Below are positions 1 to 64,000 of a stretch of DNA of 64,000 bases, one piece after another. The stretch comes from Jeotgalibacillus malaysiensis (GTDB taxonomy: Bacteria > Bacillota > Bacilli > Bacillales > Jeotgalibacillaceae). Within the stretch, counting starts at the first letter, position 1. Every line of letters starts with the position of its first letter. The stretch covers positions 1,782,501-1,846,500 of the forward strand of contig CP009416.1 of the NCBI GenBank assembly GCA_000818095.1, given 5' to 3'. The notes under the pieces are model-generated. The model ran no database searches. It saw only the letters and a program-made list of their open reading frames with translations, and was not told where the DNA came from. A program made the translations under genes and the position numbers.

Positions 1-636
1 TGAAACAAGATATTTTGCCACCTGTGTATAGTTTCTTGCTTTTGAGACTGGCGTATACTCCCCACCAGCTAATGATGCAATTGGCTTAATATTCAGAAGC
101 GATCCAAGAAATGCTCTTCCTTTACCTATTCGACCACCTTTAACCAGGTTGTCGAGTGTATCCACAACGACAAAAAGTGAAGACCTGTTTTTCACATCTT
201 TTACAATCTCAACAATTTCTTTTGAAGACTTCCCCTCTTCGGCAGCTTGTGCAGCCTCTAGCACCTGATAAGTCAATGCGCGGGAGATAAATCCTGAATC
301 GATTACTGTTACTTTGGTGTCTGTCATTTCAGCTGCACTTTCAGCTGACCTGACCGTTCCGCTCATTTTCCCGGTCATGTGAATTGAAATCACTTCTGAT
401 CCGTCTTTTCCTAATTCATCGTAGACTTCTTTAAATGCACCTGCTGAAGGCTGTGAACTTTTAGGCAGCTCTTTAGATGCAGCCATTTTTTTCATGAATT
501 CTGATGGTGAAATTTCAAATCTGTCTAAATATGAATCACCATCAATTACTAATGTTAATGGAACAACTGTAATACCATACTTTTCAATTTCATCATTTGT
601 AAGGTCTGAAGTTGAGTCAGTTACAATTTTAATCAT
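1..636 (-). CDS. DegV family fatty-acid-binding protein (3' part missing)
   Basis: The frame is open from an ATG at 636 to the left edge, so only the first 212 residues are present. The N-terminus reads MIKIVTDSTSDL, the hallmark of DegV proteins, followed by HMTGKMSGT and VVDTLDNLVKGGRIGK further in. DegV proteins bind a fatty acid; in Firmicutes the related FakB proteins present it to the kinase FakA, which phosphorylates it for phospholipid synthesis. A ribosome binding site (GAGGGG) precedes the start. B. subtilis has several DegV paralogues, so the exact orthologue is not assigned. It is divergent from the hemolysin III gene at 882. Confidence 0.9.
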   Translation of the reverse strand, partial: MIKIVTDSTSDLTNDEIEKYGITVVPLTLVIDGDSYLDRFEISPSEFMKKMAASKELPKSSQPSAGAFKEVYDELGKDGSEVISIHMTGKMSGTVRSAESAAEMTDTKVTVIDSGFISRALTYQVLEAAQAAEEGKSSKEIVEIVKDVKNRSSLFVVVDTLDNLVKGGRIGKGRAFLGSLLNIKPIASLAGGEYTPVSKARNYTQVAKYLVS

Positions 637-820
637 TAAACTACCCCTCATCCAATAGGTTATTATCTTATATTATACTAATGATCCCTTAAATCTCCTA
701 ATACTTCAGTATCTTTTTTAAAATAAGTGACACTTGTCATATCAGCCTGTTATGAAGGCTTTTCAAACGCTTTTTTAATGTAATAATCTTCACTGATTAA
801 ACCCTAAGGCTCTTTTGTCA

Positions 821-849
821 TTGCCTGAATAATATGATAGCAGTACAAT
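821..849 (+). promoter_or_regulatory. Probable sigma-A promoter of the hemolysin III-like gene
   Basis: TTGCCT at 821-826 and TACAAT at 844-849 are separated by 17 bases. The predicted transcription start lies near 856, about 25 bases before the TTG start codon at 882. Assigned by pattern only. Confidence 0.45.
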
Positions 850-881
850 AATAAAAACAGATTATAGAGGTGATGTAAGGC

Positions 882-1517
882 TTGGATACTTTTGATTTTA
901 AAGACCAGAAAGAAGAGTTCTGGAATGCAGTCACACATGGTGCAGGTTTTTTACTGTCAATTCCGGCACTTGTGATGATTATCCTGGCTGCAGTTGAGAG
1001 AGGAACTGCCTGGCACGTAGTGAGCTTTACGATTTTTGGCGCAACCATGCTGATTCTTTATTTATGCTCAACATTGCTGCACAGTGTAAAAACTGAAAAA
1101 TTGAAGCGATTTTTTGCAATTCTGGATCATTCAGCTATTTATTTATTAATTGCTGGTACTTACACGCCATTTGTTCTTGTAACAATCCGTGATCCTCTCG
1201 GCTGGACAATTTTCGGGCTGGTGTGGGGACTGGCAATCGCCGGGATTGTATTTAAATGTTACTTCGTAGACAGATATCAAATCATTTCAACACTTTTTTA
1301 CGTATTGATGGGCTGGCTGATTATTATTGCTGCGGTACCGCTATACAACGAATTGTCTGCTGCCGGATTTGGATTATTACTAACAGGCGGATTGTTTTAT
1401 TCAGTAGGTGCGATCTTTTATGTGTGGAGAAAACTGCCCTATAATCATGCGATCTGGCACCTGTTTGTTATCGCAGGCAGCGCATTTATGTATTTCACTG
1501 TATATTTTTACGCATAA
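882..1517 (+). CDS. yplQ: Hemolysin III / PAQR family membrane protein
   Basis: A 211-residue integral membrane protein with about seven hydrophobic segments. The early FWNAVTHGAGF, STLLHS and later NHAIWHLFVIAGS blocks are the conserved histidine-containing motifs of the HlyIII/PAQR family, thought to bind zinc. The start is TTG at 882, with AGAGGTGAT placed about seven bases upstream. The cellular role is unsettled: some members are called hemolysins, and the fold is shared with adiponectin receptors that act as ceramidases. The B. subtilis counterpart is YplQ. It is a single-gene unit between its own promoter and a bidirectional terminator. Confidence 0.88.
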   Translation: MDTFDFKDQKEEFWNAVTHGAGFLLSIPALVMIILAAVERGTAWHVVSFTIFGATMLILYLCSTLLHSVKTEKLKRFFAILDHSAIYLLIAGTYTPFVLVTIRDPLGWTIFGLVWGLAIAGIVFKCYFVDRYQIISTLFYVLMGWLIIIAAVPLYNELSAAGFGLLLTGGLFYSVGAIFYVWRKLPYNHAIWHLFVIAGSAFMYFTVYFYA

Positions 1518-1519
1518 AA

Positions 1520-1548
1520 AAGAACCTTCAGAAGGACTGAAGGTTCTT
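1520..1548. terminator. Bidirectional terminator between yplQ and dfrA
   Basis: A 12-bp perfect stem (AAGAACCTTCAG with CTGAAGGTTCTT) and a 5-base loop, flanked by A and T runs so that it ends transcripts from both sides. It begins three bases after the yplQ stop and ends three bases before the dfrA stop codon. Confidence 0.85.
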
Positions 1549-1550
1549 TT

Positions 1551-2033
1551 TTATATTCTGTCATATACAATATATTCAAAATCATATGGGTTCTTCTCAT
1601 CCCTGATACCTTTAACTTTTGAACTGACTTTCCATTCATCCTCGGTATATGATGGAAAATAAGTATCTCCTTCAAATTTATCGTGGATTAAAGTAATATA
1701 CAGCCTGTCAGCTCTGTCAATAGCCATTTTATAGATTTCTCCTCCGCCAATGACAAATCCCTCATCTGACTCATTCAAAATCCTTAATCCCTCATCAAGC
1801 GTTTTTACAACAATTGCTCCCTCATGATGCCAGTTTTCATCTCTTGTCAAAACAATATTTTTTCGATTCTTGAGTGGTCCATTCATTGATTCAAATGTTT
1901 TACGCCCCATTAGAATACTATGACCAGACGTAACTTTCTGGAAATATTTTAAATCGTCAGGTAAGTGCCAAGGCATCTCACCGTCTTTACCAATGACTCT
2001 GTTCAAGTCGTGCGCACTAATCATTGAAATCAT
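1551..2033 (-). CDS. dfrA: Dihydrofolate reductase
   Basis: This enzyme reduces dihydrofolate to tetrahydrofolate with NADPH and regenerates the cofactor consumed by thymidylate synthase next door. The 160-residue protein has the normal length. Visible motifs are ISAHDLNRVIGKDGEMPWHLP (start of the fold and Met20 loop), the acidic active-site residue in PDDLKYF, ILMGRKTFESM and FVIGGGEIYK near the NADPH site. The ribosome binding site AAGGGGG precedes the ATG. It follows thyA with a 12-base gap, so the two form an operon, as is common in Bacillales. Confidence 0.97.
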   Translation of the reverse strand: MISMISAHDLNRVIGKDGEMPWHLPDDLKYFQKVTSGHSILMGRKTFESMNGPLKNRKNIVLTRDENWHHEGAIVVKTLDEGLRILNESDEGFVIGGGEIYKMAIDRADRLYITLIHDKFEGDTYFPSYTEDEWKVSSKVKGIRDEKNPYDFEYIVYDRI

Positions 2034-2045
2034 ATTTTTTCCCCC

Positions 2046-2987
2046 TTATACTGCTACCGGTGCTTTAATTGCCGGATGCGGTTCATAGTTATCAATACTG
2101 ATATCTGATGGTTCAAGTTCAAAAATAGATTTGCCTGAATCAATTCTTAGTGTTGGTAATGATTTATGCGATCTGGATAATTGGGTATTTACCTGATCCA
2201 GATGATTCGAATAAATATGTGCATCCCCAATTGTATGAATGAATTCTCCCGGTTTCAGTCCGCACTCTGCAGCAATCAAATGTGTCAGCAGCGCATAGCT
2301 CGCAATATTAAATGGGATACCTAAAAAAAGATCCCCGCTCCTTTGATACAGCTGACAGGAAAGTTTACCGTCACCGACATAAAACTGAAACATTGTATGA
2401 CAAGGCGGCAGTGCCATATTAGGAATATCTTCAGGGTTCCATGCACTGATAATATGACGTCTGGAATCCGGATTATGCTTAATGGATGCGATGACTTCTT
2501 TTAACTGATCAATCGTATCTCCAGTTGATTTCTGCCATTCACGCCACTGTTTGCCATAAACAGCTCCTAAATCCCCGTATTTTAAAGCAAAGCTGTCGTC
2601 CGTTAAAACTTTTTCCTGAAAACGCTTCATCTCAGCTTTATAGTCCAGATTGAATTCTTCATCATTTAACGAACGCAATCCAAAATCAGTCATGTCAGGA
2701 CCGGTATATTCGTCTGATTCCACCCAGTTTTTAAAAGCCCATTCATCCCAAATATGATTATTATGCTCAAGTAGGTAACGGATATTTGTATCACCTTTTA
2801 TAAACCATAACAATTCACTTACGATCAATCCAAAAGGCACTCTTTTAGTCGTGACAAGAGGAAATCCTTTCTGAAGATCAAACCTCATCTGATGGCCAAA
2901 GGAGCTGATTGTTCCTATACCGGTTCTGTCACCTTTACTGATTCCATGATTCAGGACCTGTTCAAGCAGATCGTGATACTGTTTCAT
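2046..2987 (-). CDS. thyA: Thymidylate synthase
   Basis: Converts dUMP to dTMP using methylene-tetrahydrofolate and yields dihydrofolate for DfrA. The 313-residue protein has the nucleophilic cysteine in [11 protein letters not shown] and the dUMP-binding blocks [29 protein letters not shown] and [10 protein letters not shown]. Its length and the acidic insert after the first 100 residues match the longer Lactobacillus casei-type ThyA rather than the 264-residue E. coli enzyme. A GGAG sits nine bases before the ATG. It is the first gene of the thyA-dfrA unit. Confidence 0.97.
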
Positions 2988-3017
2988 CTAGCACCGCTCC
3001 TTTAAAGTTTATGTAGA

Positions 3018-3036
3018 CAGGGTAATTAAAACCCTG
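3018..3036. promoter_or_regulatory. Inverted repeat in the thyA upstream region
   Basis: CAGGGT and ACCCTG flank a 7-base AT loop, between the terminator at 3061 and the thyA start. It could be an operator or a small leader hairpin. No function is known from the sequence. Confidence 0.35.
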
Positions 3037-3060
3037 CTGTTGATTCATAATGTAAATAAA

Positions 3061-3080
3061 AAGCTGGCAGACGCCAGCTT
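3061..3080. terminator. Hairpin terminator upstream of thyA
   Basis: An 8-bp stem (AAGCTGGC with GCCAGCTT) and a 4-base loop, with T-rich tails on both strands. On the minus strand it lies four bases after the stop of the small membrane-peptide gene at 3085-3162 and would separate it from thyA. Confidence 0.7.
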
Positions 3081-3084
3081 TTTA

Positions 3085-3162
3085 TTATTCAGCAAATTGT
3101 AAGTATACAAAGTAAGCAAGCATTAATAGAAACCCGATACTGATCATAATTTCTTCCAACAC
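3085..3162 (-). CDS. Possible 25-residue single-pass membrane peptide
   Basis: A 25-codon frame starts at GTG (3162) with an AGGGGG ribosome binding site about six bases upstream. It encodes a short acidic N-terminus (MLEE) followed by a hydrophobic stretch with SIGFLLMLAYFVYLQFA, enough for one membrane span. A terminator follows directly, giving the layout of an independent short transcript. I recognise no family. Such short frames arise by chance, so conservation in relatives would be the deciding evidence. Confidence 0.45.
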   Translation of the reverse strand: MLEEIMISIGFLLMLAYFVYLQFAE

Positions 3163-3297
3163 ATTTACCCCCTATTCAAGGAACAATATTTAAAAAACTA
3201 GCGCTTTTCTTTTCGTATTCTAGTATAATTGATTTAACAATATGAGTCCATTCCGGATTTTAATAATTTGAATTCTTATCGAAGGGAATCAGATGCT

Positions 3298-3873
3298 ATG
3301 CCTAACTGGTTAAAAAAATCATTTGTTGTTTTAATATCAATCCTGACTTTCGGGATGATCTCACCTCAGGATCTATTAGCATGGAATAATCAAAAGTCCG
3401 ATAACCATGATGTTATTCCTGACCATATAGAAGTTTCATCACTGCCTGAATTAAGCCGTGAACAATCTGCCGAACAATTAATCTCACAGGCCAGGGAAAT
3501 TACTGCCTCGAAACTCGGTGACAGAATTTTGCCGAGAATCGAATCAGATTTTGAATCTGAAGTTTTACCGAAAATTGAAGAAATTATTATCGACCTGTTA
3601 GATACATATCCTGAAGAAGAAATACACGACATTGCGATTTCACCTGTTATCGGGAAAGGCGATGGAGAGCGGATATTCCATATTATGGATACTAAATCAA
3701 ATGATGAAATTCTTTATTTCCATGTTCGTAAAGACCGTCCACCTCTTGAGGGATACAGCTTCAATTTCCACTATCATAGCATTGAAGACGGTTTTGAAAC
3801 TCATCATGAGTTAGCTGAAGTGTATTGGGGCAAAGATACACCTGCGAAATTTGGATCTGAACAAATACATTAG
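3298..3873 (+). CDS. ypjP: YpjP-like exported protein of unknown function
   Basis: A longer in-frame TTG exists at 3268, but the ATG at 3298 is preferred. It has GAAGGGA about ten bases upstream and begins a clear signal or anchor segment, MPNWLKKSFVVLISILTFG. The mature part of about 165 residues is acidic and ends with YHSIEDGFETHHELAEVYWGKDTP, a well-conserved YpjP block. In B. subtilis ypjP also lies by thymidylate synthase and dihydrofolate reductase genes. It was picked out there as a possible cell-wall or extracytoplasmic factor, but no biochemical role is established. It is convergent with ypiP and shares its terminator. Confidence 0.85.
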   Translation: MPNWLKKSFVVLISILTFGMISPQDLLAWNNQKSDNHDVIPDHIEVSSLPELSREQSAEQLISQAREITASKLGDRILPRIESDFESEVLPKIEEIIIDLLDTYPEEEIHDIAISPVIGKGDGERIFHIMDTKSNDEILYFHVRKDRPPLEGYSFNFHYHSIEDGFETHHELAEVYWGKDTPAKFGSEQIH

Positions 3874-3904
3874 AAAAACCAGTCTCTTCAGACTGGTTTT
3901 TCTA
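3871..3904. terminator. Shared bidirectional terminator lying inside two gene ends
   Basis: A 15-bp stem (TAGAAAAACCAGTCT paired with 3890-3904) and a 4-base loop. The left arm begins with the ypjP stop codon. The right arm contains the last codons of ypiP, whose stop overlaps the loop. Confidence 0.85.
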
Positions 3905-4670
3905 ATGTCATTATGCCGTAATGCTGTTTAGTGGAAGGCCTGATGATTCTTTCAAATCCAAGTTTTTCAAACCTGGCAGAACGAAAATGATCTTTTAACA
4001 AGATTTTTTTACGTGCTACTCTCTTAGCCTCATCTACTGCGAGTTCTAAATTTTCATCATTGTATTGTGCTAACTTTTTTAAAGTCATAATTCCTTCAGA
4101 GTTGATTGTCTCAGTAAACATTGGATCAAAATAAACAACATCATACTCATCAGTTGACGCTGATTTTAAAAATGAATAAGCATCAGCATGTATGAGATTA
4201 ATTTTCCTCATAGCTGCTGTAATTGAGTCATGCTTATGTGTAAAGCTCTTCAGCCCTTCTGCTGTAATAAACGCAATTTCTCTATTAGTTTCAATGGCAG
4301 TAACGTCTTTTGAGCAGTACCAGGACGCTACAAGTGTGTCAGCAGCCATTCCAGCGGTACAATCCAGAAACCGGTCCTGAGGAAGAAGACCCGCTGCTTT
4401 GATCAGCGGGTCTTCTTCTCCTTTCATTAACCTTTTAATTCTTAATGATGCTACATTTGGGTGGTAAAAAAAGGGCTGATTTTCTCCGGTTACAAACAAT
4501 TCAAACCGCTCATCACCGGCAACAAGTATCTCTGTCTGATATTGATCCATTAATACTTTCACTGAGCGTTTTTTCCGTTCAACTACTTCCGCTTCAGAAA
4601 AGTATTGTTTTGCAGTAATCAGATGATTCAGTGCTTTTTTTCCGGGCCTGCCGGAAGTTGTGATAATCAC
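3888..4670 (-). CDS. ypiP: Putative class I SAM-dependent methyltransferase
   Basis: The 260-residue protein carries RFLDCTAGMAADTLVAS (motif I, the SAM-binding glycine loop), AIETNREIAF (acidic residue of motif II) and DVVYFDPMF (a DPMF motif IV). This resembles the RsmJ-like family that methylates guanines in rRNA. The actual substrate is not known here. The start is GTG at 4670, five bases after brxB, with only a poor ribosome binding site, which suggests translational coupling. The final codons form one arm of the shared terminator with ypjP. B. subtilis has the same ypiP-yphP(brxB) neighbourhood. Confidence 0.82.
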   Translation of the reverse strand: MIITTSGRPGKKALNHLITAKQYFSEAEVVERKKRSVKVLMDQYQTEILVAGDERFELFVTGENQPFFYHPNVASLRIKRLMKGEEDPLIKAAGLLPQDRFLDCTAGMAADTLVASWYCSKDVTAIETNREIAFITAEGLKSFTHKHDSITAAMRKINLIHADAYSFLKSASTDEYDVVYFDPMFTETINSEGIMTLKKLAQYNDENLELAVDEAKRVARKKILLKDHFRSARFEKLGFERIIRPSTKQHYGIMTLEKPV

Positions 4671-4675
4671 GCTGA

Positions 4676-5110
4676 TCAGCAGAAGCGGTCCATTGCAGTT
4701 TTTAAGTTCGCTACAATATCCTCTACTTCGTGATCTTCAATTTCTTCTCTTGGAATAAAGTGAGCCACTTCGTTGTCTTTTAACAATACAATTGATGGAG
4801 ATGACGGCTCATAATCAGGGAACTGCGCTCTCATTTTAGCAGTCGCTTCTTTGTCCTGACCTGCGAATACTGTTACAAGATGATCAGGTTCTTTATCATG
4901 TGTGATTAATGCCTGGGTAACAGCAGGTCTTGCAAGACCTGCTGCACAGCCGCATACTGAATTAATCACAACCAGCGAGGTTCCTTTTGATTCTTCAAAG
5001 AATGATTCTACCTCTTCTGCTGTTCTTAATTCCTGAAACCCTGCCTGCGTAAGCTCTTGTCTCATCGGCTTAACGAGTTGTCTCATATATTCTTCATATG
5101 CCATTGACAT
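4676..5110 (-). CDS. brxB: Bacilliredoxin BrxB
   Basis: Bacilliredoxins remove bacillithiol from protein mixed disulfides, the Bacillales counterpart of glutaredoxins. The 144-residue product has the thioredoxin-like fold and the family CGC motif in NSVCGCAAGLARP. The reading frame extends upstream to 5158. The ATG at 5110 is chosen because GGAGG lies seven bases before it and the length then equals that of B. subtilis YphP (BrxB). Genes for bacillithiol synthesis (bshA, bshB1) occur about 43 kb away. It sits between cvfC/ypgR and ypiP in one operon. Confidence 0.95.
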   Translation of the reverse strand: MSMAYEEYMRQLVKPMRQELTQAGFQELRTAEEVESFFEESKGTSLVVINSVCGCAAGLARPAVTQALITHDKEPDHLVTVFAGQDKEATAKMRAQFPDYEPSSPSIVLLKDNEVAHFIPREEIEDHEVEDIVANLKTAMDRFC

Positions 5111-5112
5111 GC

Positions 5113-6249
5113 TTATTCCTCCATTCTCTGTTTTCTTGCTTCTGTCATTTGCTTCCACACTGACCCTTTAGCTTCCTGTCCTTCTGCAATTCTTTCAATT
5201 GCCATTTTGATCTGCAGCTTCACTTCGAATTCAGGATCTTCTTCAGCAGCTTTTAATGCTTCAAGAGATTTTTCTGTTCCTGCTTCATAAAGAAACATTG
5301 CTGCTCTCCAGCGCACTAATTTATTTTTATCCGCTAAAGCTTTCATCATTTCTTCTTCTGCAGCAGGAAAACCAAGATCTGACAGACAATCGCCTGCTGT
5401 TCTTCTTACTGAAGCATTTTTATCGTGAAGACCTTTGTAAAGAGATGGCAGCACGGACTCATCTTCAATCATCCCTAGATAAACAACTGCAAGTCTTCTG
5501 ACTGAAACTTTTTCATCCTCAAGTGCTACGTTGAGCATCGGAATATCGTTAACTTCAGGCTCTGGAATCTGCTCTAGTAACTGATAGCGTTCCTGCCAAG
5601 TATCACACGATTTTAACATCTCGGCTGAAACTTTCTTCAGATCTCTGCTTTGAACAGGGTGATCTCCTGCTTCTCTTGCAGCTTCAACAATTGCCTGAAC
5701 TCTGCTAGAAGGATATGATGCAAGAATTTCATCAGTTACTTCCTGAGCGATTTTATCAAGATCACCATACCTGATTCCGAAATCTTTCCATTTTCTCTGA
5801 AGCACTACATTATCTCCATCAAGCTGGGCTTCACTCATAGCATTCGCAAAGTAATCAGGTAATCCATATCTTTTTTCTTCATCACCAGTCAATAGCTTAA
5901 TTTGAAGAGGTATGCTTTTAAATTGCAATACCTGTACTTGTACTTCTCCAAAATGATCATCGGGCTTTTCTTCCGTATGATCTGATGTATTCTCTTCTCC
6001 AAAGACTGAACGTACTTCCGGAAGTACAGCCTCCCAGTCTGCTTTTGGATGCCTTTCTACAGCAAGAAAATCTGCTACATGGTAAATTCCTTTTACACCA
6101 TCAATTTGTAGAAGTTTCTTAATTTTATCAGGCGCTTTTTCTGCGTCATCCTTTTTATAATTGTTACTCGTACCGCCTGCTAATGCTTCATCTACAATCA
6201 CTTTCATCGTATTAGGACTAGGCGTTGGTTCTATTGAAAGTATTTTCAC
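5113..6249 (-). CDS. ypgR: Conserved virulence factor C family protein (Nfu-N domain plus HEAT repeats)
   Basis: The N-terminal ~85 residues (ILSIEPTPSPNTMKVIVDE through GIYHVADFLAVERHPKADW) match the Nfu/NifU N-terminal scaffold domain. The C-terminal half contains HEAT-like repeats such as DEKVSVRRLAVVYLG and DKNASVRRTAGDCLS. This is the CvfC family of Staphylococcus and YpgR of Bacillus; its molecular role is not settled. GTG at 6249 is chosen over the longer frame from 6285 because GGAGGGG lies five bases before it. The gap to brxB is two bases, so the two are almost certainly co-translated. Confidence 0.85.
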   Translation of the reverse strand: MKILSIEPTPSPNTMKVIVDEALAGGTSNNYKKDDAEKAPDKIKKLLQIDGVKGIYHVADFLAVERHPKADWEAVLPEVRSVFGEENTSDHTEEKPDDHFGEVQVQVLQFKSIPLQIKLLTGDEEKRYGLPDYFANAMSEAQLDGDNVVLQRKWKDFGIRYGDLDKIAQEVTDEILASYPSSRVQAIVEAAREAGDHPVQSRDLKKVSAEMLKSCDTWQERYQLLEQIPEPEVNDIPMLNVALEDEKVSVRRLAVVYLGMIEDESVLPSLYKGLHDKNASVRRTAGDCLSDLGFPAAEEEMMKALADKNKLVRWRAAMFLYEAGTEKSLEALKAAEEDPEFEVKLQIKMAIERIAEGQEAKGSVWKQMTEARKQRMEE

Positions 6250-6283
6250 TTTTACCCCTCCGATTATTCCCAAATCTAGTTGC

Positions 6284-6312
6284 ATTGTATCACAAACAAA
6301 AATTGTGTTGAA
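6284..6312 (-). promoter_or_regulatory. Promoter of the ypgR-brxB-ypiP operon
   Basis: On the minus strand, TTCAAC (6312-6307) and TACAAT (6289-6284) are 17 bases apart, with a TGA triplet forming an extended -10 element. It begins immediately after the end of the ABC-F gene. Confidence 0.5.
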
Positions 6313-6321
6313 GAAATGGGC

Positions 6322-8193
6322 TTAGTCTGCGTATTCTGACAGGTAACTCCAGCGCTCAATTAACTGTTCGAGCTTATCATTCAGATTTTTTAAACTTTCA
6401 TTGATTTCTTCTGCTCTCATATAATCGCTGCCAGTTGATACCAGCTCTTCTTCAAGCTTAACAATCTCTTCTTCAAGTTTTTCAATATCTGATGTAATGG
6501 TTTCCCATTCAATTTTTTCCTTATATGAAAGTCTTGTTTTTTCTTTATCTGCCTTTTTTTCCTGTACTTCTACAATACTTTTAGGAGCTTCTTCAGCAGG
6601 CTCTTCAAGCTGTTTTTCTAGGTAGACCGAATAGTCATCCAGTGTGATTTCGGGCACACCAGATCTATTGAGGATAATTAATTTGTCTGCTACTTTATCA
6701 AGAAAGTACCGATCATGTGATACTGTAATGACAACGCCTTTGAAATTCTCCAGGAAATTCTCAAGTACGGTGAGTGTCTGGGTATCAAGATCGTTTGTCG
6801 GCTCATCAAGCATGAGGACATTCGGCTGCTTCATTAATAGTTTCAGTAGATAAAGTCTTCTTTTTTCTCCACCTGAAAGCTTGTAGATCGGTGTACCGTG
6901 TACCTCAGGGGGAAACAGGAACTGCTCAAGCATTTGAGAAGCTGAAACTGTACCATCATTGGTTTCTACGATTTCAGCGGCTTCTCTGATATACTCGATC
7001 ATCCGGAGCTTCTGATCCATCTCTTCTATTTCTTGTGAGAAATATGCGATTTTAACCGTTTGCCCTATATCAACTGACCCTTGATCCGGTTTAATTCTGC
7101 CGGCAATCATATTCATTAAGGTAGATTTTCCGCTTCCGTTGGATCCTGCTATGCCAATTCTGTCACCAGGCGTAATTAAAAGGTTAAAATCAGAAAACAG
7201 TTCGCGATCATATTTTTTAGAAACGTTTTTAAGCTCGATCACCTGTTTACCAAGTCTGCTGCTGAGTGCGCCAATAGTTAACTCCTGATCCTGGCCTTTA
7301 TCCATAGAGCTTTCCAGACTTTCAAAACGCTGAATTCTTGCTTTTTGTTTTGTGGTACGGGCTTTTGCTCCTCTGCGCATCCAAGCAAGTTCATTTTTAT
7401 AGAGATTATTCTTTTTCTTCTCTGCTGACGCTTCCTGTTCTTCGCGTTCAGCTTTTGCTTCGATGAATTGCTGATAATTTCCTTTATACTTAAATGCACG
7501 CCCGTTATCGATTTCAACCATGGCATTTGATACCTGATCGATAAAATATCTGTCATGGGATACAAATAGCAATGATCCGCTGTATTTTTGCAGGTATTGT
7601 CCAAGCCAAAGTATCGCATCATAATCAAGGTGGTTAGTAGGCTCATCAAGCAGCAGCAGATCCGGTTCTTCTAAGAGCACCTGAGCGAGTGCAACTCTTT
7701 TCTTCTGACCGCCCGAGAGTTCTGAAACCTTTTTCTCGGTTTCATTTATACCGAGTTTTGACAGAATTGACTTAGCCTTAGCTGCAGCATCCCAGGCGTT
7801 TTCTTCATCCATTTTTTGCTGAATATGAAGCATTTTTGATTGAACATCCCCAGATTCAGGGTTCATTTCATATTCATTCATTACCCTCTGGTATTCTGTC
7901 ATCAGCCTTGTAACATTTGCATCACTCTCAAATATCGCCTGCATAACAGTATCTTCGTCTTTTAATAATGGCTCCTGATCCAGCAATTTAACAGTATATT
8001 GCTTTGGTTTTTCAATGTCCCCGGAATCAGGATATTCAAGACCAGCAATTAACTTCATTAATGTTGATTTTCCTGTTCCGTTAACACCGATCAGTCCGAT
8101 TCTATCTGAGTCCGTAATTGTGAAAGACAGATTTTCAAACAGCATTTTTTCGCCATAGGATTTATTTAAATTTAATAACTTACACTGCTTCAT
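6322..8193 (-). CDS. yfmR: ABC-F ATPase, YfmR/Uup type
   Basis: A 623-residue soluble protein with two ABC domains and no membrane segments. Each has a Walker A (GVNGTGKST; GSNGSGKST), a signature (LSGGQKKR; LSGGEKRR) and a Walker B (LLLLDEPTNHLD; VLMLDEPTNDLD). The linker contains the charged NELAWMRRGAKARTTKQKAR block typical of Uup/YfmR, and a C-terminal coiled coil (about 545-620) is visible. ABC-F proteins bind the ribosomal E site; B. subtilis YfmR helps relieve stalling alongside EF-P. Which ABC-F paralogue this is remains an inference. It overlaps ypgQ by four bases (ATGA). Confidence 0.88.
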   Translation of the reverse strand: MKQCKLLNLNKSYGEKMLFENLSFTITDSDRIGLIGVNGTGKSTLMKLIAGLEYPDSGDIEKPKQYTVKLLDQEPLLKDEDTVMQAIFESDANVTRLMTEYQRVMNEYEMNPESGDVQSKMLHIQQKMDEENAWDAAAKAKSILSKLGINETEKKVSELSGGQKKRVALAQVLLEEPDLLLLDEPTNHLDYDAILWLGQYLQKYSGSLLFVSHDRYFIDQVSNAMVEIDNGRAFKYKGNYQQFIEAKAEREEQEASAEKKKNNLYKNELAWMRRGAKARTTKQKARIQRFESLESSMDKGQDQELTIGALSSRLGKQVIELKNVSKKYDRELFSDFNLLITPGDRIGIAGSNGSGKSTLMNMIAGRIKPDQGSVDIGQTVKIAYFSQEIEEMDQKLRMIEYIREAAEIVETNDGTVSASQMLEQFLFPPEVHGTPIYKLSGGEKRRLYLLKLLMKQPNVLMLDEPTNDLDTQTLTVLENFLENFKGVVITVSHDRYFLDKVADKLIILNRSGVPEITLDDYSVYLEKQLEEPAEEAPKSIVEVQEKKADKEKTRLSYKEKIEWETITSDIEKLEEEIVKLEEELVSTGSDYMRAEEINESLKNLNDKLEQLIERWSYLSEYAD

Positions 8194-8801
8194 TTTTTAC
8201 CATTCCATTCATTCAGAAATTGATCTTTAAACACTTTTAAAAAACGGTCTCTTTCAACCGCTATTTTATATCCAGTCTTCGTATGCATCATGTCTCTAAG
8301 ATGCAGTAACTTATCGTCAAAATGACTAATGACTGTTTCCTCATCAGTCTTTTGACTATGCAACTTCATCCGGTTAGCACCACCATATGTAAAAGCTCTT
8401 GCAACTCCAATAGCACCGATAGCATCCAGCCTATCAGCATCAGACACGATTTTACTTTCTTGATTTCCTGAATAAAGATGCCTTTTTCGGTAGCTGACAG
8501 ATCTGATTAAACTAAAAAGTGTTTGACGATTCTGCTCATTCAAATTCAGCTTTTCAATAATTCCTCTTAAGAAAGATTCTGCACCATGCTCAGACGGATG
8601 AAGCTTAGTATCACCTGCATCATGCAGCAGACTGATTAATTCAATCAGATGATCATTATCGGCGCCTTCAATATGTGCTATTTTTAGCGCAAGATTTTTT
8701 ACTCTGATAATATGATCCCATCCGTGCCCCGTCGTATCCTTTTCATAAAATTCTCTGACAGCCGATTCAGCTATATTAATCTGCTCCCGGGTGACCTTCA
8801 T
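8190..8801 (-). CDS. ypgQ: HD-domain phosphohydrolase
   Basis: The 203-residue protein shows the metal-binding HD set: GHGWDHIIRV near residue 27, LLHDAGDTK near 60 and VSDADRLDAIGAIG near 120. It corresponds to B. subtilis YpgQ, reported as an HD-domain pyrophosphohydrolase acting on nucleoside triphosphates. It overlaps the upstream unknown gene by one base (TAATG) and the ABC-F gene by four, so the three are translated from one message. Confidence 0.88.
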   Translation of the reverse strand: MKVTREQINIAESAVREFYEKDTTGHGWDHIIRVKNLALKIAHIEGADNDHLIELISLLHDAGDTKLHPSEHGAESFLRGIIEKLNLNEQNRQTLFSLIRSVSYRKRHLYSGNQESKIVSDADRLDAIGAIGVARAFTYGGANRMKLHSQKTDEETVISHFDDKLLHLRDMMHTKTGYKIAVERDRFLKVFKDQFLNEWNGKK

Positions 8802-9301
8802 TAAGGCTGCCTGCCTTCAAGAAAATCTAATGTTTCGATTACAAAGTAAACCATATCTTCTATATCTCTGAGCATATCTTCTGTAATTGTTCTTTCAAAT
8901 CTTACAACCGCTTCACAAAAATCCTCATTTCGAGTGGAAGAGACTTTTCTAATATCATAGCATCTGTTTTCTCCCCACTGCTCTGAGAGTATAGTCAGTT
9001 CATCATCGGTCCATTCTGAAGCGTATTTTCTGAAAATAATTGAGATAGATGCGCCAGCCTCTTGACCCTTCCTGTCAGGTAACAGTTCCGCACTTAATTT
9101 TTTTAGATCTGCATAGAGATTCATATCTGCTTCGAACGACTTTTCCTGTACGTGAAAAGTAACTGTAAAGCTTCTGCAGAGTGTGGCTATATCTACCTTA
9201 TCAGACCTGTTCGTAATTTTGACTGTTCCATCTAAATCTCTGTCATAGACAGTTCCTTCAAGCACTGTTTTTAAATTATCAAAAGCTGTTGGATCAAACA
9301 T
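8801..9301 (-). CDS. Protein of unknown function, first gene of the ypgQ operon
   Basis: A soluble, acidic 166-residue protein that I do not recognise. It has alternating beta-like segments (RSFTVTFHVQEKSFEADMNLY), then a mixed region, and an acidic C-terminus (DIEDMVYFVIETLDFLEGRQP). There is no signal peptide, membrane span or cysteine cluster. The ATG at 9301 has a GGGGAT ribosome binding site. Its stop overlaps the start of ypgQ by one base, so it is probably co-expressed with the HD hydrolase and the ABC-F ATPase. Confidence 0.75.
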   Translation of the reverse strand: MFDPTAFDNLKTVLEGTVYDRDLDGTVKITNRSDKVDIATLCRSFTVTFHVQEKSFEADMNLYADLKKLSAELLPDRKGQEAGASISIIFRKYASEWTDDELTILSEQWGENRCYDIRKVSSTRNEDFCEAVVRFERTITEDMLRDIEDMVYFVIETLDFLEGRQP

Positions 9302-9358
9302 ATTATCCCCACATTCTTTTTTCGTCTTCAGTGATTTGTATCTGACTCGTGTCAGCTA

Positions 9359-9390
9359 AAAAGCAAAAGCATCCGTATAAAGGATGCTTC
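9359..9390 (-). terminator. Terminator of fhs
   Basis: An 8-bp stem (AAGCATCC with GGATGCTT at 9367-9389). On the minus strand it is followed by a T-rich stretch, and it lies about 20 bases after the fhs stop codon. Confidence 0.7.
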
Positions 9391-9407
9391 GCTTCTTTAG
9401 GTTCAGC

Positions 9408-11093
9408 TTAAAATAAACCAATACCTTTACCATCATCTGTAACGTCCATATTTTGTGCAGCCGGCTTTTTAGGAAGGCCCGGCATTGTCATCACGTCACC
9501 CGTTAAAGCGACCAGAAAGCCTGCGCCAAGCTTTGGTACAATTTCTCTGATTGTCACTTTAAAACCTTCAGGACGACCATATTGCGAGGGATCATCTGAT
9601 AATGAATATTGTGTTTTAGCCATACAGATTGGCAGAGCACCCCAGCCATAGGATTCAAACTGCTGGATTTGAGCTTCTGCCTTTTTAGAGAATACAGCTT
9701 CAGAACCGCCGTATACTTTCCTCACAATTGTATTAATTTTTTCTTTTATTGGCAGATCAAGATTGTAAAGGTATGAAAAGTGTCCTGGATTTTCAATTGC
9801 TTCAATCACTTTTGCAGCAAGATCAATTCCGCCATTTCCACCTTTCTCCCATACTTCTGTTAATGAAAATGGTACTTGTTCACTCTTACAGAATGATTCA
9901 AGAATATTGATTTCAGCATCACTGTCTGTATGGAATTTATTAATTGCGACCACGACAGGCAGACCAAATTCCTGAATTGTTTCAATATGTTTTTTAAGGT
10001 TGGTTAAACCTGCTTTAAGTGCCTGTGTATCTTCATTGACTAATTCTTTTTTAGACTTCCCTCCGTGCATTTTAAGCGCACGTACAGTTGCTACAATCAC
10101 GACAGCATCAGGATGTTTTTCTGTTGTTCTTGTTTTGATATTTAAAAACTTTTCAGCACCGAGGTCTGCACCAAAACCTGATTCAGTGACTACATAGTCT
10201 GCCAGCTTTAAAGCTGTCTTAGTAGCCAGAACGGAATTACAGCCATGTGCGATATTTGCAAAAGGACCTCCGTGAATCAGCGCAGGTGTCTGTTCAAGCG
10301 TCTGGACAAGATTTGGCTTTAAAGCATCTTTGAGAAGTAATGATAATGCCCCCTGTACATCAAGGTCAGCAACAGTCACCGGCTCTCCCTGATAAGTATA
10401 AGCAATGACAATATTTGATAAACGGTTTTTCAGATCATGTAAATCTGATGAAAGACAAAGCACTGCCATGATCTCAGAGGCAACAGTAATATCAAAACCA
10501 TCCTCTCTCGGCACACCTCTAGCAGGTCCTCCAAGACCGATCACAATCTGTCTGAGCGCGCGGTCATTCATATCCATAACTCTTTTCCAGATAATTCTCC
10601 TTGGATCGATCTGCTGTTCATTCCCCTGATGAATATGATTATCTATAAATGCAGCTAATGCGTTATTTGCCGTTGTAATTGCATGAATATCACCGGTAAA
10701 GTGAAGATTAATATCTTCCATCGGCAGCACTTGTGCATACCCTCCGCCTGTTGCTCCTCCTTTTACGCCCATTACAGGTCCAAGTGAAGGCTCTCTTAAA
10801 GCAACCATTGAATTCTTTCCGGATGCTTTGAGTGCATCTGCTAGTCCAACCGTTACTGTTGATTTTCCTTCACCAGCTGGAGTCGGATTAATGGATGTGA
10901 CAAGAATTAACTTTCCATCCTTTGCCGTTTTTAACCGGTTGATCGTTTCAAACTTGATTTTGGCTTTGAACTGACCATACATTTCTATGTCTTCATTCGT
11001 CAGCCCTGCTCCGGCGGCAATTTCACTGATTGGTGCCATCGAAGCTGTCTGTGCAATATCAATATCTGAAGGTACAGTTTTATTAGTCGTCAT
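9408..11093 (-). CDS. fhs: Formate--tetrahydrofolate ligase
   Basis: Makes 10-formyl-THF from formate, THF and ATP, feeding purine and formyl-methionyl-tRNA synthesis. The 561-residue length is normal. The P-loop is visible in [23 protein letters not shown], followed by [20 protein letters not shown] and [14 protein letters not shown], all strongly conserved in the family. GGAGG lies about six bases before the ATG. It is a single-gene unit with its own promoter and terminator. B. subtilis 168 lacks this gene, whereas many other Bacillales have it. Confidence 0.97.
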
Positions 11094-11122
11094 AAGAAGC
11101 CTCCGCTACATGTAATGATTTA

Positions 11123-11150
11123 ATTATAACACGGGAATTTTATATATAAA
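11123..11150 (-). promoter_or_regulatory. Probable promoter of fhs
   Basis: Minus-strand TTTATA (11150-11145) and TATAAT (11128-11123) are 16 bases apart, placed 30 bases before the fhs start. The -10 matches perfectly; the -35 is weak. Confidence 0.45.
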
Positions 11151-11158
11151 CAAAGAAA

Positions 11159-11177
11159 AACCGCCAGTGAGGCGGTT
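11159..11177 (-). terminator. Terminator of mntR
   Basis: AACCGCC and GGCGGTT form a 7-bp stem around AGTGA. On the minus strand a T run follows. The stem touches the mntR stop codon. Confidence 0.75.
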
Positions 11178-11596
11178 TATTGGTCTTCTCTTTCCTGTAA
11201 TTTCCTGAGCTTTTCAATCAGTTCAGGCTCGTTTTCAAATAACTGAACCAAATCGCCAATTCTATCAATTGAATTCCAGCTTAGATGGTGTTCAATTCCT
11301 TCGACATCATTATAAATATTTTCTTCTTTAACGCCGATCACAGTTAAAAACTGCTCAAGCAGTTCGTGTCTGAAGACAAGCCTTTTTCCAATCTTATTAC
11401 CTTTTTTAGTTAGAACCAGCCCTCTGTACTTTTCATAGATCAGGTATTCATCTTTATCCAGTTTTTGGACCATTTTCGTTACTGAGGATGGATGAACTGA
11501 CAGGGCTTCAGCAATATCTGAAACTCTTGCATACCCTTTTTGATCGATCAGTAAGTAAATTTGTTCAATATAATCCTCCATGCTGGGCGTTGGCAT
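11177..11596 (-). CDS. mntR: Manganese-dependent transcriptional repressor MntR
   Basis: A DtxR-family metalloregulator that represses manganese uptake genes when Mn(II) is plentiful. Counting from the ATG at 11596, all six metal ligands known for B. subtilis MntR are present: Asp8, Glu11, His77, Glu99, Glu102 and His103. The N-terminal winged helix ([24 protein letters not shown]) precedes the dimerisation domain, and the protein is 139 residues. The upstream extension to 11623 is rejected because GGAGGGG lies about seven bases before 11596 and family members begin MPTPSMEDY. Confidence 0.95.
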
Positions 11597-11640
11597 GTGG
11601 GGACCCCTCCTCCTAAAAACCATGATTTGACTACTTGTAA

Positions 11641-11669
11641 AGTGTACTATAACGGTCTTAGCGACACAA
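11641..11669 (-). promoter_or_regulatory. Probable promoter of mntR
   Basis: Minus-strand TTGTGT (11669-11664) and TACACT (11646-11641) are separated by 17 bases, about 45 bases before the start codon. Confidence 0.4.
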
Positions 11670-11727
11670 CTCTCTTCGGGGGAGGCTGCTGAAACTTAAA
11701 ATGATTTTTGAAAATTCACTCTAGTTA

Positions 11728-11756
11728 TTGACGCATTTTTTAATGATGTGTATAGT
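11728..11756 (+). promoter_or_regulatory. Promoter and leader of the cold-shock gene
   Basis: TTGACG (11728-11733) and TATAGT (11751-11756) are 17 bases apart. The predicted start near 11763 leaves a leader of about 65 bases. Within it ATTGGT (11770-11775) and ACCAAT (11781-11786) form a small hairpin. Structured leaders of this kind control cold-shock mRNA translation and stability in the family; that role is inferred here. Confidence 0.6.
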
Positions 11757-11826
11757 AAACATATCATTTATTGGTGAAATACCAATGATGGAAATCTCTT
11801 TAGGGAAATAGCAGGGAGGAAATCAG

Positions 11827-12030
11827 ATGCATAATGGCAAAGTAAAATGGTTCAATAACGAAAAAGGCTACGGATTTTTGGAAGTTGAAGGTGGCGATGA
11901 TGTATTTGTGCATTTTACGGCCGTGCAGGGTGATGGCTACAAATCCCTAGAGGAAGGTCAGGAAGTTTCATTTGAAATTGTAGAAGGTAATCGCGGGCCA
12001 CAGGCTGCGAATGTCATTAAGAAAGATTAA
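11827..12030 (+). CDS. cspD: Cold-shock protein (CspB/CspD family)
   Basis: A 67-residue single-stranded nucleic-acid chaperone. RNP1 (KGYGFLEV) and RNP2 (VFVHFTAV) are both visible in the expected order. GGGAGGA precedes the ATG. The position beside ypeQ/ypeP corresponds to cspD of B. subtilis, which is the reason for the symbol; paralogues are too similar to separate by eye. It has its own promoter and terminator. Confidence 0.92.
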
Positions 12031-12055
12031 AACCGGCGTAATCGCCGGTTTTTTT
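12031..12055 (+). terminator. Terminator of the cold-shock gene
   Basis: AACCGGCG and CGCCGGTT form an 8-bp GC-rich stem around TAAT, followed by seven T residues in total, immediately after the stop codon. Confidence 0.9.
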
Positions 12056-12064
12056 GTGTAAATG

Positions 12065-12250
12065 CTATGAAAGTTGACGGCCGATTTCTTTGATTTTGAT
12101 ACCAATCGAACAGTCTGAGATACAAAACTTATGAGCATGCAGTTTTCCTTTTTCTGCACGTAACTGTTTTTTAACAGGACAGTCCCTGCAATAGGTATTC
12201 ATTAGCTCATCTACAGCTGATATTGCAGTATGCTTTTCCATTTTATTCAT
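12065..12250 (-). CDS. ypeQ: Small zinc-finger-like protein YpeQ
   Basis: A product of about 61 residues with paired cysteines CRDCP and, after a gap with two histidines (HAHKF), CISDC, a pattern suited to binding zinc. The role is unknown. The ATG at 12250 is preferred, with AGGA about ten bases upstream; an ATG at 12259 lies too close to the binding site. The start overlaps the end of ypeP, so the two are coupled. Homologues of about 60 residues occur next to ypeP in B. subtilis. Confidence 0.72.
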   Translation of the reverse strand: MNKMEKHTAISAVDELMNTYCRDCPVKKQLRAEKGKLHAHKFCISDCSIGIKIKEIGRQLS

Positions 12251-12911
12251 GCCGATCATTCCTATTCAGACTTTTTATTTCAGTTTCCTCAATGGCCTGC
12301 CGGGACAGTCTGTGAGCTTCTCTATTCTGGTTTCTGCCGATATGATAGTATTCTGCTTGCATCCCGTGCTTTTTGAGTAAGTGGTCAATTTTATCAGCCC
12401 AGTTAACCAGCTCCTGATCATAACATGGCCATTCACCAGACATTTGATTCGTTATGGTCAGTGCATCTCCGTAGCTTGTTAAAATCTGTGTATGACCATT
12501 TGCTATGTCAAGTGCATGTTGTATCGCATAATAAAGTGCAGCATATTCAGCTTCATTGTTCGAATGTATCTGTGTGATCAATTTGTTTCTTTTTTCGACC
12601 ACTTCAGTTCCGTCTTTTATATAGTTGATTACCCAGCCCAGACCTGCCTTGAGATCAGATTTTGAAAATGCCGCATCAAAGTGAATCGTTATATCCTTTG
12701 CAGCCCCTGCAGTTTTATTCATGAGCTTTTTAAATTCTTTTATATTCCACTGCTGACCGAGGTCATCATGAACGGTGATGCTATTGAACCTTCCTGTTTT
12801 TTCAAAATCATTTAAAAACAGAAATGCATTTTTTTCATCCGTCCAGTCAGTTTGTAACTTAATTGCTGTGCCTGAAGGGTGTTCATATTGTGCAGTAAAA
12901 TAAATTTTCAA
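12243..12911 (-). CDS. ypeP: RNase H-fold protein YpeP
   Basis: A 222-residue protein whose second half has the RNase HI fold. Candidate metal ligands are Asp in IHFDAAFS, Glu in NNEAEYAALYYA and Asp in SYGDALTI. The fourth position, normally Asp in an AD-x-L-A context, reads REAHRLSR with His. The N-terminal ~70 residues form a separate domain not seen in classical RNase H. The start is TTG at 12911 with GGGAGGG upstream. Whether it cleaves RNA-DNA hybrids cannot be judged from sequence. Confidence 0.8.
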   Translation of the reverse strand: MKIYFTAQYEHPSGTAIKLQTDWTDEKNAFLFLNDFEKTGRFNSITVHDDLGQQWNIKEFKKLMNKTAGAAKDITIHFDAAFSKSDLKAGLGWVINYIKDGTEVVEKRNKLITQIHSNNEAEYAALYYAIQHALDIANGHTQILTSYGDALTITNQMSGEWPCYDQELVNWADKIDHLLKKHGMQAEYYHIGRNQNREAHRLSRQAIEETEIKSLNRNDRHE

Positions 12912-12936
12912 CTATGTTCCCTCCCTCATTCCTATT

Positions 12937-12979
12937 ATTGTACATTTGAATTGTTCCTGTATGCAACTGCTGATACACT
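12937..12979. promoter_or_regulatory. Overlapping divergent promoters of ypeP and the RNase HI gene
   Basis: Plus strand: TTGTTC (12951-12956), 17 bases, TACACT (12974-12979). Minus strand: TTGCAT (12966-12961), 18 bases, TACAAT (12942-12937). The two sets interleave, so polymerase binding at one would exclude the other. Confidence 0.45.
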
Positions 12980-12997
12980 TTTAAAGAGGTGATATAA

Positions 12998-13396
12998 ATG
13001 ATCGAGCTTTTTATTGACGGTGCAAGTGCTGGAAATCCGGGGCTGAGCGGTGCAGGGATTTTTATCAAAAATGGAAAAGACAGTATTCAGCTTTCAGTTG
13101 AACTGGATGAAATGTCTAATCATGAAGCAGAATATGAAGCGCTTATTATTGGACTTAAAAAATGTTTATCCTATAAGCATCAGATAATCTCATGTAAAAC
13201 CGACTCACAGGCAGTGTTTGCTGCAGTAGAAAAAAGATACATAAAAAATCCAAAATACGCTCATTATTTGCCTGAAATTAATCAGCTGCTTGATCAATAC
13301 GAATTGTTTTTTATTAAGTGGATTCCCTCTAAAGAAAATGCAGTGGCTGACAAACTCGCCAGACAAGCGATTTTTTCGCAAAAAAAGAAGAGCTGA
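12998..13396 (+). CDS. ypdQ: RNase HI-like protein
   Basis: A 132-residue protein with the full RNase HI metal set: Asp in LFIDGASAGNPG, Glu in SNHEAEYEAL, Asp in CKTDSQAV and Asp in NAVADKLARQA. It corresponds to YpdQ (RnhA-like) of B. subtilis, whose in vivo RNase H activity has been questioned. The AGAGGTGAT ribosome binding site precedes the ATG. The last codons form part of the shared terminator with the gene at 13408. Confidence 0.88.
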   Translation: MIELFIDGASAGNPGLSGAGIFIKNGKDSIQLSVELDEMSNHEAEYEALIIGLKKCLSYKHQIISCKTDSQAVFAAVEKRYIKNPKYAHYLPEINQLLDQYELFFIKWIPSKENAVADKLARQAIFSQKKKS

Positions 13397-13408
13397 CAAG
13401 CTCTTCTT
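13385..13408. terminator. Shared terminator between convergent genes
   Basis: AAGAAGAGCT and AGCTCTTCTT form a 10-bp stem with loop GACA. The ypdQ stop codon lies in the loop region and the opposing gene's stop codon touches the right arm. Confidence 0.8.
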
Positions 13409-13677
13409 TAAATGGACATCCCCTTTTTCTTGAGATGCGCAGTCATTTCATTTTTATTTTTCCATTTTTTAGCTGATAATTCTTCAAGGACTGACATATA
13501 GAAACTTGAATCAAAACGCTTTTGGCATTTAAGCGTTGTTTCAATAGCCATTTTAATCAATTGATCATCTGCTCCGGTAAATTTTTTACCAAAATAAATG
13601 AATCCGATTGCTTCCTCATCAAGTTTAAACCCTCTTGTGTGAAGATCTGCGACAAAATCATCCAGTGACTTATTCAT
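13408..13677 (-). CDS. Small conserved-looking protein of unknown function
   Basis: An 89-residue, charged, soluble protein (MNKSLDDFVADLHTRGFKLD start) with no motif I can name. Its start overlaps the stop of the 5'-3' exonuclease gene by four bases (ATGA), showing co-translation. The small size and coupling suggest an accessory of the exonuclease, but that is only inference. Confidence 0.75.
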   Translation of the reverse strand: MNKSLDDFVADLHTRGFKLDEEAIGFIYFGKKFTGADDQLIKMAIETTLKCQKRFDSSFYMSVLEELSAKKWKNKNEMTAHLKKKGMSI

Positions 13678-14540
13678 CGTAATCCCTGTTCCATAAATCT
13701 TCTGACAGACCTTAGACCGAATTCATCTGCTACTTCAACAGCGTGTTCCGGTAACCCTTTCCAGTCTCTGACAACAGGGTTTATCAGAGGAACATCACAA
13801 TAAATTTCAGCAAGCTTTCGTGACAAGTGCAGCATCTCCTGATCTTGAGTAATTTTCTTTCTCTGACCAGGCGTTAATTTTTCAATATTGTTTAAAATAC
13901 CGTCAATTGAACCGTATTCTTTAATGAGTTTGAATGCAGTCTTTTCACTGATCCCTTTAACTCCTGGATACCCATCACTTGTATCCCCCATTAATCCTTT
14001 CACGTCGATAAACTGCTCGGGAGTGATTTCATATTCCTGAATGAACCGCTCAAGGTTATACGTTTCATAAGTGCCAAAGCCTTTTTTAATGAGCCATACA
14101 TCCACATTAGGGGTTAACAATTGCAAAAGATCTTTATCTCCACTGACTATGCTGATTTTGCTGTCTGTTTCAAGCCTTGCAATTGTACCAATACAATCGT
14201 CAGCCTCATACCCCTCCACACCAACATTATGGAAACTCATTTTCTCAGCAATTTCCTTAACTAGATCGAATTGCGGAATTAACTCTTCCGGTGGCGCATT
14301 TCTATTTGCTTTATAAAGTGAAAACTCCTCATTGCGGAATGTTTCTTTTCCCATATCCCAACAAATCGCCACATGGGTTGGTTTGATCATTTCGGCTGCA
14401 GTTACAGTGTGTTTAATAAAACCCTGAATGCCATTTGTTGGCAATCCGTTGTGGTTATACATAAATTGATTTGAAATTGCCGTTGCAAAGAATGACCTGA
14501 ATAAAAGCGCCATTCCATCTACTAATAATACATGTTTCAT
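13674..14540 (-). CDS. ypcP: 5'-3' exonuclease (FEN-like, Pol I N-terminal domain type)
   Basis: A stand-alone FEN/5'-3' exonuclease of 288 residues. Acidic metal-binding residues are visible in LLVDGMALLFRSF, EGYEADDCIGTIA, IVSGDKDLLQLL and VKGLMGDTSDGYPGVKGIS (helix-hairpin-helix region). Such proteins remove RNA primers and flaps and supplement DNA polymerase I. The open frame extends to 14666. The ATG at 14540 is chosen because AAGGAG lies six bases before it and homologues start at KHVLLVDG. It heads a two-gene unit with the small gene downstream. Confidence 0.93.
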   Translation of the reverse strand: MKHVLLVDGMALLFRSFFATAISNQFMYNHNGLPTNGIQGFIKHTVTAAEMIKPTHVAICWDMGKETFRNEEFSLYKANRNAPPEELIPQFDLVKEIAEKMSFHNVGVEGYEADDCIGTIARLETDSKISIVSGDKDLLQLLTPNVDVWLIKKGFGTYETYNLERFIQEYEITPEQFIDVKGLMGDTSDGYPGVKGISEKTAFKLIKEYGSIDGILNNIEKLTPGQRKKITQDQEMLHLSRKLAEIYCDVPLINPVVRDWKGLPEHAVEVADEFGLRSVRRFMEQGLR

Positions 14541-14673
14541 TTTGTTCTCCTTCTTCTTTTGCTGAGTTAAAGACGATCGATATACGCTATGCTCACGATT
14601 GCAGCATAAATCGAATTTTGCTGAAGCAGCATACGGCTTTAACGCGGCCTTTACTTTTAATCGCAAAGTCTAT

Positions 14674-15549
14674 TTATTTTTCAATCTTTTTGATACTCAT
14701 ATGGGTTGCATCTCCAAGCTCAATTTCGTGATGATCATATGATACCCAGTCGCTGTAGCTACCCGGGTATAACTTGACATTTTCAAATCCTGCCTGTTTA
14801 AGTGCAATATAGTTTGGACATGCTGTAACCCCGCTGCCGCAATACACGATAAGCGGCTGTTTTTTGTCCCATTCAGAAAACCTCTTGGCCTGACTCTCAG
14901 CATCGAGTAGTCTTCCATTTTGAAAACTGTTAACCCACTCACTATTTACAGCACCCGGTATGTGACCAGGGACCCGGTCGATAGGCTCATGATCACCAAT
15001 ATACCTGGAATAACTTCTCGAATCAATCAGACAGGCACTTTGTTTTCCATGCACTACTTTTTCAACTTCCAGATTATCAGCTGTTATATTATCTCTTACT
15101 TGAATGTGAAAAGATCCACTTGTAACTTCTGGCTCTTTATCAGTCAGCGGATACTGTTTATCTGACCATTCTCTGAATCCGCCATTTAGTATATATACTT
15201 CTTCATGACCTGTATAGTGAAGCAGCCACCAGGCTCTTGCAGCCATTGCGCCTTCGCCTGCATCATATACGACGACTGGAATATAATTAGATACACCTGA
15301 TTGTTCCATTTTCTTTTTAAAAACAGTCAGATCAGGAAGCGGGTGCCTTCCTCCATGCTTTTCCGGCTTACCCGACAGATCTTTATTCAGATGCACATAA
15401 CTGGCACCCGGGAGATGAGAAACTTTATATTCCTTATAACCTGAATCCGGCATGTTTAAATCAAACCTGCAATCTAAAATAGCCACAGCGCGATTTAATT
15501 CAATTTGTTCAAGTAACCACTCAGCTGATACTGATACTGATGCCTGCAT
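14674..15549 (-). CDS. Sulfurtransferase with two rhodanese domains
   Basis: A 291-residue tandem-rhodanese protein of the thiosulfate/3-mercaptopyruvate sulfurtransferase family. The first domain lacks the catalytic cysteine (VVYDAGEGAMAARAWW). The second has the active loop VYCGSGVTACPN, as expected. The loop sequence slightly favours mercaptopyruvate-type substrates, but this cannot be settled by eye. The ATG at 15549 has AGGCGGGG upstream and starts one base after the stop of the four-cysteine gene. Confidence 0.92.
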   Translation of the reverse strand: MQASVSVSAEWLLEQIELNRAVAILDCRFDLNMPDSGYKEYKVSHLPGASYVHLNKDLSGKPEKHGGRHPLPDLTVFKKKMEQSGVSNYIPVVVYDAGEGAMAARAWWLLHYTGHEEVYILNGGFREWSDKQYPLTDKEPEVTSGSFHIQVRDNITADNLEVEKVVHGKQSACLIDSRSYSRYIGDHEPIDRVPGHIPGAVNSEWVNSFQNGRLLDAESQAKRFSEWDKKQPLIVYCGSGVTACPNYIALKQAGFENVKLYPGSYSDWVSYDHHEIELGDATHMSIKKIEK

Positions 15550-15550
15550 A

Positions 15551-15730
15551 TTATCCCCGCCTTTTTTTCATTAATTTGATGACATGCTCCTTAGGTGTCC
15601 AGCAGTTGAACCGGTAATGAGGTTTCGTTTCATATCCAAGTCTCTCACAAGTATAATACATGTTCCCTTTTTCATTTCTAAGAGCTTTAAAATAAATACA
15701 GGTAGCACAAACATGATATTCATTTTCCAT
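15551..15730 (-). CDS. 59-residue four-cysteine protein, probable zinc binder
   Basis: Starts at ATG 15730, one base after the dynamin stop codon, and ends one base before the sulfurtransferase start. The sequence begins MENEYHVCATCIYFKALR. Cysteines lie at residues 8, 11, 28 and 43 (C-x2-C-x16-C-x14-C), a pattern suited to one metal site, and the C-terminus is basic (KLMKKRRG). I do not recognise the family. The tight packing between two real genes on the same strand, the intact frame and the regular cysteine pattern make it very likely to be a gene. Confidence 0.82.
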   Translation of the reverse strand: MENEYHVCATCIYFKALRNEKGNMYYTCERLGYETKPHYRFNCWTPKEHVIKLMKKRRG

Positions 15731-15731
15731 T

Positions 15732-18700
15732 TTACATTACTCTTTTCAACGCATTTTCGAGCTTCTCTGCGTAGGTCTCAGAATATAAGTTATTAACAGC
15801 TGTATCAATCTGTTGTGAAAGGTCACGCTGCCAGCCGTCGAATAAATTCCCTTCTACTCTTTTTAGTTCATTATAAATCCAATCTGATAATTGAGCCGTT
15901 ACATCTGCTATCTCATCAGAGGCAACATGTTTAAATTTTTCTTCAAGTGCATGCTGCATAAACTTTTTTTCATTTTTTTCAAAAAAAGATTTGGTGTTTT
16001 TAAACATTGATTTTTCCTGACTGAAGTCAGATTCACTCACCTGATCAAACACCTGATTGAATGTAAGCAGAGCAGCAGCTTCAATCTTTGTATCCGGCTT
16101 TACACCCTCGGGAAAATGCTGTTTGATTTGATCCCATATACGGTTCATTTCAGCGTGATAAAGCTTTAAAATCAAATGTTCTATTCTGTAGTTTACAACC
16201 TTGAATTCCTGCGAAAGATCAAAAGCGACCATTTCAATGCATTCTGATATTGCCTGAGACAGTGCTTCTTTATTTGATTTCCCATGGAATCCTGCAGGGT
16301 TGAAAGATTCTTTAAAGAAATCAGAAAACCTGTAAAAAACACGCTGATGAACATAATGAAGCAGTTCTTTTAACTCCTGATCTATTTGTGCATATACACT
16401 TTCCCTGAAGTTTTCATTAAAATAACTTTTCAGACTTTCTGATAATGTTAAAAGATCTGACTTCCTCTGGTTTTTCTCATCTTCATCAGCTCTCATCTGC
16501 TTTAGCAAAACCTGCATCCGTGTAACGGTCTGATCATAATATTCTGCTGTATTATTTTTTACGATCGAATCAAGCTCCTGGTCTATAAATAACGAAAAAT
16601 CATGTCGGAACTCTTCAATTCCAGAGGATCTTTCATTTTTTAATGCCTGCAGGCTTGATACACCGAAAATTTTTGGGTCTTTCACCCCGAAGGTCTGAAG
16701 TTGTTTCCTTACGTAACTGATTACTTCCTGCTTTTCTTCTTCGCTTTCAGCAAGATCCACTGCGTTAACAATAAAAAACATTTTATCGTGTTCGAAGCTT
16801 TCCTTTACTCTGCCCATTTGAATTAAAAATTCTCGATCTGCACGCGCAAAAGCGTGATTATAATAAGTAACAAAAAGAATGGCATCTGAATTACGGATGT
16901 AGTCAAATGACACGTCAGTATGTCTTGAATTAACTGAATCTGCACCAGGTGTATCAACTAATGTAATACCGCTCTTTGAAATTGATGAGTCCTTATAAAG
17001 ATCAATTGCCTCTACAAAACATGATTGATGTTCATTTGAAACAAAACCGTCAAAAGCTTTATAATCTACCTTCTGCGTTCTGCCAAGGCTGCTCTTATAT
17101 TCACCCCATCCTTGTAAAAATGCTCTGATAAAGCTTTTCTTAGATTCTGATAAAGATGCATTCTTTTTTAGAATCCCGGGAAGACGCTCAGCCATTTTTT
17201 CGAGTGAATCAATTTGCTTTGATAATGATGCTTCCCGCAAATCTTCGAGCAATTCTGACGGCTGCTTAAAATGAACAATTACCGTTTTATCCGGATGCTC
17301 CGAATCAGGCGGATAAATTCTGTTAATTGATGCAGTAGTAGGATTTGGTGACACAGGGAGCACTTTATTTTTCAGCATTGCGTTTGCAAAGCTTGATTTA
17401 CCAGCGCTGAATGCGCCGAAAAGTGCCACCGTGTACTTCTTATTTTCTAACCTGTCCGCCTGTTGATACAGCGTATATGACTGCTGTTCAAAACCATTAA
17501 TATTCTGTATTTCACTTGCAAGAAGTAAACTTTTTTTCAATAATTCTTTTTCATCAAGTTCAGTGACGGGCTGTTTTTTTGCTAGAACTTCATTTCCAGT
17601 TTCAGACTTCTCTTCAGATATCATGTGATCAAGCTTTGAAAGCTTTACAGAGGGCCTGTCCTTGCTCCATTCCTGAATCCATTTTTCTTTTATTGTATGA
17701 TCAGTTTTCAATTGATCCAGAGCGCCTATTTGCTGTTCAAGCGTCTCTATTTGTCTTAAAACGTTTACTTTTTTATTTAAAGCTGTTTGATCTGCAGATT
17801 TTCTCACAGCAAATTCTTCAATCTCATCATCCAGCTGATCAAGAATTTCTTCTTTAATATTCAGCATTTGAGATTTAATCTTTTTCCTAAATTGCTCAGC
17901 CAGACTATCACAATAGTTTAATAGCGATTCTCCTGTAAAACCGGCCCCGGACTTTATATTTTCTTCAGCAATAACAACTGGATTCTCTATTGATATCTTT
18001 TCTATTTTATTAGTCCAGTCTGTTCTTTTAATTCCTGCCTGATCGAGGAATTGGTACATATTTGTTTTTGCGTGCCAGACTAGCTGCTCGTCAATTACTG
18101 ATTGTAACCGCTGATTAAGTACTGCTTCTCTTTCTTCTTTCTCCTGCTTCGTTTTTTTACCTGAAAAGATGCCCCCAACTTTAAAGTCCGCCTGTTTTGA
18201 CTCAAGGTATTTTTCTGCTAATCCTCTCACATCAGCAGGCATCAGATAGCTTGCTTTAAGCATCTTATTCATTTCAGCATCAAAGTTTTCAGACCAGTTT
18301 TCAAAAGATGTAATTGAACCTTCCAGATCGGCTGCCTCTTCATATATTTTGTATTTCTGATTAATATCTTCTTCACTTACGATTGTAGAATACGCATCAA
18401 TGATCTCTGCTTTTTCATCTTCTAAAAATGATCGTGATTCAGACTTTAACACATTGAGAGAACTTGCTACTGACTCGATTAAAAGTGAATAGCGGTTACT
18501 TGTCATATCACTAATTTCTTCTTTCAGATCTTCACTTTGATTTACGGGGTGATCAGGTTTTTTTAAAGAAGTATAGAAAAATTTTTCTGGTAGTGCATCC
18601 CAGTCAAAGAAAGCTCTTTCAACTGCTTCTTTATATGTACTAAACGGCAGCTCTTCTTCTCTGTGTTTATCTACCTGATTAATAACTGCGTAAATTTTAC

Positions 18701-19289
18701 GATTATGCTGTGACATGTTTTTTATGTATTCAAAGTTCATTTCCGATTGAACATGATTATAATCCATGACATAAAATAGCAGGTCAGCAAGATGTACAGC
18801 TGATTCTGTTGATCTTTTATGTGCATCATCAACAGAGTCAATTCCAGGTGTATCCAGAAGAGTTACACCATGCGGAAGCGCAGTTGAATCTTTCCATATA
18901 TCAATCCGTTTAACAGTAAGTCCTTCTTTACCAAGCTCTATTATAGAGCTTTCATCAAGCGGCGGTTCTAATTCGTATACTGTCTGATCAGCGCCTGTGA
19001 CCAAAACGGGTCTTAAACTTCCTGTATGTAATGCAATCAGGTTGGCACTAGTTGGAATTGGGCTTGAAGGCAGCAACGCTTCTCCCGCAAGGTAATTAAT
19101 CATTGCAGATTTTCCGGCAGAAAAATGACCGCAAAAAGCGATGACAATTTCTTCACGGTACAGCTTTTCTGCAAGGTTTACAGCCTTATCTGCTCTTTCT
19201 GTGTCACCATACTCAAATGCCTTTATATAAAAACCGGTTAAATGATCTAATAATTCTTCTTTCCGGCTGATAAACTCCTCTTTATTCAC
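15732..19289 (-). CDS. dynA: Tandem dynamin-like GTPase DynA
   Basis: A protein of about 1185 residues made of two fused bacterial dynamin units. The first has P-loop GHFSAGKSAM, switch DTPGIDSVDD and NQVDKH; the second has GAFSAGKSSF, DTPGADSVNS and NAVDLAE. Each is followed by long helical stalks. B. subtilis DynA (YpbR) has the same architecture, tethers and fuses membranes, and protects against phage and membrane damage. GTG at 19289 is chosen. The upstream ATG at 19325 has no ribosome binding site, and 19289 gives an N-terminus of the same length as B. subtilis DynA. Confidence 0.95.
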   Translation of the reverse strand: MNKEEFISRKEELLDHLTGFYIKAFEYGDTERADKAVNLAEKLYREEIVIAFCGHFSAGKSAMINYLAGEALLPSSPIPTSANLIALHTGSLRPVLVTGADQTVYELEPPLDESSIIELGKEGLTVKRIDIWKDSTALPHGVTLLDTPGIDSVDDAHKRSTESAVHLADLLFYVMDYNHVQSEMNFEYIKNMSQHNRKIYAVINQVDKHREEELPFSTYKEAVERAFFDWDALPEKFFYTSLKKPDHPVNQSEDLKEEISDMTSNRYSLLIESVASSLNVLKSESRSFLEDEKAEIIDAYSTIVSEEDINQKYKIYEEAADLEGSITSFENWSENFDAEMNKMLKASYLMPADVRGLAEKYLESKQADFKVGGIFSGKKTKQEKEEREAVLNQRLQSVIDEQLVWHAKTNMYQFLDQAGIKRTDWTNKIEKISIENPVVIAEENIKSGAGFTGESLLNYCDSLAEQFRKKIKSQMLNIKEEILDQLDDEIEEFAVRKSADQTALNKKVNVLRQIETLEQQIGALDQLKTDHTIKEKWIQEWSKDRPSVKLSKLDHMISEEKSETGNEVLAKKQPVTELDEKELLKKSLLLASEIQNINGFEQQSYTLYQQADRLENKKYTVALFGAFSAGKSSFANAMLKNKVLPVSPNPTTASINRIYPPDSEHPDKTVIVHFKQPSELLEDLREASLSKQIDSLEKMAERLPGILKKNASLSESKKSFIRAFLQGWGEYKSSLGRTQKVDYKAFDGFVSNEHQSCFVEAIDLYKDSSISKSGITLVDTPGADSVNSRHTDVSFDYIRNSDAILFVTYYNHAFARADREFLIQMGRVKESFEHDKMFFIVNAVDLAESEEEKQEVISYVRKQLQTFGVKDPKIFGVSSLQALKNERSSGIEEFRHDFSLFIDQELDSIVKNNTAEYYDQTVTRMQVLLKQMRADEDEKNQRKSDLLTLSESLKSYFNENFRESVYAQIDQELKELLHYVHQRVFYRFSDFFKESFNPAGFHGKSNKEALSQAISECIEMVAFDLSQEFKVVNYRIEHLILKLYHAEMNRIWDQIKQHFPEGVKPDTKIEAAALLTFNQVFDQVSESDFSQEKSMFKNTKSFFEKNEKKFMQHALEEKFKHVASDEIADVTAQLSDWIYNELKRVEGNLFDGWQRDLSQQIDTAVNNLYSETYAEKLENALKRVM

Positions 19290-19413
19290 ATCTACCATTC
19301 CTTTTAATTCGATTCTATAATTCATATTGTAACGAAAAAAGAGATTTAACCGTTAAATAAATCATTCATTTTTTAAAAGAAATTAAATTCTTGTTTTTAT
19401 AAGCAAAAAGTAA

Positions 19414-19422
19414 TGGTATAAT
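19414..19422 (+). promoter_or_regulatory. Extended -10 promoter of the CheX-like gene
   Basis: TGGTATAAT at 19414-19422 combines a perfect -10 (TATAAT) with a TG extension. The -35 region is poor, as is usual with extended -10 promoters. The ribosome binding site is at 19441. Confidence 0.5.
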
Positions 19423-19450
19423 AGAATCATTATTTGAGCTGGAGGTAATG

Positions 19451-19903
19451 ATGAGCACATCTAAAGTAATATCTAATTTATTAAATGGTATGATTCATTC
19501 AATTAATAAAGTTGTCCCGGTATCGATTCAACATAGCAGACCTTCTATGATTACTGTTCCTTATCAGCAGGATCAGATTGCCGTTCTTATTGGGATGACC
19601 GGGGAATTAAAGGGCAATATTCTTCTTGATGGTGATAAGCAGCATTTCAGCAGCCTTGGCGAATCTATGTATGGTATGTATCTTGAAGATGATATGCTGA
19701 TCTCATTTATTGGTGAGGTAGGAAATATGATTGCCGGTAATCTTACGACCTACATTTCCTCAGAAGGAGTTGAAATGGATATAACCCCACCCTCAGTCAT
19801 GACCGGAGAAACAACGCTTCATAATTTTAAGCAGGCTATCCACTTGCCATTTGAAGCAGCAGGCATCGGTCAATTTTCTATCCTTGTTTCAATTCAGCAA
19901 TAA
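19451..19903 (+). CDS. CheC/CheX-family protein (putative CheY-P phosphatase fold)
   Basis: A 150-residue protein with the phosphatase signature S-x3-E-x2-N in SFIGEVGNMIAGN, repeated glycine-rich strands and the central TTYISSEGVEMDITPPSVMTG segment of CheX/CheC. These proteins dephosphorylate response regulators such as CheY. No chemotaxis or flagellar genes are near, so the partner is unknown. GGAGG lies five bases before the ATG at 19451, a better spacing than the ATG at 19448. Confidence 0.8.
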   Translation: MSTSKVISNLLNGMIHSINKVVPVSIQHSRPSMITVPYQQDQIAVLIGMTGELKGNILLDGDKQHFSSLGESMYGMYLEDDMLISFIGEVGNMIAGNLTTYISSEGVEMDITPPSVMTGETTLHNFKQAIHLPFEAAGIGQFSILVSIQQ

Positions 19904-19936
19904 AAAACAGAATTCTGAGTCAGAATTCTGTTTTTT
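19902..19936. terminator. Bidirectional terminator after the CheX-like gene
   Basis: A stem of 16 pairs built from A6-CAGAATTCTG and CAGAATTCTG-T6 around a 3-base loop. It also serves the short-chain dehydrogenase on the minus strand. Confidence 0.8.
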
Positions 19937-19955
19937 ATATTTAGACTTGTTAAAA

Positions 19956-20732
19956 TTAAAAACCGTTAATCGTCATACCACCATCTACAAAAAGTGTCTG
20001 ACCTGTCACATAGCTGCCTGCTTCCGATGACAGGAATAGGGCTGGACCAATCAGTTCTTCTACCTGACCAACACGTTTAAGTGGGGTAACAGCAAGTATT
20101 TCATTCAAATAGTTCTCGTCTTCAAGCAGATGCTTAGTCAAAGGTGTTTCGAAATACCAGGGTCCGATTGAGTTGACCCTTACGCCTTTACTGCCCCACT
20201 CGTAGGCGAGTACTTTTGTCATCTGGATCATTGCTGCTTTTGAAGCGGCATATACTACGCCGGTTTTAAGTGCAATATGCCCGGCAACTGAGGAAACAGA
20301 TAAGATACTGCCTCCATTTTGCTGCTCCTGCATTCTGATACCAACAGCCTGTGACATCATAAATGCTGATTTCACATTGGTATCCATAATTCTGATCCAC
20401 TCATCTTCTGTTACATCATTTGCTTTGGATCTTATATTCATTCCGGCATTATTTATCAGGATATCAACAACTTGAAAGTCATTAAATATGTGTTTTACCG
20501 TCTTTTTCAGTTCAGCCGTATCCGTTACGTCAACCGGATACACAAGTGCACTTCCGCCTAGCGCTTCTATCTCACTTTTCACCTGCTCCAGTTCTGATTC
20601 TGTACGCGAGCAGAGAATGACTTCTGCTCCGGACTGTGCAAATCCAATTGCAAGTGCACGACCGATACCTCTGCCTGCACCGGTGATGATTGCTTTTTTG
20701 CCTTCTAATCTGAATGAAGGAAGATTCATCAT
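19956..20732 (-). CDS. Short-chain dehydrogenase/reductase
   Basis: A 258-residue classical SDR. The NAD(P)-binding TGAGRGIGRA, DILINNAGMN, the catalytic Ser in SVSSVAGH and YAASKAA (Tyr-x3-Lys) are all present, as is the C-terminal VDGGMTINGF. Overall it resembles gluconate 5-dehydrogenase and 3-oxoacyl reductase types, but the substrate cannot be named. It begins nine bases after ypwA ends and is probably co-transcribed with it. Confidence 0.9.
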   Translation of the reverse strand: MMNLPSFRLEGKKAIITGAGRGIGRALAIGFAQSGAEVILCSRTESELEQVKSEIEALGGSALVYPVDVTDTAELKKTVKHIFNDFQVVDILINNAGMNIRSKANDVTEDEWIRIMDTNVKSAFMMSQAVGIRMQEQQNGGSILSVSSVAGHIALKTGVVYAASKAAMIQMTKVLAYEWGSKGVRVNSIGPWYFETPLTKHLLEDENYLNEILAVTPLKRVGQVEELIGPALFLSSEAGSYVTGQTLFVDGGMTINGF

Positions 20733-20741
20733 TCCAACTCC

Positions 20742-22259
20742 TTATTTTACAGGCTCAAGATCATAAAGTGCTGCATATTTGTCCTGTAGATATTTGATCA
20801 GATATTCTGCATTTAACCCTTCACCAGTAGCTTCATGGAGTATATCCAGCGGTTTCTTCGTTTTTCCAAAACGGTGTACTTTTTCTGTCATCCAGTTTTT
20901 AATCGGCGCAATATCCCCATCAGCTATATGCTGATCAAAGTCAGGAATGTCTTTTAGCATTGCATTCTTGAACTGGGCAGCATGCATATATCCAAGTGCA
21001 TACGAAGGGAAATAACCAAATGATCCCCCAGACCAGTGGACGTCCTGCAGGATTCCTTCAGCATCATTTGATGGAACTACACCCAGATACTCCTTATATT
21101 TCCGGTTCCACACATCAGGCAGCTCGCTTACCTCATACTCGCCATTAAACAAACCCTTTTCGATCTCGTATCTGATCATAATGTGCAGGGTATAAGTCAA
21201 TTCATCAGCATCCACTCTGATCAGGGATGGCTTCGATTCATTAATACCTGATAAAAATGATTCAACAGAAACATCTTTGAACTGTTCCGGCGAAAACTTT
21301 TTAAGTGAAGGCAAATGACGCTTCCAGAATTCAGGATGTCTGCCGACAAAATTCTCCATAAATAATGACTGGGATTCGTGAATTCCCATAGAAGTACCCC
21401 CGCTAAGCGGTGTACCTGTTAAAGCCGGATCTATATTTTGTTCATATAGAGCATGACCGCATTCATGAATCGTTCCGAAAATCGCCCCGCGGAAATCAAG
21501 TTCATCATAACGGGTCGTGATACGGACATCTCCTGTATTTAATCCTGTAGCAAATGGGTGGACAGTTTCATCAAGTCTGCCTGCATCAAAGTCATAACCA
21601 AGCTCTTTCAGGACATGAAGACTGAACTCACGCTGGGCATCTTTTGAAAATTGCTGATAAATAAACGATGTATCTGGCTTCACAGCTGATTGCTCAATCC
21701 CTTTTACTAACGGAACAATCGCTTCACGTACTTTACCAAAAACTTCATCTAATACTTCGACCGTTACGCCAGGCTCAAACATATCGAGCAGTGTATTATA
21801 AGGATTTCCTTCATAGCCCCAATAACCGACAAAACGTCTTGTCGTATCAACCAGTTCCTTCAGGTACGGTTCGAACATAGCAAAATCTGATTGCTCACGC
21901 GCCTCTTCCCATACGCTTTCAGCTTTTGATTTTAATACAACATATTTCTTGAATTCATCCTCAGGAATTTTGCGATTCCGGTTAAATTCTTTTTCGCATT
22001 CTTCAAGCATTTTTACTGTAAGCTCATCCAGCTCACTTTTATGTTCGTTCAATTGTTTTATGTAGTTTTCCATCTGATCAGAAGTAGACAGATTAAATAC
22101 TTCAGACGATAGTGTACCGATTACTTCAGAACGTTGTTCAATTGCTTTTTTCGGTGCTCCTGTACGCAGATCCCAAAAAATTAATCCTAATGCTTCCTGA
22201 TAAGCTGAGATTTTATTCAGGTGACTGATAAAATCATTTTTTACTGTTTCTAATGTCAT
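20742..22259 (-). CDS. ypwA: Zinc carboxypeptidase, M32 family
   Basis: A 505-residue cytosolic carboxypeptidase Taq-type (M32) enzyme. The zinc motif HECGH is visible in GTIHECGHALYEQN, followed by the family blocks GTSMGIHESQSLFMEN and IRVDADELTYTLHIMIR. It removes C-terminal residues from peptides in the cytoplasm. The frame extends to 22283. ATG 22259 is chosen because GGAGG lies seven bases before it and B. subtilis YpwA starts similarly. Confidence 0.94.
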   Translation of the reverse strand: MTLETVKNDFISHLNKISAYQEALGLIFWDLRTGAPKKAIEQRSEVIGTLSSEVFNLSTSDQMENYIKQLNEHKSELDELTVKMLEECEKEFNRNRKIPEDEFKKYVVLKSKAESVWEEAREQSDFAMFEPYLKELVDTTRRFVGYWGYEGNPYNTLLDMFEPGVTVEVLDEVFGKVREAIVPLVKGIEQSAVKPDTSFIYQQFSKDAQREFSLHVLKELGYDFDAGRLDETVHPFATGLNTGDVRITTRYDELDFRGAIFGTIHECGHALYEQNIDPALTGTPLSGGTSMGIHESQSLFMENFVGRHPEFWKRHLPSLKKFSPEQFKDVSVESFLSGINESKPSLIRVDADELTYTLHIMIRYEIEKGLFNGEYEVSELPDVWNRKYKEYLGVVPSNDAEGILQDVHWSGGSFGYFPSYALGYMHAAQFKNAMLKDIPDFDQHIADGDIAPIKNWMTEKVHRFGKTKKPLDILHEATGEGLNAEYLIKYLQDKYAALYDLEPVK

Positions 22260-22350
22260 TGTAATCCCTCCAGTCGATTTCACTCCTTATCTTATCATAC
22301 TTTTCTGAAAAAATAATGAATTTGTTTCGGCATCTGAAATAACTGCTAAA

Positions 22351-22380
22351 CAGCCCGGCACAATAAGGTGTACCGGGCTG
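22351..22380 (-). terminator. GC-rich hairpin downstream of ypvA
   Basis: CAGCCCGG and CCGGGCTG form an 8-bp stem around a 14-base loop, about 50 bases after the ypvA stop. The T-tail on the minus strand is weak (TTTAG), so termination is possible rather than sure. Confidence 0.45.
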
Positions 22381-22427
22381 CTGGGTGGAATCTGTTAGTC
22401 AGTTATTTAGTTCAATAGATCATCCGT

Positions 22428-24335
22428 TTATTTTTTCTGAGGAGCTACTGGCAGAATTTTATTTATTTCAGGCATCCACTTTTCTTCCTCCTGAGATAAA
22501 TAAATCGTGATGTTCCCTTTATCTGAGGAAGAACGGATCAGTCTACCTGCTCCCTGCTGTAATCTAAGCAGCATGTATGGAAGGTCTACTTCTCTTAAAG
22601 GATCTGCTGAATGATTCCGCTTTGCCTCAAAAACCGGGTCATCAGGCGGGAATGGCAGAGATTCAATAATGACCTGATTAAGACTTAACCCTGGTACATC
22701 AAGACCTTCCCACAAGTTTATGGAAGCAAGGACTGAGGAAGTATCTTTCTGGAATTTTTCAACCAGTGTACTGATTTCCTCATCACCCTCAAACAAACAC
22801 TGCTTGTTATCTATCAGATTAGTAAATCTGAATAAATCCTGGTCCTCATGATTGTTAAATAAGATCAGTGACCCGCCATCATTTTGATTAACGATTTCAG
22901 AAATATCAGCAGCACGAACAGACTGATCTAATATTTTGACTGTTATATTCATCACCGCTTCATATTCATAAGGTGATGCAACTGTAAAGGATGTATAATC
23001 ATCAATTCCAAGGCTTGATGCCAGATATGAGAAGTCCTCGTCCACTGAAAGTGTTGCTGAAGAGAAGATAAACGGCAGTTTTTTCGAAAATACTTCCTCT
23101 CTCAAAATCTCTTCAACCATTCTTGGCATAATCACGAGTGTCTCATCGTCATACTTTTCTTCGAGCCAGATAATTGCATTATCATCTTCTACAAGTAATT
23201 TTAATGAGAATAGAACAGTCTCTAGATATTCCTCTGAAATTTTAAGATCATATTCATCTATTACATATAGTTCTGATTCAAAAACGAGTTCTTCGAGTAA
23301 TTGGTCGATCGATTTTTTAAGCCTTGCTGAAGCACGGATCAGCTCATTGGACTTATTGATCTTCATTCTCTCCGAACTCCGATCTGCACTCCTTGATATT
23401 AATGAAAACCATTCATCGTGTAATTCGAGAATAGAATCTATCAGCAGCAGTGTCTTTTCTCTTACATCATTTCCTGATAATTTCGAGAGTACCTTCTCCA
23501 TCGACTGAAGTGACGTTTTATAAGTTAACGCTTTTTGAGCAGCGTACTCAAGCAGATGTCCCTCATCAAATATGACCGAACTTGCTTCAGGTAATAATGG
23601 AAGCTGTCCTTCTCTGACTCTGGCATCTTTCGTCCAGATATGTTCCATATAAAAGTCATGAGAACAGACAATCAGATCTCCTGCCTGTCTGTAGTATTCT
23701 CTATGCAGCGTCTGTCCGCAGCGGTGTCTCACATCACAGCTTAAACAATCCTGAAGAGAATCATAATTAACAGCCTGCCACTGCTCATCATCAAGGTAAG
23801 GATATTCTTTACGATCTCCAAATGGATAAAATGATGACATAGATCCTGCTCCGTACACGAATTCAGGAAGCTGAAGATAAACATCTTCAATTGCTTCATC
23901 TTCAGTTCTTTTATCTGCCTCATCCAGCTTTTTCAGACATAAATACTGCTCTCTTGATTTGGCAAGCCTGACGTCGATCTCCATATCCAGCATTTTTTCA
24001 ATCTTTTTAATATCACCTGTCGGCTTAACTAATTGCTCAATCAGTGTCTCATCTGCACAGGCAATAATTGCCGGTCGGCCGGTATACCTTGCATAAGCAA
24101 CAGCATAAAGCAGATAGGCAATGGTTTTTCCCGTTCCAACACCTGCTTCTGCAAAGATAACTGATTTATTTTTATAAGCCTGCTCAAGCTGAAATGCCAT
24201 AAAAATCTGTTCGTCCCGAAGCTCTAAGCCTTTTTCAGGCAAAATGTCATAAAAAACATCACCTATCCAGTCACCTAAAGCTTCATAAAATGACTGATCG
24301 CTAGTAACAGGAAAAGGTAGGCTTTTAGTATTCAT
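22428..24335 (-). CDS. ypvA: XPD/DinG-family DNA helicase YpvA
   Basis: A 635-residue superfamily 2 helicase. Walker A is EAGVGTGKTIAY, the DEAH-type box reads FDEGHLLEYA, and motif VI is QGAGRLIRSSSD. Four cysteines suited to an iron-sulfur cluster lie between motifs I and II: one in EQYLCLKK and three in CLSCDVRHRC. This is the arrangement of helicase-active XPD/DinG enzymes that unwind damaged DNA with 5'-3' polarity. There is no exonuclease domain, unlike the DinG at 40289. The gap to ypsC is 12 bases. Confidence 0.9.
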   Translation of the reverse strand: MNTKSLPFPVTSDQSFYEALGDWIGDVFYDILPEKGLELRDEQIFMAFQLEQAYKNKSVIFAEAGVGTGKTIAYLLYAVAYARYTGRPAIIACADETLIEQLVKPTGDIKKIEKMLDMEIDVRLAKSREQYLCLKKLDEADKRTEDEAIEDVYLQLPEFVYGAGSMSSFYPFGDRKEYPYLDDEQWQAVNYDSLQDCLSCDVRHRCGQTLHREYYRQAGDLIVCSHDFYMEHIWTKDARVREGQLPLLPEASSVIFDEGHLLEYAAQKALTYKTSLQSMEKVLSKLSGNDVREKTLLLIDSILELHDEWFSLISRSADRSSERMKINKSNELIRASARLKKSIDQLLEELVFESELYVIDEYDLKISEEYLETVLFSLKLLVEDDNAIIWLEEKYDDETLVIMPRMVEEILREEVFSKKLPFIFSSATLSVDEDFSYLASSLGIDDYTSFTVASPYEYEAVMNITVKILDQSVRAADISEIVNQNDGGSLILFNNHEDQDLFRFTNLIDNKQCLFEGDEEISTLVEKFQKDTSSVLASINLWEGLDVPGLSLNQVIIESLPFPPDDPVFEAKRNHSADPLREVDLPYMLLRLQQGAGRLIRSSSDKGNITIYLSQEEEKWMPEINKILPVAPQKK

Positions 24336-24347
24336 TCAATCATTCCC

Positions 24348-25490
24348 TTAATCATTTTTACGTTTAGGACGCTGACCAAAATATTGATAATAATCGGTTC
24401 TGATAAAACCATTGAATAATTTACGTTTTTTTGTTGCTTTCTTACCGTATAGATCCTCAAAATTCGGATGTGAGGTAATAATATATTTTGACCAGGTCGG
24501 ATAATGCTCAAACACCTTACCCATATCACGATACATCTGTTCAACTTCCTCTTCTTCACCGATCCGTTCACCATATGGCGGGTTTCCTACAATAACACCA
24601 TAGTCACTGTCTGCAGTGAAATCCTTCACCTGCATCTGTTTGAACTGGATTAAATCCCCAAGTCCCGCTTCAATCGCATTTTCTTTTGCCACTTCAATCA
24701 TTTTGTGATCAACATCTGTTCCGTATATTTCAAGAGGCTGATCATAATTTGCTTCAGACTCGGCTTCTTCTCTTACTTTATCCCACAGACCCTCAGGAAT
24801 GATTGGCCATTCTTCTGAAATAAATTCACGATTAAAACCGGGAGCAATATTCTGTCCAATCAATGCTGCTTCAATTGGAATCGTACCTGATCCACAAAAA
24901 GGATCATGAAACGGGCGATCAGGACGCCAGTTTGTTAATTTAATCAGGGCAGCTGCCATTGTCTCTTTTAATGGCGCTTCACCCTGTCCGGTCCGATAAC
25001 CTCTTTTATGCAGACCTGCTCCACTTGTATCAACTGTAAGAGTTACTTTGTCATTTCGGATCGCCACTTCAATTTTATAAGTCGGCCCGGTTTCTTCAAG
25101 AAAGCTCATTCTTTTATAAGCTGCCTTCATACGTTCTACTATTGCTTTTTTTACGATGGACTGACAATCTGGAACGCTGTAAAGCTTTGACTTAACTGAT
25201 TTACCTGACACAGGAAAAGCTGCATCCACCGGCATTAGCGTCTCCCAGGGAAGTGCTTTTGTCCCTTCAAAAAGCTGATCAAATGAGTATGCATTAAATT
25301 CACCCATTACGATCTTCACTCTGTCTGCCGTTCTCAGCCACATATTTGATTTTACAATTGCGCGTTCATCGCCTTCATAAAATACCTTACCGTTTTCTAC
25401 AGTCGTTTCATAACCAAGATCTTTAACTTCTCTTGCAACAATCGATTCAAGTCCCATTGCTGCAGTTGCAACCAGTTTATAAGTAGCCAT
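24348..25490 (-). CDS. ypsC: THUMP-domain 23S rRNA methyltransferase, RlmL-N type
   Basis: A 380-residue protein with an N-terminal ferredoxin-like/THUMP RNA-binding region (about 1-155) and a C-terminal SAM-dependent methyltransferase domain with DPFCGSGTIPIEAAL and the N-methylation motif NPPYGER. Homologues methylate guanine N2 in 23S rRNA (the G2445 half of E. coli RlmL). The ATG has an AGGTG binding site. As in B. subtilis it lies directly downstream of rnpB. Confidence 0.93.
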   Translation of the reverse strand: MATYKLVATAAMGLESIVAREVKDLGYETTVENGKVFYEGDERAIVKSNMWLRTADRVKIVMGEFNAYSFDQLFEGTKALPWETLMPVDAAFPVSGKSVKSKLYSVPDCQSIVKKAIVERMKAAYKRMSFLEETGPTYKIEVAIRNDKVTLTVDTSGAGLHKRGYRTGQGEAPLKETMAAALIKLTNWRPDRPFHDPFCGSGTIPIEAALIGQNIAPGFNREFISEEWPIIPEGLWDKVREEAESEANYDQPLEIYGTDVDHKMIEVAKENAIEAGLGDLIQFKQMQVKDFTADSDYGVIVGNPPYGERIGEEEEVEQMYRDMGKVFEHYPTWSKYIITSHPNFEDLYGKKATKKRKLFNGFIRTDYYQYFGQRPKRKND

Positions 25491-25553
25491 ATTTCACCTC
25501 ATACATTTTATAAAATCAGTTCTTATATATGTGTTTCATACCCTGTTTCGAAA

Positions 25554-25592
25554 GAAAAAAGGCAGACCTCCTGTTTATGGTCATGCCTTTTG
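25554..25592 (-). terminator. Terminator of rnpB
   Basis: On the minus strand, AAAAGGCAtGACC pairs with GGTCTGCCTTTT around a 9- to 10-base loop, leaving a T run. It lies about 20 bases after the end of the RNase P RNA. Confidence 0.75.
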
Positions 25593-25611
25593 GATCGGTT
25601 CATTATAAAAT

Positions 25612-26028
25612 TGGTCAACCAGCTAATGGTCTGTAAGCCATGTTTTGTTCAAGCGTACTAAAGCGCTTATTAAGCTCGTACGACATGCGGCAATCATCTA
25701 TCTGCCGGCACAAAATGCCAGCCTTTCCCTCAGTTCATTTCCTCCGGGAAAGTGCCTCTACCATTGTTTGAGTTTCTCACTCGCGGGGTTTACCTCGTTC
25801 CACTTCTGTCATTTCTGACAGAACTACGTCACTGTGGCACTTTCAAGAGATTCATACCATATCCCAGGGGGACTTAGGTATCTTCTCTGCCGTCAGCCTG
25901 ACGATTCAGACTGCCTCCGCTTATTGTTTCGCGAAGCACGAACACTACGGGCATCTCAGCACCGTGTGAGCATGGACTTTCCTCTGCATTAAGCAGCAAT
26001 TGCCCAACCATTTAGCCGGTTTCGCCAA
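25612..26028 (-). ncRNA. rnpB: RNase P RNA, type B
   Basis: The catalytic RNA of RNase P, which matures tRNA 5' ends. Conserved stretches are unmistakable on the minus strand: GAGGAAAGTCCATGCTC and GGTGCTGAGATGCCCGTAGT (CR-I region), GAAAGTGCCACAGTGACG, GTGGAACGAGGTAAACCCC, and near the 3' end AGATAGATGATTGCCGC and ACAAAACATGGCTTACAGA. The ends pair to form P1 (AACCGGCTAAATGGTT with GACCATTAGCTGGTT). The layout matches Bacillus type B RNA. End points are estimates good to about 10 bases. Confidence 0.97.
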
Positions 26029-26034
26029 AATCAA

Positions 26035-26063
26035 ATTATACAGTGAACATACGTAATAAGCAA
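26035..26063 (-). promoter_or_regulatory. Promoter of rnpB
   Basis: Minus-strand TTGCTT (26063-26058) and TATAAT (26040-26035) are exactly 17 bases apart. The predicted start near 26028 fits the expected 5' end of the RNA. Confidence 0.75.
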
Positions 26064-26073
26064 GAAGCTTTTA

Positions 26074-26403
26074 TTACCTGTCTTCGTATAATTTTCTTCC
26101 AAACACTTCTTTTTCAAGATTCGATAACCTTTTTAAGATATCGAAGTTCGTTGTGCCGCTTGCGGTCGTTGCGGGCTGTGTCTGTTGCACAGTTGATCTC
26201 CGCTGTGGTTCAGCAGAAGTTTTCTGGGCTTTTTTCAATTCATTTTCAAGCGTTTCAATTCTTTCAGTAAAAGCTTCATAATCTTTAATAATCTGGTCAA
26301 GAAAGGCATCTACCTCTTCAGGCTTATACCCTCTCATAGCTGTTTTAAATTCGCGCTCTAAGATTTCTTTAGCAGTTAATTGTGCTACTTCATTTTTCAA
26401 CAC
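26074..26403 (-). CDS. gpsB: Cell-division adaptor GpsB
   Basis: A 109-residue DivIVA-like protein that couples septal and lateral wall synthesis by binding PBP1. The N-terminal membrane/PBP-binding domain ([31 protein letters not shown]) is followed by a coiled coil, a Gln/Thr-rich linker at about 70-85 and a C-terminal helix [17 protein letters not shown], the GpsB layout. The start is GTG with GAGGTG just upstream. PBP1 itself (ponA) is encoded 6 kb away. Confidence 0.95.
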
Positions 26404-26460
26404 TATTCACCTCGGCATTCATATCCAGTATATTTATTTTTCCAAAAAGCATCCCGCTTG

Positions 26461-27021
26461 TCAATCAGGTTCTGTTTCATTCAGTATTTCTTCTTCAGCA
26501 ATCCATTGCAGATCCTGAAAATTAATCAATAAGATCTCAAGTGGATGATTCTCAGTATAATCTTTAGCTTTTCTCAAGAGAAAACCCGGTGAACCCTCTT
26601 TTTCTTCATCATATACAAGCAGCAGCCCATCAGCTTTTTTTAGCAGGAGATCATCTCTGTTTTTGAATTGGGATGGATCCTTATAAGGTTGATTTGAAAC
26701 AGAAGCAGTAAAGTCAGCACTTCTTAGCAGTTTTTGATATTTCTCCTGGTTTGTTTCATTCCACTTTTCCTGCTGATTCAAAAAAGGTGTAATAATAGCC
26801 AGCTGTATATGTGGATAATCATCTTTCATTTCGATAACTTCCTCTGCAGCCCACTGTTCTACACCTAGCCCTCCGGAGACGATAATCCATTCCAGCCCTT
26901 CATCAATCAGAGGGTCTAATCGCTGCCTGAGCGCTTTTTTAATAATTCTGACCGCAGGATCATCAGATTTAAAAATACCGATTTCATGTGACCGGTAGCC
27001 TGAAATCACAAGTGTTTTCAT
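26461..27021 (-). CDS. ypsA: YpsA, SLOG-superfamily protein
   Basis: A 186-residue protein with the Rossmann-like SLOG fold: ISGYRSHEIGIF at the start, IIVSGGLGVEQWAAEEV as the glycine-rich ligand loop and FKNRDDLLLKKADGLLLVYD near the end. YpsA binds a nucleotide-like ligand by inference and affects cell division in B. subtilis and S. aureus. It neighbours gpsB in those species too. The ATG at 27021 is chosen over an upstream GTG because GGTGA lies a few bases before it. Confidence 0.92.
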   Translation of the reverse strand: MKTLVISGYRSHEIGIFKSDDPAVRIIKKALRQRLDPLIDEGLEWIIVSGGLGVEQWAAEEVIEMKDDYPHIQLAIITPFLNQQEKWNETNQEKYQKLLRSADFTASVSNQPYKDPSQFKNRDDLLLKKADGLLLVYDEEKEGSPGFLLRKAKDYTENHPLEILLINFQDLQWIAEEEILNETEPD

Positions 27022-27050
27022 ATTGTTCACCACATTTTATAGTCATTTAT

Positions 27051-27086
27051 CAAAAAAAGCGGCGGGACTATTTTATCCTGCCGCTT
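27051..27086 (-). terminator. Terminator upstream of ypsA
   Basis: An 11-bp stem (AAGCGGCAGGA with TCCCGCCGCTT as read on the minus strand, one G-T pair) followed by seven T residues. It separates ypsA from the small gene at 27129-27221. Confidence 0.8.
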
Positions 27087-27128
27087 CCAGATGCTTATAC
27101 TCAGCTGTAAAATCCGGTTCATCACTTA

Positions 27129-27221
27129 TTATAATATAGAAAGCTGATCTCCAATTGCTGAGAAGACGTAAGCAGTAGCTCCAATCACGAAGAAAAACAA
27201 CAATAACAGTAATTTTCTCAT
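27129..27221 (-). CDS. Possible 30-residue membrane peptide
   Basis: A short frame from ATG 27221 encodes MRKLLLLLFFFVIGATAYVF and ten more residues. It forms one strongly hydrophobic helix behind a basic N-terminus. GGGG lies eight bases upstream, and a strong terminator follows at 27086, giving an independent transcription unit. No family is recognised. The frame is short, so this remains tentative. Confidence 0.4.
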   Translation of the reverse strand: MRKLLLLLFFFVIGATAYVFSAIGDQLSIL

Positions 27222-27416
27222 ACTTTCAACCCCAAATATAATCAATAATTTAATAGTACAATTGTTTCGCATATGAAACAACCATCTGATAAACATTGAT
27301 TCTTGTCTATTTTGTGACAATTCTGCCATTCTATACAGAACATTGTCGGAAAAGTAATGAAAAATGACTGTTTATCCGTCGTTTTTTGCGCTTCCCCGGG
27401 AAGTATTTTAACTCAT

Positions 27417-28640
27417 TTAACGTAATTTCCGGGAAATACGGTTTAACCTGTGTTTAATTTCCTCAAGCTTTTTCTGCTTCATTTCTTCTTTAAGGAGATC
27501 AGCATCCAGCGCTTTAATCGCGTTCATAGCAAATAGATATGCTTTCTCATAATCCTTTTTCTGATGCTCATAAATTTTAGAAAGCTCAATGGCTGATAAT
27601 CTTTTTTCCTTTGCATTACTTTGCTTCAATGCTGTTTCAAAAAACCTGACCGCCTCGTCAAAATGTTTCTGCTTTTTGTATTCATATGCCAGGTGAAATG
27701 CAGCAGAAGGATTTTCATCCATCTCGTAAGCATCTTTTAAATATCGTTCAGAGATTTGGCTTTCTCCTTCTTTTTTAAACCATTTACCAGTTTCAAGCTT
27801 TTCCATGCTGCTCTGCTGATGGTCTGCACCTAAAAGCTGATGACTGATATGAGTATAAAGCGTAATCAGTGAAAGAATGTCTTTTTCATTGTGTTCAAGC
27901 ACTTTAAGCATACCTTCAGGGTGCTTTCTTTCAACAAAGTCAAAATAGATTGCCGGTGCAAGATAACCGGGCACATCATCTTTTCTTGTAAACCCAAGCT
28001 TTTCTTCTTCAAGACTTTTTAGTTTCAACGATTTCAGGCTACTTTTCCAAAGTCTCTTTGCAGCATGATATAAATCAAAATGCCCCGTTTCAGGAAGTTT
28101 TGGCACATGATTTCTGATTAACGTGTGTCTTGACTGCACCTGTGGCCAGTCAAAAGACTTCCCGTTAAAAGTAACAAGTGTTTCATAATTGACATTCTCT
28201 AAGAAACTCAGATATAAAGCAATTTCATTCGAAGGGTCCGTTAAGATATGCTGTTTTAATATGACTTTATCTTTTTCAAAAGTTGCGTATCCCAAAAGAA
28301 ATATCGTAGTACCTGTCCCGCTCAGCCCGGTTGTTTCAGTATCAAAAAAGAAAAGATCATCCGGCTTAAATGATTTAGCTGATAATGAATGGTTAAAATT
28401 TGTTTGATTCCAGGATTTCACTACATCTCTGAATTCAGAAAGCTTATAATGACCATGCTGATGATCTGCAGAATAGTGTACTTCCCGTATCAGGCAGTAC
28501 TGATCTTCATAAGCATATACATCTGTCTGGTTGTCTTTCCAGATCTCCATATAAGGCAGCTTTTCAATGACAGGTTCAGTTTTTATTTCACTTTGTTTTA
28601 TATGAGGCTTCATCCGTGCAAGCTTCTTTTTAAAGTTCAT
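27417..28640 (-). CDS. mrfB: Mitomycin-repair exonuclease MrfB
   Basis: A 407-residue protein with an N-terminal DEDD-type exonuclease domain (FFFDTETTGLSGTG; TFNGKSFDWPQVQSR; EHNEKDILSLITLY) and C-terminal TPR-like helices (about 285-400). In B. subtilis YprB (MrfB) acts with the helicase YprA (MrfA) to repair mitomycin C adducts by a UvrABC-independent route. The ATG at 28640 has GGAG ten bases upstream. The frame overlaps mrfA by 11 bases, so they are co-translated. Confidence 0.92.
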   Translation of the reverse strand: MNFKKKLARMKPHIKQSEIKTEPVIEKLPYMEIWKDNQTDVYAYEDQYCLIREVHYSADHQHGHYKLSEFRDVVKSWNQTNFNHSLSAKSFKPDDLFFFDTETTGLSGTGTTIFLLGYATFEKDKVILKQHILTDPSNEIALYLSFLENVNYETLVTFNGKSFDWPQVQSRHTLIRNHVPKLPETGHFDLYHAAKRLWKSSLKSLKLKSLEEEKLGFTRKDDVPGYLAPAIYFDFVERKHPEGMLKVLEHNEKDILSLITLYTHISHQLLGADHQQSSMEKLETGKWFKKEGESQISERYLKDAYEMDENPSAAFHLAYEYKKQKHFDEAVRFFETALKQSNAKEKRLSAIELSKIYEHQKKDYEKAYLFAMNAIKALDADLLKEEMKQKKLEEIKHRLNRISRKLR

Positions 28641-30921
28641 TTTGAGTATTCTCCATTGCATCAGCAAACAGTGTTAATAGTGCGTATGCATCCTTTTTGC
28701 CGCCTGAAAAGGAAATTTCTGTTCCGACACATGATGGACACCCTTCTTCACAGCTGCACCTTTTGACAAGAGTAGCTGCTTCACGAATCAGTCCGCTGCC
28801 AGTTTCATATACCTTTTCACTCAAACCGATGCCACCGGGATAACGGTCGTAAATAAAAATTGTCGGGAGCTGGTTATGAACTGCTTTTACCTGTGGGGTA
28901 ATCTGAATATCCTGCGGATCACACATCACATATACAGGAACAATCGCTTTTAAAGCGTGGGCAGCGCCGATCAGTCCCTGTTCTATTCTTTCATCTGTCA
29001 TGTCATGAAGTTCTTCACTTAACGCAAACCAGGCTGCACTTGTGTGTAATTCCTCCTCAGGCAGATCGATCGGTCCTGAACCAATGTTTTCATGTGTATC
29101 AAATTTAATCTTTTTAAAGATCGTTGCCATCGCCCTGACAGATACATCACCATAGGATACCCGCGCCTGCTCAGTCTGTTTACATTTATCTTCTTCAAGA
29201 ACGGACAGCTGAACAGCAAGGTTTGCATCTGTATAATAATCAACCTCTACTTCTCTCACAAATGCTTTCTTTTCCTCCCAGTCAAGGAATTCAACCTGAT
29301 ACTGAATACCCTGGTGCAGATAAATCGCTTCATCATGCAGCAGTGTCATAGCACTGAAACGGTCCATTTCACCGAGGACTTTGTGATCTGCTGTTTCTGT
29401 CTGATCAATAATCACCACATTTTCCTGCGAAGCAGATCTCAGACTGATATTGTGAGCTGGAAAAGCATCGTTCATCCAATGCCATTTATTCCCTGAAAAG
29501 TGAAGTACACGTTCTTCTGTTAAATACTCAAGCAAATCTGCAGGATCGATCTCTCCAAACAGCTCGTCCCGCTCAAATGGCAGTTCAAATGCAGCACACT
29601 TTAAATGATCCAGCATAATGATGATATTCTCAGGATTAATTCTGGCAGTCTCAGGACTTGCCTCAAGAAAATAATCAGGGTGCTGAATGACAAATTGATC
29701 AAGAGGGCTCGAGCTTGCAACCATTATAATTAAAGCTTCACCCTGCCTTCTGCCTGCACGTCCTGCCTGCTGCCAGGCACTTGCAATTGTTCCGGGATAA
29801 CCAGTCATCACACACGCCTGAAGCTGACCAATGTCAACACCCAGTTCAAGTGCATTCGTACTGACTACGCCATAGACATCTCCTGTACGAAGCCCCTTCT
29901 CTATTTCTCTCCGCTGAGTTGGTAAGTAACCACCACGATAACCTCTGATTGATTTCGGTCCAAGTTCATTTTTCACAAGTTCCTGCAGATAAGTAAGTAT
30001 AATCTCGACTCTCACACGGCTTCGTGCGAATACAATCGTTTGAATTTTTTCTTTTAACAAAAGCCCGGCAATTCTTCTGACTTCAAGTGTTGCACTTCTT
30101 CTTATATTCATCTGATGATTAACAACAGGCGGGTTATAAAAAATAAAATGCTTTTTTGCTGAAGGTGCTCCATTACGGTCTATCAGCGTAATTTCATTTC
30201 CTGTCAGATTTTCAGCAAGTTCTTTTGGATTGGCAATTGTTGCTGATGTACAGATGAAAATCGGATTGCTGCCATAAAACTTACAGATCCTTTTTAATCT
30301 TTTAATCACATTTGCGACATGACTTCCAAAAACGCCTCGATAAATATGAAGTTCATCAATCACAACATATTTGAGGTTTTCAAAAAGCGATACCCATTTC
30401 GTATGATGTGGCAGTATCGCTGAGTGAAGCATATCCGGATTAGTGATGACAATATGACCTGCTTTTCGGACTTTTTGTCTGATTCCTGCAGGGGTATCCC
30501 CGTCGTACGTGTATGAATTAATAGACGCTTCAGCCAGCTCAAGTAATTCATTGAGCTCTGTTTTCTGATCCTGGGCAAGTGCTTTGGTCGGGAAAATATA
30601 CAGCGCGCGACTGTGGGATTCATTCATAATCTGATGGATCACAGGCAGGTTATAGCACAATGTTTTTCCTGAAGCTGTCGGTGTCACAGCTGTTATGGAT
30701 CTGCCTTCACTGACTGCCTCGAATGCTTCTGCCTGATGGGAATAAAGCTGTCCGATTCCCCTGCGTTCCAAAGCCTTTTTAAGGTTCGGGTGAACACGTT
30801 CAGGAAGCGGTGTATAAACCGCTTTCTTAGGTTCAATTGTATGCCATTTTATGATTTGATCTGATATTTCACGATTTTGTTTAAAGCTTTCTGCGATTTC
30901 ACTAAGCGTTTTTTTACGCAT
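28630..30921 (-). CDS. mrfA: Mitomycin-repair helicase MrfA
   Basis: A 763-residue superfamily 2 helicase with Walker A PTASGKTLCYNLP, DELH box (VIDELHIYRG), motif III TSATIAN and motif VI QQAGRAGRRQ. The C-terminal MrfA/DUF1998 zinc domain holds four cysteines in KRCSCEEGCPSCVG. It is the partner of MrfB in excision of interstrand and monoadduct damage. The start is ATG 30921 with AGAGGTGAT upstream. It heads the mrfA-mrfB operon, whose promoter carries a near-consensus LexA box (30948-30961). Confidence 0.94.
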   Translation of the reverse strand: MRKKTLSEIAESFKQNREISDQIIKWHTIEPKKAVYTPLPERVHPNLKKALERRGIGQLYSHQAEAFEAVSEGRSITAVTPTASGKTLCYNLPVIHQIMNESHSRALYIFPTKALAQDQKTELNELLELAEASINSYTYDGDTPAGIRQKVRKAGHIVITNPDMLHSAILPHHTKWVSLFENLKYVVIDELHIYRGVFGSHVANVIKRLKRICKFYGSNPIFICTSATIANPKELAENLTGNEITLIDRNGAPSAKKHFIFYNPPVVNHQMNIRRSATLEVRRIAGLLLKEKIQTIVFARSRVRVEIILTYLQELVKNELGPKSIRGYRGGYLPTQRREIEKGLRTGDVYGVVSTNALELGVDIGQLQACVMTGYPGTIASAWQQAGRAGRRQGEALIIMVASSSPLDQFVIQHPDYFLEASPETARINPENIIIMLDHLKCAAFELPFERDELFGEIDPADLLEYLTEERVLHFSGNKWHWMNDAFPAHNISLRSASQENVVIIDQTETADHKVLGEMDRFSAMTLLHDEAIYLHQGIQYQVEFLDWEEKKAFVREVEVDYYTDANLAVQLSVLEEDKCKQTEQARVSYGDVSVRAMATIFKKIKFDTHENIGSGPIDLPEEELHTSAAWFALSEELHDMTDERIEQGLIGAAHALKAIVPVYVMCDPQDIQITPQVKAVHNQLPTIFIYDRYPGGIGLSEKVYETGSGLIREAATLVKRCSCEEGCPSCVGTEISFSGGKKDAYALLTLFADAMENTQNEL

Positions 30922-30941
30922 GCGATCACCTCTGTACTTCC

Positions 30942-30970
30942 ATTATACGAACATACATTCTTCCGTGCAA
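30942..30970 (-). promoter_or_regulatory. Promoter of mrfAB with a near-consensus LexA box
   Basis: Minus-strand TTGCAC (30970-30965) and TATAAT (30947-30942) are 17 bases apart. The spacer contains AGAATGTATGTTCG (30961-30948), which differs from the Bacillus SOS box CGAAC-N4-GTTCG at two of ten positions. Confidence 0.6.
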
Positions 30971-31027
30971 ACAACGTTAAGATTTTATAACCTTTGTAAT
31001 CGATAAAATAAGCTGATTCGCCTGAGA

Positions 31028-31162
31028 TCATGTATTAACGAATTGATTACAGGTTGACATAATACGATTAATGTCAACCTTTTGTTTTTCCTCTTTAATA
31101 GATGCTTGTTCTTCATTGTCGTAACGCTGTAAAGGGCGACAGCAATATGGACAGTAATACAT
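31028..31162 (-). CDS. Possible 44-residue small protein with a CPYCC start
   Basis: The frame opens MYYCPYCCRPLQRYD with a good AAGGAG eight bases before the ATG at 31162; an ATG at 31168 is too close. Three N-terminal cysteines and one later cysteine could hold a zinc. It fills the gap between yppE and mrfA on the same strand. Against it, an inverted repeat with a plus-strand T-tail (31051-31085) lies inside the frame. No family is recognised. Confidence 0.5.
   Translation of the reverse strand: MYYCPYCCRPLQRYDNEEQASIKEEKQKVDINRIMSTCNQFVNT
31051..31089 (+). terminator. Terminator-like inverted repeat inside a minus-strand frame
   Basis: AGGTTGACAT and ATGTCAACCT form a perfect 10-bp stem with a 10-base loop, followed on the plus strand by TTTGTTTTTC. 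No plus-strand gene ends here. It may terminate antisense transcription or act as an operator. Confidence 0.4.
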
Positions 31163-31202
31163 AGCCATTCTCCTTTTTAAATAGCTTATGCCTATAAGTG
31201 GT

Positions 31203-31565
31203 TTAATGCCCCTTTAGAATTGTACTTAATTGTTCTAATACATACAGACTTGATTGAATGTAACTTTTAAAGCGTTTGTAACTTGTTTCAGGAAAGAAGC
31301 ATTGCACTACAATTAATTCGATATTCTCAGCAGTTGCTGCGATCTGATTCTGGTGAATATTCTTTTTCGGCTGATTGATCAGATAATCAGATGCAGCATC
31401 TTTCCATTCAGCTAAAATTGAATGGGCATGATTTGCAAATGGTTTAACTTCAGTATAAAAATCCCCTTTATCCTTTGTTTCTCTTCTATTGTTATATTCC
31501 TGATCTGCCTGTTTTGTTATATCAATTAATTGATTTGTCTGTTTTAATATCATATCCGGTTTCAA
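31203..31565 (-). CDS. yppE: YppE family protein (DUF1798)
   Basis: A small helical protein of about 120 residues (KPDMILKQTNQLIDITKQ start; VVQCFFPETSYKRFKS near the middle) that matches the YppE family by sequence feel and by position next to recU and ponA. No activity is known; the structure in the family is a helical bundle. TTG at 31565 is chosen, since GAGGTG lies six bases before it; the longer GTG frame at 31574 would start inside that binding site. Confidence 0.75.
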   Translation of the reverse strand: MKPDMILKQTNQLIDITKQADQEYNNRRETKDKGDFYTEVKPFANHAHSILAEWKDAASDYLINQPKKNIHQNQIAATAENIELIVVQCFFPETSYKRFKSYIQSSLYVLEQLSTILKGH

Positions 31566-31663
31566 ATGTAACACCTCAATTTAGTTATACTGCTAGTTTA
31601 ACAAACGAATGGCTTACTGTAACTTTAATTGATGTATGTACGTCTAATATCAGCACGGATCAG

Positions 31664-31691
31664 TTTGATCGATTGCCGCTTGTGGTATGAT
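31664..31691 (+). promoter_or_regulatory. Probable promoter of recU-ponA
   Basis: TTTGAT (31664-31669) and TATGAT (31686-31691) are 16 bases apart with a TGG extension before the -10. It lies 20 bases before the recU start. Confidence 0.4.
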
Positions 31692-31711
31692 GTTCAGGTG
31701 AGGTGTTACAC

Positions 31712-32317
31712 ATGGAATTTCATTATCCAAATGGAAAAAAATTCAGCCCTAAACCAGCCAAAAGCAGCGCGGTTAAAAAAGAGAAGTCATATTCTCATGG
31801 AAAGAGAGGAATGACCCTCGAAGATGATCTGAATGAAACGAATGACTATTATGTGCATTCGGGTATGGCAGTCATTCATAAAAAACCTGTCCCTGTACAG
31901 ATCGTAAATGTGGATTATCCGAAAAGAAGTGCTGCTGTGATCAAAGAAGCCTATTTTAAACAGGCGTCCACAACAGACTATAATGGTGTCTATAAAGGTC
32001 ATTATGTTGACTTTGAAGCTAAAGAAACAAGAAATCGCACATCTTTTCCATTGCAAAATTTCCACCAGCACCAGCTTGATCATATGAAACAGGTTACCGC
32101 TCAAAGAGGGATTGCGTTTGTCATTATCAGGTTTTCATTAACTGAAGAAATATTCCTGATGCCATATGTGCAATTGAACAACTTCTGGGAGAGGATGTTA
32201 AAAGGCGGACGAAAATCTATGACAAAAAAAGAAATAGAAGAAACGTCTTATTCTATTCCTTTAGGCTTGCACCCGAGGATAGATTATCTTAAAATTATAG
32301 ATCATTTGCTTAAATGA
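31712..32317 (+). CDS. recU: Holliday junction resolvase RecU
   Basis: A 201-residue resolvase that cuts four-way DNA junctions during recombination and segregation. The nuclease core is visible: [21 protein letters not shown] (Asp/Glu/Lys metal site) and [15 protein letters not shown]. The ATG at 31712 is chosen because GAGGTG lies six bases before it and homologues begin MEFHYPNGK. It precedes ponA by 26 bases, the same recU-ponA operon as in B. subtilis. Confidence 0.96.
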
Positions 32318-32343
32318 GCTTTTTGAAAGAGAGGAACTAATAA

Positions 32344-35064
32344 ATGGCTGATTATAAATCACGCGAAGAAAAGAGAAACGCGCAAAAAAATGCCAGGACG
32401 AAAAATAAAAATAAAAGTAAAGGAAAAAAAGGATCTATCTTTAAGAAGGTCCTGATTACGATTTTTATTGTCGGTCTGGCTGGACTATTGTTTGGCGGCG
32501 GATTGTTCGCCTACTACGCTTCACAGGCACCTGAATTAAATGAAGAGGATTTTGTGGACCCGATTACAACTGAAATAAAAGATGTAAATGGTGATGTTTT
32601 CGCAAGAATCGGTGCTGAAAACCGGGAATTTGTTTCTTATGATGAAATTCCACCTCTTGTTGAAAATGCAGTACTTGCAATTGAGGATAACCGCTTTTAT
32701 GAGCATCAGGGCGTTGACTTTTTCCGTCTGGTTGGAGCAGTGCTGGCTAATATCACAGAAGGTTTTGGCGCTGAGGGGGCGAGTACGTTAACTCAGCAGG
32801 TCATCAAACAATCTGTATTAACACCAGAGAAATCACTTGAGCGTAAAGCTCAGGAAGCCTGGCTTGCTTATCAGCTTGAACAGGATTACGAAAAAGAAGA
32901 AATCTTTGAAATGTATGTGAATAAAATTTATTACTCAGACAGCATTTATGGGATCAGAACAGCTTCTCAATATTATTATGGTGTGGATCTGTCTGATCTT
33001 GAGCTGCATCAGGCTGCACTGCTTGCAGGTCTGCCACAGCGACCAAACGCTTATAATCCGTATGAAAACCCTGATCTGGCTAAAGAACGCCGTGATATTG
33101 TTCTGAGACAAATGAATAATCATGGAAAGATTTCTGAAGAAGAAATGAATCAGGCAATTGATACAGATATTACTGAAGGGCTCGTTGACCGCAGTGAAGG
33201 TTCTGAAAATCCAAGACAGCAGCTTGCAGCTGAAGAATCAAAGTATGATGCTTTTGTAGATGTTGTACTGGATGAAATTGATGAATTGGAAGATGTTAAC
33301 CCTTATGAAGATGGATTGACAATTAATACTACGCTTGATCCAAATGCACAGACAATCGTTGAAAACACTTTAAACGATGGTAGTATTCAGTTCCCTGCTG
33401 ATATGAATGAAGTAATGGCTCAGGCAGGTGTCACTTTGCTTGATACTGAAACTGGTGCGATCAGAGCGATTGGCGGCGGCCGCGGTTATGGTGATGAAGT
33501 ACAGCGAGGATTTAACTATGCAACAGATCAGACGCGTCAGCCGGGTTCAGCAATTAAGCCACTGCTTGATTATGCACCTGCAATAGAATATCTCGACTGG
33601 TCAACCGCACAAACAATCGTGGATGAACCATATGAATATTCAAACGGATTTGCACCAAATAATTACGATGGACAGTTCAAAGGCCCAATGACAATGAGAG
33701 ATGCACTGGCTGACTCTAGAAACATTACTGCAATAAAAGCTTATATGGAAGTCGGCCAAGAACAGGGAACTGAATTCCTAAGAGATCTTGGCTGGGACTT
33801 TAACACCGAGAACTGTGGCGATGTACTCTGTGAAAGTGCGGCAATTGGTGGTGAACCTGAAACAAATACGCTAGAAATGGCTGGCGCTTACGCTGCCTTT
33901 GGTAATAATGGCGTGTATAATGAACCACATTCTATTACAAGCATTGAATTCAGAGACGGTTCATCAATGGAGCTTGAAGCAGAATCTGAAGTGGTAATGA
34001 AGGACTCTACTGCTTATATGATGTCAGATATGCTAAAAGATGTATTAAATGATGGTTCAACAGGTGAGTTAGCTCAGGTTAACGGTTTGCCGTTAGCAGG
34101 TAAATCCGGCACAACCAACTATCCTGCTGATGTATTGAGTGCAAATAACATCCCATCAAACGGTGCGCCGGATTCCTGGTTTGCTGGGTTTACGACTCAG
34201 TACACAGCTGCAGTATGGCTTGGGTATGCAGCAGATCAAAATCAAAATTACCTCTCTCCCCAGGACCGTTGGGTATCTCAGTATATTTTCAGAGATATTA
34301 TGAGAGGCGTTCATGAAGGTGTCGAAACACCTGATTTCGAAAAACCTGACAGCGTAGTTGAAGTGGAAATTGAGAAAGGAACTTCACCGGTACAGCTTGC
34401 AAGTGAATATACACCTGATGATCAGAAGTCAGTGGAATTGTTTATAAGAGGCACTGAACCAACTTCTGTATCTGAAGAATATGTTGTTCCGGATCTTCAG
34501 GCTCCTTCTAATCTGTCAGCTGAATATAATGATGAAAATGGCACAATCCAGCTTACATGGGATCATAGTCAGGATGAAAATGATGATCGGGATGTTGAGT
34601 TTGAAGTGCTTGTCAGCATTGACGGTGGTGAAGAACGTGAACTTGCTGTTACTTCCCAAAACGGATTAAATATTGAACAGGTTCAGGAAGGTTCAACTTA
34701 TACGTTTACAGTAACAGCAATCGCTGATGACGAACGAAGCAGTTCTGCAAATACGAATATAGAAATCGTACGATCTGAAGATGAAGATCAGCAGAATGAA
34801 GAAGAAGAAAATACTGATGAAGAACAGAATGAAGAAGAAAACCAGGAAGAAGCACCTGAAGAAAATCAGGATGAACAGACTCCTGGAGAAGGCGAAGGAA
34901 ACGGCGAGGGTCAGGGCCAGGGCAACGGTAACGGTGAGTCCGGTAATAACGGCGAACAAAGCCCTGAAGAAGGTACCGGAGACGAAGGCGGCAATACAGG
35001 AGATGAAACTTCTGATGAGCCCGCTGAAGGTGCGTCTGACGGTTCAGCTGATTCTGAAGAATAA
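32344..35064 (+). CDS. ponA: Bifunctional penicillin-binding protein 1A/1B
   Basis: A class A PBP of 906 residues that polymerises and crosslinks peptidoglycan. After a basic cytoplasmic tail (1-35) and one membrane anchor (about 36-60) comes the glycosyltransferase domain with VLAIEDNRFYEHQGVD and GASTLTQQVIKQ. The transpeptidase domain follows with the acylated serine in QPGSAIKPLLDY and KSGTTNYP. A fibronectin type III domain (about 690-790) and an unusually long acidic, then Gly/Asn-rich tail (about 800-906) end the protein. GpsB, its regulator, is encoded nearby. Confidence 0.96.
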   Translation: MADYKSREEKRNAQKNARTKNKNKSKGKKGSIFKKVLITIFIVGLAGLLFGGGLFAYYASQAPELNEEDFVDPITTEIKDVNGDVFARIGAENREFVSYDEIPPLVENAVLAIEDNRFYEHQGVDFFRLVGAVLANITEGFGAEGASTLTQQVIKQSVLTPEKSLERKAQEAWLAYQLEQDYEKEEIFEMYVNKIYYSDSIYGIRTASQYYYGVDLSDLELHQAALLAGLPQRPNAYNPYENPDLAKERRDIVLRQMNNHGKISEEEMNQAIDTDITEGLVDRSEGSENPRQQLAAEESKYDAFVDVVLDEIDELEDVNPYEDGLTINTTLDPNAQTIVENTLNDGSIQFPADMNEVMAQAGVTLLDTETGAIRAIGGGRGYGDEVQRGFNYATDQTRQPGSAIKPLLDYAPAIEYLDWSTAQTIVDEPYEYSNGFAPNNYDGQFKGPMTMRDALADSRNITAIKAYMEVGQEQGTEFLRDLGWDFNTENCGDVLCESAAIGGEPETNTLEMAGAYAAFGNNGVYNEPHSITSIEFRDGSSMELEAESEVVMKDSTAYMMSDMLKDVLNDGSTGELAQVNGLPLAGKSGTTNYPADVLSANNIPSNGAPDSWFAGFTTQYTAAVWLGYAADQNQNYLSPQDRWVSQYIFRDIMRGVHEGVETPDFEKPDSVVEVEIEKGTSPVQLASEYTPDDQKSVELFIRGTEPTSVSEEYVVPDLQAPSNLSAEYNDENGTIQLTWDHSQDENDDRDVEFEVLVSIDGGEERELAVTSQNGLNIEQVQEGSTYTFTVTAIADDERSSSANTNIEIVRSEDEDQQNEEEENTDEEQNEEENQEEAPEENQDEQTPGEGEGNGEGQGQGNGNGESGNNGEQSPEEGTGDEGGNTGDETSDEPAEGASDGSADSEE

Positions 35065-35098
35065 AGAAAGCGCGGAGCTCACACTCCGCGCTTTCTTT
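35063..35098. terminator. Shared terminator of ponA and ypoC
   Basis: GAAAGCGCGGAG and CTCCGCGCTTTC form a 12-bp stem with a 6-base loop, flanked by A and T runs. The right arm lies inside the last codons of ypoC. Confidence 0.9.
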
Positions 35099-35579
35099 TT
35101 CTTATTGCTGCAAATTTGGCAGATGTTTTAGCAAGCTCTCTAAACATTTCATCGAGCTGGATATAAGAAAAGTAAACTGCCGGTCTTTTCATCACGAAAG
35201 AAATTCTCTCATGCGCATTCATAATGCTCACTTCAAGACCGCTTAGATCTTTTTCCCACGTAACGACCGAGACATGTTTTTCATTAGTCCAATATAAAAG
35301 AGTGAAAAAAAGTGAGATCCCCATGATCATATCATCATATGTTTTTTCAGGATGACCCTCAAATAATGGCCTTACTTTTTCTGAAAGCTGCTGCCATTCA
35401 TTCTGAATGGCGCTAATCCTCGCATCAAGATTCTCCCAGGGCTTCTCACCCTCATGAAAGGCATACAAGTCAGCTGCATAATAAGGACTGAAGCCTTTCG
35501 GATCCTGAATGTTTACTTCTATACAATCTGAAGGATAGAAAAGTGGATGTTTATACTGATCGGGCAATGCATATTTCAT
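35079..35579 (-). CDS. ypoC: YpoC family protein of unknown function
   Basis: A 166-residue soluble protein (MKYALPDQYKHPLFYPSD start), with a basic end AAIRKRKRGV whose codons form the ponA terminator arm. By position between ponA and nth it equals B. subtilis YpoC. I see no catalytic motif. It starts one base after the nth stop codon. Confidence 0.78.
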   Translation of the reverse strand: MKYALPDQYKHPLFYPSDCIEVNIQDPKGFSPYYAADLYAFHEGEKPWENLDARISAIQNEWQQLSEKVRPLFEGHPEKTYDDMIMGISLFFTLLYWTNEKHVSVVTWEKDLSGLEVSIMNAHERISFVMKRPAVYFSYIQLDEMFRELAKTSAKFAAIRKRKRGV

Positions 35580-35580
35580 A

Positions 35581-36240
35581 TCAGATCTCCTGCTTCATAG
35601 TCTTTAATCTTTTTTTTCCTTCGCGGCATAAATGCTGTAAAGGACAATGTAGACAATCCGGTTTCTGAGCCTTACAGTGATAACGCCCGAAAAATATCAT
35701 TCTATGATGCGTTACAGACCATTCTTCACGAGGAACTTTTTTCATCAGCGTCTGTTCAACTTCTAGTACTGAATCTTTCCACCTGCAGATCCCAAGCCGT
35801 TTGGCAATCCGCTCAACATGGGTATCAACAGCAATCGCAGGCCAGTCAAAGGCAACTGACATAACAACATTGGCCGTTTTTCTGCCAACACCCGGTAATG
35901 TGGTGAGCTCTTTATGATCTGCAGGAATTTCTCCATTATAATGTTCTATTAATCTTTCACATAAGTTTCGTATATGCTTGGCTTTGTTTCTATATAAGCC
36001 GATCGACCGGATATCATTTTGTAATTCCTCAAGCGTTACATTCAGATAATCTTCAGGTGTTTTATATTTCTTAAAAAGATTAAGAGTTACTTTATTAACC
36101 AGAGCATCCGTACACTGCGCAGATAATAACACGGCAATTGTCAGCTCAAATGCATTATCATGAATTAATTCGCAGTGAGCATCAGGAAACATAGTTTCCA
36201 TCTGATCGAGACATTCTCTGATTTGCGGTTTTGTCAGCAT
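35581..36240 (-). CDS. nth: Endonuclease III
   Basis: A DNA glycosylase/AP lyase that removes oxidised pyrimidines. The 219-residue protein shows the helix-hairpin-helix LPGVGRKTANVV with the catalytic lysine, the following aspartate in VDTHVERIAKRLG, and the four iron-sulfur ligands spaced C-x6-C-x2-C-x5-C in CKAQKPDCLHCPLQHLC. It follows dnaD with a 13-base gap. Confidence 0.97.
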   Translation of the reverse strand: MLTKPQIRECLDQMETMFPDAHCELIHDNAFELTIAVLLSAQCTDALVNKVTLNLFKKYKTPEDYLNVTLEELQNDIRSIGLYRNKAKHIRNLCERLIEHYNGEIPADHKELTTLPGVGRKTANVVMSVAFDWPAIAVDTHVERIAKRLGICRWKDSVLEVEQTLMKKVPREEWSVTHHRMIFFGRYHCKAQKPDCLHCPLQHLCREGKKRLKTMKQEI

Positions 36241-36253
36241 TTAATCACTCCTG

Positions 36254-36934
36254 TTAATTCTCAAGCCAGTTATAAAACGGAGCAGGTTCATGCGGGTTAT
36301 CAGGCTGGCTTTTCGGTTTCCTGAACTGTTCCCCCTGTTTTTTTGCATCCTCAGGAGATTTAATCCCTTTTTTCTTCCATTCGAACAAAATGCGGTCAAT
36401 ATATCTGAAGTTCAGCTTTTCAGAAATAACAGCTTCTCTAAGCGCAGATTTTACAATTTCCGGAGTGTGCTCATCCTGATCGATCCACATGGCAAGCGTT
36501 TCGCACTCAAGTGGCGATAACGGGCGGCCAAATTCCTGCTCAAACATTGAATACAGGTCTGTCTGCATAGCCATCGTCTGTTCTACTGTCTGCTGGAATT
36601 GTTCCTGCCCTGCAACGTTTAAAATACAATTCCACAGGGGTTCTAAAGAATAGTGTTCGGTTTTTATTTCTTCTTCTCCATTATTGATTTCTAGGAGATT
36701 CTTTTTAATTAGCTTTTGAATGATTTTCAGACACTCAGATGATGTTAATGTCATTCTTTCTGCAATCTCATCCGGAGTAGGAAAATGATTGCCTTTATCA
36801 ATAAATGAATGCAGCTGAATGAGCAGCATACTTTCTGTCTCATTCAGATTCAGTTTTTTATAATATTTTAACAGCATAACAGGGATCGTAGTATACCCCT
36901 CTTTAATCCACTTTTGTAATGGAGATTGTGCCAC
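36254..36934 (-). CDS. dnaD: Primosomal protein DnaD
   Basis: A 226-residue replication-initiation protein. The N-terminal winged helix (about 1-100; LLIQLHSFIDKGNHFPTPDEIAERM) mediates oligomerisation. The C-terminal DnaD-like domain (about 125-200; FGRPLSPLECETLAMWIDQ and LNFRYIDRILFEW) contains the YxxxIxxxW-like helix used for DNA binding. The start is GTG with GGAGGGGG upstream. It remodels oriC DNA and loads the helicase with DnaB and DnaI. Confidence 0.96.
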   Translation of the reverse strand: MAQSPLQKWIKEGYTTIPVMLLKYYKKLNLNETESMLLIQLHSFIDKGNHFPTPDEIAERMTLTSSECLKIIQKLIKKNLLEINNGEEEIKTEHYSLEPLWNCILNVAGQEQFQQTVEQTMAMQTDLYSMFEQEFGRPLSPLECETLAMWIDQDEHTPEIVKSALREAVISEKLNFRYIDRILFEWKKKGIKSPEDAKKQGEQFRKPKSQPDNPHEPAPFYNWLEN

Positions 36935-36964
36935 TATGTCCCCCTCCTTTCTATTTCAGCTGAA

Positions 36965-37003
36965 AAATGACCGAAAAAGCATGTTACGCTTATTCGGTCA
37001 TTT
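36965..37003 (-). terminator. Hairpin between asnS and dnaD
   Basis: AAATGACCGAA and TTCGGTCATTT form an 11-bp stem with extra inner pairs (AAGC/GCTT), then a T run on the minus strand. It lies five bases after the asnS stop and would reduce read-through into dnaD. Confidence 0.75.
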
Positions 37004-37007
37004 GTCA

Positions 37008-38300
37008 TTAAGGATATAGTCTGTTTAACAGTCTTGGGAATGGGATTGTTTCTCTGACATGTTCCACACCACTGATCCACGCTACCGTTCTCTCAAGACC
37101 AAGTCCGAAGCCTGAGTGAGGTACTGAACCATATTTTCTGAGTTCCGAGTACCACTGATATGCTTCCGGCTCTAAGTTATGCTCTTTAATCCGCTGTTCA
37201 AGCAATTCAAGGTTATTGATACGTTCAGACCCGCCAATAATCTCTCCGTAACCCTCAGGAGCAATCAGGTCTGCACATAATACAACGTCTTCATTATCTG
37301 CATCTGGCTGCATATAAAATGGCTTGAGGCTTGTCGGGTAGTGTGTGATAAATACCGGCTTATCAAAGCTCTCAGCAATTGCAGTCTCATGAGGAGCTCC
37401 GAGATCGTCACCCCACTGAATATCATCAAACCCTTTTTCATGCAGAAACTTCAGTGCATCATCGTAAGTAATACGTGGGAATGGTGCTTTAATTTTCTCA
37501 AGTACAGACGTGTCTCTACCCAGTCTTGTTAACTCAAGCTGGCAGTTTTCCAGTACTGATTGAACAACGTATGATACATACTGTTCCTGAACTTCAAGGT
37601 TATCATTAAAATCATAAAAGGCCATCTCAGGCTCAATCATCCAGAATTCAATCAGATGGCGGCGCGTTTTTGATTTTTCAGCGCGGAAAGTCGGTCCAAA
37701 AGAAAAAACTTTTCCAAGAGCCATTGCTGCAGCTTCCATATATAGCTGCCCACTTTGAGAAAGATAAGCATCTTCTTCAAAGTACTTTGTATGGAAAAGC
37801 TCAGAAGTTCCTTCAGGTGCACTACCTGTAAGAATTGGCGGATCAACTTTTACAAAACCTTCTTTGTTAAAGAACTCATAAGTTGCACGAATAATTTCAT
37901 TTCTGATTTTCATTACAGCATGCTGACGGTTTGAACGCAGCCATAGATGACGGTGATCCATTAAAAACTCAGTGCCGTGTTCCTTTGGTGTAATTGGATA
38001 ATCTGTAGACTCATGAATAACTGTCAGGTCTTTTACTTCCATTTCATAACCAAAAGGTGATCTCGTATCTTCTTTAATTACACCTGTTACATAAATAGAT
38101 GACTCCTGTGTCAGTGATTTTGCTTTTTGGAAAATTTCTTCTCCAACTTCACTTTTTACTACAACTCCCTGAATAAAACCTGTACCATCACGTAGTTGTA
38201 AAAAAGCGATCTTACCGCTTGAACGTTTATTTGCGAGCCATGCGCCAATCGTCACTTCTTCCCCAACGTGGCTGCCAGCTTGAATAATTGAAGTTTTCAC
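37008..38300 (-). CDS. asnS: Asparaginyl-tRNA synthetase
   Basis: A class IIb synthetase of 430 residues. The N-terminal OB-fold anticodon domain ([24 protein letters not shown]) precedes the catalytic core with motif 2 [25 protein letters not shown] and motif 3 [13 protein letters not shown]. The frame extends to 38342, but GTG 38300 is chosen: GGAGGG lies seven bases before it and the length equals that of B. subtilis AsnS. It follows aspB, which makes the aspartate precursor. Confidence 0.97.
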
Positions 38301-38377
38301 TTGATTTCCCTCCAGGAACATTAATATCGATTGTTTCATCACTAACGTATTATACCTTTGTTACGTATATGGTTCAA

Positions 38378-39568
38378 TCAGCGTTTTTTATTTTCAACGT
38401 ACTCACTGATTCTTTTCAATGCCGTTTCAAGTGAATTCAGATCAGTTGCATAAGATAAGCGGATATTATCAGGTGATCCGAAACCTGATCCAGGGATAAC
38501 AGCAACATTTGCTTCACTCAATAAATCTTTTGCGAATTCATCCACTGAATCAAAACCACACATTTCAGCTGCTTCTTTTACATTCGGAAACAGATAAAAC
38601 GCACCTTGAGGTTTAATACAGCGGAAACCAGGAATTTGGTTAAGCTGATCAAATACTTTATTCAGGCGACCCTCAAATGCAGATCTCATTTCTTCAACAG
38701 CATCCTGTGGTCCTTCATACGCAGCAAGTGCACCAAATTGAGCAGTAGTTGTCGGATTGGATGTTGAATGGCTTGCCAGGTTTGTCATGGCTTTGATCAG
38801 ATCCTGTCTGCCTGCTGCATAGCCAATTCTCCAGCCAGTCATGGAGTGAGATTTAGATACTCCATTCACAATCATTGTCTGCTCTTTCAATGCAGGAGAA
38901 ATTTCTGCAATTGAAACATGTTTTGTTCCATCATATAAAAGCTTTTCATAAATTTCATCAGAAACAATTAACAGGTCTTTTTCAATACATGCAGCTCCGA
39001 TCGCCTCAAGCTCATCTTTTGTATACACCATACCGGTCGGGTTACTAGGAGAATTTAAGATTACAGCTTTTGTGTTCGGACCTGCGGCTGAAAGAATTTG
39101 TTCAGCAGTTACTTTATACTGATTTTCTTCTTTTCCTTTGACGATCTTAGGTGTTCCTCCCGCAAGCTTAACCTGTTCAGGGTAACTTACCCAGTAAGGT
39201 GTCGGGATAATCACTTCATCCCCATCATTCAAAATAGCCTGGAACAGATTGTAGAGCACATGTTTTGCTCCACTGCCTACAAATACTTCAGAAAGATCAT
39301 ATGTAATATGCTGGTCTCTCTCGAATTTATCTGCAATCGCCTGCTTAAGTGCAACTGTTCCCGCTGCAGGAGTATACTTGGTTTCACCGCTTTTCATAGA
39401 TTGATAAGCTGCTTCTATAATATGGTCAGGTGTATTAAAATCAGGTTCACCAGCACCCAATCCGATTACGTCTTTTCCGGCTGCTTTCAATTCCTTTGCT
39501 TTAGCTGTAATGGCAAGTGTTGTTGAAGGTGTAAGTGATTTAACTCTGTCAGCAAGTAATTCTCTCAT
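38378..39568 (-). CDS. aspB: Aspartate aminotransferase
   Basis: A PLP-dependent class I aminotransferase of 396 residues that interconverts aspartate and oxaloacetate. The Schiff-base lysine is in VNGVSKSHSMTGWRIGY; other marks are GLGAGEPDFNTPDHI and LNSPSNPTGMVY and the C-terminal substrate arginine in NIRLSYA. GGAG precedes the ATG. It lies in the dinG-ypmA-ypmB-aspB-asnS operon. Confidence 0.96.
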   Translation of the reverse strand: MRELLADRVKSLTPSTTLAITAKAKELKAAGKDVIGLGAGEPDFNTPDHIIEAAYQSMKSGETKYTPAAGTVALKQAIADKFERDQHITYDLSEVFVGSGAKHVLYNLFQAILNDGDEVIIPTPYWVSYPEQVKLAGGTPKIVKGKEENQYKVTAEQILSAAGPNTKAVILNSPSNPTGMVYTKDELEAIGAACIEKDLLIVSDEIYEKLLYDGTKHVSIAEISPALKEQTMIVNGVSKSHSMTGWRIGYAAGRQDLIKAMTNLASHSTSNPTTTAQFGALAAYEGPQDAVEEMRSAFEGRLNKVFDQLNQIPGFRCIKPQGAFYLFPNVKEAAEMCGFDSVDEFAKDLLSEANVAVIPGSGFGSPDNIRLSYATDLNSLETALKRISEYVENKKR

Positions 39569-39582
39569 ATTCTTTCCACTCC

Positions 39583-40050
39583 TTATAAGTTACGGATAGT
39601 TCTCCACCAATCTCCACTTTCAAATTTAACATAATAATAGTTCAGCAGTTCATCTTCATCTCTGTATATAACTTCCCAGACAGGACCAACAGATTCCATC
39701 CCTATTTTTGAAGATAAAATCTTTTGAGGTTGATCATCTTCATTCAGCATTTCAATGACCTGCTGCTCCTGAACCCCGCCTTCTACCGGTATAAGAACAG
39801 TATCCAGTTCGTTGTTTTCAGGGTAAAAGTATAATTGTTCTTCCCCATCAATCGTGCCTGTTACAACGTAGTAAGCTTCACTGCCGTGATAGTGATAGCT
39901 GTCTGATATATTCATACCTTCAGCTTCTGCCGCCTCTTCTGCCACTTCAAGTTCACTGTTCACCTGTTGTTTTGCAGTGAAATAAATCAGCACGAAGCAG
40001 ATGATAAATACTAAAACGACAGCAGTTAATAAAAGTATCCATTTTTTCAT
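39583..40050 (-). CDS. ypmB: Membrane-anchored YpmB
   Basis: A 155-residue protein with one N-terminal membrane anchor (KKWILLLTAVVLVFIICFVL) and an extracytoplasmic PepSY-like domain (YYVVTGTIDGEEQLYFYPE). The ATG at 40050 has GTGGGG six bases upstream. The position between ypmA and aspB fits YpmB. Its function is unknown. Confidence 0.85.
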   Translation of the reverse strand: MKKWILLLTAVVLVFIICFVLIYFTAKQQVNSELEVAEEAAEAEGMNISDSYHYHGSEAYYVVTGTIDGEEQLYFYPENNELDTVLIPVEGGVQEQQVIEMLNEDDQPQKILSSKIGMESVGPVWEVIYRDEDELLNYYYVKFESGDWWRTIRNL

Positions 40051-40062
40051 AGCAAACCCCAC

Positions 40063-40233
40063 TTATGTTCTGTATATCGTAAATACAGCCTTTGACTGAT
40101 CATTTTGATCAAGCGCCAGACCAAACATCAGGTCATCCCTTTTCAGTGAACGATTCAATGCATCTACAATTTTATACAGATCTTTTGAATGGTCCACTGT
40201 GACTGTTGAAATGATTTCAATCTTCTCACCCAT
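40063..40233 (-). CDS. ypmA: Small conserved protein YpmA
   Basis: A 56-residue protein starting MGEKIEIISTVTVDHSKDLY. The longer frame to 40323 is rejected because GAAAGAAGTGA lies just before the ATG at 40233 and the family length is about 56. No function is known. It sits between dinG and ypmB as in B. subtilis. Confidence 0.82.
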   Translation of the reverse strand: MGEKIEIISTVTVDHSKDLYKIVDALNRSLKRDDLMFGLALDQNDQSKAVFTIYRT

Positions 40234-40288
40234 CAGATTCACTTCTTTCATCAGATTTATCATAAACAGTATAACAGGTTTATTCCTT

Positions 40289-43051
40289 CTACAACCATTG
40301 TTCAATGTCAAAGATACATTCATCCAGACTTTTTTCTTCTACTGTCATTTTAGGAATCGAATCTGTAAATGCTTTCCCATATGATGCACTGATCAGCCTT
40401 TTATCAAAGACCATAAAGATGCCTCTGTCATTTTCATGTCTGATCAATCTTCCAAAGCCCTGTCTAAACCTTAGAACCGCTTTTGGAAGAGAGACTTCCT
40501 GAAAAGGATTTCTTTTTTCAGCTCTTGCCCTTTCCCATTGCGCCTTTATTAAAGGCTCATCGGGTGGTGAAAAAGGCAGTCTCACCATGACAAGACACGA
40601 TAGATCCTCTCCGGGTATATCAAGGCCTTCCCAGAAGCTGCTTGTCCCGAACAGAACTGCTTTATCGAACTTCCGGAAGTTTTTAGACAGCTTTGTTCTG
40701 CTGCCTGCAGATATTCCCTGTGCGATCAGTACAAAATCCTCCATTTGCTGGCTTTCCTTTATAAGTTCATACGTATTACGCAGCATTTCATGTGATGTAA
40801 AAAGCACCAGCATTCTGCCCTGAGTCGCTTCAGCAATAACCGCTAAATGACCGGTGATCCACTCCACATATTCCTCCGGTGATACTGATTTAATATCAGG
40901 AAGGTCGCTTGGCACCATTAACCTGACATGGTTCTGGTAATCAAAAGGTGATTCATATGCTTTTAAAATCACTTTTTTCTCTTCAAGCCCTGAACTTTTC
41001 AGAAAATGGTCAAATGAACCATTCACTGCAAGTGTCGCACTTACAGCTGCAGCGGGAATGTCATCATTGAAAAAAGCCTCCTGAATTTTTTCACCAAGGA
41101 CAAGCTCATTTGCTACAATTGTCAGACTGCCCGGCACTGATCTTAAATCACCCTCGATCCACGTTATCTGTTGATGCTGGCGCCTGATAAATAGCATTCT
41201 GATAATTTCAATGAGCTGTTCCCACTCCTGAATTAAGGCTCCGGCTTCTTCTACTGAAGCTTTATCATTTGCACTCAGACTGCTTTTCTTTTTACCGATA
41301 TCATCAAGCTGAGTCACTAAGATCTTCAGACACTTTTTCAGTTCAGAAAGGAGCCTCTCAAAGCTGTACGTTACATATTTCCAGTCTTCTTTCCCGGTTT
41401 CCTCAAGCAGGAGCTTTTGTTTTTGCAATCCTCTCTGACGGATCACGTGCAGTTTGAAATATTGACCGAGCTGATTAAATGAAGTGTCCGTTTCAAGGTT
41501 CAACTGCTCAAAATGATCAGGGGTAAATCGACTGCTGTTAATCGCGTGCTTATTCAAAATCTGTTCAAGTTTTTCAGCTAAGCCATCTTCCTGTGCACCG
41601 GTGAGCCTGGTAATTGCAAACTTAATATTCATATAATCGAGCTTAGTCCCCCACTGATTTCTGCACGTATCTTCTAGGTGATGGGCTTCATCAATTAAAA
41701 GGAAATCGTAAGCAGGGAATGAAGGGGTATTTTTGAACTTATCTGCTGCAAGCATTGAATGGTTTGTGATCACAATATCGGCCTGTTCAGCTTTCATAAG
41801 AGAATAGCTGTAGAAATCCCTCTCAGCCCAAGGGTCCTGCTGTTTATCAAGATACCAGCCACTGTGCCTGATTCTGTTCCAGTAGAGAAGGCTTCCGCCT
41901 GAAAGATTTAATTCATCGATATCTCCGGTTTCAGTTTCAGTCAGCCACGTTAGCAGCTGCATCTTTGCAAGTACAGTATCATACTGCCTGTCACGTTCTT
42001 TTAAGGACTGCTCAAATTTGAGCATATGAATATAGTTCGCTCTTCCTTTTAAAACAGTTGTGCTGAATGAATATCCGAGATGCTGATTTATTTTTTCAGC
42101 GGTGAGCATCAGCTGATCCTGCTGCTGCAGCGTCTGGGTTGACATCATTATTTTCTTTCCTTTATTCACCTGAATAATTGCGGGGATCAGGAACCCAAGC
42201 GTTTTTCCAACTCCTGTTCCAGCTTCAATCACAGCATGCTGTCCGCCGTTAAAAGCATCCAGAATATCTGTAATCATATCCAGCTGTGCTTTTCTTTTCT
42301 GATATCCCGGTACGAGCTGACGGATAAACGGTTCAATGTCGAATTCAGTATTTCTTTCCGGCGTTTTAGTAAACAGTTTTCTTTTAACAGCTATACCCCT
42401 GAAAACTTCAAGCTCATCAGGGAGATCAGTAATATTTTCTTTTTTTTCATTTATACACTGCTTAAAAAAGAGATCAAGATCGCTTTTTAAAAATGCTGCC
42501 TGTTCAGCAAGCTGTTCAACTGTAATTAATGGCATAGATAATACTTTTTTATGTAAGCTGATCAATAATTCCGCTGTTGCAAGTGCATCACTATCTGCCT
42601 GATGCGGGCGGTCATGCGCCAGTGACAGGTTATCAGTCAAGTCACCCAGCTTGAAGCTCGCGGCTTCCGGCATAAGTGCTCTCGATAATTCGACAGTATC
42701 CCAAGTGTCATTCAAAAACTCAGCGTATCCTGCCGCTGTTAGTTCACCATTTAAAAAAGGAAGATCAAACTGTACATTATGAGCAACAAAAACAGCCCCG
42801 TACAGCATCTCATGGATACGGGGTGCAATCTTTATGAAGTCCGGTGCGTGTTCAATATCCGAATCGGATATTCCGGTAAGTTCAGTAATAAAAGCAGGAA
42901 TGGGCTGCTTTGGGTTTACAAATGATGAATAAGTTTCTGTAATTTTCATATTTTCAATCAGAACGACCGCAATCTGAATCATGCGGTCGCCCCTTTTATA
43001 TGAATTACCAGTTGTCTCAATATCCACCACTGCAATTTTTTTTGATTTCAT
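40289..43051 (-). CDS. dinG: DinG: exonuclease-helicase-like fusion
   Basis: A protein of about 920 residues. The N-terminal ~160 residues form a DEDD exonuclease (VVDIETTGNSYKRGD; AHNVQFDLPFL; PHQADSDALATAEL). The rest is an XPD/DinG-type motor with EAGTGVGKTLGFLIP, LIDEAHHLEDT and RQGFGRLIRHENDRG. The cysteines of the iron-sulfur cluster are missing in the expected insert, unlike YpvA in this window. Firmicute DinG of this type works as a nuclease rather than a helicase in S. aureus. The ATG 43051 lies just beyond the panD stop, which it overlaps. Confidence 0.93.
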   Translation of the reverse strand: MKSKKIAVVDIETTGNSYKRGDRMIQIAVVLIENMKITETYSSFVNPKQPIPAFITELTGISDSDIEHAPDFIKIAPRIHEMLYGAVFVAHNVQFDLPFLNGELTAAGYAEFLNDTWDTVELSRALMPEAASFKLGDLTDNLSLAHDRPHQADSDALATAELLISLHKKVLSMPLITVEQLAEQAAFLKSDLDLFFKQCINEKKENITDLPDELEVFRGIAVKRKLFTKTPERNTEFDIEPFIRQLVPGYQKRKAQLDMITDILDAFNGGQHAVIEAGTGVGKTLGFLIPAIIQVNKGKKIMMSTQTLQQQDQLMLTAEKINQHLGYSFSTTVLKGRANYIHMLKFEQSLKERDRQYDTVLAKMQLLTWLTETETGDIDELNLSGGSLLYWNRIRHSGWYLDKQQDPWAERDFYSYSLMKAEQADIVITNHSMLAADKFKNTPSFPAYDFLLIDEAHHLEDTCRNQWGTKLDYMNIKFAITRLTGAQEDGLAEKLEQILNKHAINSSRFTPDHFEQLNLETDTSFNQLGQYFKLHVIRQRGLQKQKLLLEETGKEDWKYVTYSFERLLSELKKCLKILVTQLDDIGKKKSSLSANDKASVEEAGALIQEWEQLIEIIRMLFIRRQHQQITWIEGDLRSVPGSLTIVANELVLGEKIQEAFFNDDIPAAAVSATLAVNGSFDHFLKSSGLEEKKVILKAYESPFDYQNHVRLMVPSDLPDIKSVSPEEYVEWITGHLAVIAEATQGRMLVLFTSHEMLRNTYELIKESQQMEDFVLIAQGISAGSRTKLSKNFRKFDKAVLFGTSSFWEGLDIPGEDLSCLVMVRLPFSPPDEPLIKAQWERARAEKRNPFQEVSLPKAVLRFRQGFGRLIRHENDRGIFMVFDKRLISASYGKAFTDSIPKMTVEEKSLDECIFDIEQWL

Positions 43052-43076
43052 ACCTTTCACAGCCTTTATCTGATTT

Positions 43077-43463
43077 CTAGCCCATGATCGTTGCTTCAGG
43101 CTCATGGTGGATCATATCTGTTATCTCGTTATGCTCATTCATAATTGCCACTTTGGGATGATGGTTCTTTGCAGCTTCGTTTTCAACCAGCATATATGAA
43201 ATGACTATAATTACATCGCCTTCCTGAACCAGTCTCGCTGCTGCCCCGTTCACACACATAACGCCGCTGCCACGCTTGCCTTTAATAATATACGTTTCAA
43301 AGCGGGCGCCATTATTATTATTGACAATTTGTACTTTCTCATTTGGATACATGCCTACAGCATCAAGAATATCTTCATCTATTGTGATGCTCCCCACATA
43401 ATTAAGGTTCGCTTCTGTTACTCTTGCTCTATGAATTTTTCCACTCATCATTGTTCTGTACAT
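43077..43463 (-). CDS. panD: Aspartate 1-decarboxylase precursor
   Basis: Makes beta-alanine for pantothenate. The 128-residue proenzyme self-cleaves at Gly24-Ser25 ([11 protein letters not shown]) to create the pyruvoyl cofactor; both residues are present. GGAGG lies just before the ATG. It overlaps panC by 16 bases and is followed by dinG. Confidence 0.97.
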
Positions 43464-44311
43464 ACAGATTCCTCCTCAGTCGTAAATATGATGTTGTCGA
43501 TTAGTCTTGCCCGCTCAAACCTCACCGCAGCAGCTAGTATCAGACGGGTATCTGACTCAGAAGGCACCTTTAGTTCTGGATAGGTGAGGATTTCTATATA
43601 ATCAATCTCTCCGCTGACTGCTGAGAGCTCGTCTTTAACATGTTCAATAGCAGCAACTCTGCCTTTTTCGAGATAAACTGCTGCACCTTTTTGTAACGCC
43701 TGATAAATGACAGGCGCCTCATGTCTTTCATCTTTACTTAAATAAACATTTCTTGAGCTTTTAGCAAGTCCATCATCTTCCCTGATTGTTTTAACTGAAA
43801 TGATTTCAGTCGGAAAATGTAAGCTGCCTGCAAGTCCCTCAACTACTGCCACCTGCTGTGCATCCTTTTGCCCGAAAAAACTTTTGTCAGGATCAATCAG
43901 GTTAAATAAGATTGACAGCACTGTCACAACGCCGTCAAAATGCCCGGGTCTTGATGCACCGCAAAGTACATCTGTACGCTCAACAGCTTTAACCGTCACT
44001 GAAGGATCTGATGGATACAGTTCTTTTACATCAGGATTAAAAAGAATATTTACACCGGATTTTTCAGCAAGCAGTATATCCCTCTTCATATCTCTCGGAT
44101 ATCTGTCAAAATCTTCACCCGGTCCAAATTGCAAAGGATTAACGAATATGCTCATGACAGTAACATCACACTGTTCAACTGACTGTTTCACAAGGGATAA
44201 GTGACCCTCATGTAAAAAACCCATTGTTGGAACAAAGCCGATCGTCTTGCCCTGTCTTTTGACATCTTTTATATATTGCTTTATTTCCCGCACCGTGCTT
44301 AAAATAATCAC
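43448..44311 (-). CDS. panC: Pantothenate synthetase
   Basis: Joins pantoate and beta-alanine with ATP. The 287-residue protein shows the HIGH-like motif in [15 protein letters not shown] and the KSKSS-like loop in [13 protein letters not shown]. The start is GTG at 44311, overlapping the panB stop by four bases (GTGA), with GGAGG inside panB nine bases upstream. Confidence 0.97.
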
Positions 44312-45147
44312 GACTTTGTGCCTCCGTAAAGTGAAATTCTTTCTTCTTCTTTCAGGTTAAAAGAATGTGCTTCAGTAGGAAATGCTTCTGCTTTTACTTC
44401 TTTATTATATTGTCTGATTGCACCGGCTATATCCGGATACACTTCAGTGTATTTTTTAACAAACTTCGGAACTCGGTGATCCCCGAAACCGACTAGGTCA
44501 TGAAATACTAGAACCTGACCATCTGCCTGAACACCCGCTCCAATTCCGATTGTCGGAATATCACATTCAGCTGACACTTTCTCGGTAATCTGCTGTGGAA
44601 TACACTCCAGGACAACTGAAAATGCGCCGACTTTTTCACAGGCTTTAGCATCGCTGATCAGCTGTCTTGCCTGATCGGCTGTTTTAGCCTGCACTTTAAA
44701 ACCACCAAGAACGCCTGCACTTTGAGGAGTTAAGCCGAGATGTGCCATAACAGGAATCCCGCTTTCAATCAGTGCTTCAATCATAGGCAGTACATTTCCG
44801 GCGCCTTCTACCTTTACTGCATCTGCACCTGACTCCTGCATGATACGGGCAGCAGATTTTAATGTTTCTTCACGAGAAAGATGATAGGTCATAAATGGCA
44901 TATCCACTACAATAAAAGTGTTTTTAGCTCCTCTTCTCACTGCTTTAGCATGATGGATCATATCATCTATCGTAACCGGCACTGTTGAATTATATCCAAG
45001 GACGACCATACCAAGCGAATCGCCTACAAGAATCATATCAGTCACAGCTTCTTCTGCTGCTTTTGCAGAAGGGTAATCGTAAGCTGTGACCATTGTTATT
45101 TTTTCACCGTTTTGTTTCATCTTTAAAAAATCAGCAGTTGTTTTCAT
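44308..45147 (-). CDS. panB: 3-methyl-2-oxobutanoate hydroxymethyltransferase
   Basis: The first pantothenate enzyme, which makes ketopantoate from alpha-ketoisovalerate and methylene-THF. The 279-residue protein has [31 protein letters not shown] (metal-binding Asp) and [10 protein letters not shown]. It is first in panB-panC-panD and is preceded by a structured leader with a terminator, likely regulating the operon. Confidence 0.97.
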
Positions 45148-45323
45148 ATTTTCTCCTCCTTTATTTCAGAGGGAAACGAAATGGCTGCAGACATAAATAA
45201 AACCTTCTGAATAGACAGAAGGATGCCGCAGTTTATTCCGGTCCTCTGTCCCTGTCACATAATGGATCAAGGCAGATCAAGTTGGTTTGGTTGTAAAAGG
45301 TGCAGTTCACTAAGATACTGCCC
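45148..45323 (-). ncRNA. panB leader, candidate pan RNA motif with transcription attenuator
   Basis: Read on the minus strand, the leader begins with hairpin 1 (GGGCAGT with ACTGCACC, bulged A at 45301; 45299-45323). Hairpin 2 follows (CTGCC with GGGACAG, bulged A; 45246-45275). GACAGAGG (45250-45243) can then pair with CCTTCTGTC (45222-45214) as an antiterminator. The competing terminator is CCTTCTG with CAGAAGG and a TTTTATTT tail (45222-45196). Two tandem stems with bulged adenines in front of panBCD is the description of the pan motif known from Firmicutes. The match is by eye, not by covariance model. Confidence 0.6.
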
Positions 45324-45329
45324 ACACAC

Positions 45330-45338
45330 AGTATAACA
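45330..45338 (-). promoter_or_regulatory. Extended -10 promoter of the pan operon
   Basis: TGTTATACT on the minus strand (45338-45330) is a near-perfect -10 with TG extension. The predicted start near 45323 coincides with the first base of leader hairpin 1. No good -35 is seen. Confidence 0.5.
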
Positions 45339-45360
45339 GATCACGATTGATCTCATCTAT

Positions 45361-45387
45361 AAAAACTACTCAATATCAGCTGAGTAG
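45361..45387 (-). terminator. Terminator formed by the last codons of birA
   Basis: CTACTC and GAGTAG pair around a loop. The stem spans the final codons and the TAG stop of birA, then TTTTTAT follows on the minus strand. Confidence 0.7.
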
Positions 45388-46340
45388 ATCAGGTGTGTCT
45401 CTCCGGTTTCATCAATCAGTTTCAGTACACCTTCATTTGTAATTCCGGATGCGAAGCCTTTAATTTCTTTATTTAACGTTCTTGCAGTGATCTGTCTGCC
45501 AATCGTCACAGCATATTTTTCCCATATTTCTTTAATCGGCTCAAAACCCTCTTTTATATAGACAGCATAGTATTTTTCAAGGTTAGATAAAATCTCCTGA
45601 ACGATACCTGCTCTTGAGAATGTTTTGTCACTCTCAATATGAAGAGAGGTTGCAATCTCTCTGATGTCATCAGAAAAATCCTCAGCTGACTGATTCACGT
45701 TAATGCCCATTCCGATAATAAGTGAGTGAATCTGTTCACTATCCGCCTGAAGTTCTGTTAAAATGCCCGTTACTTTTTTTCCATTAATCAAGAGATCGTT
45801 AGGCCATTTTATATCTACATCCAGGTCACATTTATCTTTAATCGCTTCTACTATCGCAACAGCTGCTATTAATGTAAACTGAGGAGCTTTTTGAGGCGGA
45901 AGAGAAGGTCTCAGTAATAAACTCATCCATATGCCCGTTCCCTTTGGTGAATGCCAGGATCTTGCCATCCGGCCTCTACCTGAGACCTGCTCTTCAGCAA
46001 TTACCAGCGTTCCCTCAGGTGCAGTCTCCTGTGCAAGGCGATGCGCGATTTTTTGTGTGCTTTCAACAGACTCCAAAAAGAGAACGGACCTGCCAAGTGT
46101 CTCTGTTTTCAGACCAACCAGCAGATTGTTTTCATTAAGTTCATCAGTCTTGCCAAGAAGCCTGTATCCTTTTTTTCGTCTGGATTCAATCATAAAGCCT
46201 GAGGACCTTAAATCTTCAATGTGCTTCCATATAGCAGTTCTTGAACAACCCGCCTGATCTGCAAGTTCCTGACCGGAGAAGTAGCTGTTATCTGAAGAAG
46301 AAAGTGCTTCCAGTATAGATTCTCTTATCTTTGAAGCCAT
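45366..46340 (-). CDS. birA: Biotin--protein ligase and biotin repressor BirA
   Basis: A 324-residue bifunctional protein. The N-terminal helix-turn-helix (YFSGQELADQAGCSRTAIWKHIEDL) gives repressor activity on biotin genes. The ligase core shows the biotinyl-AMP loop SGRGRMARSWHSPKG and KWPNDLLINGKKVTGIL. The ATG at 46340 is chosen over the GTG at 46355; GGTGG lies seven bases before it. It overlaps cca by 16 bases. Confidence 0.96.
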   Translation of the reverse strand: MASKIRESILEALSSSDNSYFSGQELADQAGCSRTAIWKHIEDLRSSGFMIESRRKKGYRLLGKTDELNENNLLVGLKTETLGRSVLFLESVESTQKIAHRLAQETAPEGTLVIAEEQVSGRGRMARSWHSPKGTGIWMSLLLRPSLPPQKAPQFTLIAAVAIVEAIKDKCDLDVDIKWPNDLLINGKKVTGILTELQADSEQIHSLIIGMGINVNQSAEDFSDDIREIATSLHIESDKTFSRAGIVQEILSNLEKYYAVYIKEGFEPIKEIWEKYAVTIGRQITARTLNKEIKGFASGITNEGVLKLIDETGETHLIYSADIE

Positions 46341-47512
46341 GTTGTTTCCACCCACTTTTTAATATCACTCATATTGTTTTGTAATTGACCGCTGAGAATT
46401 AATTGTTCGATGATTTCAGTGCATTCTTTAACCCAGGGGCCTCCCCCTTTGCCTGTCCATTTTATTAGATGGGATCCTCTGAAAGCGAGATCAGACCTGG
46501 TTTTGATGACCATTGATTGATAAAGATTATCCAGATGCTCTGAATTGAAGTATTCACGATTCCATACAGCAGTGATCCTCTCAGCTGACTTTACAGCTTC
46601 TATTCCATAATGATATAGATCCACACGGTTAAACATCCTGTTTTTCCTGAGCTGCAAAAGATCTGCTAACAGCTTTTGTTTTTGAATCACTTTATTAGAC
46701 ATTCTCCACTTTTTGAGCAGGACAAATATATCCTGGTATTCACCGATACAAATAATCAGCGCCAGCCGTTCCTCGGGCTGAAGTGACTGCCATTTCAACT
46801 CTTTTAAAAGCATAACAATATTCTTTGTTATCAGATCAGGTATATAACTAAGAATGTCTGCTGTGACTGCATATTGTAATGCTTTTTGCATTGCCGGACC
46901 GGCTAATAATTTTTCAAACTCCGCAGTAATTCTTTCCTGGGCCACCTTAGTTAACGTATGAGCGTTTTTTTTAATTGCTTCGAATGTATGATGCTCTATT
47001 GAAAAGTCCAGCTGGGATACAAAGCGGACCGCTCTCAGCATCCGCAGGGCATCTTCATTAAATCTTTCATCCGGAATACCAACTGTCCTGATCTCCCTGT
47101 TGCTAAGATCAATACGCCCACCAAAAAGGTCTGTCAGCTGATAGGATGAAGAGAGTGCCATGGCGTTCATTGTAAAATCTCTTCTTTTGAGATCCTCTTC
47201 TAGAGATCTAACAAATGTAACTTCATCCGGCCTTCTGCTATCAGAATAAGTACTTTCAGTTCTGAAGGTTGTCACTTCAAACTGACCTTTTTCATGCAAA
47301 ACCATTACGGTTCCATGTTCTATTCCTATATCAATCGTTTTATTAAAAATTTTTTTGATTTCTTCCGGGGTTGCTGATACAGCAATATCAATATCATTGA
47401 TTTCTCTCTTCAGAAAATAATCACGCACACATCCGCCGACAAAATAAGCCTCAAACCCGTGAGCTTCGATATCATTTAGCACCGGCAGCGCCTGACCAAA
47501 TAATTTATTCAT
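46325..47512 (-). CDS. cca: CCA-adding tRNA nucleotidyltransferase
   Basis: Adds or repairs the 3' CCA of tRNAs. The 395-residue class II enzyme shows the GGxVRD loop ([11 protein letters not shown]), the catalytic DxD in [20 protein letters not shown] and the nucleotide-selecting [12 protein letters not shown]. The ATG at 47512 is preferred to 47521, which sits directly on the ribosome binding site. The start overlaps the bshA end by eight bases. Confidence 0.96.
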
Positions 47513-48650
47513 TCCGCACATCCTCGTTCAATAAATCAGCATACATTGCTTCGTACTGCCGGATGATTTTACTTGAGTGAAAATCATTTTGTACAGTGAC
47601 AACTGCCTCACGTGAGAAGGCTGAATGCAGCTCTTCATCCCTTAGAAGGTTCACTGCAGCTGTACCCATTGATTCTGTGTCGCCTACAGGAAATACATAG
47701 CCGTTTTTTTGATCCATCACAACTTCAGGTATCCCTCCTGCATCAGTTCCTATACACGGTACACCACAAGCCATTGCTTCTAATGCCACCAGACCGAAGC
47801 TTTCCTTTTCAGATAAAAGAAGCATCAGGTCACTGATCGAATATAATTCTTCAAGGTTATCCTGTTTACCAAGAAAGAGAACGTGCTCTTTTAATCCAAG
47901 TTCATCCACCCGTTTTAATACAGCAGACATTTCCGGACCATCACCGGCAAGGATCAGCTTTGAAGGAATTTCTCTTTGAATATTTGCAAAAACAGTCACA
48001 ACGTCAAGCACTCTTTTTACCTTACGGAAGTTCGAGACATGAATAATAATCTTTTCATGATCTTCAATGCCATAATCCTTTCTCAGATAATCAGACTGGA
48101 CTTTTCTGTAAATTCTCTCATCAAGAAAATTGTATAATACGTCTATCTGTTTATCAGGTGCAATCAGATCTTTTGTTTGCTTAACTAACGCATGAGATAC
48201 AGCTGTAACCCGGTCAGATTTTTCAATCCCGAACTTTATCGCTTTTGTAAGACTGTCATCAACGCCAAGCACCGTTATATCTGTGCCGTGTAAAGTTGTG
48301 ACGATTTTTACGTTGCTATTTGCCATCTGTTTTCCCATAATCGCACAGACTGCATGTGGAATGGCATAATGAACATGAAGAATGTCCAGTTCTTCCCTTT
48401 CAATCACATCAGCCATTTTATTAGCAAGAGCAATATCATAAGGCGGATATTGAAAAACGGAATAGTGATTTACCTCAACCTGATGAAAATAAATATTTGA
48501 ATACATCTTGTTCAGCCGGAAAGGAATACTTGATGTAATAAAGTGAATCTGATGTCCTTTTTCAGCCAGTAACTTACCAAGCTCAGTAGCTATCACACCT
48601 GACCCGCCAACGGTCGGATAACAGGTAATGCCTATTTTCATTTTCTTCAT
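47505..48650 (-). CDS. bshA: N-acetyl-glucosaminyl L-malate synthase BshA
   Basis: The first enzyme of bacillithiol synthesis, a GT4 glycosyltransferase joining GlcNAc from UDP-GlcNAc to malate. The 381-residue protein has [19 protein letters not shown] at the start and the retaining-transferase E-x7-E motif in [19 protein letters not shown]. It overlaps bshB1 by four bases (ATGA). Confidence 0.96.
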
Positions 48651-49342
48651 AATACACCTGCTATATGTTTGTCTAGGAGAAGGGGTTTATCAGTCTTAAA
48701 TCCTTCAGCCATCTTTACTTCTACTTCTTTACCAAAAACTCTGTCACGCGACATAACCGTTTCTATATAATCATCAGTCAGTGGAGTCTGAACGCCATCG
48801 ACAGGTGTGAATTGACTTTGATAAGCGGTGAGTGCGCGTAACTTCTGATCACTGAAATCAGTTATATCAATGACAAAATCTGGTTTATGTATTCCATTGA
48901 TCATATAATGATATACTTGTGTCTTATGCGGTTCTTGACCGGTGTCAATTTTTCTAATCCTTGAAGAAAATACAGCTTCAAGAACAAGCTTTGCTGCATG
49001 AATATGATCAGGGTGTCTGTCTTCATAATATGGACAGAATACAATTTTCGGTCTGACTTCCCTGATAACTCTTACAACCCGTTCAATTGACTGCTGATCA
49101 GCCGTAAAATTCCGGTCACCCAGATCAAGATTTATTCTTCTTTTCACACCCAGAATCCGTGCTGCGTTATCAGCTTCGAACAGTCTGTTTTCCGGTGTGC
49201 CGTTTGATGATTTTTCTGCTCTCGTCAGATCACAGATCACTGCAGTTAATCCTTCATTTATCCACTTGGCCAGTGTGCCGCCCATTCCGATCTCCACGTC
49301 ATCTGAATGAGCGCCTATCGCCAGTATATCGGCTTCATGCAT
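48647..49342 (-). CDS. bshB1: Bacillithiol deacetylase BshB1
   Basis: Removes the acetyl group from GlcNAc-malate, the second step to bacillithiol. The 231-residue LmbE-like zinc hydrolase carries the AHxDD motif ([12 protein letters not shown]) and the third ligand in [12 protein letters not shown]. Ser replaces the Pro usual in AHPDD, a variation that is common in this family. It overlaps mgsA by eight bases. Confidence 0.95.
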
Positions 49343-49718
49343 GCTTCAGCTCACCTCTAATAATTCCGCTAATTAAGATATGAGCAGACCCGATATTTGT
49401 CGCCATTGGAATGTTGTAGACATCACCGAGCCTTACAAGCGCGGAAACATCCGGTTCATGCGGCTGGGCTGTAAGTGGATCCCGGAAAAAGAATACCGCG
49501 TCTAGCTCCTGATTTGCAATCTTAGCACCAATTTCCTGATCTCCACCGAGCGGACCGGATTTAAATCTGTGTATTGGAAGATTTGTCAGTTCATTTATTT
49601 TTTTCCCTGTTGTTCCGGTTGCAAAGAGTTGATGTTTCGCAAATTCTTCTTTGAATTCATCAACAAATTTCAATAGTTCTTCTTTTTTCTCATCATGGGC
49701 GATTAATGCGATATTCAT
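49335..49718 (-). CDS. mgsA: Methylglyoxal synthase
   Basis: Turns dihydroxyacetone phosphate into methylglyoxal. The 127-residue enzyme has [21 protein letters not shown] (phosphate loop), [12 protein letters not shown] with catalytic Asp, and [15 protein letters not shown]. The ATG 49718 is chosen; GGAG lies about eight bases upstream. It is fused by overlap to bacillithiol genes whose product helps detoxify methylglyoxal. Confidence 0.96.
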
Positions 49719-49730
49719 CAAACCATCTCC

Positions 49731-50531
49731 TTAATCAATAATATTTTCAACACCATAGATCAGTTCTTTAAGGTCCATAATTGTATGAATACACAGTTTC
49801 ACACCTGACATGAATGATCCCCGATCATGTGAATCATGTTTAATTGTAAGCAGCTGCCCTTCTCCTCCAAACATGACCTGCTGGTGAGCAACAAGACCAG
49901 GCAGTCTGACGCTATGAATGCGTATGCCATCAATGTCACCACCACGTGCGCCTTCAATTGTTTCTTTCTCATCAGGATGGCCCTGCTGCTTTGAAGCACG
50001 TTGCTTCTGAATCATTTCGGCAGTTTTAAGTCCGGTTCCCGATGGTGCATCAAGTTTCTGGTCATGATGCATTTCAATGATTTCAACATCTTCAAAATAT
50101 TTTGCTGCCATTTGTGAAAATTTCATCATTAAAATTGCGCCGATTGCAAAGTTCGGTGCGATAATTGTACCTAACTGATTTTCTTTTGACAGCTCCTTTA
50201 GTTCTTCTAATTCCTCTTTGGTAAAACCGGTCGTTCCAATAACCGGTCTGACTCCGTTTTGCAGAGCAGTTTTAGCATGAATGTACCCTGTTTCAGGCGT
50301 TGTGAGATCGACAAGCACATCTGGTTTTACAGTACTGAAACATTCTTCAGGACTTGTAAAGATGACTGCGTCTGCACTGAACCCTTCCAGATCAGACAGT
50401 TTTTGCTGATTATACTGTCTGTCAATAACAGCCGAAAGCTTCATTCCTTCAGTCTGTTCTACCAGCTTTACTGCTTCTTTCCCCATTTTGCCACGCGGAC
50501 CTGCAATGACTACTGAAATATCTTTTGACAT
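49731..50531 (-). CDS. dapB: 4-hydroxy-tetrahydrodipicolinate reductase
   Basis: Reduces the lysine and diaminopimelate precursor using NAD(P)H. The 266-residue protein has the nucleotide loop [45 protein letters not shown] (catalytic His and Lys) and the C-terminal [15 protein letters not shown]. It begins one base after the ypjD stop. Confidence 0.97.
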
Positions 50532-50532
50532 A

Positions 50533-50871
50533 TTACTTATCCTCCTTCTTAGTCCATCTGTCTTTATCTCTCGTTCTGAATTTATTCATTACCTTGTGAT
50601 GAGCTTCTTCTAGACTGATTCCCTGTTCATTGGCAAAACAGATGAGTACAAAAAGGAGATCGCCAAGTTCTTCTTCAATCGTACTTGCATCTTCTGTGTT
50701 CTTCTTAGGTTTTTCACCATAATGGTGATTTATTTCTCTTGACAGCTCTCCTAACTCTTCAGTCATACGGGCAAGCATTGTTAAGGGCTTAAAGTACCCT
50801 TCCTTGAATTGTCCGATATACTGATCTACATCTTTCTGCATATCTTTAACTGTAAATTGATTATCTTTCAT
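50533..50871 (-). CDS. ypjD: MazG-like nucleotide pyrophosphohydrolase
   Basis: A 112-residue all-helical MazG-fold protein. The metal-binding acidic residues are in [14 protein letters not shown] and [17 protein letters not shown] (E-x3-D). Such enzymes hydrolyse nucleoside triphosphates, often aberrant ones. It is the first gene of ypjD-dapB-mgsA-bshB1-bshA-cca-birA. Confidence 0.92.
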
Positions 50872-50888
50872 TTGTTACCTCCATAATA

Positions 50889-50918
50889 TTGCTATTAGAT
50901 TGCTAATTAGCATATAAT
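50889..50918 (+). promoter_or_regulatory. Promoter of the YitT-family gene
   Basis: TTGCTA (50889-50894) and TATAAT (50913-50918) are 18 bases apart, 30 bases before the GTG start. Confidence 0.5.
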
Positions 50919-50947
50919 GTTGAACGTATGTATAAGGGGGGCTTAAC

Positions 50948-51817
50948 GTGTTTGGTCTGAAAATAAAAAATATATTCTTTATTATATTGGGTGCTGCAGT
51001 ATTCAGCTTCGGCATTGTTCATTTTAACATTCAAAATAATCTGGCTGAAGGCGGATTTACAGGCATTACGCTATTATTATACTTCATATTTGATCTCAAG
51101 CCTTCAATAACGAATCTGCTGTTAAATATTCCTGTGTTCATAGTAGGCTGGAAGCTGCTCGGATTGAGATCTTTTCTCTACACGCTGCTCGGAACATTAA
51201 GTGTATCACTTTTCCTTGAATTATTTTATATTTATCAATTCTCTATTCCACTTTCAAATGATTTGTTTTTAGCTGCTCTATTTGCAGGTGCTTCAATCGG
51301 TGTAGGTCTTGGTATTATTTTCAGGTATGGCGGTACGACGGGCGGTGTGGATATTATTGCTCGGCTTGTGAAAAAGTATATAGGCTGGAGTATGGGCCGG
51401 ACAATGTTTATTTTTGATGCAGCCGTTATTATCTTATCACTTGCGACTTATTTAAATTACAGAGAGGGAATGTATACACTTGTTGCGGTTTTTGTTGGGG
51501 CAAGAGTGATTGACTTTATGCAGGAAGGTGCTTATACAGCAAGAGGCGCAATGATTATTTCACCGTATCAGAAAAAGATTGCTGACCTGATCGCTACAGA
51601 AATGGATCGGGGCGTAACGGTACTTACAGGTTATGGTCATTATTCCAAGGAGAAACGCGAGGTATTATATTGTGTTGTCGGAAGAAATGAACTGGTCAGA
51701 TTAAAAAATCTGATTACTTCTGTAGATCCACATGCTTTTGTATCTGTTACAGACGTTCATGACGTATTAGGTGAAGGCTTTACATTAGATGAAAATAAAA
51801 AACCTATAGAGACTTAA
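50948..51817 (+). CDS. ypjC: YitT-family membrane protein
   Basis: A 289-residue protein with about five membrane spans (roughly residues 7-170) followed by a cytosolic DUF2179 domain (ARGAMIISPYQKKIADLI through DVHDVLGEGF). The family marks are HFNIQNNLAEGGFTGIT and FRYGGTTGGVDIIARL. No transported substrate is known. The start is GTG with AAGGGGGG upstream. It is divergent from ypjD. Confidence 0.88.
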   Translation: MFGLKIKNIFFIILGAAVFSFGIVHFNIQNNLAEGGFTGITLLLYFIFDLKPSITNLLLNIPVFIVGWKLLGLRSFLYTLLGTLSVSLFLELFYIYQFSIPLSNDLFLAALFAGASIGVGLGIIFRYGGTTGGVDIIARLVKKYIGWSMGRTMFIFDAAVIILSLATYLNYREGMYTLVAVFVGARVIDFMQEGAYTARGAMIISPYQKKIADLIATEMDRGVTVLTGYGHYSKEKREVLYCVVGRNELVRLKNLITSVDPHAFVSVTDVHDVLGEGFTLDENKKPIET

Positions 51818-51854
51818 AAAGCCGTAAGCTTCTGTTTGGAAGCTTACGGCTTTT
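51817..51854. terminator. Bidirectional terminator after ypjC
   Basis: AAAAGCCGTAAGCTTC and its complement form a perfect 16-bp stem with a 6-base loop. It ends six bases before the stop codon of the opposing metallopeptidase. Confidence 0.9.
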
Positions 51855-51859
51855 ATTAT

Positions 51860-52537
51860 TTAGTCGTCTCCATTCATTCCGATAAACATTAGAATAAATC
51901 TGAGCAATTCAAGTAGTGCCACTAATGCAGCTGCTACATAGGTAAGTGCTGCAGCATTTAATACTTTCTTAGCGTGTGGTTCTTCTTCATTTCTGATTAG
52001 CCCGATACCAACCATCTGGTTCATAGCACGGGATGAGGCATTAAATTCAACCGGTAGTGTAACAAACTGGAACAAAACTGCTGCAGCGAAGAAAATAATG
52101 CCGCCAAGCATAAATTCCATTGAACCGAGAAGCATACCTGCAATAATCAGGATAAATGAAAAGTTGGATCCTAGATTTGCAACAGGGACAAGTTTATGGC
52201 GCAGTCTCAGGAATGCATAACTTTCAGCGTCCTGGATCGCATGTCCCACTTCATGGGCTGCTACAGCTGCTCCTGCGACTGACATACCATGATAATTATC
52301 AGGTGATAGTACGATCTCTTTCGTTCTCGGATTGTAGTGATCACTCAGAAACCCTTTTCCGGGCTTTACAGCCACATCATAAATTCCATTCTCATGAAGA
52401 ATTCTCTGTGCTACTTCAGCGCCAGTCATATTTGCTGTTGTCTGAACTTTAGAGTATTTTTTATACGTCTTTTTCACGCGGCTGCTTGCCCATAAAGGCA
52501 GTATTAAAATCAGCGCAAAATAAATCAGGATTTCCAT
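51860..52537 (-). CDS. YugP-type neutral zinc metallopeptidase
   Basis: A 225-residue membrane protein with the zinc motif HEVGH in AAVAAHEVGHAIQDA, an N-terminal membrane segment and further hydrophobic segments after residue 120. The third ligand is likely the Glu in PVEFNASSRA. It belongs to the COG2738/YugP group. Its substrate is unknown. Confidence 0.9.
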   Translation of the reverse strand: MEILIYFALILILPLWASSRVKKTYKKYSKVQTTANMTGAEVAQRILHENGIYDVAVKPGKGFLSDHYNPRTKEIVLSPDNYHGMSVAGAAVAAHEVGHAIQDAESYAFLRLRHKLVPVANLGSNFSFILIIAGMLLGSMEFMLGGIIFFAAAVLFQFVTLPVEFNASSRAMNQMVGIGLIRNEEEPHAKKVLNAAALTYVAAALVALLELLRFILMFIGMNGDD

Positions 52538-52593
52538 TCAGACCCTCCATTTTATTTGTTTGATTAAATTTTACCTTTGAATTAAATTTACTG

Positions 52594-52737
52594 TCAATTG
52601 TTACGTTCACGCTCCGGCATATTCTTTTTGTGATCGACATATTTTCGCCATGAAACATAAAATAGAACGGAAAGAATAGAACTTAGTGTAAACAAACTGA
52701 ACACGATAAACGGAATATTGAACACCGTAAGCAGCAT
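52594..52737 (-). CDS. Small single-span membrane protein
   Basis: A 47-residue frame beginning MLLTVFNIPFIVFSLFTLSS, one hydrophobic helix followed by a basic segment (SWRKYVDHKKN). GGAGG lies eight bases before the ATG at 52737. It lies 32 bases after ypjA and may be co-transcribed with it. I do not recognise a family, but the ribosome binding site and the membrane-protein layout support a real gene. Confidence 0.65.
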   Translation of the reverse strand: MLLTVFNIPFIVFSLFTLSSILSVLFYVSWRKYVDHKKNMPERERNN

Positions 52738-52769
52738 AAGTCATTCCTCCTTGACCTATGCTATGCCTG

Positions 52770-53375
52770 TTATTCTTTTCTATGTAAAGACCTCTGCCAT
52801 TCTTTTCGATATATTCCCGCATACCATGCGATTAACACCGAACAAACACTTAACCAGAAAGTGAAGTAACCGATGTGGTCAATCATTTCAGCTAACCTTG
52901 AATACACAGGATACTGCATATACACGTAGTCAATCACATCATTATGAAATGTCCATACAGCAGCCAGAACGATATGCCAGATCTTCATTCTGTAAAATGG
53001 AGCATATAAAAGACCCTGTACTGCCATCGCAGCATGTGAGAGTACGAGCATCCATGCAACGGCAGACATCTCACCCGTCACACCCCAGGTCAAAAAATTC
53101 ATAACAACTGCCCAGATCCCGTATTTAAAAAGCGTAATGATTGCCAATGCTTCAATGAGCGGCCACTGCCTGTTAATTAAATAACCGAAAATCACAATGG
53201 TAAAGAAAAGACTGGCAGTCGGACTGTCAGGTACAAAGATTAAAAAGATCGGTTCTGTATCTGCCAATTGAAATCTGTACCAGTAGTAGCCGTAGATTGT
53301 ACCAAGAAGATTTGTAATAAAAAGGATAATCAGAAAGTAACGGTTTGTCAGCCAAGAATAGATATATTCCTTCAT
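52770..53375 (-). CDS. ypjA: YpjA, DUF1405 membrane protein
   Basis: A 201-residue protein with five or six membrane spans. Marks of the family are TNRYFLIILFITNLLGTIYGYYWY and FLIFVPDSPTASLFFT, and the later VMNFLTWG and WTFHNDVIDY segments. Function unknown. In B. subtilis it also follows qcrC. Confidence 0.88.
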   Translation of the reverse strand: MKEYIYSWLTNRYFLIILFITNLLGTIYGYYWYRFQLADTEPIFLIFVPDSPTASLFFTIVIFGYLINRQWPLIEALAIITLFKYGIWAVVMNFLTWGVTGEMSAVAWMLVLSHAAMAVQGLLYAPFYRMKIWHIVLAAVWTFHNDVIDYVYMQYPVYSRLAEMIDHIGYFTFWLSVCSVLIAWYAGIYRKEWQRSLHRKE

Positions 53376-53543
53376 TTTCCTACCTCCACAGTCAAATGGA
53401 TCAATTGTTTATCATTTGTTTTGTTACTCGTGACTGTTGATTAAATAACAGTGGCCGACTAATGTGGTTACAGGATAGCAGACCATGTATTTTCAATCAG
53501 CAGCTATTCAGTATGCTGGAGTTAACTAAACAATATGATTAAA

Positions 53544-53570
53544 AAAAGAGCCGGATTATCCGGCTCTTTT
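53544..53570 (-). terminator. Terminator of qcrABC
   Basis: AAAAGAGCCGG and CCGGCTCTTTT form an 11-bp stem around ATTAT, with a T run on the minus strand, six bases after the qcrC stop. Confidence 0.9.
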
Positions 53571-53575
53571 AAATA

Positions 53576-54340
53576 TTATTCTGCTGCAGGATCTGAGAGG
53601 AATTCAGCAAGCTGCTGAAGTTCTTCGTCTGAACCTTCAAACAGTCCGGCAGGCATATTGCCCTGTCCGTTAACTGCAATGTCAGCAATCTCTTCTGGTG
53701 ACAGGCCTGATTCAGCTAGTGCAGGTCCTGCTCCACCTTCAAGGTTTTCACCATGACAGTTAATACAGCCCTGCTGTTCATAGATCGCATAACCTTCTGC
53801 TTCAGTATTGATCTCAACTTCAGCTACGATCTCACCCTGACTGCGCTGTGTTTCCCAGTCGTGATAAGCAACTGATTCCCAAGTCAGGAAGATCGTTGCA
53901 GCAACAGCAAGAAGCATAAATCCTGTTGCAAGCGGTCGCTTACCAGGACGGCGCGCCGGTCCGCGATCAAGAAATGGTGCAAGCAGTAAAGCGCCAAATG
54001 CAATACCAGGAATAACGAAAGCACCAATTACGTTGTATGGACCAGAAGCGAAATCATATTTCAGCAGCTGGTATAAGAATAAGAAGTACCAGTCAGGAAG
54101 AGGAATATATCCTGCATCCGTCGGGTCAGCTATTTTCTCAAGCGGCGGTTCGTGCGCTACGGTTAAAGCTAAGAAGCCAATTAAGAACACAGAACCTACC
54201 AACCATTCTTTTAATAGAAAGTTCGGCCAGAAAGCTTCCGTTTTTCCAGGAAACTCTGAGTAATCTTTAGGAATATTTGGTTTACGATTCGCCGGAACAC
54301 GCGAGTCTCCGACAAACTTCATCCCTTTTCCACGATGCAT
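53576..54340 (-). CDS. qcrC: Menaquinol:cytochrome c reductase subunit QcrC
   Basis: A 254-residue protein that joins a subunit IV-like membrane part (three spans, about 45-165; PLPDWYFLFLYQLLKY) to a cytochrome c domain with the heme motif QGCINCHGENLEGG. The heme methionine ligand is probably in GQGNMPAGLF. GGAGGG precedes the ATG by six bases. Together with QcrA and QcrB it forms complex III. Confidence 0.97.
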   Translation of the reverse strand: MHRGKGMKFVGDSRVPANRKPNIPKDYSEFPGKTEAFWPNFLLKEWLVGSVFLIGFLALTVAHEPPLEKIADPTDAGYIPLPDWYFLFLYQLLKYDFASGPYNVIGAFVIPGIAFGALLLAPFLDRGPARRPGKRPLATGFMLLAVAATIFLTWESVAYHDWETQRSQGEIVAEVEINTEAEGYAIYEQQGCINCHGENLEGGAGPALAESGLSPEEIADIAVNGQGNMPAGLFEGSDEELQQLAEFLSDPAAE

Positions 54341-54370
54341 AGTTTTCCCTCCTTTTCAATCCAGATGTTT

Positions 54371-55045
54371 TTACAGTGGTCCTGAGATACCCTGCTTACG
54401 AATCATGATAAAGTGGGCTGCCATCAGACCAAGTAGTGCACCTGGCAGGAAGAATACGTGAATTGCAAAGAATCTGGTTAATGTCTGAGCACCCAGTATG
54501 CTCGCATCCCCTGCTAATAGAACACGGATCTGCTCACCGATAAATGGTGTTGCAGCAGCAATTTCAATACCTACCTTAGTTGCGAATAACGCTTTCATAT
54601 CCCAAGGCAGAAGATAACCTGTGAAACCTAGTCCAAGCATAACGAAGAAAATAAGTACGCCTACTACCCAGTTAAGCTCACGCGGCTTTTTGTAGGCACC
54701 TGTGAAGAATACCCGTAAAGTATGAAGAAACATCATGACAATAACAAGACTGGCTCCCCAGTGGTGCATCCCACGGACAATAACGCCGAAGGCAACTTCA
54801 TTTTGTAAGTAATAAACTGAACGCCATGCATTTTCGATATCCGGCACATAATACATGGTCAAAAACATTCCGGATAAGATCTGTATAACGGTAACAAAGA
54901 ATGTCAATCCGCCGAAGCAGTATACGAAAGCTGAGAAGTGGTGAGCGGGGTTAACGTGCTCAGGAACTTCGTGATCAGCAATGTCACGCCACATTGGGGT
55001 GATATCCAACCGTTCATCTACCCAATCATAAATCTTATTAAGCAC
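54371..55045 (-). CDS. qcrB: Cytochrome b6-type subunit QcrB
   Basis: A 224-residue cytochrome b with four membrane spans. Heme-ligand histidines lie in GMHHWGASLVIVMMFLHTLRVF and FFAIHVFFLPGALLGLMAAHF. The cysteine in HHFSAFVYCFGGLTFF corresponds to the residue binding an extra covalent heme in b6-type proteins. The start is GTG with GGAGG eight bases upstream. Confidence 0.97.
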   Translation of the reverse strand: MLNKIYDWVDERLDITPMWRDIADHEVPEHVNPAHHFSAFVYCFGGLTFFVTVIQILSGMFLTMYYVPDIENAWRSVYYLQNEVAFGVIVRGMHHWGASLVIVMMFLHTLRVFFTGAYKKPRELNWVVGVLIFFVMLGLGFTGYLLPWDMKALFATKVGIEIAAATPFIGEQIRVLLAGDASILGAQTLTRFFAIHVFFLPGALLGLMAAHFIMIRKQGISGPL

Positions 55046-55062
55046 CCATTACGCCTCCTTTA

Positions 55063-55572
55063 CTATGCAATTGTGTTTGGAACAACTTGTCCAAGCTGCA
55101 AGATGCCATCGTCAGATACTCTCGTCTCGAACATGTCAAGAGGAGCAGTCGGTGGCGTTCCCGGTACGTTTTTACCGGATTTTTCATACAGTCCATTGTG
55201 GCAAGGGCAGAAGAATCTGTTAGGATCGCTTTCTCTTCCTTCCCAGTTAACTGTACAGCCTAAGTGTTTACATGTTGGGTTCAGTGCAACAACTTCCTGA
55301 TTTTCATCAAGATAAACCCAAGCAGTCTGAGTTACTTCGGACGTATACCATGCATCTTTCTGTTCATAAGAAAAGTCTACACGGGTTGGTACGTCACTCA
55401 ATTCATCAACCGAAGTACCAGTAGAGATGAAATCCCCTCCGGCTTCAGCAGTTAATACAGGATCAATCGCAAAACGCACCATTGGCATAAGCATACCTGC
55501 AGCCATGAAACCGCCTACACCAGTTAATGTATAGTTTAAAAATTGACGACGTGAAACACGCTGATTACTCAT
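55063..55572 (-). CDS. qcrA: Rieske iron-sulfur subunit QcrA
   Basis: A 169-residue protein with a twin-arginine-like start (SRRQFLNYTLTG), a membrane anchor and the Rieske 2Fe-2S ligands in CKHLGC and CPCHNGLY. It transfers electrons from menaquinol to cytochrome c. It is first in qcrA-qcrB-qcrC. Confidence 0.97.
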   Translation of the reverse strand: MSNQRVSRRQFLNYTLTGVGGFMAAGMLMPMVRFAIDPVLTAEAGGDFISTGTSVDELSDVPTRVDFSYEQKDAWYTSEVTQTAWVYLDENQEVVALNPTCKHLGCTVNWEGRESDPNRFFCPCHNGLYEKSGKNVPGTPPTAPLDMFETRVSDDGILQLGQVVPNTIA

Positions 55573-55644
55573 TAATTTCCCCCCTCTACCGTCAGGTCAG
55601 TCCCTCGGACATTTTTCGCACAAATATATAACTAGGACATATTC

Positions 55645-55673
55645 ATGATATATCAATATATTATCAAGGTCAA
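55645..55673 (-). promoter_or_regulatory. Promoter of qcrABC
   Basis: Minus-strand TTGACC (55673-55668) and TATCAT (55650-55645) are separated by 17 bases, about 70 bases before the qcrA start. Confidence 0.6.
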
Positions 55674-55721
55674 TAATCCGTTAAACCTTTTCATTTCAAC
55701 TATGTGAAGTTTTTTTGAACG

Positions 55722-56183
55722 TTAGTTCGCCTGCCATTTACCGACAACAATTTTCAACAGTTGGCTGACCTGATCTTCAATGATTTTCTGCTTATACTTA
55801 CCCTCCATATGTTCCATTGGAATAGACGGAAGCCAGATTAAATCCGCGTTCAGACCATCTTCAGCTTCCCTCCAGTAAGCATCAGACGTTACAAGAAATA
55901 TATGGTCGAATCCGTTCTTTTTTAAATTATCTGCCCATTCAAGCATTCTGTCTTTTTTTTGTTCATTACTTTCCGAAGAAAAATAAGTAAAAGGCGGAAG
56001 CAGCATCATCCTTCCCTTAAACTGCTTTTCGAGCATAGCTGTTACAAGCGGGATGAACTCAGCCTGATCTGCTTCCTGTTTTGCCTGTTCTCCAAAGCTA
56101 ACCGGCAAAAGCGGAACGACTGCAGTATCTATGTATTTTTGTTCCTGAAAAAATAATTCGATATCCTTTGTATTCCAAATCAT
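55722..56183 (-). CDS. ypiF: YpiF family protein (DUF2487)
   Basis: A 153-residue protein starting MIWNTKDIELFFQ. The ATG 56183 has GGAG eight bases before it, better than the GTG at 56192. It sits between ypiB and qcrA as in B. subtilis. No function is known; the site beside qcr is suggestive of a link to respiration but nothing more. Confidence 0.82.
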   Translation of the reverse strand: MIWNTKDIELFFQEQKYIDTAVVPLLPVSFGEQAKQEADQAEFIPLVTAMLEKQFKGRMMLLPPFTYFSSESNEQKKDRMLEWADNLKKNGFDHIFLVTSDAYWREAEDGLNADLIWLPSIPMEHMEGKYKQKIIEDQVSQLLKIVVGKWQAN

Positions 56184-56225
56184 ATTTAACACTCCTTTGT
56201 CTGGTTCAACGTTTAAATTGTAGCA

Positions 56226-56254
56226 TAAAAAAATAGACAGCTCACACTGTCTAT
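56226..56254 (-). terminator. Terminator after ypiB
   Basis: ATAGACAG and CTGTCTAT form an 8-bp stem with a 6-base loop, followed by seven T residues on the minus strand. Confidence 0.75.
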
Positions 56255-56257
56255 CTA

Positions 56258-56797
56258 TTAACTCAGCGTTTTTAAACGCTCCGTCAGCTGTTTAAATTTC
56301 TGCTCATCCTGCTCATCTAATGCTTTATCAATTTCTTTCATCAGCTGGTTTTTTAAATTTTCATGAATGCTGTCATTAAGAAACTGCTCAGCCATCTCTT
56401 TTTCTTTTTTTGATAAATGGATTTCTTTTGGTGTAAAAGGATTTTCTTCAAGCACTGCTGCATATTGATAAGAAGAATATGCAGATTCAAAATTCAGCTG
56501 AATATACAAATCCTCCTCACGATGTAGCCGGATATCATGAAATGATTTCTCAGCATCTGTTGTCATTACCTGCTCTTTGTAAAACCTGAATGGAACCTCA
56601 TCACTGCAGGAAGTAGACATTACAATTCCACGCGGACAATATCTTGCATCCTCTACAAAATGCAAGTGCTCAATTAACTGGTCATGGCTCAGCAAATAAT
56701 TCATAATCCAGACTGATTCTCTTTTTTTCAACTGATAATGCTGGAGAAACCATTTAATAAAATCCTTTTTTTCATCTGCTGAAATGGATGGGGCCAA
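56258..56797 (-). CDS. ypiB: UPF0302 protein YpiB
   Basis: A 179-residue protein ([37 protein letters not shown]) with a charged helical C-terminus. The start is TTG with GGAGGG six bases upstream. It follows ypiA by 13 bases. The family has no known activity. Confidence 0.88.
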
Positions 56798-56810
56798 GCC
56801 AATCCCTCCT

Positions 56811-58064
56811 TTATTCTTGTCTTAAATGTTCTATATTCATCTGCCATTCTTCATTAGCGGGGTCTCTATCAGATAACTTGAGATATACTTCGAGAGCCTC
56901 CTGTTGTCTGCCTTCTTCTAAAAGAAAGTTTCCATAGTCCTGAAGGAAATCGGTATGATCATTATATACCACATAAGCTTTTTTATATTCTTCAGCTGCT
57001 TCAGAAAATTCCTCTTTCAGTTCAAAAGCTTTCGCAGCATCCCATAAAAATTGCGGATCATCTTCTCCGGACTCTCTCACTGTGTGAATGATATCAAGAC
57101 ACTCATCAGGCTTTTCCTGTCTGAGTAAAATCTTATTAAGGATCAAGGCAGCTTCTAAATAATCCGGGTCAATTGCGATCGCCTCACGTAAAAATGTTTC
57201 AGCTTTAGCTTCATCTGCTGATTTTAATGCTAATTTAGCTGCAGTTAAAAACAGTTCTTTATTGAACGGGTCATGTGAAACACCTTTTTCTGCTGCTTCA
57301 AGCGCAAGACTGATCTCTTCTTCATGCTCATATGAATGTGCCAGCAATTTGTACGCACTGTTATACTCAGGGTCAAGCTCGATCAGCTCTTCAAAAACTT
57401 CAGCCGCTGTTAGATGGTGTCCTGCCTGGTAAGCGGTAAATCCATATTGAAATAAAGTCTCCGCATCTCTTTCATTTTCAAGTGCTTCTTCATAATAAGG
57501 CAGCGCTTCTTCAAAAGAACCTCCTGCACTGTAACATTCGCCAAGACGCTTACTGATAACGACCCCTGCAATTTCACTTTCAGTCAGCATTTTATAATAT
57601 CTGATCGCTTCAAGAAATCTTCCCTGCTGAATATAGAATTCAGCAAGTGCAAACTGAATGACCTCTTCAGATTTATCGGTTTCATAGGCCTTCAGCAGTT
57701 TCTGCTCACTAACCTCATGAAGTCCCTGCATATGATAGAGATCTGCCGAGAGCAGCATCGCGCGGGAGAAAAATTCACTCGTTTCAGTTATTTTCTCAAG
57801 ACATTCCATAGCCTCTTCGATCTGATCGAGCTCTGCATGTGCTTCAGCTTTTAATACAATAAGCTCTGTTTCTTCAGGATAAAGCTCTATCAAATCTTCG
57901 TAGAGCTCGATGCTTTTTTCCTGAAAACCAAGCCCGAATAATGCTTCAGCTGCATCATACTTTTCTTCGTCTGTAGCGGTTCTCTTTATTTCCTGAAATA
58001 ATTGCATTGCCTCTTCAAGACTTCCGGCGTGAAGATGGTCAATCATTTGATCAATTTGATTCAT
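56811..58064 (-). CDS. ypiA: TPR-repeat protein YpiA
   Basis: A 417-residue soluble protein built almost wholly of tetratricopeptide repeats of about 34 residues (for example [19 protein letters not shown] and DTETLFQYG-like units). Such scaffolds bind other proteins. It heads ypiA-ypiB, next to qcr, as in B. subtilis. GAGG lies seven bases before the ATG. Confidence 0.9.
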
Positions 58065-58249
58065 TGTAAAACCTCTTTTCGTTCTTATCTCATAAAAGAA
58101 TAAGAGAACTTGAGATCAGATTCAACTATAACCTCTTATTGCTTCAGCCGGATAAGGATGTCAGGCTCAGCTGTTAAACACTTTTAATTCATAACAGCTA
58201 TTGGGTTATATTCACTTTTTGTACGTGAAAATCCTTTTTTTTTCAATTA

Positions 58250-58275
58250 AAAAGAGCAGAAATTTCTGCTCTTTT
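58250..58275 (-). terminator. Terminator of the aro operon
   Basis: A perfect 26-base palindrome (AAAAGAGCAGAAA and its complement) 12 bases after the aroA stop, with five T residues on the minus strand. Confidence 0.65.
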
Positions 58276-58287
58276 GGGATAGTTTTA

Positions 58288-59571
58288 TTAACGGGATGTC
58301 ACCTTTGACAAGTCTTTAAAAAAGTCCGGGTATGAAACACTAATGCACTCAGCTCCATCAATTTGAACTGGCCCTGTTGTAACAAGTGAAGCAACAGCGA
58401 GCATCATGCCAATCCGGTGATCTCCTCTTGAGTCAGCATGACCACCCTTTAACTTCACCGGGCCATTAATAATCATACCATCATCAGTTGCAGTAATATC
58501 AGCGCCAAGCTTTTTAAGCTCTTCAACGACAGCATCGATACGGTTTGTTTCTTTTACTTTTAATTCCTCAGCATCTTTAATCACCGTTTTCCCTTGTGCC
58601 TGTGTAGCAAGGAGGGCAATGATCGGAATTTCATCAATCAGCCTTGGAATAAGCTCACCACCGATTTCGCAGCTGGTGAGTGAGCTGCTGCGGATTAGAA
58701 TATCCCCCTGTGGCTCTTCATCCTGACTGGTCGATGTTACTTCAAAGTCGGTATTCATTTCTTTCAGTACATCAAGAATACCTGTTCTTGTTTCATTTAA
58801 TCCGACATTTTTCAACTTAAGACTGCTGTCAGCTGTAATAGCAGCAGCAGTCAGGAAAAATGCTGCAGAGGATATGTCTCCCGGCACATGTACATCTTTT
58901 GCTTTAAACGGCTGATTTCCAGTTATTCTGATAGTTGACCCTTCACGCGTTATATGTCCGCCGAAATGTCTGATCATTTTTTCTGTATGATCTCTTGTTT
59001 TTTCCGGCTCAACGATCACTGTTTCTTCATCAGACTGAAGCCCGGCTAAAATGAGGGCAGACTTTAACTGTGCGCTGGCAACGGGAAGTGTATAGTGAAA
59101 AGATTTCAATTCCCCGCCCCTTACTGCTAATGGTGTCAGGTTGCCATTGTCTCTTCCATCTATAAAAGCACCCATTTCCCTTAAAGGCACTGTTACACGA
59201 TTCATAGGACGTTTTGCAATAGATTCATCTCCAGTTATCACTGAATGAAAAGGCTGCCCCGCCAGTATTCCGAGCAGCAACCTTGTTGTTGTTCCTGAAT
59301 TACCGGTGTCCAAAATTTCTTCAGGTTCTTTCAAACCTTTAAACCCTTTCCCTTCAATCAGGATTTCATCATCTTTTTCAGTTATCGTAACACCCATCTT
59401 TCTGAAGCAGTCAATCGTGCTGAGACAGTCATCACCTTTTAAAAATCCTGTTACTCTTGTCACGCCTTCAGAGATCGCCCCGAACATGATTGATCTGTGT
59501 GAGATAGATTTATCACCGGGCACTTTAATTTCTCCCTGAACAGAAGGGTTATCAAATTGAAGTAAACTCAT
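58288..59571 (-). CDS. aroA: EPSP synthase
   Basis: Makes 5-enolpyruvylshikimate 3-phosphate in the shikimate pathway. The 427-residue protein has [48 protein letters not shown] and the C-terminal [17 protein letters not shown]. The gene is called aroE in B. subtilis. Start may be ATG 59571 or GTG 59574. A 183-base gap with no gene separates it from tyrA. Confidence 0.97.
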
Positions 59572-59753
59572 CACAAAAACTCCTCTTTACGTTTTTCGCT
59601 GCATTAAAGTGATTTGTTGATTGCAGAGTCGGATAGCTGACCTCTCACGCCTTGCATGCGGGGCATTACCAGTCCGGATTTTCCTTATGGGAGTCACCAG
59701 CTTCAACTACAATCATCAAGCAAAAGCCAATTTGCTTTAACATAACTGAGTTT

Positions 59754-60857
59754 TTAAACTGTAAATACATCATAGTCGGTCAAGGATGTAATACAGTCTG
59801 CACCTCTTTTTCGATCTTCTTCAGTCTGAAAACTGATCGAGAGGACACCATAAATATCTTCTCTGGTTTCCATGATTCTTAAGTTCACAATGCTGATCTC
59901 CTCTTTAGCAAGAAGTCCTGTAATCTCAGAAATAACCCCTGGATAATCAGGTACGTCTACAAACAGGTCATAAAAAGAAGGTATGGCTCCTTTTTGCAAA
60001 ATCGGCATTGAATCCCTGAACTGCTTCGCTTCAGAAAAGTATTGATAAATGTCTTCTCCGCTATTACCGTCGAGCATATTGATCACCCGGTTCATTTCCT
60101 GTTGCCATTCTTTCAGTAAGTCCTTTAGCGTATCGATATTGTGTAGTGTAATATCTCTCCACATTGAAGGATTTGAAGATGCAATCCTTGAGATGTCTCT
60201 AAACCCACCGGCTGCCAGACTGGATACGAGCGGCTGTCTCTTGTAATTCTGCTTTACCTGATGAACGAGTGAAGAGGCAATAATATGTGGGAAATGACTG
60301 ACCATCCCTGTAATGTGGTCATGCTCTTCAGGTTTTACTTCAAGAAATTTCGCCTTACTTCCATTTAACCAGGTTTTTAATTGATTAACAGATCCTATAC
60401 TGGCAGTTTCTCCCGGTGTTAACAGGTAGAAGGCATTTTCAAATAAAAATGCCTTCGCAGCTGACACACCACTTTTGTGAGAGCCAGCCATCGGATGCCC
60501 GCCGATAAATGTAATCCCTTTTTCAGTCAGAACGGTACTTGCTGTCATGATATTTTTTTTCGTACTGCCTACATCAGTAATGATGACATCCGGTTTCAGA
60601 TTAAAAGAAGCGAGCGATTTCATTAGATTTTCCGTTTCATTAACCGGTGTGCAAATAATGATTAAATCAGCCTGCTCAGCGTCTTCCCTGAAGGAATTAG
60701 ATGTTCTGTTAATTGCCTTTAAAACTTTTGCAAGTTTCATTTCATCTGTTTTAAGATCATAACCGGTAACCGTTGCCTGAGGATGCTCCTTAAGGATCGA
60801 TAAACCTATTGAGCCCCCAATCAGGCCGAGCCCGATTATAAATACATGTCCATTCAT
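59754..60857 (-). CDS. tyrA: Prephenate dehydrogenase
   Basis: Makes 4-hydroxyphenylpyruvate for tyrosine. The 367-residue protein has the NAD loop IIGLGLIGGSIGLS, GGHPMAGSHKSGV (catalytic His) and a C-terminal ACT regulatory domain (about 298-367; DVPDYPGVISEITGLLA), which suggests tyrosine feedback. The ribosome binding site GAGGG is unusually close to the ATG. Confidence 0.96.
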   Translation of the reverse strand: MNGHVFIIGLGLIGGSIGLSILKEHPQATVTGYDLKTDEMKLAKVLKAINRTSNSFREDAEQADLIIICTPVNETENLMKSLASFNLKPDVIITDVGSTKKNIMTASTVLTEKGITFIGGHPMAGSHKSGVSAAKAFLFENAFYLLTPGETASIGSVNQLKTWLNGSKAKFLEVKPEEHDHITGMVSHFPHIIASSLVHQVKQNYKRQPLVSSLAAGGFRDISRIASSNPSMWRDITLHNIDTLKDLLKEWQQEMNRVINMLDGNSGEDIYQYFSEAKQFRDSMPILQKGAIPSFYDLFVDVPDYPGVISEITGLLAKEEISIVNLRIMETREDIYGVLSISFQTEEDRKRGADCITSLTDYDVFTV

Positions 60858-60870
60858 TCCCTCACAACCT

Positions 60871-61956
60871 TTATTGCGAAATGATCTCTTCGATTGCCTT
60901 CAGCGTTTTATTCACCTGCTCTTCAGTCCCTATAGTTATTCTTAAACTTTCGGGATAGCCAAGCGCGTGACCGCTTCTCGCAATGATTCCTTTTCTCATC
61001 AGTGCCTCAAACATTACATTGGCATCTTTATTAAAATGAACAAGAATAAAATTCCCCTGCGTCGGGAAAAAGCCGAGATTATGCTCCGTGCAGAACCGTT
61101 CAAACTTTTCAATTCCATTTCTGTTTTGTTCTCTGCAATGCTGAATGAATGATTGATCCTTTATAGCAGCTGCTGCCGCGAGCTGTGCCAGTGCATTCGT
61201 GTTAAAAGGCTCCCTTACCGGTTCAAGTGCCTGAATCAATGAAGGCTGTGCAATTCCATAGCCTACTCTGAATCCTGCAAGCCCGTAAGCTTTAGAAAAA
61301 GTTCTTGTAACAATCAGATTAGGATACTTTCTAATTAATTCCAGCGCGTCATAATAGTCAGCCGCAGTGACGTACTCAAAATAGGCTTCGTCAAGTACAA
61401 TGACTACATGATCAGGAATCTGTTCGATAAAATGTTTCAGGTCCTGATCGCTGATGCTGACACCAGTGGGGTTATTCGGGCTGCACACCCATACTACGGC
61501 AGTGTCCTGATCAACAGCACTTGCCATCTTATTAAGATCGTGTCTGCCATCAATCAGTGGCACCTCAATAACTTTTGCTCCTTCAATAACCGCATTATGC
61601 TTATATTGTGGAAAGGTAGGTGCTGCCATCACTGTATTTTTAGAGGAATCAAGCATTGCTCTTGATATGATCTGTATGATCTCATCAGATCCATTTCCAA
61701 GGATGAACTGTTCTCCAGGCAACTGATAAAATTCTGTCAGCGCTTGTCTCAGCACTGAACCGCCGCCATCCGGATATATCGCATAATTCATCGCATGTGC
61801 TGTCAATTCTTGTCCAACCTTCTCAGAACAGCCAAATGGATTTTCGTTTGAAGCGAGCTTAATAATCTCACTCAGACCCAGCTCTTTTTTTACTTCATCT
61901 ACCGTTTTCCCGGGTTTATAAGGTGTCAGTTTTTTCACTTGATCTTTGATGTACAT
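60871..61956 (-). CDS. hisC: Histidinol-phosphate / aromatic aminotransferase
   Basis: A PLP enzyme of 361 residues acting in histidine and, in Bacillus, tyrosine and phenylalanine synthesis. Visible are LASNENPFGCSEKV, VCSPNNPTGVSISD, LDEAYFEYV and the lysine in RTFSKAYGLAGFRVGY. The start is ATG 61956 with AGGCGG seven bases upstream; another ATG at 61959 is possible. It directly follows aroH, with no trp genes between. Confidence 0.95.
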   Translation of the reverse strand: MYIKDQVKKLTPYKPGKTVDEVKKELGLSEIIKLASNENPFGCSEKVGQELTAHAMNYAIYPDGGGSVLRQALTEFYQLPGEQFILGNGSDEIIQIISRAMLDSSKNTVMAAPTFPQYKHNAVIEGAKVIEVPLIDGRHDLNKMASAVDQDTAVVWVCSPNNPTGVSISDQDLKHFIEQIPDHVVIVLDEAYFEYVTAADYYDALELIRKYPNLIVTRTFSKAYGLAGFRVGYGIAQPSLIQALEPVREPFNTNALAQLAAAAAIKDQSFIQHCREQNRNGIEKFERFCTEHNLGFFPTQGNFILVHFNKDANVMFEALMRKGIIARSGHALGYPESLRITIGTEEQVNKTLKAIEEIISQ

Positions 61957-62339
61957 CATGAATCCGCCTTTCTGTGTGCGCCGATCAGATCCGGTCTTAA
62001 TTTTACAGCTTCGTGATGGTAAATATGCTGAACTTCTTTTTGGCTTAATTCTGTGTTTACATGTACCATGATTCGGATACAAAATGGCAGCGCATCTTTT
62101 ACAGGAATTTCTCTCATACACATTACCGGTACAAATTCCCATCCTTCAATTTTTCTTAAAGCCTTTGCAGGAAACACTGATCTGATATCTTCGGTTGTAG
62201 AAATAAAAACTGAGGCAGTATCTTCAGGATCGATTTTGTTTTTTTTGATCATATCCTGCAGTAGTGTAAATGTGGCTTCAACAATTGCATCCTGCCCGTC
62301 ATGATCGACTGTTGTTGCTCCTCTTATTCCCCGTATCAC
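61956..62339 (-). CDS. aroH: Chorismate mutase
   Basis: A 127-residue mono-functional AroH-class enzyme converting chorismate to prephenate. Marks are MIRGIRGATTVDHDG (Arg7), SVFISTTEDIRSVFPA and MCMREIPV (catalytic Arg). It starts with GTG overlapping the aroB stop by four bases (GTGA). Confidence 0.96.
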   Translation of the reverse strand: MIRGIRGATTVDHDGQDAIVEATFTLLQDMIKKNKIDPEDTASVFISTTEDIRSVFPAKALRKIEGWEFVPVMCMREIPVKDALPFCIRIMVHVNTELSQKEVQHIYHHEAVKLRPDLIGAHRKADS

Positions 62340-63412
62340 TGTATTTCCCCCTTCCGCTTAAGTGAATGATGAATGTATTCAAGTTCAGAAGGTTCGACCT
62401 TCGTTAAAACAGGTTGACCTACCGTTTTCAATAATACGAAACGGATCATTTGATTCAGGTTTTTCTTATCTTTTTTCATCAGTGCCAGTAATTCTCCAAA
62501 AGGAGCATCTATGTGAATTTCATAACTTAAAGACTTCACCCAACCAATAAACTCATCAGTATTAAAATCCAGGCTGGTTTTTCTTTCGCTCAATAACAGT
62601 GCATAAACCATCCCGATCATCACACTTTCCCCGTGCAGCTTATCACCAAATCCTGACCAGGCCTCAACAGCATGACCATAAGTATGACCAAAGTTCAGAT
62701 AAGCTCTGACATTCTGTTCACGTTCATCCTGCCTGACAATTTCACCTTTTATCTGAATGCCTTTTTTTAATGCATATAATAAAAATGACTCGTCAATTTC
62801 TTTAAGATCTTTTACATGATCAATAAGCTCTTTCAGAAACTCAGGGTCTGCAATCAGCGCGTGTTTTATTACTTCTGCAAAGCCTGACCTGATTTCTCTT
62901 AAAGGTAAAGTCGATAGAAAAAGACTGTCATAGACGACTGCAGACGGCTGGTGAAATGCTCCCGTCATGTTTTTACCAAATGGATGATTGATTGCTGTTT
63001 TACCACCAACTGCACTGTCATGGGCAAGAATGGTTGTCGGGACCTGAATATATCTGATCCCTCTCATATAAGTTGCTGCAGTGAAGCCTGCAAGATCTCC
63101 TGCAGCACCGCCTCCGCATGCAATAATTAGTGAATGTCTGTCAAGCCCTGCTTCAAGCGCTGCTCCCATTGCTTTTTCATAAACTGAAAAGGTTTTAGCC
63201 TTCTCACCCTGAGGCAAAACGTAAAGCGCGTCGTGGGGAAGGTTCTGTTCAACAGTCTGCTGATGAAGCTGATAAACTTTTTCATCAATTAATAATAAAA
63301 CTGAAGAGACTTTCGGTTGCAGATCCTGAATCAGCTTGTTCACCTCACCTAGAGCGTGCTCTCCTATCAAAACCTCATATGGCTGCGCTGCATGAATTGT
63401 TAGCCGTTCCAT
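62336..63412 (-). CDS. aroB: 3-dehydroquinate synthase
   Basis: The second shikimate enzyme, NAD-dependent with zinc. The 358-residue protein shows ACGGGAAGDLAGFTAATYMRG, QVPTTILAHDSAVGGKTAIN and the metal ligand region LNFGHTYGHAVEAW. The ATG 63412 is chosen; AAAGGA lies eight bases before it. It overlaps aroC by its ribosome binding site only. Confidence 0.97.
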   Translation of the reverse strand: MERLTIHAAQPYEVLIGEHALGEVNKLIQDLQPKVSSVLLLIDEKVYQLHQQTVEQNLPHDALYVLPQGEKAKTFSVYEKAMGAALEAGLDRHSLIIACGGGAAGDLAGFTAATYMRGIRYIQVPTTILAHDSAVGGKTAINHPFGKNMTGAFHQPSAVVYDSLFLSTLPLREIRSGFAEVIKHALIADPEFLKELIDHVKDLKEIDESFLLYALKKGIQIKGEIVRQDEREQNVRAYLNFGHTYGHAVEAWSGFGDKLHGESVMIGMVYALLLSERKTSLDFNTDEFIGWVKSLSYEIHIDAPFGELLALMKKDKKNLNQMIRFVLLKTVGQPVLTKVEPSELEYIHHSLKRKGEIQ

Positions 63413-63413
63413 T

Positions 63414-64000
63414 TTAATAGTCCTTTGCGTAAGCTCTATGGTCTTCAACTGACTTTTTCAAATGATCAAACCTGTCACTGTCGAATTGTTCACAGATTGC
63501 TTTTGCAACCTCCCAGGCAACGACCGCTTCAGCCACAACTGCAGCAGCAGGAACAGCACAACTGTCTGAGCGTTCGATGCTTGCACTAAAGGCTTCTTTC
63601 GTATCAATATCCACGCTTTCAAGGGGTTTATATAGAGTAGGAATTGGTTTCATAACGCCTTTAACAACAATTGGCATACCTGTTGTCATACCACCTTCAA
63701 ATCCTCCGAGACGGTTTGATTTTCTGTAATACCCTTTTTCATCCGACCAGGCGATCTCATCGTGCACCTGACTGCCAGGAAGTCTTGCCATTTCAAAACC
63801 AAGGCCGAATTCTACACCTTTGAATGCATTAATGCTCATAATTGCTGCAGCTATTTTAGAATCAAGCTTTTTGTCATAATGCACATAACTGCCTAATCCT
63901 GCAGGAACATTTTCAATAACAACTTCTACGACTCCACCAATTGAGTCACCATTCTTTTTGGCCTGGTCAATCGCTGCTTTCATTTCCTCAGAAGCTTCAG
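63414..64000 (-). CDS. aroC: Chorismate synthase (5' part missing)
   Basis: The C-terminal 194 residues of the final shikimate enzyme; the frame is open to the right edge. Family marks are [68 protein letters not shown] and the [16 protein letters not shown] block. It needs reduced FMN. In B. subtilis it is called aroF. It is the first of aroC-aroB-aroH-hisC-tyrA-aroA in this window. Confidence 0.96.

Follow-up and report, generated by a model that had tools for sequence, protein, structure and literature searches.

The window analyzed here is a 64,000-nt stretch of Jeotgalibacillus malaysiensis DNA (CP009416.1, 1,782,501-1,846,500), and all positions below follow its numbering. Its minus strand carries the pantothenate genes panB, panC and panD, preceded by birA (45366-46355), which encodes a biotin protein ligase; all assignments were made with Pfam. 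Application of the Rfam covariance model for the pan motif (RF01749) revealed a 57.2-bit match (gathering score, 36.2) at 45324-45242 of the minus strand, in the leader between birA and panB. At an E value of 0.001, this was the sole match in the whole genome. Like other members of RF01749, the leader contains tandem helices upstream of pantothenate genes, each with two bulged adenines, and the Rfam alignment places five base pairs between the two bulges in both hairpins. The original prediction had recognized a known pan RNA motif in two tandem minus-strand hairpins before panB, and both hairpins were found within one base of where it had placed them. It had assigned a single bulged A to each hairpin, whereas there are two, one on each strand, in agreement with both the Rfam consensus and Weinberg et al. 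2010.

No mechanism accompanied the 2010 description of the pan motif. That account (Weinberg et al. 2010; PMC2864571) presents the two bulged adenines, the tandem layout and the panB, panC and panD gene context and suggests a dimeric protein-binding role, and an RNA-seq study of Paenibacillus riograndensis lists pan in the 5' UTR of the panB operon (PMC5670726).

Compensatory changes were present in the panB leaders of relatives, with both-side changes at five of the nine hairpin 1 pairs among 26 hairpin 1 sequences, that of the window included. Of 180 leaders, 166 have a −10-like hexamer (at most one mismatch) located 5-24 nt upstream of hairpin 1, compared with a mean of 58 for shuffled sequences and with 42 for a region lying further upstream. 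Transcription is therefore predicted to start at hairpin 1 and not downstream of hairpin 2. The model hit, the compensatory changes and this predicted promoter are the opposite of what was to refute the original prediction. The features of the leader are collected in Table 1. Three of them overlap in the tail that closes the motif: GACAG (45250-45246) is common to hairpin 2 and the tail, GACAGAGG is the putative antiterminator arm, and CAGAGG forms the first part of a second candidate pairing, P3.

Table 1. Features of the panB leader and operon, in window numbering
Feature	Position	Strand	Basis
TATACT, predicted TG-extended −10 element 5 nt upstream of hairpin 1	45330-45335	−	Sequence
pan hairpin 1; bulged A45316 and A45301	45298-45324	−	RF01749 and covariation
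pan hairpin 2; bulged A45267 and A45249; basal CUG/CAG beneath second bulge	45246-45275	−	RF01749
Tail GACAGAGGA	45242-45250	−	RF01749, swap tests, pairing-energy shuffles
Putative antiterminator partner CCUUCUGUC, overlapping terminator 5' arm	45214-45222	−	Swap tests, arm drift, folding, shuffles
Terminator hairpin CCUUCUG-UCUAUU-CAGAAGG (arms 45222-45216 and 45209-45203)	45203-45222	−	Terminator scan and folding
Terminator T-rich tract TTTTATT	45196-45202	−	Sequence
Candidate P3 5' strand: CAGAGG 45248-45243, CGGAAU 45240-45235, CUGC 45231-45228	45228-45248	−	Swap tests, fixed-register count, shuffles
Candidate P3 3' strand: GCAG 45188-45185, AUUUCG 45182-45177, CCUCUG 45172-45167	45167-45188	−	Swap tests, fixed-register count, shuffles
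Predicted anti-Shine-Dalgarno UUUCCCUCU, overlapping P3 3' strand	45168-45176	−	Minimum-free-energy fold and CCTC-word counts
panB Shine-Dalgarno AGGAGG	45155-45160	−	Sequence
panB	44308-45147	−	Pfam PF02548
panC	43448-44311	−	Pfam PF02569
panD	43077-43463	−	Pfam PF02261

Scanning of the window's genome with a model of a single canonical hairpin 1 (R2) gave one match, at panB, and no second pan helix. Across 101 genomes of the order, the same model matched 77, once in each except for two matches in G106, and at least two of these matches, in G024 (which has no pan match) and at another place in G046, were not pan leaders. The window's genome contains a second match to PF02548 (the PanB family), and an ordinary full-length RNase P class B RNA (316 bits) lies at 25629-26011 on the minus strand of the window.

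Occurrence of the motif and pairing of its tail with the terminator

The pan motif was found in all 12 genomes of the window's family (all one genus), in 319 of 397 genomes drawn from its order, taken to be Bacillales, where panB was present in 382, and in 152 of 398 drawn from its phylum. For comparison, 180 leaders were taken from the order, among which L173 and some low scorers may be false pan leaders, and 25 from elsewhere in the phylum, with two genomes giving two each. A usable start and Shine-Dalgarno sequence were available in 173 of the 180, and a compact terminator in 191 of the 205, the remaining 14 having none. L173 (G018) is a second, weak pan-like match (42 bits) in its genome, right before another panB-like start. 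In L241 (G472), the motif precedes, by eye, a birA-like gene, with coaX ∼1.7 kb further on. Families f2, f7 and f14 have kept panB and gave no pan match; inspection by eye of 15 such leaders showed that in 13 a birA-like reading frame reaches the panB ribosome site, leaving no room for a leader, and that L216 and L225 have another upstream sequence.

In the window, GACAGAGG (45250-45243) and CUUCUGUC (45221-45214) can form eight continuous pairs, one of them G-U, at −12.5 kcal/mol, an energy that 25 of 2000 dinucleotide-shuffled partners also reached. Conservation of this pairing was assessed with a swap test: for the nine bases that end the motif, in silico pairing was computed with the 5' arm and loop of the leader's own terminator or with those of terminators from other families. 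Native combinations averaged −8.12 kcal/mol and swapped combinations −7.16 kcal/mol (64 families, 0/400 swaps), and the separation was also clear outside the order (−7.10 versus −5.61 kcal/mol; 23 families, 0/400). Inside the order alone the test was not significant (89/400) because tail and arm scarcely vary there, the terminator 5' arm being CCTTCT in 130 of 159 leaders. Control swaps with the terminator 3' arm (66/400 and 87/400) or hairpin 1 (52/400) did not separate native from swapped combinations. Co-changed tails and partners were visible by eye outside the order, as CGGAAGG/CCTTCCG in L247, CGGGTA/TACCCG in L245 and AGCTAT/ATAGCT in L246.

The two terminator arms have drifted unequally. 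In 159 leaders per anchoring, cells with the 5' arm kept and the 3' arm changed outnumbered the reverse by 44 to 1 with the 5' arm as anchor and by 33 to 10 with the 3' arm as anchor, which suggests more than a plain terminator, since the latter is expected to drift on both sides. Taken together, the swap tests and the unequal drift support the antiterminator. This comparison also supports the view that the tail/terminator pairing belongs to the element across the phylum sample, other orders included, rather than to this lineage, of which the wiring had been proposed to be a feature.

P3, the panB ribosome site and folding of the leader

Within the window's order, the tail and the bases that follow it show complementarity to a stretch that has CCTCTG at its end and lies just upstream of the panB Shine-Dalgarno sequence, so that P3 would enclose the terminator. 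The window's P3 has a calculated energy of −17.3 kcal/mol, which was reached by 5 of 2000 shuffles. In swap tests, native strands averaged −18.14 kcal/mol and swapped strands −13.99 kcal/mol (42 order families, 0/400), with the same outcome at the level of 103 genera (0/400), and two composition controls were null (260/400 and 187/400). When the register was fixed on a CCTCT anchor, own strands gave 5.79 of 8 outer pairs compared with 5.25 for swapped strands (1/1000; 131 distinct leaders, 38 families), although only 65% of outer P3 cells pair in this register. Each of the last seven outer pairs showed both-side changes, in 4 to 21 families per pair. Among the 47 of 163 leaders in which both words were readable, the combinations were CGAA/UUCG (22), UGAA/UUCA (20) and other or mixed (5). 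The nine-base tail core tested against the 25 nt before the Shine-Dalgarno sequence separated by genus (0/400) and not by family (66/400).

According to the window fold, the bases at 45176-45168 can alternatively pair with the panB Shine-Dalgarno sequence. The pairing of CCUCU with the Shine-Dalgarno sequence amounted to −9.16 kcal/mol, compared with −6.35 kcal/mol for shuffled upstream bases and −4.74 kcal/mol for 12 pan-less panB leaders. Ahead of the ribosome site, 141 of 173 leaders contain a CCTC-like word, whereas CCTC was present in none of the 12 scorable pan-less panB leaders (15 fetched). A swap test for covariation between Shine-Dalgarno and anti-Shine-Dalgarno sequences failed (67/400), and the complementarity may be a by-product because the tail is itself Shine-Dalgarno-like. 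In L158 (G236), a single stretch, AGGAAGGGG...ATG, seems by eye to be at once the panB Shine-Dalgarno sequence and a terminator-like 3' arm, so that one hairpin could serve both jobs.

Folding, at equilibrium throughout, was used to follow these alternatives. Window RNA ending at 45209 formed the antiterminator in place of hairpin 2, RNA ending at 45196 formed hairpin 2 and the terminator, and full-length RNA formed hairpin 2, the outer part of P3 and the terminator, with the Shine-Dalgarno sequence masked. The z-scores of whole-leader folds were modest (−2.45, −1.44 and −1.40 for three transcript lengths). For the window's terminator, the mean pair probability dropped from 0.87 when hairpin 2 was enforced to 0.00 when it was forbidden. 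Over 157 leaders of 40 families, the corresponding family means were 0.884 and 0.673, the value with hairpin 2 being higher by >0.05 in 70 leaders and lower in none. In the window's genus, the terminator fell to ≤0.16 without hairpin 2 in 8 of 12 leaders and was still at 0.88, 0.88, 0.82 and 0.62 in L003, L004, L006 and L012, respectively. The unpaired probability of the Shine-Dalgarno sequence rose from 0.178 with hairpin 2 enforced to 0.351 with it forbidden (165 leaders, 41 families), the site being more open in 99 leaders and less open in 7. Forbidding hairpin 1 had a smaller effect (terminator, 0.818; unpaired Shine-Dalgarno, 0.213), and the terminator with hairpin 2 enforced exceeded that with hairpin 1 forbidden by >0.05 in 41 of 157 leaders. 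Folding thus predicts that formation of hairpin 2 switches the terminator on and masks the ribosome site.

These results bear out several elements of the original prediction, namely the antiterminator pairing before panB, the terminator with its T-rich tract, the GACAG shared by the right arm of hairpin 2 and the antiterminator arm, and the tendency of a stable hairpin 2 to favor termination. The competition it had described between hairpin 2, antiterminator and terminator is upheld by the swap tests, arm drift and constrained folding but was incomplete, the use of the tail by P3 and the anti-Shine-Dalgarno having been missed. By comparison and folding, terminator and antiterminator appear mutually exclusive, the hallmark of a transcription attenuator, with the order-only swap test being non-significant.

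One alternative, which we consider unlikely, is that transcription attenuation alone is regulated and that P3 and the anti-Shine-Dalgarno act passively, as a clamp that insulates the terminator or protects the message. Such an arrangement would agree with tail/terminator pairing across the phylum sample when P3 is shown in the window's order only, and with the non-significant Shine-Dalgarno/anti-Shine-Dalgarno swap test. It fits less well with L130, L133, L135 and L148, where no terminator was detected and the complementarity of the tail to the bases before the Shine-Dalgarno sequence is, by eye, kept, or with the difference in CCTC words between leaders with and without pan. We favor two regulated outputs, and within the window's order P3 with the anti-Shine-Dalgarno is the best-supported new element.

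The double-bulged helix apart from the tandem motif

Hairpin 1 is present in circularly permuted form in all five leaders fetched from family f22: the order of its strands is reversed and both bulged adenines are kept. The five leaders represent five genera and include those of Caldibacillus thermoamylovorans, Perspicuibacillus lycopersici and Fervidibacillus halotolerans. A scan of genome contigs for the permuted helix yielded 35 stretches, of which 3 were f22 panB leaders and 13 formed a transporter class; the other 19, which were without gene context, were dropped. The 13 loci, which all come from metagenome records with Clostridia or Oscillospiraceae in the title, have a single permuted helix with GGAGG and a gene directly after it. 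R1, a model combining this helix with the Shine-Dalgarno sequence, matched 6 of 147 genomes in the order of one of the genomes concerned (G796), where L261-L264 are real by context, L260 is the L206 locus, and L265 was taken as a chance match. The only match among 329 genomes of the window's phylum (L256) was without Shine-Dalgarno or gene context and was also taken as chance, and the phages searched gave no match.

The transporter class therefore comprises 17 loci (the 13 and L261-L264), in each of which the single permuted helix abuts the Shine-Dalgarno sequence of the gene. All 153 pair cells in these helices were standard. Six of the nine pairs were invariant, and both-side changes occurred at two pairs, in four cells (0/500 shuffles for cells, 14/500 for pairs); it should be noted that 13 of the 17 helices cannot vary because they were found with a fixed stem.

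The downstream gene encodes the S component of an ECF transporter (PF12822) in all 17 loci. A profile of the 13 first proteins, 4 of which are only ∼25% identical to the first, matched best the solved chains 6zg3_C (E 2.7e-18) and 4rfs_S (E 3.7e-18), which we take to be pantothenate transporters (PanT); the next, a thiamine transporter, was at 5.7e-4. Used singly, the proteins of L181 (one of the four divergent ones), L262 and L206 matched one or both of the same two chains and no other solved chain. NCBIfam named none of seven transporter proteins above cut-offs and gave weak ThiT/FolT-type matches in five. The gene upstream of the helix is coaX (PF03309) in 9 of the 15 loci in which an upstream gene is visible (8 of 11 in the first set, and L261); an esterase-like gene occupies this place in three first-set loci and, by eye, an ileS-like end in L262-L264. 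In L201 (Gemmiger formicilis), among the dropped stretches, a permuted-helix match at oriented position 6445 lies, by eye, shortly before an ECF-ATPase-like reading frame.

RF01749 did not match the single permuted helix in the eight loci scanned or in the 13 genomes carrying it, and no tandem pan motif was detected in the 13 first-set genomes. The single permuted helix looks like half a pan motif and is not a member of RF01749 by model match. Given the strand-swapped hairpin 1 and the single swapped helix before PanT-like genes, the double-bulged helix looks like a recognized module. These forms narrow the recognized part to about 20 nt, and the helices before PanT-like genes would tie uptake to the same signal as synthesis.

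The module also bears on whether both helices might bind CoA, pantothenate, pantoate or beta-alanine directly, in which case the same downstream switch would be that of a metabolite riboswitch. A small aptamer would suit the conserved bulged A, the tandem layout and the biosynthetic context, and the downstream switch would be identical, but the helix is small, its apical loop is variable, and its single and strand-swapped occurrence is better fitted by a protein reading a double-stranded module than by a tandem pocket. Taken with the dimeric protein-binding motif suggested by Weinberg et al. 2010, this leaves the riboswitch rather improbable.

A putative feedback leader and its relation to known systems

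The observations can be explained by the following model, which we regard as somewhat more probable than not. The panBCD leader would be a feedback device in which the two tandem double-bulged-A helices bind a putative factor reporting vitamin B5/CoA sufficiency, and its output would be the tail right after hairpin 2 (the CAG of the hairpin 2 base plus AGG). Without the factor, the base of hairpin 2 would open and the tail would pair with the terminator 5' arm while RNA polymerase is nearby, giving read-through; in the window's order, the tail would next pair, as P3, with CCUCUG before panB, freeing the Shine-Dalgarno sequence (ON). With the factor bound, hairpin 2 would be clamped and the tail held, so that the terminator would form, and in transcripts that read through CCUCU would mask the Shine-Dalgarno sequence (OFF). 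Comparison supports the anatomy and the tail/terminator and P3 pairings, folding predicts the Shine-Dalgarno masking, and we infer the order of events and the factor. That the bound state is OFF is likely because a helix abutting a Shine-Dalgarno sequence most simply blocks it when bound, because the tail itself looks, by eye, like a Shine-Dalgarno sequence in 2 of 180 leaders (L071 and L110), and because of the coupling to hairpin 2. The model amounts to a concrete, falsifiable circuit with recognition bases, an output tail and two outputs.

A further reading takes the terminator as constitutive or as a by-product of folding and ascribes the complementarities to purine- and pyrimidine-rich composition. 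It is disfavored and very improbable, for although polypurine tails and polypyrimidine partners pair readily and fold z-scores are modest, the swapped-partner tests with their composition controls, the unequal arm drift and the compensatory changes all speak against it.

A candidate for the factor in the feedback model is CoaX, the type III pantothenate kinase. As an RNA-binding sensor of sufficiency, it would read the double-bulged-A helix as a portable, strand-order-independent operator of panBCD and PanT-like genes, a proposal we put forward as speculative and probably incorrect. Among hand-chosen genomes (from 397 in the order and 398 in the phylum), CoaX was encoded in 29 of 29 pan-positive versus 21 of 32 pan-negative panB-bearing genomes of the order (Fisher p 0.0004, ignoring shared ancestry) and in 59 of 60 pan-positive versus 15 of 20 pan-negative genomes of the phylum (Fisher p 0.003, ignoring shared ancestry), the one pan-positive exception being G492. 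By hand count, coaX was on the same strand and at most 10 kb downstream in 22 of 53 pan-positive genomes with both places listed. All of these associations are circumstantial and could be due to common descent and to the usual clustering of pathway genes. The Bordetella homologue of CoaX (Baf) presumably has a regulatory past, and a literature search for Baf gave nothing useful. If the proposal were true, an enzyme without CoA feedback would control synthesis (panBCD) and uptake (PanT-like) through RNA. Type III kinases are reported to be without CoA feedback (PMC12570885). The candidate regulator can be deleted in Bacillus subtilis, which has both CoaA and CoaX and in which loss of either one alone reportedly leaves growth normal (PMC11487621).

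In searches of the open-licence PubMed Central literature, we found no account of the pan mechanism after 2010 and none of the tail partners, the permuted helix or the transporter class; terminators may be marked in the supplements of Weinberg et al. 2010. The motif itself is known, and what is new is its wiring and its permuted, single form. The leader shares with RF01749 its position before panBCD and its tandem pair of helices, each with two bulged A. The RF01749 model ends at the tail and does not cover the tail's partners (terminator 5' arm, P3 and anti-Shine-Dalgarno), the permuted form of hairpin 1 or the permuted helix that occurs singly.

In the pyr and trp leaders of B. subtilis, which are protein-controlled attenuators, the bound RNA favors termination, and a second arm of the trp system masks a Shine-Dalgarno sequence. 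The proposed pan switch would resemble them in its competing antiterminator and terminator, in termination when bound and, for trp, in Shine-Dalgarno masking, whereas its RNA and operon differ and no homology is claimed. The TPP and FMN leaders are vitamin riboswitches that occupy a feedback position before a vitamin operon and act through terminator and Shine-Dalgarno outputs. The pan leader is similar to these in position and outputs but has no large aptamer core; what recurs in it is a short helix with two bulges, which also occurs permuted and on its own.
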